Both the position numbers and the translations under genes were made by a program. DNA of 38,975 bases from the NCBI GenBank assembly GCA_021812705.1, contig JAKAMT010000009.1, forward strand, positions 1 to 38,975, written 5' to 3'. Each line of letters begins with the position of its first letter. The stretch's first letter is position 1. Below are positions 1 to 38,975 of the stretch, piece after piece. Source of the stretch: Bacteroidota bacterium (GTDB lineage: Bacteria; Bacteroidota; Ignavibacteria; Ignavibacteriales; Melioribacteraceae). Below the pieces are notes generated by a model. It worked only from the letters and a program-made list of their open reading frames with translations. It was not told the DNA's origin and ran no database searches.

Positions 1-551
1 GTAGGCGTTACGGAATAGAAGGAATTGTAAATTTTATCGCTGACGTTGTTAATTGCTCCGCCCGCGTTAACTTTTTTCCAGGTGTCGTTCCAACTGAACG
101 AACCCGAATTTTGGTAAATCTCTACGCTTGTTGTTCCCATTCCGAGAACCGCGCCGAGTGATACGGCCACATTTTTCACAAACGGAAGAGTATATTCAAT
201 AGTCAATCCGCCGAAGCTGCAATTATATTTAACTTCTTTGTTCAGACCGGCAACAACGCCGCTTGTTTTCTGAGAACCGGTAACGCCCATACCTCCTATC
301 CGCAGATTATCTATCATCATTATATATGCATATCCCCCGCCGCCGATTAATACCATTCCTGAAGTAGAAAGCTGGCCGATATTCATTGATTTAATTTGTG
401 TATTAACGGGATCCATATTAGGAAACGCGAAGGTGGGCGTTAATCCTGCGGCAGCGCCGAAGCGGGAGACCCAGCCCACATCCTCCCCTTCCTGAGCCAT
501 AATATTTTGAGAAGCTAAAGAGAGGATCAGAACGATTAGGATTTTTTTCAT
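1..551 (-). CDS. Secreted/outer-membrane protein of unknown function, partial (runs off left edge)
   Basis: Open minus-strand frame from ATG at 551: MKKILIVLILSLASQNIMAQEGEDVGWVSRFGAAAGLTPTFAFPNMDP...; signal peptide, glycine-rich beta-like body; no stop before position 1. Confidence 0.7.
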   Translation of the reverse strand, partial: MKKILIVLILSLASQNIMAQEGEDVGWVSRFGAAAGLTPTFAFPNMDPVNTQIKSMNIGQLSTSGMVLIGGGGYAYIMMIDNLRIGGMGVTGSQKTSGVVAGLNKEVKYNCSFGGLTIEYTLPFVKNVAVSLGAVLGMGTTSVEIYQNSGSFSWNDTWKKVNAGGAINNVSDKIYNSFYSVTP

Positions 552-687
552 TTTAATTTTATCTGTTTTGTTAAATAAAATTAGCAATTCCGGGGACAAA
601 ATGGAAATCATAATTATGAAAGGGTATATTTGATTTATGATGGCGAGTAAGTTTTCTTCGACTATTCAACCAGATTGAATATCAGGT

Positions 688-729
688 AAAAAAAAGGAAG
701 CCGCTCTTACTATTATAAGGTCGGCTTCC
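688..729 (-). terminator. Rho-independent terminator
   Basis: Inverted repeat GGAAGCCG (696-703) / CGGCTTCC (722-729), followed on the minus strand by T8 (688-695); just downstream of the 746-stop CDS. Confidence 0.85.
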
Positions 730-745
730 ACTTAGAGCGATATAA

Positions 746-1264
746 CTATTTCAGCAATTGCATCTTCCTGGTTAATTGATAATTGCCCGCTATGAGTTTG
801 TAAACATAAGTTCCGCTTGAGAGTTTTAACGCATTGAACTCAACCTCGTAATTACCGGCTGGTTTATTCTCATTTACAAGTGAGGCAACCTCGCTTCCGA
901 GCATATCATAAACTTTTAAAGTCACAAAATTTGGTTCGGGTAATGAAAAGGAAATTCTTGTTGAAGGATTAAATGGATTCGGATAATTCTGTTCAAGTGA
1001 AAAGTTGGCCGGTATTAAGTTCTTTTCAGATGCCTCTTCCGATGCGATTTCTTTTTTCAATACTTCATTATTAGCGAGCGCAGATAGGGGTGGCGGAGTT
1101 GCTATTATATCAACAAACCATTCATTCGACATTTTAGTAACGCCACTCCCGTCAGTTACAGTACATCTCAATTTATAATCGCGTAAATCATAAGGATCAT
1201 GCGGCTTACTAAAAGTAGATGAGTTAGTACCAATTTGTACCCATGAATTGCTGGGTAACGCCAT
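746..1264 (-). CDS. C-terminal portion of a secreted protein: Ig-like region plus T9SS type A sorting domain; probably the frameshifted 3' part of the 1290-2510 gene
   Basis: NFSLEQNYPNPFNPSTRISFSLPE...VTLKVYDMLGSEVASLV...LSSGTYVYKLIAGNYQLTRKMQLLK matches the T9SS sorting-domain pattern; the frame stays open upstream of the ATG through KDKNKDGDIII. Confidence 0.8.
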   Translation of the reverse strand: MALPSNSWVQIGTNSSTFSKPHDPYDLRDYKLRCTVTDGSGVTKMSNEWFVDIIATPPPLSALANNEVLKKEIASEEASEKNLIPANFSLEQNYPNPFNPSTRISFSLPEPNFVTLKVYDMLGSEVASLVNENKPAGNYEVEFNALKLSSGTYVYKLIAGNYQLTRKMQLLK

Positions 1265-1289
1265 TATAATAATATCACCATCTTTATTT

Positions 1290-2510
1290 TTATCCTTGAT
1301 TTTTTTTTTCTTTCTCTTTTTTTACACTTTCATAGGTTTGTAAGTAGCCAACTCCCTCTAAATACATTATTTCCCACTGATATGTGAATGGTTCTAGACC
1401 ATTGCCTAATTGAACATACCAGTTACCCGTACCGCCCTGGTATAACTCGGATGTTCCTGAGACATAAGCGTAAGTCAAGGGTACCGGCAAAAGGTCAGCT
1501 TCTTTTGCGAACCAATAAAGTAAACCAGCAATTGCTCTAATCCCATATACAAAAGCGTGCTCAGATGTGCCGGAAAGCCAGTGAACTGTTTTATTAGGCG
1601 GTCCATTAAATTCACTGTTCAAATGCTGAATCATTTCTGAAAGTCCAGGATATAGGATAAATGAATCATTGCTACCATTAATGTTGTTTCCATCAACATC
1701 ATCACTACTAAAGAAATTTGTTATTTGAGCTGTTGGATAAAATAAAGACTTCAACGGATATAATGAGTTTACTTCAATTAATGCTCCTTGGCTAATCGCA
1801 TTTTGATATGTCCACTGATTATATATTGATGGATTGTTCATCCAATCTTCATAACCGTCCGAAATTGGGTGAGGATCATTATGTGTATGAGCTGGTGAAG
1901 TCATATCTCCAAGGAGATGACATATTCTTCCAAGTATTTCCCATACTATTTTATTCCGAAATTCTAAAGAAGCGGTGTGCCAACGATTGCGGGGAACAAA
2001 CTGTCCGATACTGTTATAATACCCTTTATAATAGATAATGCCATCTTTGTAGAACTGGATTATATTTGGTGGGGCATCGTATGCTTCTATAATTTGATTT
2101 GCTGGGTAAGGGACTCTTAATTCATAACCACCGTAAATATATTTTATTGCTTTTTGATATGCATTTGAATAACTGTTGATTTCAAAATCAAATCTTCCAT
2201 AATCTCCTAAATCTGGATCCCAGAAATGAGTGTTGGTTACTAACCATCCAAAAATACCATATCCTTCATTTGTTGCGTCGCTATGATCTTCCTGATAAGC
2301 ACCAATCACAATTTTACCCCCAGGATTAAATTGTCCATTTCCTTCCTCATTATAACCGACATGATCTTTCATTTCTCGAATGTCTTGACCAACATATTGC
2401 TTTAACAATTTATAGGCCTCGCGTACCATATGTTGATGAACTCCCTCGCCATGTCCATAAACTATTTGAGATGAGATAAATAATAATATAAGTCCAATTA
2501 TTTTTTTCAT
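1290..2510 (-). CDS. Secreted zinc-dependent phospholipase C-like protein (N-terminal part, frameshifted)
   Basis: Signal peptide MKKIIGLILLFISSQIVYG; HGEGVHQHMVREAYKLL and ICHLLGDMTSPAHTH resemble zinc-dependent phospholipase C / S1-P1 nuclease metal ligands; ends in lysine-rich KEKEKKNQG at an A10 tract. Confidence 0.65.
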   Translation of the reverse strand: MKKIIGLILLFISSQIVYGHGEGVHQHMVREAYKLLKQYVGQDIREMKDHVGYNEEGNGQFNPGGKIVIGAYQEDHSDATNEGYGIFGWLVTNTHFWDPDLGDYGRFDFEINSYSNAYQKAIKYIYGGYELRVPYPANQIIEAYDAPPNIIQFYKDGIIYYKGYYNSIGQFVPRNRWHTASLEFRNKIVWEILGRICHLLGDMTSPAHTHNDPHPISDGYEDWMNNPSIYNQWTYQNAISQGALIEVNSLYPLKSLFYPTAQITNFFSSDDVDGNNINGSNDSFILYPGLSEMIQHLNSEFNGPPNKTVHWLSGTSEHAFVYGIRAIAGLLYWFAKEADLLPVPLTYAYVSGTSELYQGGTGNWYVQLGNGLEPFTYQWEIMYLEGVGYLQTYESVKKEKEKKNQG

Positions 2511-2521
2511 TTCAATTCCCC

Positions 2522-3010
2522 TTAATTGATTTTAATAATTGTAGTGCCTGGATTTAATAAACCATAAGCTGAACCAATAACCACGCCTGCTAAAACTGAA
2601 TATATTAGAAGATACAAACGACCAATCCCGCCCGAGCTGCCGCTAGATATTAATTGACCAGCAAGTAGACCTGTTCCACTACCAATCCATAATCCTGACA
2701 GAAAACCGTCAAATGCGCCTTTGCTACTATCAGTAAAACTAAGTGTAATTATTTCATTTGTGCTAATAATCGTAGTCATATTAGATTTAATGTCAATGAA
2801 CTTTGTTGAATCTGCCGACATGATTAATTTTTTAATACTATACTTCTGTCCTCCTGTCACTTCAAGAATTAAATCATCCTTATTCTCGCATAACTTATTT
2901 ATTCTATCGTAAAATTCAGATTCCTGTTCATTACTATATTTAGAAAGATTATGTGAACAGCCAGTAATTAATAATGATGATATTAAAATTGATCCAATTA
3001 TTCTTTTCAT
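2522..3010 (-). CDS. Putative lipoprotein with glycine-rich transmembrane hairpin
   Basis: Internal start MKRIIGSILISSLLITGCSHN gives a lipobox (LLITGC); C-terminal Gly-rich hydrophobic segments. The listed ORF starts at 3052; 3010 is preferred. Confidence 0.65.
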   Translation of the reverse strand: MKRIIGSILISSLLITGCSHNLSKYSNEQESEFYDRINKLCENKDDLILEVTGGQKYSIKKLIMSADSTKFIDIKSNMTTIISTNEIITLSFTDSSKGAFDGFLSGLWIGSGTGLLAGQLISSGSSGGIGRLYLLIYSVLAGVVIGSAYGLLNPGTTIIKIN

Positions 3011-3398
3011 TTTTACCTCAAATTTTATTTTAGTATTTGCATTAAACTTCACTATGTAAACCCAACAAAATGTTTAGATAGTAATAGTTCACGCTTTATA
3101 AGATGGAAGAGAAAATCAGGAATACAGAAGAAAGTATCAATACCTCGACAAGCTTGCGATGTAAAAAGTATTTCGAAAAGCTCAGTAAAAGAAAACCAGA
3201 TATTCAAAAAATGGAAGGGAAGAAAGGTCATGTATCCCCCTAAATTCTACATATCAATTTCAATTACAACTTATCGATTATAGAGTTCCGTGTCAAGATA
3301 AATTATATGGTACAACTGTTTCGGTGAAATAAAATTAAATCAGCCCCAAAATTATATCGATATTATATATTGAATTGAGATAAGCGGCGAGAAAAATA

Positions 3399-3455
3399 GA
3401 CCGCACTGGTTTTCAGTTCTATGTTTACCACAACAAGGCGAAAACCAATACGGTC
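3399..3455 (-). terminator. Probable terminator of the dcw operon
   Basis: Minus-strand RNA 5' GACCGUAUUGGUUUUC-(25 nt)-GAAAACCAGUGCGGUC pairs over 16 positions including 2 G-U wobbles, then UAUUUUUCUC. Confidence 0.65.
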
Positions 3456-3481
3456 TGTGAAGAAAAGAAAAAACTGCGCTC

Positions 3482-3571
3482 CTATTTGAAAGTCCTGAGT
3501 ATTTTAATTGCCTTATGTGAAAAGAGAATCACAAAAAGGAACATTGCGCATAATAAGAGCAAACCATTCAT
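3482..3571 (-). CDS. 29-aa single-transmembrane microprotein downstream of ftsZ
   Basis: MNGLLLLCAMFLFVILFSHKAIKILRTFK*; upstream TAAGGAGGTATT-ATG is a strong Shine-Dalgarno; 34 nt after ftsZ stop; before the 3399-3455 hairpin. Not in the supplied ORF track (short). Confidence 0.6.
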   Translation of the reverse strand: MNGLLLLCAMFLFVILFSHKAIKILRTFK

Positions 3572-3605
3572 AATACCTCCTTACGAATATTTCGCCCTGC
3601 TTTTT

Positions 3606-4898
3606 TTAATCCATAATTTTTCTTAGGAACGAAGAACTGTCCTCTTCATCCCTTGTTTTGTTTGAGTAATAGTCGTTCTCTGAATAATCGTTGTGCTCGG
3701 TTTTAAATCCTGCTTCTATTGTTCCCTGCTCGAACAGATCGAATGTTGTGGTCTTCATTCTTTTAATAGTCGGAACCGTTAGATCTGCATTGTTATCTAG
3801 ATTGAACTCGCCTTTTTTAATTGAGAAGCCGGAGTAGTTTGCAACTTTTTTCTCCTGCTGTTTTCTTTCAGCTTTTTCCGTTTTCAGATTGCTGATCGGG
3901 TTGGCGCTTGCTTTAGTTTCAAATCCGGTCGCAATAACTGTATAAGAAACATATTCATTCATTTGATCTTTGATTACCGTGCCGAAGATTACATTCGCTT
4001 CTTCACCTGCCGCTTCGAAGATCACATTGTTGCCGGCTTCAACTTCCTGCATAGTCATATTGGTTGGACCGGTAACATTGAGAAGAATATTTTTTGCACC
4101 TTTGATAGAAACACCTTCGAGCAGAGGCGATGAGATTGCTTTCTGCGCCGCTTCAACAGAGCGGTTTTCTCCGCTTGCAATTCCGCATCCCATCAATGCC
4201 TGTCCGCTGTCTCTCATTACAGTGCGCACATCGGCAAAGTCGACATTAATAATACCTTTAACTGTAATAATATCGGCGATACCTCTCGTTGCCTCGTACA
4301 AAATTTCATTCGGCTTGTTGAATGCGGCTTTAGCTGCCGTGGCAGTATCTATAATGCTCAGGATTCTTCCGTTAGGAATCACAATCAAACTGTCGACGTA
4401 TTGTTTCAGGTCGGCAATTCCTTCATCGGCATTTTTCATTCTTTGTTTGCCTTCCCATCCGAACGGTTTTGTAACGATACCTATAACAAGCGCGCCGAGA
4501 CTTTTAGCGATTGATGCAACTATTGGAGCCGCGCCTGTTCCGGTTCCGCCGCCCATTCCGGATGTAACGAACACCATATCGGCACCTTCGAGGTGGCGTG
4601 TGATTTTTTCTCTGTCTTCTTCTGCAGATTTTCTTCCAACGTTAGGATCTGCTCCGGCACCGAGCCCGCGCGTAACATTTGTCCCGATCTGAATTTTTTG
4701 AGTGGCTGAGCTTTCTTCAAGAACCTGAGCGTCTGTGTTGACCGCAATAAATTCAACGCCGGTTAATCCGCGTTCTATCATGCTGTCGATTGCATTACAT
4801 CCTCCCCCGCCGACACCTACTACTTTAATCTGTGCGGACATAGGGCGCTGGGTTTCCAGAGTGATAAAGCGCGGACGTTTTTCTGAACTAGTTGACAT
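3606..4898 (-). CDS. ftsZ: Cell division protein FtsZ
   Basis: Tubulin signature GGGTGTGAAPIVA, N-terminal IKVVGVGGGGCNAID; C-terminal SSFLRKIMD peptide; upstream AAGGAGG. Confidence 0.98.
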   Translation of the reverse strand: MSTSSEKRPRFITLETQRPMSAQIKVVGVGGGGCNAIDSMIERGLTGVEFIAVNTDAQVLEESSATQKIQIGTNVTRGLGAGADPNVGRKSAEEDREKITRHLEGADMVFVTSGMGGGTGTGAAPIVASIAKSLGALVIGIVTKPFGWEGKQRMKNADEGIADLKQYVDSLIVIPNGRILSIIDTATAAKAAFNKPNEILYEATRGIADIITVKGIINVDFADVRTVMRDSGQALMGCGIASGENRSVEAAQKAISSPLLEGVSIKGAKNILLNVTGPTNMTMQEVEAGNNVIFEAAGEEANVIFGTVIKDQMNEYVSYTVIATGFETKASANPISNLKTEKAERKQQEKKVANYSGFSIKKGEFNLDNNADLTVPTIKRMKTTTFDLFEQGTIEAGFKTEHNDYSENDYYSNKTRDEEDSSSFLRKIMD

Positions 4899-4924
4899 GA
4901 TTCCTCCTTGTTGTGGTATTTGAT

Positions 4925-6166
4925 TTATAGTTTATCAAAGAATTCTTGTATCTTTTTAAAAGTTTTGCCGAGATTTAATTTTCTCTCGCTTCCGGTTGTT
5001 TTTACTGTTGTAAAATTTTCCGATTTGCTTCCTGGAATTCCCCGCAATAATCCTGCTACGGTCGCAAATTCCGGACTTTCAACTTCGCTCGAGAGGCCTG
5101 ATCCGAGATCGAGCGGAACGCCGATTCTAGCCGGCATTCCAAATACTTCTTCCGCTAATTCAGTGCATCCTCTTAGAAGGGATCCGCCGCCAGTAAGAAC
5201 TACGCCGGCTTTGATCTTATTTTTAAATCCCGAATGGCGCAGTTCGTTATCGATGATCGAGAAGAGTTCGCGCATTCTTACGCTTATGATTTGGGTGAGA
5301 AGTGAAAGCGGAATCTTCACATTTCCTCTTCCTCCAACTCCCTTGATGTAAATTTCTTCTTCCCGGATTATTGCGTGCTCAGTCGCGTAACCGTGTTCTC
5401 TCTTTAATGTTTCGGCGTCGGCTGTTACAATTCCCAGCGTTTCCCTGATATCATTAGTAACCTGATTGCCTGCTACGCCGACCACTTTTGTATGTTTTAT
5501 TGATCTTCTGTGATAGATTGCTATATCCGTTGTGCCGCCTCCTATATCGATAAGAAGAACGCCCAGATCTTTTTCATTTTCTTCCAGAACGGCAAAACTC
5601 GATGCGATGGGCTGCAGCACATAATCTTTTACGAAGAATCCTGCGCGCTCCACGGATTTTTTAATATTCTGTATTGCCGGGATGGAAGCGAGCACCACAT
5701 GATTAACCGCTTCAAGACGTGAGCCGCACATTCCAATCGGATCTTCTATTCCGCCCTGATGATCAACAGAATATTCTTCCGGAATTATGTGAAGTATCTG
5801 CCGGTCGGATGGAATTCTGATTGTCTGCACATCCGCGCGGAGTCTGTCCAGGTCCATCTGGTTAATCTCTTTTTCAGGATTGCTGATTGTAACATAATTT
5901 CTGTGGCGGAGGCTTGTTATATGCTCGCCTGCCACGCCTACATTCACTTCTTTGATTTGTAGGCCCGCTCTGTTGCTGGCGATGTTCATCGCTTCTGTAA
6001 TCGCATCGGCGGTTTTAGAAATGTTTGCAACCAGACCGCGCGTTAAACCTTCCGAGGGGGCTACACCGAATCCTAAAATGTTCAGACTATTTTCCGCTTG
6101 CTCCGCTATTACGGCGCACACTTTTGTGGTGCCTAGATCGAGTCCCGCTATTATATTTTTCTTCAT
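4925..6166 (-). CDS. ftsA: Cell division protein FtsA
   Basis: Actin-like AGLDLGTTKVCAVIAE, LLIDIGGGTTDIAIY; C-terminal amphipathic FKKIQEFFDKL; position in dcw cluster. Confidence 0.97.
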   Translation of the reverse strand: MKKNIIAGLDLGTTKVCAVIAEQAENSLNILGFGVAPSEGLTRGLVANISKTADAITEAMNIASNRAGLQIKEVNVGVAGEHITSLRHRNYVTISNPEKEINQMDLDRLRADVQTIRIPSDRQILHIIPEEYSVDHQGGIEDPIGMCGSRLEAVNHVVLASIPAIQNIKKSVERAGFFVKDYVLQPIASSFAVLEENEKDLGVLLIDIGGGTTDIAIYHRRSIKHTKVVGVAGNQVTNDIRETLGIVTADAETLKREHGYATEHAIIREEEIYIKGVGGRGNVKIPLSLLTQIISVRMRELFSIIDNELRHSGFKNKIKAGVVLTGGGSLLRGCTELAEEVFGMPARIGVPLDLGSGLSSEVESPEFATVAGLLRGIPGSKSENFTTVKTTGSERKLNLGKTFKKIQEFFDKL

Positions 6167-6957
6167 GACCGTTTTTGTCCCGCATCTAAATTTTTAACTT
6201 GTCCACTAGTCGAATCGGCAATTCCCAGAAATACATGCCCGCCATAACGCAAGTCGACGTAATTCAAATATTTATTTATCTCTTTCCCTTTGATAGATTC
6301 CCACAGATTATTGAAGTAGATAATTTTTTTAATCTCATTTCCGCGGCCTATCATTACCGGATAGTCCGTTGATGAAAGATAGACCAGAATATCACCGCCG
6401 TTCTGAAGATCTATTGAGGAAAAGTTTTTTTCCAATTCAGGATTTACGAAACGAACTGCTGAAATAATTTTCGAGGCGGTTAGAATGTCCTGATTTTTTC
6501 TCTGTGAAGAGAAAACTTTGGGCTGGGAGCCGAAGAATACATTTGACAGAACCGGGTAGTCGACAACTTTAGTGCCGTCGATCAAGGGCAAAAGCTGAAG
6601 CTGTTCTGTGAGAACGTATTGAACGCTGTCAATAATTACGATTGAATCAAATACTTTTTCTGTAATTTTTACCAGAACTTTTCCGGCGCCGTCAAATCTT
6701 ACATCTGCACGGTTCACATAAGGATGTTTCTCGATTCTGTCTTTAATCATCTGAATCGGAAGATTTTCATAGACGTTTTTATCTTCAAGATTGGCATAGT
6801 TCAAATACTGCTGAGCTGTAAGATGCAGTTCTCCTTCAACGGTTATAGATTTAATCTTCTCCGCGTTTCCGGCTTTAATTCCGATTGAGAGATAGCCGAT
6901 GCCGCCGACGGCGATTATCAGAAAGATTACGCTTAATATTTTGCCCAGATTCTTCAC
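6163..6957 (-). CDS. ftsQ: Cell division protein FtsQ/DivIB (POTRA domain)
   Basis: Single N-terminal TM, POTRA-like ITVEGELHLTAQQYLNYANLEDKNVYENLP...RADVRF; between murC and ftsA; overlaps ftsA by 4 nt. Confidence 0.88.
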   Translation of the reverse strand: MKNLGKILSVIFLIIAVGGIGYLSIGIKAGNAEKIKSITVEGELHLTAQQYLNYANLEDKNVYENLPIQMIKDRIEKHPYVNRADVRFDGAGKVLVKITEKVFDSIVIIDSVQYVLTEQLQLLPLIDGTKVVDYPVLSNVFFGSQPKVFSSQRKNQDILTASKIISAVRFVNPELEKNFSSIDLQNGGDILVYLSSTDYPVMIGRGNEIKKIIYFNNLWESIKGKEINKYLNYVDLRYGGHVFLGIADSTSGQVKNLDAGQKRS

Positions 6958-6958
6958 T

Positions 6959-8341
6959 CTATTTTTTTCTGGCTTTTAAAAGTTCAACAAATTTTTCGCC
7001 GAATTTCCAGATATCACCGGCGCCCAGTGTTATAACTATATCGCCCGGTTTGTAGATCTGATTCAGCAGTTCCGGTATTTTTGTTTTATCAGGTTCGTAG
7101 AAAACATTTTTATGGCCGAACTGTTTTGCCGTTTTTGTAATCAGTTCTCCGGTAATTCCTTCCATCGGTTTTTCTCTTGCGGGATACACATCCGTGCAGA
7201 TAAAAACATCGCTGTTCAAAAATGTTCTTCCGAATTCAGCATAAAAATCTTTTGTCCTTGAATACAAATGGGGCTGAAAAACCGCGACCAATCTTCTGTT
7301 CCATCCGCGGCGTATTCCGTCGAGTGTGACATTTATTTCAGTGGGATGATGACCGTAATCGTCAATCACCATTATATCTTCATCATATTTTGTTTCGAAG
7401 CGGCGGTAAACTCCCGCAAATTTTTCGAGCGCATTTTTTATAACCGCGAAATCCACTCCCATCTCTTTAGCAATTGTTACTGCTACCAGAGCGTTTTTCA
7501 CGTTGTGTATTCCGGGAATATTGATCTTTATTCTTCCAAGTTCCTTTCCGAGATATATCACGGAAAATTCCGAATGCCGCTCCGAATGCGTGATATTGGA
7601 GGCGCGTATATCTGCCTGAGGTGTAATTCCGTAAGTGAAAATTTTCTTATTGATCTGTGGAATAATATCCTGAAGCGCCGGTTCGTCCAGGCATAAAACC
7701 ACAAATCCGAAGAAAGGAACTTTATTTGCGAATTCAATGAAAGCAGATTTTATATCGTCCAAATCTTTGTAAGTATCAAGATGTTCCCGTTCCAAAGTTG
7801 TAATGGCTGCTATGGTTGGAGTCAGTTTCAAAAATGTTCTGTCGAATTCATCGGCTTCAACAACAATATATTCGCCTTTTCCGAGGCGGGCGTTTGTGCC
7901 CCCCAGAGAGCTCAATTTTCCTCCTACAATAATTGTAGGATCAATCCCCGCTTCGGTCAAAACTAATCCTACCATCGAAGTGGTTGTGGTTTTTCCGTGA
8001 GTGCCTGCGATGCCGATTCCGTATTTCATTCTCATGCATTCGGCAAGCATTTCCGATCTTTTGATTACCGGAATTTTTCTTGCAACCGCTTCTTTCACTT
8101 CGGGATTATCCAGGACCACTGCAGATGAATAAACAACCACATCCGCTTCTTTCAGATTATCCGGCGAATGGCCCTCATAAACTTTAATGCCGAGGCTTTC
8201 GAGACGGTCTGTCACTTCAGATTTATTCAGATCCGATCCCGAAATTATAAATCCCTGATTCAGAAGAATTTCAGCTATGCCGCTCATTCCAATTCCGCCG
8301 ATTCCAACGAAGTGTATATTCTTTACTGTTTTCATCATCAT
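6959..8341 (-). CDS. murC: UDP-N-acetylmuramate--L-alanine ligase
   Basis: HFVGIGGIGMSGIAE, GIAGTHGKTTTTSM, DDYGHHPTEI. The listed ORF begins with TTG at 8356; ATG at 8341 is preferred. Confidence 0.97.
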   Translation of the reverse strand: MMMKTVKNIHFVGIGGIGMSGIAEILLNQGFIISGSDLNKSEVTDRLESLGIKVYEGHSPDNLKEADVVVYSSAVVLDNPEVKEAVARKIPVIKRSEMLAECMRMKYGIGIAGTHGKTTTTSMVGLVLTEAGIDPTIIVGGKLSSLGGTNARLGKGEYIVVEADEFDRTFLKLTPTIAAITTLEREHLDTYKDLDDIKSAFIEFANKVPFFGFVVLCLDEPALQDIIPQINKKIFTYGITPQADIRASNITHSERHSEFSVIYLGKELGRIKINIPGIHNVKNALVAVTIAKEMGVDFAVIKNALEKFAGVYRRFETKYDEDIMVIDDYGHHPTEINVTLDGIRRGWNRRLVAVFQPHLYSRTKDFYAEFGRTFLNSDVFICTDVYPAREKPMEGITGELITKTAKQFGHKNVFYEPDKTKIPELLNQIYKPGDIVITLGAGDIWKFGEKFVELLKARKK

Positions 8342-8352
8342 GGCATTAATCC

Positions 8353-9453
8353 TCAAATAATTTCCGCTAGGCGGATAGCTCTTGCCGCAATCTCTTTAGC
8401 CGCATCCGGTTTAGCGAATGCAGTGATATTTTTTTTCATGTTTTCGCGGCGGACTTCATTCTTAAAAATTTCATTAATAACCGGAAGAAATTCGTCTTTC
8501 AGATTTTTGTCTTCTATCAATTCAGCGGCGCCCGCAATTTTTAACGCCTTCGCGTTCATAAACTGATGATTAGCGGCTACATTTGCAGACGGCACAAAAA
8601 CGGTCGGAAGGCCTAGCTGCGCTACTTCGGCGATAGTTGTAGCGCCGGAGCGGGCAAGAACGACTTCGCACGCTGAATACGCAGAGGACATATCATCAAT
8701 AAAGGGGAATATTTTCACGTCCGCGCTTTCCAAATTTTTATACGAATCGAAATAAAATTTTCCGGTCTGCCATAAAATTTGAACGCCGCTTTTTGAAAGC
8801 TCATTGATGTTTTGCGCAACAATTTCATTTATCGATTTTGCGCCGCCGCTTCCGCCAAGCACAAGCAAGACTTTTTTCGAAACATCGAGACTGAATTTTT
8901 TCTTCGCATCATTTTTATCTTTCAGCCGAAGATCGATTCGCACTGGATTTCCGCTCAGGATCAACTTTGACTGATCGCGGAAATATTTTTTTGATTCTTC
9001 AAATGTTATATGGATTTCGTCCGCTTTTTTATCAAGCATTCTGTTTGTAACGCCCGGATAGCTGTTCTGCTCCAGAAGGATAATTTTAGATCCGAGCAGA
9101 GACGAAGCCCAGATTACCGGACCGGATACATACGCGCCGCTTCCGACAGCAACGCGTGGTTTATGTTTAATTACAATAGATAAAGACTGGAACGCTGCGA
9201 CTGCTAATTTCACCGGGAATAAAAGATTGCTCAGATTAATTTTGCGCGAGAATCCGCTTATCCAGATCGGTTTGAAATTGAATCCGTATTCCGGAACGAC
9301 TCTTTCTTCAATTTTATTTTTAGCGCCGACGAATAAAATTTTAGCATCCGGCTTTTGAGCGCGAATTGCCTGCGCGACTGCGAGAGCGGGATACAAATGT
9401 CCGCCTGTTCCGCCGCCGGCAAATATGAAACGATATGGAGTATTCGCTTTCAT
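8353..9453 (-). CDS. murG: UDP-GlcNAc:lipid I N-acetylglucosaminyltransferase MurG
   Basis: FAGGGTGGHLYPALAVA, LVLGGSGGAKSIN, ARSGATTIAE; start corrected from 9612 to 9453 (MKANTPYRFIFAGGG). Confidence 0.97.
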   Translation of the reverse strand: MKANTPYRFIFAGGGTGGHLYPALAVAQAIRAQKPDAKILFVGAKNKIEERVVPEYGFNFKPIWISGFSRKINLSNLLFPVKLAVAAFQSLSIVIKHKPRVAVGSGAYVSGPVIWASSLLGSKIILLEQNSYPGVTNRMLDKKADEIHITFEESKKYFRDQSKLILSGNPVRIDLRLKDKNDAKKKFSLDVSKKVLLVLGGSGGAKSINEIVAQNINELSKSGVQILWQTGKFYFDSYKNLESADVKIFPFIDDMSSAYSACEVVLARSGATTIAEVAQLGLPTVFVPSANVAANHQFMNAKALKIAGAAELIEDKNLKDEFLPVINEIFKNEVRRENMKKNITAFAKPDAAKEIAARAIRLAEII

Positions 9454-10562
9454 CAAACCTGTGCTATTTTTAATTCCGATGTTTTTACTGTTTGTCTTCC
9501 CACGTTCACTATTATTCCGATAGATACGGCAAAGATTATAATTGATGTTCCGCCAAAACTTATGAAGGGAAGCGTTATTCCTGTTGTAGGTATTAGTCCG
9601 GTAACAACGCAAGCGTTAATGAATGCGCTTGTGATTATATTAAGTCCGAGACCAAGAACAAGAAGTTGTCCAAATTTATCCTGCGCTTTTTTGGCAATAA
9701 CGAGGCATGTGGCGAATAAGACCAGGAATAAGAAAAGGACAAGAACGGTTCCTAGAAATCCAAGTTCCTCGCCGAGAATTGAGAAGATAAAATCTCCGTA
9801 AGATTCGGGCAAGAAGAGATCGCTCTGACGGCTGTGACCCAAACCTATACCGAACACTCCGCCGCTGCCGAGAGCTATCTTTGCCTGTTTTACCTGAATG
9901 TTTATGTCGCTGCCTGTAATGAGGCTGTTTGCAAATGTTAAAACTCTTTCTCTCGAATGACGCAGAAGCATCATCACCAATCCGATAGCGGCACCGGCAG
10001 GAACAATTATTGCGGCAATATGTTTCATTTTAGCGCCGGCCACAAAGAGAAGCGCAAATGAAGTTGTCGCTATTATTATACTTGTGCTTACATTCGGCTG
10101 AATTATGACTAACCCGCTCACAATTCCGATCCAGATAAGAGGGAATATGAATCCCTCTTTGAATTTTTTCAGATCGTCACCCATCCGCTCTATCATCATC
10201 GCGATGTGCATGATGAGAATTATCTTAGCTGCTTCAGAAGGCTGAAACTGAATAAAACCGAAGTCGATCCATCTTTGAGCGCCTTTCACTTTTGCGCCGA
10301 GTATAAATGTGAGAATCAAAAATCCGATGATGATGTACAACAACTTTTTGGAATGCGTTCTATATTTATCGTAAGGAATGTAGGAGCAGATGATCATCAT
10401 AATAAGCGCCGCAACTACTTTCCACAAATGACTTTTGAATAAAAAGTAGAGATTGTTGAATTTGGACATGCTGTATGTTCCGCTGGCGGTAAGAACCATA
10501 ATAGCGCCGAGCGCAATCATCGCTACAACCAAAGTGATCAATATTTTAACAAGAGTATTCAT
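9453..10562 (-). CDS. ftsW: Lipid II polymerase / cell division protein FtsW (SEDS)
   Basis: Multi-TM SEDS protein; GAKVKGAQRWIDFGFIQFQPSE, LPESYGDFIFSILGEELGF, GLIPTTGITLPFISFGGTS. Confidence 0.96.
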   Translation of the reverse strand: MNTLVKILITLVVAMIALGAIMVLTASGTYSMSKFNNLYFLFKSHLWKVVAALIMMIICSYIPYDKYRTHSKKLLYIIIGFLILTFILGAKVKGAQRWIDFGFIQFQPSEAAKIILIMHIAMMIERMGDDLKKFKEGFIFPLIWIGIVSGLVIIQPNVSTSIIIATTSFALLFVAGAKMKHIAAIIVPAGAAIGLVMMLLRHSRERVLTFANSLITGSDINIQVKQAKIALGSGGVFGIGLGHSRQSDLFLPESYGDFIFSILGEELGFLGTVLVLFLFLVLFATCLVIAKKAQDKFGQLLVLGLGLNIITSAFINACVVTGLIPTTGITLPFISFGGTSIIIFAVSIGIIVNVGRQTVKTSELKIAQV

Positions 10563-11911
10563 TATAAAAGATCATTCACTGTTTGTTTAAAAACTTCCCC
10601 TCTGTGCTCATAATTATCAAACATGTCGAAACTTGCGCACGCTGGTGACAGAAGAAGAACAGAACCTGCTTTGGCTTCAATTCTCGCCGCGGCAATCGCT
10701 GCTTCGAGCGAGTCTTTTTTCTCCGTAGCAACCATTGAATGGAAATAATCGTAAACTTTTTGAGCCGATACGCCGATAGCATATATTTTCTTTACATGCT
10801 CCTGAACTAAATTCCGTATATCATCGTAGTTGTTTCCTTTATCCTTGCCGCCGAGTATCAGATAAACCGGTTTTGAAAAACTTTTAAGCGCAACAATCAC
10901 CGAATCCACATTTGTGGCTTTTGAATCGTTGTAGTATTCAACGCCGTCCAATTCGCGCACGAATTCGATTCTATGCTCAACTCCCTTAAATGATGAAAGG
11001 GCGTTTTTGATTTTCTGGTTTGGCACGCCAATTAATTTGGCAACTGCGACTACCGGAAGTGCGTTTGCGATGTTGTGATCACCTTTAATGAAAAGATCAC
11101 CGCCTGAACAAATTTCTTCTTCGGCACCGTTAAGAGAGAAGAAGATCTTGCCTTCTTTATAAAAAGCACCGGCTGGTAATTTGCTTTTCAGCGAGAAGGC
11201 AAGAAGAGAAACTTTTTCGTTCTTAATAAACGGCTTTATGTTTGAATCATCGGCATTATATATGAAGTAATCATTTTTGTCCTGATTTTTCAGAACATTC
11301 ATTTTTGAGTTTATATATTCTCCGAAATTATTATGATACCGGTCGAGGTGATCGGGAGTGATATTGAGGATCATCGAAAAAGCCGGTTTGAATGCATTTG
11401 TAAAATCAAGTTGAAAACTGGAAGTTTCGAGCGCAACAAATTCCTTTTCTTTTACATCCGGAACAATCTCCGAGAAAGCTTTACCTATATTTCCGGCTGC
11501 GTAACATTTTAATCCGCTACTGTTCAAAAGATGATTCATTAATGCAGTCGTCGTTGTTTTGCCGTTCGTTCCGGTTATTGATATTATTTTCCCTTTACAG
11601 AACCAGGATGCGAATTCAACTTCGCTTACTACTTTTATTTTTTTTGCGGCTGCTTTCTTCAAAATATCGGAATCAGTTGGAACGCCCGGACTAGTGATAA
11701 TAAAATCGCAGTCAAAAACAGATTCGGAATGGCCGCCGCATTCATACGCAATGCCTTCGGTTTTGAAAATTTCTATTGAATCGTGAAGCTTTTCTTTTGA
11801 GCTGCTGTCGCTGACAAACGGAATAGCGCCAAGTTTTTTTGCAAGGCGTGCAGCGCCAATACCGCTTCTGACAGCACCAATGACCGATATTTTTTTCCCG
11901 CTAATATCCAC
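10562..11911 (-). CDS. murD: UDP-N-acetylmuramoylalanine--D-glutamate ligase
   Basis: SITGTNGKTTTTALM, NITPDHLDRY, YNDSKATNVDS. Confidence 0.97.
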   Translation of the reverse strand: MDISGKKISVIGAVRSGIGAARLAKKLGAIPFVSDSSSKEKLHDSIEIFKTEGIAYECGGHSESVFDCDFIITSPGVPTDSDILKKAAAKKIKVVSEVEFASWFCKGKIISITGTNGKTTTTALMNHLLNSSGLKCYAAGNIGKAFSEIVPDVKEKEFVALETSSFQLDFTNAFKPAFSMILNITPDHLDRYHNNFGEYINSKMNVLKNQDKNDYFIYNADDSNIKPFIKNEKVSLLAFSLKSKLPAGAFYKEGKIFFSLNGAEEEICSGGDLFIKGDHNIANALPVVAVAKLIGVPNQKIKNALSSFKGVEHRIEFVRELDGVEYYNDSKATNVDSVIVALKSFSKPVYLILGGKDKGNNYDDIRNLVQEHVKKIYAIGVSAQKVYDYFHSMVATEKKDSLEAAIAAARIEAKAGSVLLLSPACASFDMFDNYEHRGEVFKQTVNDLL

Positions 11912-13020
11912 TATCTTACCTTGAATGATGCAAGACTAATAATTGCCAAAATTATTGTGATTATATAAAAACGGATTACGATCTTAGGCTCTGCCCATTC
12001 CAATTGTTCAAAATGATGATGGATAGGAGCCATTTTAAATACTCTTCTTCCTTCGCCGTATTTCTTCTTTGTGTATTTGAAATAGAGCCGCTGAATAATC
12101 ACGGACACGGTTTCAATAAAAAATATTCCGCCGAGAATCGGAATAAGCAGATCTTTCTTGATCAGTATCATCATTACGCCGAAAGCACCGCCTAGAGCCA
12201 GCGATCCTGTATCTCCCATAAAAATCTGCGCCGGATAAAAATTGAACCATAAAAATCCGAGACCCGCGCCAATAAGCGCCGCAATAAATACTGTAAGTTC
12301 ACCGCTGCCGGGCAGATAAATGATGTTCAGATAATCCGCATAGATTACGTTTCCGCTGATGTAAGTGAGAATTGCCAATGCCAGCATTACAATAATGATT
12401 GTGCCGATTGCAAGCCCGTCTAAACCGTCGGTAAGATTCACAGCATTAGAGATTGCGGTTATTATGAATACTACCCACGGGATATATAAGTAAGAAAAAT
12501 CCCAATTAAGATTTTTGAAGAATGGCAGAGTAGTCTGCGTATTGAACTGAGCAAACTCAGGCAAATAATAAATTGAAGCTCCGACTACCAAACCGACAAA
12601 AATCTGTCCCATTAATTTGTAGCGGGCAATCAATCCTTTCGGAAGTTTTTTAACTACCTTTAAATAATCGTCCAAAAATCCTACTGCGCCTAAAAAGACT
12701 GTCCCGAAGAGAACGAGTAGTATATAGATACTTTTGATATCGCTCCACATTAATACCGGAATGACCACTGCGATTAAAATTATTAATCCTCCCATTGTTG
12801 GAGTGCCGGCTTTTTTAAGATGTGTTTGCGGTCCTTCTGATCTTATAGGTTGGTCTACCTGATCTTTTTTGAGACGGCGGATTATTTTAGGTCCGATATA
12901 AAATGAGAGTATAAGAGCCGTAATTGCCGACAGAGCTGACCGGAACGTGATATATCTAAACACGTCGAATCCGGGCGGATTAAAAACTTTATTTATGTAC
13001 TCAAATAGATAGTAGAACAT
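11911..13020 (-). CDS. mraY: Phospho-N-acetylmuramoyl-pentapeptide transferase
   Basis: GTPTMGGLIIL, FLDDYLKV, NAVNLTDGLDGLA, FMGDTGSLALGG, MAPIHHHFE. Confidence 0.98.
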   Translation of the reverse strand: MFYYLFEYINKVFNPPGFDVFRYITFRSALSAITALILSFYIGPKIIRRLKKDQVDQPIRSEGPQTHLKKAGTPTMGGLIILIAVVIPVLMWSDIKSIYILLVLFGTVFLGAVGFLDDYLKVVKKLPKGLIARYKLMGQIFVGLVVGASIYYLPEFAQFNTQTTLPFFKNLNWDFSYLYIPWVVFIITAISNAVNLTDGLDGLAIGTIIIVMLALAILTYISGNVIYADYLNIIYLPGSGELTVFIAALIGAGLGFLWFNFYPAQIFMGDTGSLALGGAFGVMMILIKKDLLIPILGGIFFIETVSVIIQRLYFKYTKKKYGEGRRVFKMAPIHHHFEQLEWAEPKIVIRFYIITIILAIISLASFKVR

Positions 13021-14411
13021 TATTCAAACCTTTTCTCCAAAATGTTTACAAATTCTTCCATCATCATTCCCCGCGATCCTTTTACAAGAATCACAGAATT
13101 CTCTATCTCTTCGTACTGCAGGTAAAGCGATAATGCTTCTCTCAGATAAAAATGGATCGATCTGACTTTTCTTTTTCTAAGCTCCGAATGAAGATGCTTC
13201 ATCATTTTTCCAACTGTGAGAACAGTTAAAATTTTATGATTGGAAGGGAACAGATCGGATAAATCCCTATGAATTTTGGGGGACTGTTTGCCGAGTTCGA
13301 ACAGGTCTCCAAGCACAAATAATTTTTTCGGAAAAAGAGTTATTCTACGGACTAATTCACCGGCGGCTATTACTGATGCCGGGCTTGCGTTATATGTGTC
13401 GTCGATAACAACTGCATTTTTAAACTTCTTAACTTCCAATCTTCCGTGCACCGGTTTGAATGATTTGACTCCTTTCAGTATCTGTTTTGGAGTCACACCT
13501 AAAGTCAGCGCCACTGCGCATGCCGCCAGAAAATTTTTGGCATTCGATTCGCCGTAGAGCGGAATTACTGCTGTAAAATTTTTCTTTTTGTAAGAGATGC
13601 GAATTTCAGTTTTGCCGTCGGAGTGAATTTTAAGCACTTTTCCTTTTACATCAGCTACGCCGTTGAATCCGTATGTGACCTTTTTCTCAAAACGTTTTGC
13701 GTATTTTTTAATTTCCGGGTCATCCATATTGAGAAATACAGTTCCGCCGCGTTTGTCTGTTTCACTGAAGAGCGCAGATTTCTCTTTATAAATCCCCTCT
13801 TTGCTCTTAAAAAATTCCAGATGCGCATCGCCTATATTGGTGATGAGAGAATAATCAGGTCTGGAAATTTTTGCCGAATAAGGAATTTCTCCGAAATGAT
13901 TTGTTCCCTGTTCCAGGACAAGCGCGCCGCATTTTTCATTCGCGCTTAATATGGTCAGCGGCACGCCTATATGATTGTTATTGTTCGCTTCCGTTTTAAC
14001 CACTTTAAATTTTTCGGCCAGCAAGGATGCAATCATCTCTTTCACAGTGGTTTTGCCGTTGCTTCCTGTTACCGATATTACGCTTGCCGGTAGTTTGTCT
14101 CTCCATGCAGAAGCGATTGAACCATATGCTTTAACCGTATCATCGACAGCAATGACGGGAATATCGAGGAAGCTGAATTTTTTCAACTTCCTCGAATCGA
14201 TAACTACTGCAGCCGCCCCTTTCTTATGAGCATCGAGTACAAAATTATGACCATCAAATTTTTCACCTTTGATGGCTACAAAGAGAGATCCACGTTTTAC
14301 TTTGCGGGAATCAATTTCGATTGAAGACACAGCCCGGAAAGAATCGGGATTAAAGATCACCGATCCGGGAATGTTGAATAAATCTTCTAATGTAATTCTC
14401 ACTTTGCCCAT
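13020..14411 (-). CDS. murF: UDP-N-acetylmuramoyl-tripeptide--D-alanyl-D-alanine ligase
   Basis: SVTGSNGKTTVKEMI, NNNNHIGVPLT, VIDDTYNASPASVIAA. Confidence 0.97.
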   Translation of the reverse strand: MGKVRITLEDLFNIPGSVIFNPDSFRAVSSIEIDSRKVKRGSLFVAIKGEKFDGHNFVLDAHKKGAAAVVIDSRKLKKFSFLDIPVIAVDDTVKAYGSIASAWRDKLPASVISVTGSNGKTTVKEMIASLLAEKFKVVKTEANNNNHIGVPLTILSANEKCGALVLEQGTNHFGEIPYSAKISRPDYSLITNIGDAHLEFFKSKEGIYKEKSALFSETDKRGGTVFLNMDDPEIKKYAKRFEKKVTYGFNGVADVKGKVLKIHSDGKTEIRISYKKKNFTAVIPLYGESNAKNFLAACAVALTLGVTPKQILKGVKSFKPVHGRLEVKKFKNAVVIDDTYNASPASVIAAGELVRRITLFPKKLFVLGDLFELGKQSPKIHRDLSDLFPSNHKILTVLTVGKMMKHLHSELRKRKVRSIHFYLREALSLYLQYEEIENSVILVKGSRGMMMEEFVNILEKRFE

Positions 14412-15877
14412 TCTATAAGATATTTTTCCGATATTTCTTTATCTGAAAAGTGTTTCCGAACACCGTTAATTTCCTGATAGTTTTCATGCCCTTTTCCAGC
14501 CACAAGAATCACAGCATCATCTTCGCTCTCAAATATTGCAGCGCGAATTGCATCTTCCCTGTTTTCGATCACCCGATAGTTATTCGTTTTAATCCCTTTT
14601 AAAATTTCATCTATAATGAAGAACGGATCTTCCGTTCTTGGATTATCAGAAGTAATGTATACCCTGTCGCTCATCGATGCGGCAATATCACCCATCACGG
14701 GTCTCTTGGTTCTGTCTCTGTCTCCGCCGCATCCGAATACGGTATAAACCGGTCTCTCATTACCTACAATATGACGCACAGCTAAAAGCGCCTGCTTAAG
14801 GGAATCGCTTGTATGTGAATAATCAACAATCACTCTTTTATTTTTTACAGGAATGATTTCAAATCTTCCCGGCACCTGCGGCGTATTTTTTATTCCTTCG
14901 GCTGCAGTTTCTGCATCGACGCCTTCGGCTACTGCCAAAGCAAATGCCGATGCGGCATTGAATGCATTGAAGTGTCCTACGAGTGTTGTACTGAGATGAA
15001 ATTCATGTCCAGAGTGAGTTAAATCAAAATTTGTTCCGTCGAGATCAAATTTGAGGTTGGTAATTGTGTAATCTGTTTTATCACTTGTACCGTATGAATA
15101 TTTTCTTCCGGCAGAATCTCTTACAATTTTTTCTCCGCTTTTATCTTCCGCATTGAATATTACTTTTCCGTTTGATCCGATGTTGTCAAAAAGAATTTTC
15201 TTTGAAGCGAAGTAATGATCGAAGGTTTTATGATAATCCATATGATCTGAGGTGATATTTGTGAAAATTGCACCGGCAAAATTCAGGTAATCCACTCTGT
15301 GCAGATCAAGAGCGTGAGAAGATACTTCCATAACGCAATGCGTGCATCCATCGCTTATCATTTGGGCAAGAAGAGAATTTATTTCATTCGACTGAGGAGT
15401 AGTAAGCATTGTCTTTACTTCTTTTTCTCCGATATAGTTAGCTATGGTTCCCAATAACCCTGTCTTGTATCCCGCCTGCTGAAAAACATTTTTCACATAG
15501 AAAGCAGTAGTAGTTTTTCCTTTTGTACCTGTAATGCCGTAAAGTTTCAGTTTCTTAGAAGGTTCGCCGTAAAAAACATTTGAAAATTCCGCTAAAGATT
15601 TTCTGCTCTCTTCCACCACGATTTTTACTGCGCCGGAATGAGCAAACAATTGATCCGGGACCGCCTTCGGATTCTGCATTACAACCGCTGAGACGCCCCT
15701 ATTCAATACTTCGGAAATAAAGTTATGCCCGTCTAATTTTTCACCTTTGATTGCAAAGAATATGGACCCGGCGGATGCATTCCGGGAATCGATAGTTATT
15801 CCGGAAACTTCCTTCTGTTCCGGATTTCCGATTACCTGAATCACTTTAACACTATTTAGCAATTTGCTAAGCTTCAT
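14399..15877 (-). CDS. murE: UDP-N-acetylmuramoyl-L-alanyl-D-glutamate ligase (MurE)
   Basis: GITGTKGKTTTAFYV, EVSSHALDLHRV, TSDNPRTEDP; the DNPR motif suggests a meso-diaminopimelate substrate. Confidence 0.96.
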   Translation of the reverse strand: MKLSKLLNSVKVIQVIGNPEQKEVSGITIDSRNASAGSIFFAIKGEKLDGHNFISEVLNRGVSAVVMQNPKAVPDQLFAHSGAVKIVVEESRKSLAEFSNVFYGEPSKKLKLYGITGTKGKTTTAFYVKNVFQQAGYKTGLLGTIANYIGEKEVKTMLTTPQSNEINSLLAQMISDGCTHCVMEVSSHALDLHRVDYLNFAGAIFTNITSDHMDYHKTFDHYFASKKILFDNIGSNGKVIFNAEDKSGEKIVRDSAGRKYSYGTSDKTDYTITNLKFDLDGTNFDLTHSGHEFHLSTTLVGHFNAFNAASAFALAVAEGVDAETAAEGIKNTPQVPGRFEIIPVKNKRVIVDYSHTSDSLKQALLAVRHIVGNERPVYTVFGCGGDRDRTKRPVMGDIAASMSDRVYITSDNPRTEDPFFIIDEILKGIKTNNYRVIENREDAIRAAIFESEDDAVILVAGKGHENYQEINGVRKHFSDKEISEKYLIEWAK

Positions 15878-17898
15878 CAGTTAAGTCCCGCCGGATTTTT
15901 TTTAAATGTAGTTTCACATTTAATGATGCACTCTGCGCCCTGAACCAATTTTGAACCGGGCTGAAGGCTTTGCCAGACTACTTTACCGGTTCCGCTGATC
16001 TTATACTTAAGTCCGAGTTCCGTCAATTGAGCAATCGCATCTCTCATCGAAAGGCTAATCAGATTCGGAACCGCAGAAACATTTCCGCTGAAAAAATTTC
16101 TCGTTTCGGGTTTGGTTAAAGATTTCTCCGATACATTCGCAAATGAGGTCTGATTTTTCGCCTGTGAAGTTTTTATTTCTGCGATAAGCTGATCTGCCAG
16201 ATTTTTTTTCTCTTCAATTTTATTTTTGTTCGGAACAAGACTCATATCAGAGTCAATCAATCTTTTAGCAATCTGGTGGAATATCGGAGCGGCAACCAAA
16301 CCTCCGTAAGCGCCAATCTTTGGGGCGTTCACAAGAACGAAGCAAACTAAATTCGGATTTTCTGCCGGGAAGAATCCGATGAAGGAGGAATTGTGTGTGC
16401 TGCTCGAATATGAATGATTTACCAGCCGCTGCGCTGTTCCTGTTTTGCCGCCTATGGAGATGTTATCTAAACGAGCCGCAGTGCCCGTGCCATTTTGTAC
16501 GACGCCTATCATCAAATTTTTAATTCTGTCCGATGTGGATTTGCTTATAACTGTCCTGATTTTTTTCGGCTGTGTCTCTTCAATTATTTGTCCTGAACCT
16601 GACACGATTTTTTTAACAAGGTACGGCTGAAGAAGATTTCCGCCGTTAATAAGCGCGCAATAAGCGGCCGTAAGCTGAAGAGGAGTAAGCCCGATTTCAT
16701 AACCGAAAGAGAGGAACGGTTTAGTAACAAGTGAAAATGCACCGGGTTTTTTCAAGAATCCGCTGGCCTCTCCGGGCAATTCCACCTGAGTATAATTCCC
16801 GAATCCAAAATCGCGCAGATATTTGTAAAAAGTTTCGTCGGAGATTCTATCTGATAATTTTGCCATTCCAACATTGCTGGACTGTTCGAGAACTCCGCGC
16901 ACGGTCAATTGTTTGTTCGGATGAGTATCCAGTATGGGAACATTTTTTATATAGTACTTTCCGTTTTCAGTGTTCACCAGTTCATTTTCATTAACAAGAT
17001 TCTGATCAAGAAGAATAGAAAGCGAAATCGATTTCATTGTGGAGCCGGGTTCGTAAGTATCTGTTATCGCGCGGTTCCTTCTGGATTCTGCGGATGCCGA
17101 TTCATAATTGGCCGGATTATAATCGGGCAAATTAGCGAGTCCCAAAATTTCACCGGTGTTGGGATTCATAATAATTCCGACTGCCGATTCGCCTCCGTAT
17201 TTTTTTATTCCCGCAGCCAATTCCTCTTCCAGAATTGTCTGGTAATTTTTGCTGATTGTAAGAAAGATCTGATTTCCCGGAACAGCCGCATTCGATATTT
17301 GTTCATCAACAGATATAACTCGGCCAATAACATCTCTTTCGATGCTGTAGTAACCGTCTTTTCCGACCAATTGATTCTGAAAAGTTTTTTCAATCCCTTC
17401 AACACCTACAAAATCGCGGTTTACAAAACCGAGAATATGAGAAGCGAGATTTCCGTACGGATAAATTCTTGAATAATCCTGCTGATTGAATAGTCCTTCT
17501 ATAACTGTTTTTTTAAGAGAGAGAGCTGCATCGAGCGGAACTTTCTTTTCCAGACAGACATTTCCGTTTCCGCCGGATATAAGCTGAGAATAATATTCAG
17601 CAGGTTTGTTGAAAGTTCTTGAAAAAATATTCGAGATAGAATCTATCCGTGCAGCGTTCATCATGCGCGTATCGGCAAAAAAAGAAATATTGTCTGCTGT
17701 GAAACTCAGAACTTCTCCGTCGGAATCTTTGATCAATCCCCTTTCGGCTTTAATAATCATCGGCTTATTCTGCTGGCGCTCTGCGATAAGGGAATAGTAT
17801 TCATGATTCGCAATCTGAATCGTGAAGAGCTTCGATATCAGCGCGATGAAGATCAGCAGTAAAATTCCGGTTAATATGAGTGCGCGAGAATTAATCAT
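15877..17898 (-). CDS. ftsI: Division-specific penicillin-binding protein / transpeptidase with C-terminal PASTA domain
   Basis: ERGLIKDSDGEVLS, YEPGSTMKSISL (SxxK), GGKTGTAQR, and a C-terminal PASTA-like segment VPNLISLSMRDAIAQLTELGLKYKI. Confidence 0.95.
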   Translation of the reverse strand: MINSRALILTGILLLIFIALISKLFTIQIANHEYYSLIAERQQNKPMIIKAERGLIKDSDGEVLSFTADNISFFADTRMMNAARIDSISNIFSRTFNKPAEYYSQLISGGNGNVCLEKKVPLDAALSLKKTVIEGLFNQQDYSRIYPYGNLASHILGFVNRDFVGVEGIEKTFQNQLVGKDGYYSIERDVIGRVISVDEQISNAAVPGNQIFLTISKNYQTILEEELAAGIKKYGGESAVGIIMNPNTGEILGLANLPDYNPANYESASAESRRNRAITDTYEPGSTMKSISLSILLDQNLVNENELVNTENGKYYIKNVPILDTHPNKQLTVRGVLEQSSNVGMAKLSDRISDETFYKYLRDFGFGNYTQVELPGEASGFLKKPGAFSLVTKPFLSFGYEIGLTPLQLTAAYCALINGGNLLQPYLVKKIVSGSGQIIEETQPKKIRTVISKSTSDRIKNLMIGVVQNGTGTAARLDNISIGGKTGTAQRLVNHSYSSSTHNSSFIGFFPAENPNLVCFVLVNAPKIGAYGGLVAAPIFHQIAKRLIDSDMSLVPNKNKIEEKKNLADQLIAEIKTSQAKNQTSFANVSEKSLTKPETRNFFSGNVSAVPNLISLSMRDAIAQLTELGLKYKISGTGKVVWQSLQPGSKLVQGAECIIKCETTFKKNPAGLN

Positions 17899-18211
17899 AT
17901 TTCATTTTCAAAAGTTTTTCAATCTGATTGATCTGATCTTTTGATGCATAGATAGTTTCCAATTTATCTTTAGGCCTTACCATGCCGAGCGAGTCCTCTG
18001 CGTACTTCACTATTCTGTTCTCTGCCGTCAATTCCTGAATCTTTACAAGCTTTGCTTCAATCCTGTTTAGTTTTACGTTCAAGGTATCCTGCTTAAAAAT
18101 TTTTTCTCGAGTGTTTCTTTTTATTTCCGAACTGACGATCACATACGACAAAAGGAGAATTGCTATAACAGACACAGCCGCTATGAAACTTTTTAATGAT
18201 GAACCCTTCAT
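17891..18211 (-). CDS. ftsL: FtsL-like cell division protein
   Basis: Single TM plus coiled coil (IEAKLVKIQELTAENRIVKYAEDSLGMVRP), between rsmH and ftsI. Confidence 0.75.
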   Translation of the reverse strand: MKGSSLKSFIAAVSVIAILLLSYVIVSSEIKRNTREKIFKQDTLNVKLNRIEAKLVKIQELTAENRIVKYAEDSLGMVRPKDKLETIYASKDQINQIEKLLKMKYD

Positions 18212-18214
18212 TCG

Positions 18215-19132
18215 TCAAACCTTTTCCGCTACTCTCATTTTTGCGCTTCTTGCGCGTTTGTTTATACCGATTTCAGTTTCATCCGGCGTTACGGGCTTGC
18301 GCGTTATCAATTTCAGTCCCGGTATCTTTCCGCAGGTGCATACCGGAAGTCCGGGCGGGCAGATACAGCTAAGGCTTTCATATTTGAATTTCTCTTTCAC
18401 AATTCTATCTTCCAGAGAATGATAACTTAGAACAACAATCTTTCCTCCGGGTCTCAAAAGTTTAACCGCTTTATCCAAAAATATTTTAAGATCTTCCAAT
18501 TCATTATTCACAAAAATCCGCAGCGCCTGGAAAACTCTTGACAGAGTTTTGTTCCAGAAACGTTCTGGCGCAGTCTGCTCTATAATTTTTCTTAGTTGTG
18601 AAGTGCGTGAAAATTTTTCGGTTAATCTGTATTCGGAAATTTTTTTCGCTATAGTGCGGGAATTTTTTTCTTCACCGAATTCGAACAGTATTCTTGCAAT
18701 TTCCTCCTCAGGAAATTTATTGAGCAGGTCCGCGGCAGAAATTCCTTCTGTCTTATTCATTCTCAGATCTAAAGGAGCGTCTTCTCTGAACGTAAAGCCA
18801 GATTCAACAGTATCTAACTGGAAAGATGAAACTCCCAAGTCTGCAAGAATGCCGTCAAAATGTTCAATGAACTCTATCTTTGAAATTGAATCGATGTTGG
18901 TGAAACCGGTGTGGTAAACTGAGAACCGTTTGTCATCCAAAAATTTTTCTCTGCAGTATTCAAACGCCGATTGATCTTTGTCTGTAGCAATCAGTTTTCC
19001 TTTTTTATCTAATCTTTTTAAGATCTCTTCAGAATGTCCCCCGAAGCCGGCAGTTCCGTCAAAATAAATTCCGTTTTTTTCAGTAATCAAAAAGTCGATA
19101 CTTTTTTTTAACAGAACCGGTTCGTGATTCAT
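18215..19132 (-). CDS. rsmH: 16S rRNA (cytosine1402-N4)-methyltransferase
   Basis: HEPVLLKKSIDFL, YFDGTAGFGGHSEEIL, DGILADLGVSSFQLD, VVLSYHSLEDRIVK. Confidence 0.97.
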   Translation of the reverse strand: MNHEPVLLKKSIDFLITEKNGIYFDGTAGFGGHSEEILKRLDKKGKLIATDKDQSAFEYCREKFLDDKRFSVYHTGFTNIDSISKIEFIEHFDGILADLGVSSFQLDTVESGFTFREDAPLDLRMNKTEGISAADLLNKFPEEEIARILFEFGEEKNSRTIAKKISEYRLTEKFSRTSQLRKIIEQTAPERFWNKTLSRVFQALRIFVNNELEDLKIFLDKAVKLLRPGGKIVVLSYHSLEDRIVKEKFKYESLSCICPPGLPVCTCGKIPGLKLITRKPVTPDETEIGINKRARSAKMRVAEKV

Positions 19133-19578
19133 TTAGGTTTTTTTTGCATTATCTGTTTAGCTATTTCAGCAAATGGTTTTGTATTCTCTTTCTTCTGCGC
19201 TTCATAAACTTCAGGGTTCCAGATTTCAATTTTTTTATTCTGCCCTAGGACAAAAACTTCTCTTTCAATCGAAGCGAACTCCAACAGATTTTTGGGCACA
19301 AGAAGACGGCTTTGAGAATCAAGTTTATATTCAGCGGCAAGTTCAAAAAGCATTCTTTTGAATGCGGCTTCTTCAGGATCGAAGTCATCAAGCTGATTAA
19401 CTCTTGTCAGCACTTCTTCTCTCCAGAAATCCTGAGGATAAATATCGATGCACTGAACAATTCCGCGTGTCATTACAAAAGTTTCGTTCGCGACTTCATT
19501 GATATACTTTTTGAAAACCGAAGGTATACTTACTCTTCCTTTGGCATCGACCGAATATTTGAAACTGCCTATAAACAT
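19129..19578 (-). CDS. mraZ: Transcriptional regulator MraZ
   Basis: MFIGSFKYSVDAKGRVSIPSVFKKYI plus second AbrB-like DSQSRLLVPKNLLEFASI. Confidence 0.96.
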   Translation of the reverse strand: MFIGSFKYSVDAKGRVSIPSVFKKYINEVANETFVMTRGIVQCIDIYPQDFWREEVLTRVNQLDDFDPEEAAFKRMLFELAAEYKLDSQSRLLVPKNLLEFASIEREVFVLGQNKKIEIWNPEVYEAQKKENTKPFAEIAKQIMQKKPK

Positions 19579-19627
19579 AAGTCTTCCACTATTTGGGAAT
19601 TCTAAACACTATTACCCACCCAGATGC

Positions 19628-19657
19628 AAAATAACTGTTTTTTTGTGGGATTGTCAA
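19628..19657 (-). promoter_or_regulatory. Putative sigma-70-like promoter of the dcw operon
   Basis: On the minus strand TTGACA (19657-19652), 17-18 nt spacer, TTATTT/TATTTT; about 50 nt upstream of mraZ ATG. Confidence 0.5.
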
Positions 19658-19834
19658 GATTTTTTTGCTATTAATAGATAAAAAATGAAAAAAGATTAAC
19701 GGTCATAATAAGAGGATGCGGCGAGCCTAACGGATCAATTTTGGCAGTAAGAATCTTAGATGATGCCTGATGAAATTTTGTATCTTTAGCGATTGAAGGG
19801 AGACTTAAGGATAAGAGGATGGAGGTTAAAGCTG

Positions 19835-19907
<73 letters not shown>

Positions 19908-19923
19908 TTTTGAAATAGCACTG

Positions 19924-19944
19924 CTCCGGATCTATTTTCCGGAG
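19924..19944 (-). other. Short hairpin between the mS38-like ORF and tRNA-Thr
   Basis: Perfect 7-bp inverted repeat CTCCGGA (19924-19930) / TCCGGAG (19938-19944); no T-tract on the minus strand, so a processing or pause hairpin is as likely as a terminator. Confidence 0.4.
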
Positions 19945-19954
19945 AATAACAAAG

Positions 19955-20050
19955 TTATCTCAATTTCTTTTTATGACGATTTTTTCTCAACCGTTTTTTT
20001 CTCTTGTGGGTCGCCATTTTATGGCGTTTTCTTTTTCTACCGCAAGGCAT
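19955..20050 (-). CDS. 31-aa basic protein, AURKAIP1/COX24 (mS38)-like small ribosomal protein candidate
   Basis: MPCGRKRKRHKMATHKRKKRLRKNRHKKKLR*, preceded by GGAGGAGTTAA-ATG; resembles the short Bacteroidota 'AURKAIP1/COX24 domain' proteins as I recall them. Not in the supplied ORF track. Confidence 0.8.
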   Translation of the reverse strand: MPCGRKRKRHKMATHKRKKRLRKNRHKKKLR

Positions 20051-20063
20051 TTAACTCCTCCTT

Positions 20064-20810
20064 CTAATGTGATGTTAATAATTCTTTCGCTCTCTGTCCG
20101 ATCTCATTGACCGAATCAATTTCTATTGCCTGTTTCCAATATTTCTTTGCTTTCTCGGAATTGCCGATGGACATATTTACGACACCGAGATTTAAATTTG
20201 CAATCTGATGACGCGGATTAATCTTCAGTGCTTTTTCCATAAATGAAATTGCCTCTGCGCTCTTTCCGGTTTCGTAGTAACATACACCCATATCAACCAG
20301 TACATCCGTATTTTTCGGATCGGATTTCAGGTATTGGGTATATCTCTCTATAGCTTTTTCCTTCATGCCGGAATCATTGTAAAGATGCGCAAGTTGAAGC
20401 AATGAATTTTTATCATTCGGATTTGCATCCACAGCCGCCTGCAGTGAATTAATCTGATCAAGATTATTCAGATTCACTCCTGACGCTGATTGTGATGTAT
20501 TGCCCTGTTGTGAAGCGGCCGGTCTTGAATTTGTTTCAAAGACACCGGATGAATGAACCAGAAGCGCGCCAATCAAAAAGAGAACCAGGAAAAGATAAAA
20601 AAGTTTTGTAGTAGATAACGAATTTGTTTTAACTTCACCGGCCTGGTTGTTCTTTCCCGAATCTAATCTTTTTGATTCTGAAGATGATCCTCTCTTCTCT
20701 TTATTTTTAGGAGAAGTTGAATTATTCTTCCCTTTGACAGAAGCTCCGCAACCGGGGCAGAAATTCATTCCTTCATTAAGTTCTTCACCACACACAGAAC
20801 ATTTAAGCAT
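20064..20810 (-). CDS. Zinc-ribbon, single-TM, tetratricopeptide-repeat protein
   Basis: CSVCGEELNEGMNFCPGCG zinc ribbon, TM FYLFLVLFLIGALLVHSSG, then TPRs (AIERYTQYLKSDPKNTDVLVDMGVCYYETGKSAEAISFMEKALKINPRH). Confidence 0.85.
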   Translation of the reverse strand: MLKCSVCGEELNEGMNFCPGCGASVKGKNNSTSPKNKEKRGSSSESKRLDSGKNNQAGEVKTNSLSTTKLFYLFLVLFLIGALLVHSSGVFETNSRPAASQQGNTSQSASGVNLNNLDQINSLQAAVDANPNDKNSLLQLAHLYNDSGMKEKAIERYTQYLKSDPKNTDVLVDMGVCYYETGKSAEAISFMEKALKINPRHQIANLNLGVVNMSIGNSEKAKKYWKQAIEIDSVNEIGQRAKELLTSH

Positions 20811-21137
20811 CTATATTTCCTCAGCAATTTCCTTTTTGTCCGCGGAATCATTCTCTTTCATGCCGGCATCGACTGCAGATTTAAAATCTTTTGAAAACTT
20901 AAACATCGGCACGTAATGATCTCCGACATAGACTTTTTCGCCTGTCCTTGGATTGCGGGCATAGCGAGCTTTTTTCTTTTTAACTCTATAACTGCCAAAG
21001 CCTCTTATCTCTATACCGCGTCCCTCCCGCAGAGCGCCTATGACGGTATTCAAAAACCCTTCCACTATTGCCTCGGTTTCCAGCTTTGTTAATCCGGTAC
21101 CCGAAGCAATCTTTTCTACAATATCAGCTTTGGTCAT
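20811..21137 (-). CDS. HU/IHF-family DNA-binding protein
   Basis: MTKADIVEKIASGTGLTKLETEAIVEGF...GIEIRGFGSYRVKKKKARYARNPRTGEKV. Confidence 0.95.
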   Translation of the reverse strand: MTKADIVEKIASGTGLTKLETEAIVEGFLNTVIGALREGRGIEIRGFGSYRVKKKKARYARNPRTGEKVYVGDHYVPMFKFSKDFKSAVDAGMKENDSADKKEIAEEI

Positions 21138-21385
21138 CTCTAACCTCTAATTTTTAAGTAAGTTACAGATAAAAGAGGGTCGAAAAATATTAAAAAGAAG
21201 CGTAATAACCAATTAAATATATAACTTAGCTCCTCCTATACGTCTTTGTTCTCAAAAGTTAATTTTGCCCCATTTAGAGACACATAAGCAGATGCTCTCT
21301 TTATAAATTATTCGAAAAAAGTAAATTTTACGGGTCTGTCACTGGTATGCTCTTTGCTACTAATTGTAAAAAAAAGGTTGTCAGA

Positions 21386-21979
21386 ATGACACTGGTTCCA
21401 ATAATATATACTAGCCTCATCATATTTTCGGCAATATCGTTTTTTGTGCTGGTTGTTTCTTATATATCTTATAAAGCCAAATCAAGGAACAATATTCCCT
21501 CATACAAGAGAGAGGCTGAATTTCAGAGAATCAAACTCGCTGTTCAACCTGTCATTCAGAGAAATCCCGCAATTATACGTGTTCAAAATTACGGAACAGA
21601 AAAACTTAAATTTCAGAGAGATACCGCAAAACATACCGATTCTGACAGTGAAAGCTATAATTTGTCTGTACAGGCGATGAGAAGAAGGGCCAATTCTACA
21701 ATCCTCCTCAAACAATCTTCGTCGGAGAGGCACAGAAACAAAGAATATAACGAAGATGCGGCGGAGAAAAATCCGAGAGGAAATTCAAACCAAAACTCGC
21801 AGCGCCTGACCATAATTAACAATACAGAGCGGTTCAAAAGTAGCGTTCCCCGCGAAGCTGCCAAGAAAGAAACTGCCCAGCGACTTGCCGGCAACAGCGA
21901 TATTAATGTATTTAATTTTTATAGCGACGCTTCTGATATGGATATGGTTACCATTTACTCACCGCAATTACATTCTTAA
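21386..21979 (+). CDS. Single-TM protein with long low-complexity tail (paralog 1 of tandem pair)
   Basis: Preferred start MTLVPIIYTSLIIFSAISFFVLVVSYISYKAKSRN at 21386 (ORF track starts 21347); polar, repeat-like tail; C-terminus YSDASDMDMVTIYSPQLHS. Confidence 0.65.
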   Translation: MTLVPIIYTSLIIFSAISFFVLVVSYISYKAKSRNNIPSYKREAEFQRIKLAVQPVIQRNPAIIRVQNYGTEKLKFQRDTAKHTDSDSESYNLSVQAMRRRANSTILLKQSSSERHRNKEYNEDAAEKNPRGNSNQNSQRLTIINNTERFKSSVPREAAKKETAQRLAGNSDINVFNFYSDASDMDMVTIYSPQLHS

Positions 21980-22033
21980 GTAACGAATAAAAAGCAGCAT
22001 TGTTGCACAATATTATATTTTTTATTTTGCGCA

Positions 22034-22546
22034 ATGGAATTAATACCTATCATATATACCGTCCTGGAAATTGTAGTAGCCATTACTGCTGTGACACTTA
22101 TTGTCTCTTATCTCGGATATAAGTTTAAGCAGAAAGAAAGAGCGGCTATTACGCCTGAAAAACAAGCATCAGAAATTAAATTGCCGGCACCTAAAGCAGT
22201 TGCAAAACCTCAAAGCATACCCCAAAAACCACAGATAAAAAAGAAAGCTCCGCAGCCCGCATCGAGATTAACCAAGGAACAGAGGAAAACAAAATCCAAA
22301 AGCTCAACCAAGGAACAGCCGAAACATAAAGGGAAGGAAATTCCAGGGCACAATAAAAGAATTGAGATAATGAAAAATCTCAGGAATACTAAAACAAAAG
22401 ACAATCAATTCAAGAGTGATGCCGAGCAGAAGCCGAAAACAAGAATTTCTTCATTAGGAGAAGATATTTTGGGCAAATATGCCGGAGAGGATGATAAAAA
22501 CCTCTACACGCTTAATGTTCCGGATAAGAAGAAAAAAGGGGAATAG
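22034..22546 (+). CDS. Single-TM protein with Lys/Pro-rich tail (paralog 2 of tandem pair)
   Basis: MELIPIIYTVLEIVVAITAVTLIVSYLGYKFKQKE, clearly related to the upstream gene's N-terminus; tail ends YAGEDDKNLYTLNVPDKKKKGE. Confidence 0.65.
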   Translation: MELIPIIYTVLEIVVAITAVTLIVSYLGYKFKQKERAAITPEKQASEIKLPAPKAVAKPQSIPQKPQIKKKAPQPASRLTKEQRKTKSKSSTKEQPKHKGKEIPGHNKRIEIMKNLRNTKTKDNQFKSDAEQKPKTRISSLGEDILGKYAGEDDKNLYTLNVPDKKKKGE

Positions 22547-22577
22547 TTTTTAAAAGCAAGATAGCGCAGAATTAAAA

Positions 22578-23168
22578 ATGGCAACTTCAAAACCAACCAA
22601 TATCGTTTATATTAAAAACATGGTCTGCAACCGCTGCATAAAAGTGGTTAAAGAAGAACTGGAAAATTTAGGAGTAAGGATCATAAAGATTTCTCTTGGC
22701 GAAGTTGAAACGGAGCTTCCGGCCGGGAAACTTCCGATGAAAAAAATCGCGGCCGTATTGGAAGAGAACGGCTTTGAACTTCTGGAAGATAAAAAAGCAA
22801 AGTTAGTTGAGCGGATAAAAAATTTTCTCATAAAAATTATTTATGAAGAGGAAAAGGCGATAAGCGAAACACACAAATTCTCCGGTCTTATCGAGAAGGA
22901 ACTTGGCTTTGACTATAACTATTTAAGCCAGCTTTTCTCATCTCTAGAGAGCATTACCATCGAACAATTTATAATACTGGAAAAGATTGAGCGTGCTAAA
23001 GAGCTTTTGAAGTACGGGGAGTTGACTCTAAGCGAAATCGCATACAAATTAGGATACAGCAGCGTACAGCATCTCTCTAGTCAATTTAAAAAAGTAACGG
23101 GCTTCACAGCCAGCGAATTCAAATCGCTTGCCGCAAACCTCAGAAAACCTCTGGATAAAGTAAAATAG
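22578..23168 (+). CDS. HMA-like domain fused to AraC-type HTH regulator
   Basis: N-terminal IVYIKNMVCNRCIKVVKEELENLG (MxCxxC HMA-like), C-terminal TLSEIAYKLGYSSVQHLSSQFKKVTGFTASEFK (AraC HTH); directly upstream of copZ-copA. Confidence 0.88.
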   Translation: MATSKPTNIVYIKNMVCNRCIKVVKEELENLGVRIIKISLGEVETELPAGKLPMKKIAAVLEENGFELLEDKKAKLVERIKNFLIKIIYEEEKAISETHKFSGLIEKELGFDYNYLSQLFSSLESITIEQFIILEKIERAKELLKYGELTLSEIAYKLGYSSVQHLSSQFKKVTGFTASEFKSLAANLRKPLDKVK

Positions 23169-23192
23169 CTCTGCTGTTCACGCCTTAAAATT

Positions 23193-23249
23193 TTGTAACA
23201 TATTTCTAAAATTATATAACGCCTGTATTACAACTAAAATCTATCTTTG
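23193..23249 (+). promoter_or_regulatory. Candidate copZ promoter with inverted-repeat operator
   Basis: TATCTTTG (23242-23249) fits the Bacteroidota -7 motif TAnnTTTG; inverted repeat TTGTAACA (23193-23200) / TATTACAA (23226-23233) lies just upstream; no good -33 TTTG. Confidence 0.4.
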
Positions 23250-23281
23250 TACCACAAACTAAATCAAGAAGGAGCAAAAGC

Positions 23282-23479
23282 ATGACTAAAGAATTTAAGA
23301 TTGAAGGCATGAGCTGCCATCATTGCGTTATGGCAGTTAAGAAAGAATTATCAAAACTGAATTTGGAATCTGCCGATGTGCAGATCGGGTCCGCAAAAGT
23401 CACTTTCGATGAATCAAAAGTCAGCTCGGCAAAAGTGGCAGAGGCTATAACTGAAGCCGGTTACAAAGTAATAAATTAG
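23282..23479 (+). CDS. copZ: Copper chaperone CopZ-like (HMA domain)
   Basis: MTKEFKIEGMSCHHCVMAVKKELSKLN...EAGYKVIN; preceded by AAGGAG. Confidence 0.93.
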   Translation: MTKEFKIEGMSCHHCVMAVKKELSKLNLESADVQIGSAKVTFDESKVSSAKVAEAITEAGYKVIN

Positions 23480-23489
23480 TGTGGATTAG

Positions 23490-25721
23490 ATGGAAAAGTT
23501 AACTCTTCCTGTTGAAGGAATGACCTGCGCAAGCTGTGTAGCGCGCGTAGAAAAAATAATCGGCAAGTTCGACGGCATCAAAAACGTTTCTGTTAATCTG
23601 GCAACCGAGCAGGTTACGTTCGAAACTTCTGACGAGAATTTAAATCTTCAAAAGATTGCCGATGCGGTACAGGAATACGGATACAGATTAAAGATAGAGA
23701 GTCAATCAATTCGAGAATCTGATTCGGACTCCAAAGAAAATCCCGCTCAGGAAAAGGATGAATACTTCGATAAGATAAGAAAAGATTTTTTACTCGCGTT
23801 GTTTCTAACTATCCCAATATTTACAATCAGTATGCTGGCAGAATATTCATTCTTCCACACGGTTTGGAAATTTTCTCAGGATCAAACCAATAAAATTCTG
23901 CTTATAATGACAACGCCTGTGATATTTATCTCCGGGAAAAGGTTTTATAAAATATTCTGGACAAATCTGAAGCATCTTTCGGCGGAGATGAATTCTTTGG
24001 TCGCTATCGGCACCGGCGCGGCTTATGGGTACAGCACAATTGCAACGCTTTTCCCGGAATCCGTCAGCATGCACGGTTCGACGCCGCATGTGTATTATGA
24101 AACCGCGGCGGTAATTATAACTCTAATTTTAATGGGTAAGATTCTTGAGCATAACGCGAAGAGAAAAACAAATACCGCAATTAAAAAACTGATCGAACTG
24201 AAACCCAAAAGCGCAAAAATAATTATTGATCAGAAGGAAACCGAAATAAAGATTGAAGAACTGCGCAGAGATAACATTGTTGTAATAAAGCCGGGTGAAA
24301 AAATCCCAGCCGACGGCGTTATAATCTGGGGGTACACAGCAGTGGATGAATCGATGATCACCGGAGAAAGCATTCCGGTTGAAAAATTAATCGGCTCCCG
24401 AGTAACCAGCGGCACTATCAATAAAAACGGTGCGTTCCATTTCAGGGTAACAGAGACAGGAGATAATACCGTTCTTGCCCAGATTATACGTCTTGTTGAA
24501 CAGGCGCAGTCTTCAAAACCGCCGATCCAGAAACTGGTTGATAAGATCGCTTCAATTTTTGTTCCCGCTGTAATTCTGATTGCGGCGGTCACATTCGTTT
24601 ACTGGATCTTTGCAGCCGAGCACAGCGCTTTCAGCACAGCTCTTGTTAATTTTGTTGCTGTGCTTATAATAGCATGCCCATGCGCGCTTGGTCTTGCAAC
24701 ACCAACAGCAATAATTGTAGGAAGCGGATTGGGAGCCTCCAATGGAATCCTGATAAGAAACGGAGAGAGTCTGGAGCTTGCACAAAAAATTTCTGCGGTT
24801 ATTTTTGATAAGACGGGCACGCTTACAGAGGGCAAACCTGCAGTTACTGAAATTATTACATTTAATATTTCTGAAGAAGAACTTCTAAAAACCACCGCAT
24901 CTCTAGAAACAAAATCCGGGCATCCTCTGGCTTTAGCAATAGTTGAAAATGCCAATCGGAAAAATATTCTGCTTTCAAATCCGGAGACGTTTCAGAATTT
25001 AACAGGATTCGGTCTAACCGGAATTGTAGAAAATAGAGCCGTCCTGGTCGGCAATCTAAATTTGCTAAAGGAATACTCAGTGAAAACAGATTTTGCAAAA
25101 GAGCAGATTACAAAATCAGAAGCGGAAGCAAAGACCTTGATCTATGCGGCTGTTGACGGAGAGCTGAAAGGAATTTTTTCGATTGAGGACAAATTGAAAG
25201 AATCATCGGCGCAGGCGATAAATGAGCTTAAGAAAATGAATATCAAAACAGTAATGCTCACCGGAGACAATTTTCAGACGGCGCAATCGATAGCCCGGAA
25301 GACCGGCATTACTGAATTCCGCAGCGGTGTTCTTCCCGATGGTAAAGCATCGATCGTGAAAGAATTTCAGCAAAAAGGAGAGATTGTGGCAATGGTGGGG
25401 GATGGAATTAACGACTCCCCCGCTCTGGCTCAATCGGATGTTGGAATTGCTATCGGCACAGGAACGGACGTAGCCATCGAGACTGCACAGATAACCCTTG
25501 TACAGGGTAACCTGATGAGCATTTCGAAAATAATTAATCTGTCTCACAATACTATCAGAACAATCAAGCAGAATTTATTCTGGGCTTTTGTGTATAATAC
25601 GATCGGAATTCCGCTGGCTGCGCTGGGAATGCTTAATCCTATGATCGGCGCGCTTGCCATGTCGCTTAGTTCAGTTTCGGTAGTGAGCAATTCACTGCGT
25701 CTAAAAAGAAAAAAAATATAA
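23490..25721 (+). CDS. copA: Copper-translocating P1B-type ATPase
   Basis: One HMA (GMTCASC), TGES, CPC (IACPCALGLATP), DKTGTLTEG, HP (SGHPLA), GDGINDSPAL. Confidence 0.96.
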   Translation: MEKLTLPVEGMTCASCVARVEKIIGKFDGIKNVSVNLATEQVTFETSDENLNLQKIADAVQEYGYRLKIESQSIRESDSDSKENPAQEKDEYFDKIRKDFLLALFLTIPIFTISMLAEYSFFHTVWKFSQDQTNKILLIMTTPVIFISGKRFYKIFWTNLKHLSAEMNSLVAIGTGAAYGYSTIATLFPESVSMHGSTPHVYYETAAVIITLILMGKILEHNAKRKTNTAIKKLIELKPKSAKIIIDQKETEIKIEELRRDNIVVIKPGEKIPADGVIIWGYTAVDESMITGESIPVEKLIGSRVTSGTINKNGAFHFRVTETGDNTVLAQIIRLVEQAQSSKPPIQKLVDKIASIFVPAVILIAAVTFVYWIFAAEHSAFSTALVNFVAVLIIACPCALGLATPTAIIVGSGLGASNGILIRNGESLELAQKISAVIFDKTGTLTEGKPAVTEIITFNISEEELLKTTASLETKSGHPLALAIVENANRKNILLSNPETFQNLTGFGLTGIVENRAVLVGNLNLLKEYSVKTDFAKEQITKSEAEAKTLIYAAVDGELKGIFSIEDKLKESSAQAINELKKMNIKTVMLTGDNFQTAQSIARKTGITEFRSGVLPDGKASIVKEFQQKGEIVAMVGDGINDSPALAQSDVGIAIGTGTDVAIETAQITLVQGNLMSISKIINLSHNTIRTIKQNLFWAFVYNTIGIPLAALGMLNPMIGALAMSLSSVSVVSNSLRLKRKKI

Positions 25722-25723
25722 TC

Positions 25724-25752
25724 GTTGAGACGAACTGCCGGCTCGTCTCAGC
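25724..25752 (+). other. Intercistronic hairpin between copA and cupin gene
   Basis: Perfect inverted repeat TGAGACGA (25726-25733) / TCGTCTCA (25743-25750), extended by T-G and G-C pairs; no T-tract after it. Confidence 0.6.
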
Positions 25753-25763
25753 AAAGGATGATT

Positions 25764-26129
25764 ATGAAAAATTATGAACTGCAGAAAAATCCGTTTATAG
25801 TTCCGACAACAGACGGTAAATTAATCGAGGAGCATTTCGGAAAAGCGAGCATTGACACGGGCGATTACAGCTTTGCCCACATGATTGCGCCGCCGGGATG
25901 GTTTGAACCGTTCCAGACTCCGGAATTTGATGAGATCACTTATATCATCAGCGGCAGAAAAAAATTTGAAGTCGACGGTGAAGAGATAATTCTTGAGAAG
26001 AACCAGTCGATCTGCGTTAAGAAAGGGAGCCGCGTTAGGTATTCAAATCCTTTTGAGAAACCGTGCGAGTATGTTTCCGTCTGCGTGCCGGCATTTACAT
26101 TGGAGAGAGTGAAGCGGGAAAACATCTGA
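25764..26129 (+). CDS. Small cupin-domain protein
   Basis: Start corrected to MKNYELQKNPF (25764) after AAAGGA; PPGWFEPFQTPEFDEITYIISGRKKFEVDGEEIIL cupin motif. Confidence 0.85.
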   Translation: MKNYELQKNPFIVPTTDGKLIEEHFGKASIDTGDYSFAHMIAPPGWFEPFQTPEFDEITYIISGRKKFEVDGEEIILEKNQSICVKKGSRVRYSNPFEKPCEYVSVCVPAFTLERVKRENI

Positions 26130-26166
26130 GCGAGAATTTTAATTCTTTTTATCTCTTGGTGACTTA

Positions 26167-26224
26167 GTGTCTTTGTGGCAAATCATTTTTTCTAATATTT
26201 ATCGCCGCGAAGGCACAAAGGCAC
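26167..26224 (+). repeat. Imperfect inverted repeat downstream of cupin gene
   Basis: GTGTCTTTGTGGC (26167-26179) pairs with GGCACAAAGGCAC (26212-26224) at 12 of 13 positions as plus-strand RNA (one G-U, one mismatch). Confidence 0.5.
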
Positions 26225-26253
26225 ATATAAGTACCTGGTTCAGAAAAATAAAA

Positions 26254-26544
26254 TCATCTATTAGCAAAGTAACTTGGTTTTCTTTTCTGGTGAGCAATTG
26301 CGAGAATTTGAATTTTCTCCCCTTCGAAACGATAAATTATTGAATAGGGGAATTTTCTTAACAATGCTTTTCTGAAATCATTGAAAACAATTGGGAATTC
26401 AAGAGGATTAGTTCTAATTCTTTTAAAAACAAATTCAACTTCGAGAATAAATTTTTTACCCAGATCCGTCACCAGCTGATCATAGTAATCACGGGCAGCC
26501 AGCATTTCTTTCTCGGCTAATTTATGGATAAAGCTTTGTATCAT
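26254..26544 (-). CDS. RelE/ParE-family toxin
   Basis: AARDYYDQLVTDLGKKFILEVEFVFKRIRTNPLEFPIVFNDFRKALLRKFPYSIIYRFEGEKIQILAIAHQKRKPSYF follows the ParE/RelE pattern; overlaps antitoxin by 4 nt. Confidence 0.88.
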   Translation of the reverse strand: MIQSFIHKLAEKEMLAARDYYDQLVTDLGKKFILEVEFVFKRIRTNPLEFPIVFNDFRKALLRKFPYSIIYRFEGEKIQILAIAHQKRKPSYFANR

Positions 26545-26765
26545 TTATATTTCGATTTTGCCTCTTTGATAACAAGCTCTGCAATCCTCTCAGCCGAAGG
26601 ATCTCGTATTAGTTGTTCATATCTAGCCTTAACTTCTTCTTCCCATATTTTATCAATATTCTGAACATTTTCCGAATCAATGCTTTCAAGAAGCAGATAA
26701 GACAACTCTGCTCTCTCTTTTGCGGTTAAAGAGAGAGCCGCTTTTTTAATTTCTTTGATACTCAT
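26541..26765 (-). CDS. Addiction-module antitoxin (Unstab_antitox-like)
   Basis: MSIKEIKKAALSLTAKERAELSYLLLESID...WEEEVKARYEQLIRDPSAERI; typical partner directly upstream of a ParE-like toxin. Confidence 0.85.
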   Translation of the reverse strand: MSIKEIKKAALSLTAKERAELSYLLLESIDSENVQNIDKIWEEEVKARYEQLIRDPSAERIAELVIKEAKSKYK

Positions 26766-26882
26766 TTTAACTCCGCATTTTATTTACAGTTAATATTATA
26801 AATAGAAACTCAATATGCAATTTACAAACGAAAAGCGGGTTCAATTCGAATCCACAGGTTGGACGAGCAAACTAATAATTTT

Positions 26883-26932
26883 TCTGTCTGCGTGCGGTAT
26901 TTACATTGGAGAGAGTTAAAAGAGACAACTAG
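26883..26932 (+). pseudogene. Degenerate remnant of a second cupin 3' end
   Basis: Encodes SVCV(1-nt deletion)VFTLERVKRDN*, versus SVCVPAFTLERVKRENI* at the end of the 25764-26129 cupin gene; about 34-nt near-identical DNA core. Confidence 0.75.
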
Positions 26933-26960
26933 AAAAAATCCCGCGTGTGCGGGATTTTTT
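26933..26960. terminator. Bidirectional Rho-independent terminator
   Basis: AAAAAATCCCGC-GTGT-GCGGGATTTTTT perfect 12-bp stem; 3' of the minus-strand IMPDH/GMPR gene and directly after the cupin remnant stop. Confidence 0.93.
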
Positions 26961-26965
26961 TGATT

Positions 26966-27982
26966 CTATTTTCTAGGAAGCCGTTCCAGATACGAACTTG
27001 TGCTCAGAACGGCAAATGAATCTTTCTTCTGAAGATCCTTCAGTGACTGGCAGTTCAAATAACTCATAGTACTCTTCAGTCCGTCAGATATTCCGTTTAT
27101 CACACTCTTAACCGCTCCTTTATAAGGAACCATTGTCTCTTCCCCTTCAATAAATTCCCCTTTCATCTTCACACCGAACGAAGCAGACCCTCTGTATTTC
27201 TTCCACAATTGGTCACTGTATTTTATCACTTCTCCCGGCGTTTCTTTTGTACCGGCAAGCATTCTTCCCAGCATCACGGCGTCTGCACCCGCCGATAAAG
27301 CTTTAGCCACATCTCCCGGAGATTTTATTCCGCCGTCCGCAATTAGTCCTATATTTAATTTTTTCTCCTCACGCGCAAAGTAAGCATCCAGCAGAGATGA
27401 AACCTGTCCAATTCCTATTCCTGTTTGGATGGAAGTAGTGCACATGCTGCCGCCGCCTATTCCGATTCTAACTGCATCGGCACCTGCATTCACAAGATCA
27501 GTCAGAGTTCCGCCATGCGCAATATTTCCCACAATGACTTTGACGTCATATTTTTTCTTTATCTCTTCGCATTTTCTTAAAACATGGGCATTGTTAGCGT
27601 TTGCCGTATCGATGCAGATTATCAATTTATTCGATGCCAATTTTTCAAGCAGCTCATCTTCTGCACTCAGGCTTACAGAAACGGATTGAATTCCTTCAAT
27701 TAAATTTCCGTTCACAAATAATTCGTTCAGCGAAGAATCAAATCTGTTCACAATTCCAATGCATCCCAGAGTGGAAAGTTCTTTAGCCATTGCAATGCCT
27801 GTAACTGTGTCCATGGGACTGGAAACCACCGGAACTCCAAGTTCTTTTCCCAAAAAATTTGATCTTATGTTCACTTCAGATCTTGTCTTGACCTGTGAAA
27901 CCTCGGTGGGAATAAGGCTGATATCGTCATATGTTAATGAAAGCGAATAGTTGTTCAGTTCATTTTTGGAATAAATTTTCAT
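26966..27982 (-). CDS. IMP dehydrogenase/GMP reductase family protein lacking CBS domains
   Basis: [82 protein letters not shown]; 338 aa, no CBS insert. Confidence 0.88.
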
Positions 27983-28132
27983 TTAATGCTCCCTCATTTG
28001 AAGTACAAAAATTTACGGGAATGAATCTATGAATTTTTTATTTCAATTCCCCTCTATAAAATATACTATGGGATTTTTTTTAGCGCTCTAATTTTTCTAA
28101 TTTGATCAACAATTTTCAAAAATAGGAAAACA

Positions 28133-29482
28133 ATGGCAGAGAACATTACTACAGAAAAAAAGATCAGCTGGAAATTTCCAAAGGATTTCTGGATCGCAAA
28201 TGTAATGGAGCTTTTTGAAAGAGCCGCTTATTACAGTTTTTTTATCGTGCTGACTTTATATCTTACGAACATTGTAGGCTTTAACGACAAAGAAACGGGA
28301 GTGATAGCTGGAATATTTTATTCGGGGATATTTTTTCTTACACCTTTCATGGGGGCTATGGCAGATAAAATAGGTTTCAGAAACGGGATGATGCTAACAT
28401 TCACATTTCTATCTATCGGATATTTTTCACTGGCGATAATTCACACTAAGATTGCCGTCCTGTTTTTCCTGTTGATTGTAATGCTTGGCGGCTCTTTTAT
28501 AAAACCGCTTATAACCGGAACGGTTGCAAAAACCACAACCGAAGATAACAGAGCGCGCGGATATTCTCTTTTTTATTGGGTTGTCAATATCGGCGCCTTC
28601 GCCGGAAAAACTTTTGTACCGTATGTACGACAGGGACTTGGACTGGAGAATGTTTACTTTTTCTCCTCCGCGATGGCATTATTCGCGCTTCTATTTACAT
28701 TTCTCTTTTACAAGCCGCAGAATTTTGCCGGAGAGAAGAAAAGCATAGCACAAATTTCGTCAACTCTTTTAAAGGTAGTGCGCACGCCCAGATTGATAAT
28801 TCTTATTCTTATCGTTTCAGGATTCTGGATAACTCAGGGACAGCTTTATGCTTCGATGCCAAAATATGTAATCAGGCTGCTTGGCGAGAGCGCCAAACCG
28901 GAATGGCTGGCAAATGTTAATCCTCTTGTAGTTGTCCTTTCGGTTGTGCTGGTTACTCAGCTGATGCGGAAAAGAAAAGCCGTTACTTCAATTTTAGTCG
29001 GAATGCTGCTTATGCCATTTTCGGCTTTCGCAATGTCGCTGGGCCAAAGTTTTGAAGGCGGATTCGCAAATCAGATTTCCGTGTTCGGACTCTTCAGCCT
29101 CCATCCGTTAACTATGATGATGATAATCGGAATTTCCATACAGGGTTTGGCGGAATGTTTTATCTCTCCTCGTTATTTGGAATATTTTTCTCTTCAGGCG
29201 CCGAAAGGAGAAGAAGGATTGTATCTTGGATTCAGCCATCTTTACAACTTCGTTTCTTCGCTCGTCGGATTTATTTTGAGCGGATTTTTATTGGATGCGT
29301 ACTGTCCCGATCCAAAAACATTGCCTGCAGGATTAACGGAGACTCAGCGGGCTGCATACTACGCAGATGCCAGCCACATCTGGTACTATTTTTTAGTAAT
29401 AGGCATGGTTGCCGCGGCCGCATTATTTATTTTTAAGTACACAACGGAAAAGATCGACAGAAGAAAATTGCAGCAGATCTGA
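28133..29482 (+). CDS. POT/MFS-family (peptide) transporter
   Basis: About 12 TM; FWIANVMELFERAAYYSFFIVLTLYLTNIVGFNDKETGVIAGIFYSGIFFLTPFMGAMADKIG resembles the proton-dependent oligopeptide transporter family. Confidence 0.8.
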   Translation: MAENITTEKKISWKFPKDFWIANVMELFERAAYYSFFIVLTLYLTNIVGFNDKETGVIAGIFYSGIFFLTPFMGAMADKIGFRNGMMLTFTFLSIGYFSLAIIHTKIAVLFFLLIVMLGGSFIKPLITGTVAKTTTEDNRARGYSLFYWVVNIGAFAGKTFVPYVRQGLGLENVYFFSSAMALFALLFTFLFYKPQNFAGEKKSIAQISSTLLKVVRTPRLIILILIVSGFWITQGQLYASMPKYVIRLLGESAKPEWLANVNPLVVVLSVVLVTQLMRKRKAVTSILVGMLLMPFSAFAMSLGQSFEGGFANQISVFGLFSLHPLTMMMIIGISIQGLAECFISPRYLEYFSLQAPKGEEGLYLGFSHLYNFVSSLVGFILSGFLLDAYCPDPKTLPAGLTETQRAAYYADASHIWYYFLVIGMVAAAALFIFKYTTEKIDRRKLQQI

Positions 29483-29493
29483 GTCTTATTGAA

Positions 29494-30561
29494 TTAGTCC
29501 GCAATACGGACAGATAGATCATCAGAAACAATAATTTTTTTACGAAACGGGAACGAATAATTCCCGTTTTTATTTGCTGCAACAATTTTAAGCAGATGTT
29601 CGCCAGGTTGAAGAGCATCTGTTTTGAGAAGAACTTTTCCAGAAACTTTATCGTACGTAAACTCTTTCTCTCTCTTATCAACAAAAACCTGAATAGACTT
29701 CGGATTTATTCCGGTAGAATCGTGAAGATCAAATTCCAAAACAAAATTGTCATTCCCGTCCATAAGACTGTCGCTTACTATTTTAATTTCAGGTTTAGAA
29801 GCTCTTAAATATTTTGCCAGCCCCTTAAAAATTCCCCAGGCCTGAATTTGATTGAACTCTTCATTGTTCAGGCGTAAAATTTCGAATCGGCTTGTATGAA
29901 ATGCGCATTCAACCAGCACTGCGGGAATTTTTGATTTTCGCAGGACAGAAAATCCTTCACCCGGATAAATAATATAATCGGAATAAGTGCCGTCGAATGA
30001 ACCGAGTCCTCCCGAATTTCTCATTGCATAAGCGAGGTCACGTTCTATGTATCTGGCTAAATCCCGATTTGAAGGATCATACTCATAACTTTCATCTTTG
30101 GCGTGATAATAGGTGGAAGTGTAATCCGTAAAATCATCTTCGGATTTGCCCGGGGCGTTATGGTGAATGCTGATAAAAAATTCGGCGCCGCTATTGTTTG
30201 CCAGTTCGCTTCGGAAACCGAGATCCACCGTTTTGTCATCTTCTCTAGAAAGAAAAACCTGCGCGCCGGCTTCTTCCAAATATTTTTTCAGATTGAGAAC
30301 TACGCGCAGATTCACATCTGCTTCAGTTACAATCCCGTTTTTATCTTTATTCTTGCGGTCTTCTCCCCCGTGGCCTGCATCCAAAAATATTTTTTTCCCG
30401 GCAAGATAAGCAGAATAGTCTTTAACTATATTTTCACGCACCGCGGCATCTTTCATCTCGGGCGGATATTCAAAAAGAGGAACCGCAAGAGATGAAGAGC
30501 AGCTCTGCAGGCCTGCAGCAATCAGAATCGAGATCACTCCGAAAATATATTTTTTACGCAT
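29494..30561 (-). CDS. N-acetylmuramoyl-L-alanine amidase (Amidase_3), lipoprotein
   Basis: KKIFLDAGHGGEDRKNKDKNG...VTEADVNLRVVLNLKKYLEEAGAQVFLSRE...FFISIHHNA; start MRKKYIFGVISILIAAGLQSC gives a lipobox. Confidence 0.9.
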   Translation of the reverse strand: MRKKYIFGVISILIAAGLQSCSSSLAVPLFEYPPEMKDAAVRENIVKDYSAYLAGKKIFLDAGHGGEDRKNKDKNGIVTEADVNLRVVLNLKKYLEEAGAQVFLSREDDKTVDLGFRSELANNSGAEFFISIHHNAPGKSEDDFTDYTSTYYHAKDESYEYDPSNRDLARYIERDLAYAMRNSGGLGSFDGTYSDYIIYPGEGFSVLRKSKIPAVLVECAFHTSRFEILRLNNEEFNQIQAWGIFKGLAKYLRASKPEIKIVSDSLMDGNDNFVLEFDLHDSTGINPKSIQVFVDKREKEFTYDKVSGKVLLKTDALQPGEHLLKIVAANKNGNYSFPFRKKIIVSDDLSVRIAD

Positions 30562-33500
30562 TTGTTCCCTTCCATAGAAAAGTGACATTTCGAGCAATGA
30601 GTTAAGTTCTGTTTATAATTACCGCTGTTTATTGAATCTATTGCTAACCCAAGTTCCGATTGATAGCTGGACAGCCCTGCGGCATCAAGATAATGCTTAA
30701 CGGGTGAATCCGGATGTTTTAAAAAGACAAGTCGAAGCTCATATTTTTTGAAGTCTGCAAATAATTTCGAAAGCACATAAGCATAAAATTTGAGCTGAGG
30801 CATATAATCCGCCGCACGGGCATTGATCTGTTCTTCTTTCACGTTATCGGTTTTGAAATCAATAATGATAAGCTTTTCATTTTCAATTACAAGTCTGTCA
30901 ATAATTCCGTACAAATAATTCTTTCCTTCAGAGCAATAAACTTCATATTCATTCTTATAATTTATATAACCGCTTATTTCTTTGTGCTGCGCGGAACTAT
31001 AATAAAATCTTATCTCATTAATTATTGATTCAAGCAATTTTACTCTATCATTCACTTTCTCTGACGGAATTTCCAGAGCAACCAAACCGGAAATATATTG
31101 TTCTAGTTCCGTTTCTCTTATTTCATCTTTTAGAATTGCATGTATCAGCTTGCCGCGAAACTGTGCATAAGGCATAAGTTCAACGTCTTCATTCGCATTG
31201 AATTCATAATTGCTTTTTTCTTTCTTGACTAAATTATGAACCGCCGAGTATCCCAACTCATAAGTAAGCTGATATTTTACAGGGCACTGAGTGAACATCG
31301 AAATTTTAGTTGCGGAAATAATTTCTCGCTCGGGCAAGTCGGATATTATTTCAGTGAGATCTGTTTTTTCATTTTCCACAATCTTAGGATCAGCAGAATT
31401 AATCTCAGGTTCTTCTATCTGATCGATAAATGTTATTTCTGCAGGGACTTCCTTAGAGAAAAACTCATGCTTGCCGTCAGCTATCCGCATAAACTGAACT
31501 TTTTTAGTTATAAATATATTTTTTGTGCGGAAGTCCGTTTTTAATCCTTCGGATAAAATTTGGAAGAAAGAGTTGTTTCTTAATTTAAAGTCTTTATGCG
31601 TTCCGGATATGAAAAGGTAATTTATAGCCCGCGTTATACCGACGTAGAGCAGACGTTTCAGTTCCGCCCGGTTCTTTCGCTCATTTATATAATTATAAAG
31701 CGACACTATCGGTGGTGTGGATTGTTTTTCAAAATATTTTTGATTAAGCGGCACTTTTGAAAGAATTCCAAAATTTTTATCTATACTCAAGGATCTCGCT
31801 TTTACGGAATCGTCCTGACCGAATTCATTGCAGCCATAAAGAAATACCGCCTTATATTCGAGGCCTTTCGCCTGATGCACGGTTAATATCTTAACGCTGT
31901 TTTCATCGCGTGCAATTTGCGCCTGCCCTTCGTCCTCGAAGCCTTCTATCGATTCTCTCAGGAAGAGTGTAAAATCATAGAGATTCTTAAAACTCTTCTG
32001 AGAATAGCTTCTTGCCAGCGAGAGAAGTTTTTGAATGTTCGCCAGTTCCTGTGTTGAATTTCTTTTAGCCGCAATTACTGTCCAATATCCGCTCTCGCGC
32101 AAAAGTTTTCTGATTAGAGAAGAGATCTCCATTCCCAGCGCCGTATTGTAGTTCTCCCCCAGCTTCAGAACGGCCTGTTTCACCTCTTCATCGGTATCAG
32201 CGTAATTTTTTAGTTTCTCAAAAAAAGTTTTTCCGGACTGATTTTTTAATTTAAAGAGAAGCCGGTCAGAAAAATTAAAGAAGGGAGAACGCAGAATACC
32301 GACCAACGCGGCATCATCTTCCCGGTTCAGAAAAAAAGCGAGATAGTTATACACATCATAAATGGTCTGCCTCTGGTAAAAGCCTTTTCCTCCAAGGATT
32401 GTAAACGGAACGCCGTACCGGACGAATGACTCTTCCAATTCCAAAAACGAATCCCGCTTTCTGCATAGTACCGCAATATTGCTGAAATTGAGTTCGCTTT
32501 TATTTTTCATTAAAACAATTATTTTTCTGGCGACAAGATCATTTTCCCTAACACCGGCAGCGCTGTCTGCAAGGAGAAATTCCACCTTGCCTTCCATTTC
32601 ATCCTTTGTGCAGATCAGATCGTTATGATCAACTTCATTAAAATACTTATCAGGATTCCGGAACAGATTTTCAAAAAGATGATTTATGAATGAAATAAGA
32701 GAGGGAGCCGTTCTGAAACTGTGCGGAAGATTAATTATTTCACCCTCAGGAACACTCGACTGAATTTCGTTTTTGGTTCTTTCAAATATTTCAAGATCGG
32801 CATTCCTGAAAAGGTAAATGCTTTGTTTTTCATCGCCCACGACAAAAATGTTTCCACTTTTCAAATGATTGAGAATGGGCATTATAATTTCATATTGCAG
32901 TTCATTCGTATCCTGATATTCGTCAATCATTATATATTTATATTTTTCGCGCAGAACAGATCTGACATTTTCCAAATCGAGGATCTTTTGAGTGGAGATC
33001 AGCAGATCCTCAAAATCCATAAAACCGTTTTTCCGTTTTTTCGATGTGTAAATACTCAGAGCATATTCATAAATTTTCAAAAATATTTTTACAAAGCGGA
33101 CCAATTCCAAATGAGCCAGTCCGGATTTATCCGCATTAAAGAAATTTGAAAGATTATTAAATGAACTCTCTATAACTCCAATTTCATCAGTAAATTTTTC
33201 CCTCTCCTTGTTCAGATAACCGGATTTTCTTACAGACAGCTCCTTTGTCAATAAATTTTTATCCAACTCCTTTAGCAAGGAGAGAGTTTGGAACTGAGGT
33301 TGTACGGCAGGCAAGCTGTTTAGAATATACCCGGCTTCCAACGCATATTTATTATCAGCGTTTTTGGAGAGTACAAATTCATTTATTTTTTTCAGCAAAG
33401 GAATTAAATCGGTCAAGGTCTGCGAGAAGATGGAATTAAATAGATTCTCAAATTTAGCGGTCATCTCCTCTGCCAGATTGGAATCGCTGCCCTCATAGTC

Positions 33501-34067
33501 TTCCTTAAAATACCTTTCTATTGTATTCCGTTTTTCTATAGCAGAGATAAGCTGGGCGGATAATAATTTTTTGGACGAGAAAAATCTGATAAGATATTGC
33601 AATTCCGAAGAGAAAGACGGATTCTGAATGAGAGAATTTACCGTTTCCTCAACACTCAGCTCAATTAATTCATCGGATGTCGATTTATCTATGGGGATAA
33701 AGTTCGCGTCTATTTCGGCTTCCGGGGCAAACTCTTTAAGTATGTTGATGCAGAATGAATGGATTGTTGATATGTTGGCAGAAACGAGCTGCCTTCTAAG
33801 ATTCTCCAACTTATTTTTAGTTTTAACATCTGCAGATTCATAAAGCTTCTCTTCAATCTCTCTGGCTATTTTTTTTTCCAGTTCGCCTGCGGCCTTATCT
33901 GTAAATGTTATTGCTACTATACTGCTCAGATCTGTTTCAGAATTTAAAGCGATCTCTACAAATCTCTTTGAGAGGACAAATGTTTTTCCGGATCCCGCGT
34001 TTGCCGTTACGGAAATATGCCGGTCATAAATCATAGCCTCTTTCTGCTGAGGAGTGAGGTTATTCAT
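30534..34067 (-). CDS. UvrD/RecB-like helicase fused to PD-(D/E)XK nuclease (AddA/Adn-like)
   Basis: Walker A VTANAGSGKTFVLSKRF, MIDEYQDTNELQ, VVGDEKQSIYLFRNAD, TVHQAKGLEYKAVFL; C-terminal nuclease LIIIDFKTDN and cysteines TQC...CSKCHFSMEGNKC. Confidence 0.92.
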   Translation of the reverse strand: MNNLTPQQKEAMIYDRHISVTANAGSGKTFVLSKRFVEIALNSETDLSSIVAITFTDKAAGELEKKIAREIEEKLYESADVKTKNKLENLRRQLVSANISTIHSFCINILKEFAPEAEIDANFIPIDKSTSDELIELSVEETVNSLIQNPSFSSELQYLIRFFSSKKLLSAQLISAIEKRNTIERYFKEDYEGSDSNLAEEMTAKFENLFNSIFSQTLTDLIPLLKKINEFVLSKNADNKYALEAGYILNSLPAVQPQFQTLSLLKELDKNLLTKELSVRKSGYLNKEREKFTDEIGVIESSFNNLSNFFNADKSGLAHLELVRFVKIFLKIYEYALSIYTSKKRKNGFMDFEDLLISTQKILDLENVRSVLREKYKYIMIDEYQDTNELQYEIIMPILNHLKSGNIFVVGDEKQSIYLFRNADLEIFERTKNEIQSSVPEGEIINLPHSFRTAPSLISFINHLFENLFRNPDKYFNEVDHNDLICTKDEMEGKVEFLLADSAAGVRENDLVARKIIVLMKNKSELNFSNIAVLCRKRDSFLELEESFVRYGVPFTILGGKGFYQRQTIYDVYNYLAFFLNREDDAALVGILRSPFFNFSDRLLFKLKNQSGKTFFEKLKNYADTDEEVKQAVLKLGENYNTALGMEISSLIRKLLRESGYWTVIAAKRNSTQELANIQKLLSLARSYSQKSFKNLYDFTLFLRESIEGFEDEGQAQIARDENSVKILTVHQAKGLEYKAVFLYGCNEFGQDDSVKARSLSIDKNFGILSKVPLNQKYFEKQSTPPIVSLYNYINERKNRAELKRLLYVGITRAINYLFISGTHKDFKLRNNSFFQILSEGLKTDFRTKNIFITKKVQFMRIADGKHEFFSKEVPAEITFIDQIEEPEINSADPKIVENEKTDLTEIISDLPEREIISATKISMFTQCPVKYQLTYELGYSAVHNLVKKEKSNYEFNANEDVELMPYAQFRGKLIHAILKDEIRETELEQYISGLVALEIPSEKVNDRVKLLESIINEIRFYYSSAQHKEISGYINYKNEYEVYCSEGKNYLYGIIDRLVIENEKLIIIDFKTDNVKEEQINARAADYMPQLKFYAYVLSKLFADFKKYELRLVFLKHPDSPVKHYLDAAGLSSYQSELGLAIDSINSGNYKQNLTHCSKCHFSMEGNKCVKNIFSE

Positions 34068-37000
34068 TTTCAGCCAGCGGAATTTTAATTAGGAAAACAG
34101 TTCCGGATTCATCGCTTCTTTCAATAGAAATTTCGCCTCCGAGACTGTTAATAAATTTTTTAGCCATGCTAAGGCCTATGCCCATTCCCCTTTTTTTAGT
34201 AGTAAAATTTTCGTCGAACACTTTGGAAATATTTTCAGGATTAATGCCCGTTCCGTTATCTTCTATTAAAATTTGGCAAAATCCCTCTGAGGACGAGACT
34301 GAGATGAATATTTTTTTAGCTTCGGCCTGAATGGAATTACGGATCATATTGATTATTGTTCTTTTAAGCTGATCATTATCGGCAAGCAGATAAATATTTT
34401 CTATTGATGAGCTAAACAATATATTTTTCTTCTCATCAGTAAAAAGATTCAGAGAATCCTTAATTACCGACACAGCGTTCAACTTTTCTATATTCAGTCT
34501 GGGCATTCTTGCAAAATTGGAAAATTCGCTCGCTATATTTTTAAGCGTGTCTATCTGGGAAATCAATGTAGATGTAACTTTGCCGAAGATCTGGTCAAAT
34601 TTTTCAGATTTGTCGTTATACGCGGCGATGAGCTGCTGAACATTCAATTTCATCGGTGTCAGAGGATTTTTTATTTCGTGCGCTACCTGCTTGGCCATCT
34701 CTTTCCAGGCAGATTCTCTCTCCATTTTTGCAATTTCATACTGCGACTGTTCAATTTTCTTCACCATTCGGTTGAAACCGTCCACCAGTTCCCTTATTTC
34801 ACCGGTAGTTTTATAATTTACTTCCACATTCAGGTCACCACTTCCCACTGATTTTGTAGCCAGGGTCAGTTTTCTGATTGGCGATGAAATTTGAGCCGCA
34901 AGGAGAGAGCTGAAAATAAAAAGAAGGAGAACGACTAACGAGAATATTCCAAAGAGGAAAATATCCAGCTCAACGTCTGAAAGCGGGACTGAAACTTTAT
35001 TGAAGAGATCATCCACGCGGAGTATAATGCTTTTACCTCCAAAAGAGAGAGACGCATAAACAACATTCACCGGAACCCCGTCTGTATCCTCCCTGTACAA
35101 TCCCCTTTTTTCTTTTTGCAGCGTGCAATTCGTATATGCAACCGGATTCGGGATCGATGGCAATAATCCTACTTCATTGTAAATCACCTGAGAACTGTAA
35201 ATCAGATTCATTCCGTCGAAGGCGGAGAAATTTAGATTTAAATCCCGTGCCGTTTTTTCGAAAAGAACTTCATGGTCTATAGTTGTGCCGGTCTCATAAA
35301 GATTCAGATAAAATTCTATCTGTTCCGTCATTTCGGTCAGCCTTTTTTCTACTAACTGCGCATTCTTCTTTTCCGTAAGGTCTCTGAAATAAAAAGCAAT
35401 TATGATAAGAGGAATCAGCGATATAAACATGAATGCTGCTACTAATTTTGTACGGTATGATGCAAAAATTGCTAGTGTATTTTTATACCTTGCAGATGCA
35501 GAGGCAATTATTAACAGAACAATAATTATTGTGTGAAGGAAAAATACTTTAAAAAAATCAGACAGATTCCACGAAAAATTTTTCTCTTCAACGGCAACCG
35601 CAAGAATTTTCTCTTTTGCCTGCTGATTGAATTTGTAAAGATAACAGAGATGGTTTTCCCCATTAATTTCCAGATTCAACCATGCTTCGGAATAAGATGA
35701 AAATTCTGTTTTAAGTATCTGCTCCAGCAGTTCAGTAGAAAGGAACGTTCCTCCATAAGAATGAATAAGCTGTCCATTTTGAAAATCAAATATTTTCAGT
35801 TTTGCAAAATCGAGCGCAGAGGATATTCCTGAGCGCTGCCTTGAAAATATTTTTGGCAATCCAGAGTCATTCAGATAGTTTTCGTCATATACGGCAGAAA
35901 CAACCGCATATCCTATGGTTGTATCATTTTCGATGACTGGAACGATACCTGTAAAATTTGTTCTCTCGCCGTACAAGTCAGTCTCTCTAAAGATTTTCAG
36001 GCTGTCCGGCATATCATTCAATTTTTCAAATACAGATCCGAACGGAACAATTTTTCCAGTCTGATATCCCCCCACAAAATTCTTGGATGAATCAAAAAAA
36101 TTTATCGCGGATGGAATTCCCTCGTTGTAAAGCAGACTGCCGGTCCATAACACGAATGCATCCGCAGAAAGATTTTCACTCTGATAGAATGAATTTACAA
36201 CACCATTATCCTGCTGAATCCTGACCAATGTTTGAAAAACCATGAACTCGACTAGGTCTTCATTCGTGCGCGTCAGTTCCTGAGCGGTGGTTTTAAGGGA
36301 TTCCCTCTCAATTCTTGAATTATAGTATGTGAGCAGCGCAACTGAAATGATAGACGCTGCGAATGCGTAGTAAACAAATACAAATTCTTTTATTCTTTTT
36401 TTCGATGAAATAAATAATAGAAGCACGCACGTTATCAGGATATAAATAATTCTGATAAGCGGTGTTCCCTGCGGCTCGCTTTGAATCGAATCGAATACCC
36501 ATCCGCTCAACTGAAGGACTGCAAAGATAATGGCAATAATTCTATAAGATTTTTTCCTCTCCTCTGTATTGAATAAGCTAAGCCAAAGCAAAAGAAGAGT
36601 CATTGAAAAAAGAAGAGAGCTGAATCCCAATGCAAGCAGATTGATATTCATCAAAAAGATGGGTGGAGAAGGAATAAGTGCAAAATCCTTGAAGTACCGG
36701 ATTGTTGAATCGAAAATCACGCTTCTAATAGCCGCGCTTAAACCTCTGAGGGAAAGCAGATAAAGGAACAAAATTGCAATTGAGGCAAGAACTATTTTTA
36801 TTTTTGAATTTTCCTGATTGCTTTCTCTCTCCGTAAAATATTCCCAGGTATATTTATATCCCGTGAATACTAAAATAATCAAGAAAAGAACTGTGACAAG
36901 AAATTCAAGAGGAGACCTGACCATTCCGAACGCAAAAACAGAAGAGAAATTAGCCGGATCGCTCAGAGAATTATGCACAAAAAAAGAAGGTATCTCAAAG

Positions 37001-37893
37001 GCGAAAAGTAGTATCCGTAAAAGTACCAAGAAGAGCGCAATTGAAATAAACCGGTACCTTCTCTTCTCAATTTTTTTTACACGTACGCGGAACCAGATTC
37101 CGCTCAGTACAATAATTAGCAAAGTGAGAGAGTACTGAATCAGAGTCACCTTTTTTTGAATCAGGAACAGCTCCGTGTCAAGAGACGGTTTGTCGAAAGT
37201 AGCTACTCCAATTTTATTTTTATAATTATTCAGAACTGGAAATGAATATCTTTTCCCGTCTTTTGATAATGGAGCGGTATCGGAATAATTAATTTCAATT
37301 TTTGTGAGCAGTGCGGAAGAAAGCGAATCCGTTAAATTTTCCGTTCTGTAAACTTTCCGGGAAAGAGAATACCTTTTTTCTACAGGAAGACTTATAACCA
37401 AAAGAAAGAATCTGCCTGAAATTTTTATTGTATCCGGTAAGACAATATATGTTATAGCTTTACGGCTTTGAAAAAAAGTCTGGCCTTTCAACGATCTGAT
37501 TTTGATAAAATCATTTTTTTCGAGCACGGGTTGGCTATTCCATGCGAAAAGGGAATCGCGGTCATCATAAATCTGGATCAGATAATTTTTTAATTCATCC
37601 GAATTTAAAAGTGAAAGGAGATCCGGTTTGCTGCCTTTCGATTCATTGTCCCCTGATTCAATTCTCTTTTTTATATGATGCAATGTACGGAGCAGCGTGC
37701 TGCTTTTTGAATCAAAAGTCTGGCTGATCGCATTACATGTATAATCCACCCTGTCAATCAGAGTCTCATTCCAACTGTTTTTTTCTTTTTCAACAATAAC
37801 CGGAGATAGGATTCCTGAGAGAGCAATCAGCAACACAATCAGAATCAGCAAGATCAGATATTTCTTATTCCGCTTAGAAATTTTAGCCGCCAT
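34060..37893 (-). CDS. Large multi-TM sensor histidine kinase (NtrY-like core: HAMP-HisKA-HATPase)
   Basis: HAMP-like LAAQISSPIRKLTLATKSVGSGDLNVEV, H-box KQVAHEIKNPLTPMKLNVQQL, N/G boxes MIRNSIQAEAKK, IEDNGTGINPENISKVFDENFTTKKRGMGIGLSMAK; 1277 aa with many predicted TMs. Confidence 0.93.
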   Translation of the reverse strand: MAAKISKRNKKYLILLILIVLLIALSGILSPVIVEKEKNSWNETLIDRVDYTCNAISQTFDSKSSTLLRTLHHIKKRIESGDNESKGSKPDLLSLLNSDELKNYLIQIYDDRDSLFAWNSQPVLEKNDFIKIRSLKGQTFFQSRKAITYIVLPDTIKISGRFFLLVISLPVEKRYSLSRKVYRTENLTDSLSSALLTKIEINYSDTAPLSKDGKRYSFPVLNNYKNKIGVATFDKPSLDTELFLIQKKVTLIQYSLTLLIIVLSGIWFRVRVKKIEKRRYRFISIALFLVLLRILLFAFEIPSFFVHNSLSDPANFSSVFAFGMVRSPLEFLVTVLFLIILVFTGYKYTWEYFTERESNQENSKIKIVLASIAILFLYLLSLRGLSAAIRSVIFDSTIRYFKDFALIPSPPIFLMNINLLALGFSSLLFSMTLLLLWLSLFNTEERKKSYRIIAIIFAVLQLSGWVFDSIQSEPQGTPLIRIIYILITCVLLLFISSKKRIKEFVFVYYAFAASIISVALLTYYNSRIERESLKTTAQELTRTNEDLVEFMVFQTLVRIQQDNGVVNSFYQSENLSADAFVLWTGSLLYNEGIPSAINFFDSSKNFVGGYQTGKIVPFGSVFEKLNDMPDSLKIFRETDLYGERTNFTGIVPVIENDTTIGYAVVSAVYDENYLNDSGLPKIFSRQRSGISSALDFAKLKIFDFQNGQLIHSYGGTFLSTELLEQILKTEFSSYSEAWLNLEINGENHLCYLYKFNQQAKEKILAVAVEEKNFSWNLSDFFKVFFLHTIIIVLLIIASASARYKNTLAIFASYRTKLVAAFMFISLIPLIIIAFYFRDLTEKKNAQLVEKRLTEMTEQIEFYLNLYETGTTIDHEVLFEKTARDLNLNFSAFDGMNLIYSSQVIYNEVGLLPSIPNPVAYTNCTLQKEKRGLYREDTDGVPVNVVYASLSFGGKSIILRVDDLFNKVSVPLSDVELDIFLFGIFSLVVLLLFIFSSLLAAQISSPIRKLTLATKSVGSGDLNVEVNYKTTGEIRELVDGFNRMVKKIEQSQYEIAKMERESAWKEMAKQVAHEIKNPLTPMKLNVQQLIAAYNDKSEKFDQIFGKVTSTLISQIDTLKNIASEFSNFARMPRLNIEKLNAVSVIKDSLNLFTDEKKNILFSSSIENIYLLADNDQLKRTIINMIRNSIQAEAKKIFISVSSSEGFCQILIEDNGTGINPENISKVFDENFTTKKRGMGIGLSMAKKFINSLGGEISIERSDESGTVFLIKIPLAENE

Positions 37894-37894
37894 T

Positions 37895-38335
37895 TCAATT
37901 TATGGTGATTTGAGAAATCCGCCACTGATTGTCGACAGATTGCAGGGAGATGAATACGTTGGCGCTGCCCCTAATTCCTCTGTGGTTAAACTTTAAGATG
38001 CCGGATGCAAACGGAGTGGACGCTTCAGATACAATATTGACTAATTTGAAACTTGCGCCGGTGTATACGCTTAAAAAATCCTTTATTACATAATAGGCCT
38101 GATTTGAACTGTAGTAGCCTGCCGTACCGTTTGAGAGACTTAGATAATTTTTGTCGCCGAAATAATTTGAGAATTTATCCACAGCCGCATTGTTCAATCC
38201 CTCTTCGATCCGGTAAAAAATTTTCTGGGCTTCCTTAATCTTTGCATCCTGTCCCGCAGCGGAGTTGCACAAAAAGATCATGCCCAGCAAAATAAATAAC
38301 GCGGGTCTGCAAAATATATCTATTGCTATCTTCAT
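37895..38335 (-). CDS. DUF4783-like secreted protein (NTF2-like fold suspected)
   Basis: Signal peptide MKIAIDIFCRPALFILLGMIFLCNSAAGQ (start corrected from 38362); FSNYFGDKNYLSLSNGTAGYYSSNQAYYVIKDFLSVY...SVDNQWRISQITIN. Confidence 0.75.
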   Translation of the reverse strand: MKIAIDIFCRPALFILLGMIFLCNSAAGQDAKIKEAQKIFYRIEEGLNNAAVDKFSNYFGDKNYLSLSNGTAGYYSSNQAYYVIKDFLSVYTGASFKLVNIVSEASTPFASGILKFNHRGIRGSANVFISLQSVDNQWRISQITIN

Positions 38336-38380
38336 CAACTTTTCATCAATATTTATAAGCAAAATAAATAAAAGAAATAA

Positions 38381-38407
38381 AAAAGCATACCATAGAGGTA
38401 TGCTTTT
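38381..38407. terminator. Rho-independent terminator (bidirectional symmetry)
   Basis: AAAAGCATACC-ATAGA-GGTATGCTTTT, 11-bp stem, with additional A/T tract (A-run 5' on plus = T-run on minus); separates the DUF4783 gene from the upstream gene. Confidence 0.88.
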
Positions 38408-38432
38408 CGGTAAAGGCCGCCTAAAATTTCAA

Positions 38433-38975
38433 TTAGCGGTTTTTAACAACAGAATTGGGAATCTCTTTTCTCTCTGTGGAAACATTTCCTCTTTTCAATT
38501 CTCTGTTTCCTTCGACCGTCTGATAAGCCCAATCAAAAACAACTCTTTCGTTCGTTATATTTTTTACTCTTACTTTTGCGTAATGATTATCCCACGTCCA
38601 TATTACATAAGTATGGCCTACAATGGCAGGAACATATTTAACATTCTCACCGGTTTTAAGAGGAACCCATCCTCCGGTCGGCGCATAAGGTATATCCCAT
38701 ATATCTTTGGTAGCACCCATATCCTCAATATCGCTGTCATCCCATACATTCAGATAGAAAGTGCCGTTGTAATTTTCGAAAAACAGATCGGCATATTTAT
38801 CATTATAAGGGAGAACCAGATACTTGCTGAAATCATATCCTGCAGTCGATGGGAATTTTAGATAATCATTAATCGCCTGGTTAAAGCCTTCCGGTCTGGG
38901 AGTGCTGTAAGCTTCATCTTTGCTGAGATTGCTCTCATTCAAATTATAATCATAAGCGGTTACCGCATAATAAGT
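38433..38975 (-). CDS. Secreted protein with fibronectin-III-like motif, partial (runs off right edge)
   Basis: Frame is open to 38975: TYYAVTAYDYNLNESNLSKDEAYSTPRPEGF...; YYAVTAYD is the typical FnIII end strand. Confidence 0.7.
   Translation of the reverse strand, partial: TYYAVTAYDYNLNESNLSKDEAYSTPRPEGFNQAINDYLKFPSTAGYDFSKYLVLPYNDKYADLFFENYNGTFYLNVWDDSDIEDMGATKDIWDIPYAPTGGWVPLKTGENVKYVPAIVGHTYVIWTWDNHYAKVRVKNITNERVVFDWAYQTVEGNRELKRGNVSTERKEIPNSVVKNR

Follow-up and report, generated by a model that had tools for sequence, protein, structure and literature searches.

A terminator-like hairpin after ftsZ in a family of Ignavibacteria presents a loop complementary to the ftsZ ribosome-binding site: putative self-control of ftsZ by its own 3' end

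Self-regulation through the 3'UTR is already known for the bacterial genes opp, car and icaR. In Vibrio cholerae, OppZ and CarZ are autoregulatory sRNAs derived from 3'UTRs, which pair with their own mRNA and inhibit its translation (PMC7398697). Another example has been described in Staphylococcus aureus, where a UCCCCUG motif in the long 3'UTR of icaR, an mRNA subject to RNase III cleavage, pairs with the Shine-Dalgarno (SD) region of the same mRNA and interferes with initiation (PMC3868564). Control by RNA at the ribosome-binding site (RBS) of ftsZ is also known, and is exerted by RNAs from elsewhere (DicF in E. coli, DinR in Klebsiella) or by an antisense RNA (StfZ in E. coli), all of which repress ftsZ (PMC5069750, PMC10907235, PMC9628754). 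DicF and DinR occupy the RBS/SD of ftsZ (PMC10907235); DicF originates from a prophage operon, DinR from the 3' end of dinI and StfZ from the strand opposite ftsZ (PMC5069750, PMC10907235, PMC9628754). The level of FtsZ sets the timing of division, and how cells keep it steady is an old question. To our knowledge, RNA regulation has been little studied in the phylum of the organism analysed here.

The locus described here lies in a window of 38,975 nt, the whole stretch of DNA that was analysed, which is contig C36 of a 3.16-Mb MAG. The genomes compared with it were mostly MAGs, and the family referred to below as f1 is Melioribacteraceae-like, with a taxonomy that is partly inferred. In the window, ftsZ (3606..4898, minus strand) encodes 430 aa with Tubulin/FtsZ_C matches and a TIGR00065 match at E 5e-124, and its upstream neighbour is ftsA (4925..6166, minus strand; Pfam and NCBIfam match), the gap between the two genes containing the RBS site of ftsZ.

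Downstream of ftsZ, an RNA element at 3390..3458 (minus strand; 70-bit match to covariance model R1) starts 24 nt past a small ORF and folds with z = -5.9. A 5' arm (3440..3456) and a 3' arm (3398..3414), both on the minus strand and defined by folding and stem covariation, enclose a loop at about 3415-3439 that holds the motif CCUUGUUGUGGU (3427..3438, minus strand), and the stem is followed by a U-rich tail, AUUUUUCU (3390..3397, minus strand; sequence and folding), as a terminator-like 3' end. An earlier note on this DNA had placed a likely terminator after the small ORF, where a hairpin with a U-run is indeed found; the position was right, while the antisense match of the loop to the ftsZ RBS had been overlooked.

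Across the family, it is this hairpin, made up of a long stem whose sequence varies, the loop motif and the U-run, that is constant after ftsZ, and not the small ORF. In about 62 of 70 f1 genomes, the hairpin comes immediately downstream of ftsZ and on its strand, and its 12-nt loop motif is almost invariant. In the stem, 83% of cells are paired versus at most 60% in slid controls, with two-sided changes in 11 of the 17 pairs. The element is single copy in the window's own genome, where another contig (G000:C93:5893-5924) ends in 32 nt identical to the 3' half of the hairpin (window 3400-3431), which points to an assembly break or a strain variant inside the hairpin. A search of Rfam returned chance matches only (E 0.58 and 1.7, far below the gathering threshold). 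The covariance model gave strong matches in the majority of f1 genomes as well as in five of the sister family f3, and no credible match elsewhere among 391 genomes of the class. Two further matches were rejected, one from the class-wide search in G445, which is palindromic and occurs on both strands, and one in a genome of family f2, G098, whose contig is identical to the window. This contig, G098:C92 (L152), matches the window over the end of ftsZ, the small ORF and the hairpin, and is probably contamination by the window organism. A different arrangement is seen in G035 (L035), where a gene of about 128 codons, presumably for a protein resembling a four-helix bundle, is inserted between ftsZ and the hairpin and is preceded by a terminator-like hairpin; the loop and the RBS still match.

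The target of the loop is found at 4906..4917 (minus strand), where ACCACAACAAGG is the exact reverse complement of the loop motif and occupies nt -19 to -8 before the ftsZ ATG, so that its AAGG begins the Shine-Dalgarno AAGGAGG. About 1.3 kb separates this site from the loop. When the family was searched with the reverse complement of the loop, CCACAACAAGG, almost every genome had it in two places, the hairpin and the site just before the ftsZ start, the remaining matches being scattered inside unrelated genes. With the loops aligned by the covariance model, into which the RBS did not enter, and sites anchored on the SD or the exact motif, 784 of 792 positions were paired in 66 genomes. In the 12 variant genomes, 136 of 144 positions were paired (three are broken) versus a permuted mean of 121.0 and a maximum of 132, and none of 100,000 permutations was as good; the permutations ignore the tree, and relatedness is not fully removed from this figure, with the variant genomes spread over at least nine genera. 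There are 14 two-sided compensatory changes in nine genera and at seven positions (G031 and G032, of one genus, share one), which include C-G to U-A, C-G to A-U, A-U to G-C, A-U to C-G and A-U to U-A. Examples of such loop and RBS pairs are CCUUAUUAUGG (as DNA CCTTATTATGG) with CCATAATAAGG in G012, CCUCGUUUUGG (as DNA CCTCGTTTTGG) with CCAAAACGAGG in G044 and, written as DNA, TGGTTATGGTT with AACCATAACCA in G048 and TTGTGGAA with TTCCACAA in G036. This covariation brings the predicted loop-RBS pairing close to proven.

The two partners also come and go together. Both are absent in G010, G045, G076, G077 and G040, while in G058 the loop is lost and the RBS site has decayed; genomes of sister family f3 have both. 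The loop motif was found at 0 of 23 outgroup loci, where the longest matches were like those of shuffled controls. In some genomes the complementarity extends to 14-15 nt and reaches into GGAG. The RBS site is predicted to be mostly unpaired, in keeping with the pairing; less favourable to it is a small inner hairpin into which part of the loop may fold (median unpaired probability 0.52).

The two sites form an inverted repeat of 12-13 bp around ftsZ, which could act at the level of DNA, as a pair of protein-binding sites or as recombination sites, with gene conversion or a common binding specificity keeping the copies alike; the same change made in both would then also appear compensatory. 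However, one copy always coincides exactly with the RBS, the other always forms part of a hairpin loop, with RNA-type covariation in the stem, G-U pairs occur at the edges of the duplex (at -1 in G006, at -6 in G074 and at -13 in 15 genomes), and no further copies of the motif recur at conserved places; on this account a DNA-level role was judged very unlikely. It is likewise very improbable that the element is an ordinary intrinsic terminator, as its stem and U-run and its standing as the sole such element after ftsZ would allow, with a loop kept by a bound protein such as an RNA chaperone or nuclease and a secondary match to the RBS, since a protein site would not require loop variants to track the RBS of their own genome base by base, as they do in the permutation test, and no such loops are found at the other genes screened in 400 kb of G049.

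The complementarity is also specific to ftsZ. In 400 kb of G049 (contig of 3,300,414 bp), ftsZ had the longest complementarity between RBS and 3' region among 311 genes, its 13 nt being the sole outlier and the next gene, with 10 nt, being AT-rich; among 53 ORFs of the window, ftsZ again had 13 nt and the next ORF 9. Other genomic matches to the loop complement were rejected as trans targets, as they lie inside unrelated genes and are near control counts, and no conserved regulon for the loop was found at the 11-nt level in the family genomes. A separate observation concerns two genomes of family f2, G154 (L167) and G155 (L223), in which AATACCTCCGT, immediately past the ftsZ stop, shares 11 nt of complementarity with the ftsZ SD, ACGGAGGTATT. 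As matches of 11-12 nt also arise in shuffled controls, and the two genomes hardly differ in this region, this is a possible independent analogue, though one not above chance.

Taken together, it is likely that the 3' end of the ftsZ mRNA, in cis or as a released sRNA, pairs with the ftsZ RBS and represses translation. In the proposed mechanism, the ftsZ transcript would end in the long stem-loop and U-run, whose loop would present CCUUGUUGUGGU, antisense to the gene's own RBS. After completion of the transcript, the loop, whether still attached to the message or released as a stable 3' fragment, would form 12-15 bp with nt -19 to -8, and the duplex, in covering the first half of the Shine-Dalgarno, would block binding of the 30S subunit and lower FtsZ synthesis, a post-transcriptional negative feedback. 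This model is backed by sequence evolution, namely by conservation and covariation of the hairpin, covariation of the loop with the RBS, their joint gain or loss and their specificity; what we infer beyond this is the production of the RNA, its repressive effect and its action in cis or in trans.

That ftsZ probably lowers its own translation is thus a statement whose sign is drawn from position and from analogy. Occlusion of initiation would be expected from a duplex that falls within the 30S footprint and engages the AAGG of the SD, and repression by analogy with bacterial RNAs studied at comparable sites (the icaR 3'UTR, OppZ/CarZ, DicF and DinR), which repress. Only the AAGG of AAGGAGG is always covered, so that the effect may be weak modulation or even activation. 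An activating role, in which pairing would join the 5' and 3' ends (as a circular mRNA or for ribosome recycling) or protect the message, would fit with the GGAGG core often being left partly free and has a counterpart in some RNA viruses, where 5'-3' pairing can stimulate translation (discussed in PMC3868564). We consider it unlikely, given that the duplex at nt -19 to -8 is inside the expected 30S footprint and includes part of the SD, and that the studied bacterial analogues which pair with the SD/RBS repress.

Within the repressive model, the cis form of the loop would act only once the 3' end has been transcribed, and against it stands that, by the time this end is synthesised about 1.3 kb past the RBS, translation is already under way. 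In the trans form, a 3' fragment would provide feedback on all ftsZ mRNAs. It may be, and we offer this tentatively, that a stable 3' RNA bearing the loop arises from each ftsZ transcript once it is complete and acts in trans in this way. If so, the whole family would count its ftsZ transcripts, and FtsZ would be held constant by an RNA-only homeostat located in the terminator.

The small ORF between ftsZ and the hairpin (3482..3571, minus strand) was the subject of the earlier note, which had described it as an unannotated single-TM ORF with an SD, 34 nt past ftsZ, and this description was borne out. Its product, MNGLLLLCAMFLFVILFSHKAIKILRTFK, begins at an ATG and has 29 aa and a TM segment by hydropathy, the SD TAAGGAGG lies at 3576..3583 (minus strand), and no Pfam or NCBIfam model matches it. 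When the 250-300 nt downstream of ftsZ were read across the family, homologues with an SD were found to occupy the same place after ftsZ in nine relatives (six of genus g1 and three of genus g7), where the consensus is M(N/D)GLILLGAMLLFIALFTTKAIRIIKYLKSDSE. The length of 29 aa holds for the window and not for these relatives, which have 33 aa; the window copy ends in ...RTFK where the others run on to ...KYLKSDSE, and is thus four C-terminal residues shorter. The Ka/Ks analysis proposed in the note was run and gave a dN/dS of about 0.05-0.2 in close pairs, which signifies purifying selection. Substitutions at codon positions 1/2/3 number 339/129/559, so that position 2 is protected and position 3 free, and in nearly all copies neither of the other two frames is open. 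The small ORF is a real coding gene under purifying selection. In the g1 relatives and G013 (loci L006-L010, L013 and L019), a hairpin that begins immediately past the ftsZ stop, CCUUUAU...AUAAAGG, sequesters its SD, an arrangement suggesting that its translation is coupled to that of ftsZ; in the window copy, no such hairpin was found between the ftsZ stop and the ORF.

The position after ftsZ, whose conservation in relatives the note had set as a test, is kept in these g1 and g7 homologues, and most of the family has no such ORF there. Of about 70 readable family genomes, only 10 have the ORF behind ftsZ; it is missing there even in the close g1 genomes G019, G025, G020 and G024 and in nearly all other genera, and its distribution on the FtsZ tree would take at least four to five gains or losses. 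A search with an HMM built from the ORF found relatives away from ftsZ in G020, G025, G026, G029, G017 and G024, and weaker ones elsewhere; several of these dispersed genes adjoin recN and an MBL-fold gene or precede a gene for a putative exported protein of about 149 aa. The dispersed family (L207-L218, including G020:C48:125862, G025:C157:67297, G017:C3:47981 and G024:C380:9513) consists of single-TM proteins of about 31-33 aa, M(N/E)GWIILxxxLLFxxLFxHKAIxIxKExKSN, is related to the post-ftsZ ORF and likewise matches no Pfam or NCBIfam model. In family f2, other ORFs of 42-71 aa with a hydrophobic segment, mostly with an SD, lie directly after ftsZ at L155, L156, L157, L159 and L161.

With patchy presence and homologues at other loci, linkage of the small ORF to ftsZ or the dcw cluster is not conserved, and the suggestion that it is a dcw or divisome component was not supported. 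That the microprotein is itself the functional point of the locus, as a small divisome or FtsZ-membrane modulator co-expressed with ftsZ, would accord with its purifying selection, SD, TM segment and suggested coupling, and yet is improbable for a gene that most of the family lacks after ftsZ, that varies even within a genus and that has family members at unrelated loci. The ORF belongs to a small family of single-TM microproteins that looks mobile, and between ftsZ and the hairpin it is a genuine gene, though a facultative passenger.

The FtsZ message thus seems to bring along, within its terminator, an antisense to itself, which matched mutations have preserved across a family of Ignavibacteria and its sister family, and it offers a clear-cut case in which autoregulation by a 3' end can be tested. 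A literature search, with many subscription papers outside its reach, uncovered no account of ftsZ being controlled from its own 3' end, and none of the loop motif. Terminator loops can be regulatory seeds, and screening for loop-RBS complementarity could reveal more of them.

Among known elements, intrinsic terminators share with the post-ftsZ element a stem (here of about 17 bp) and a U-run directly after the last gene of an operon. The loops of ordinary terminators are short and unconserved, whereas this one is large (about 15-35 nt) and has an almost invariant 12-nt motif. Like DicF, DinR and StfZ, it would supply an antisense RNA directed at ftsZ; these come from another locus or from the opposite strand, as opposed to the post-ftsZ element, which is on the ftsZ strand directly downstream and is the gene's own 3' end. 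As in icaR, a 3' motif is complementary to the SD region of the same mRNA, but the motif is CCUUGUUGUGGU and not UCCCCUG, and with unrelated sequences the two are analogous and not homologous; here, moreover, the hairpin loop ends an essential cell-division gene and compensatory evolution stands behind the pairing. OppZ and CarZ resemble it in that they, too, are located on the same strand as the gene or operon they regulate and within its 3'UTR (a placement seen for the ftsZ element in about 62 of 70 genomes), and in pairing with their own mRNA, which for the ftsZ loop is predicted at the RBS from compensatory covariation. They differ in that their genes are opp and car, the host is a gammaproteobacterium, and both processing by RNase E and dependence on Hfq are known, while the element described here concerns ftsZ in Ignavibacteria, with its putative seed in the apical loop of a terminator-like hairpin and with family-wide conservation and covariation.
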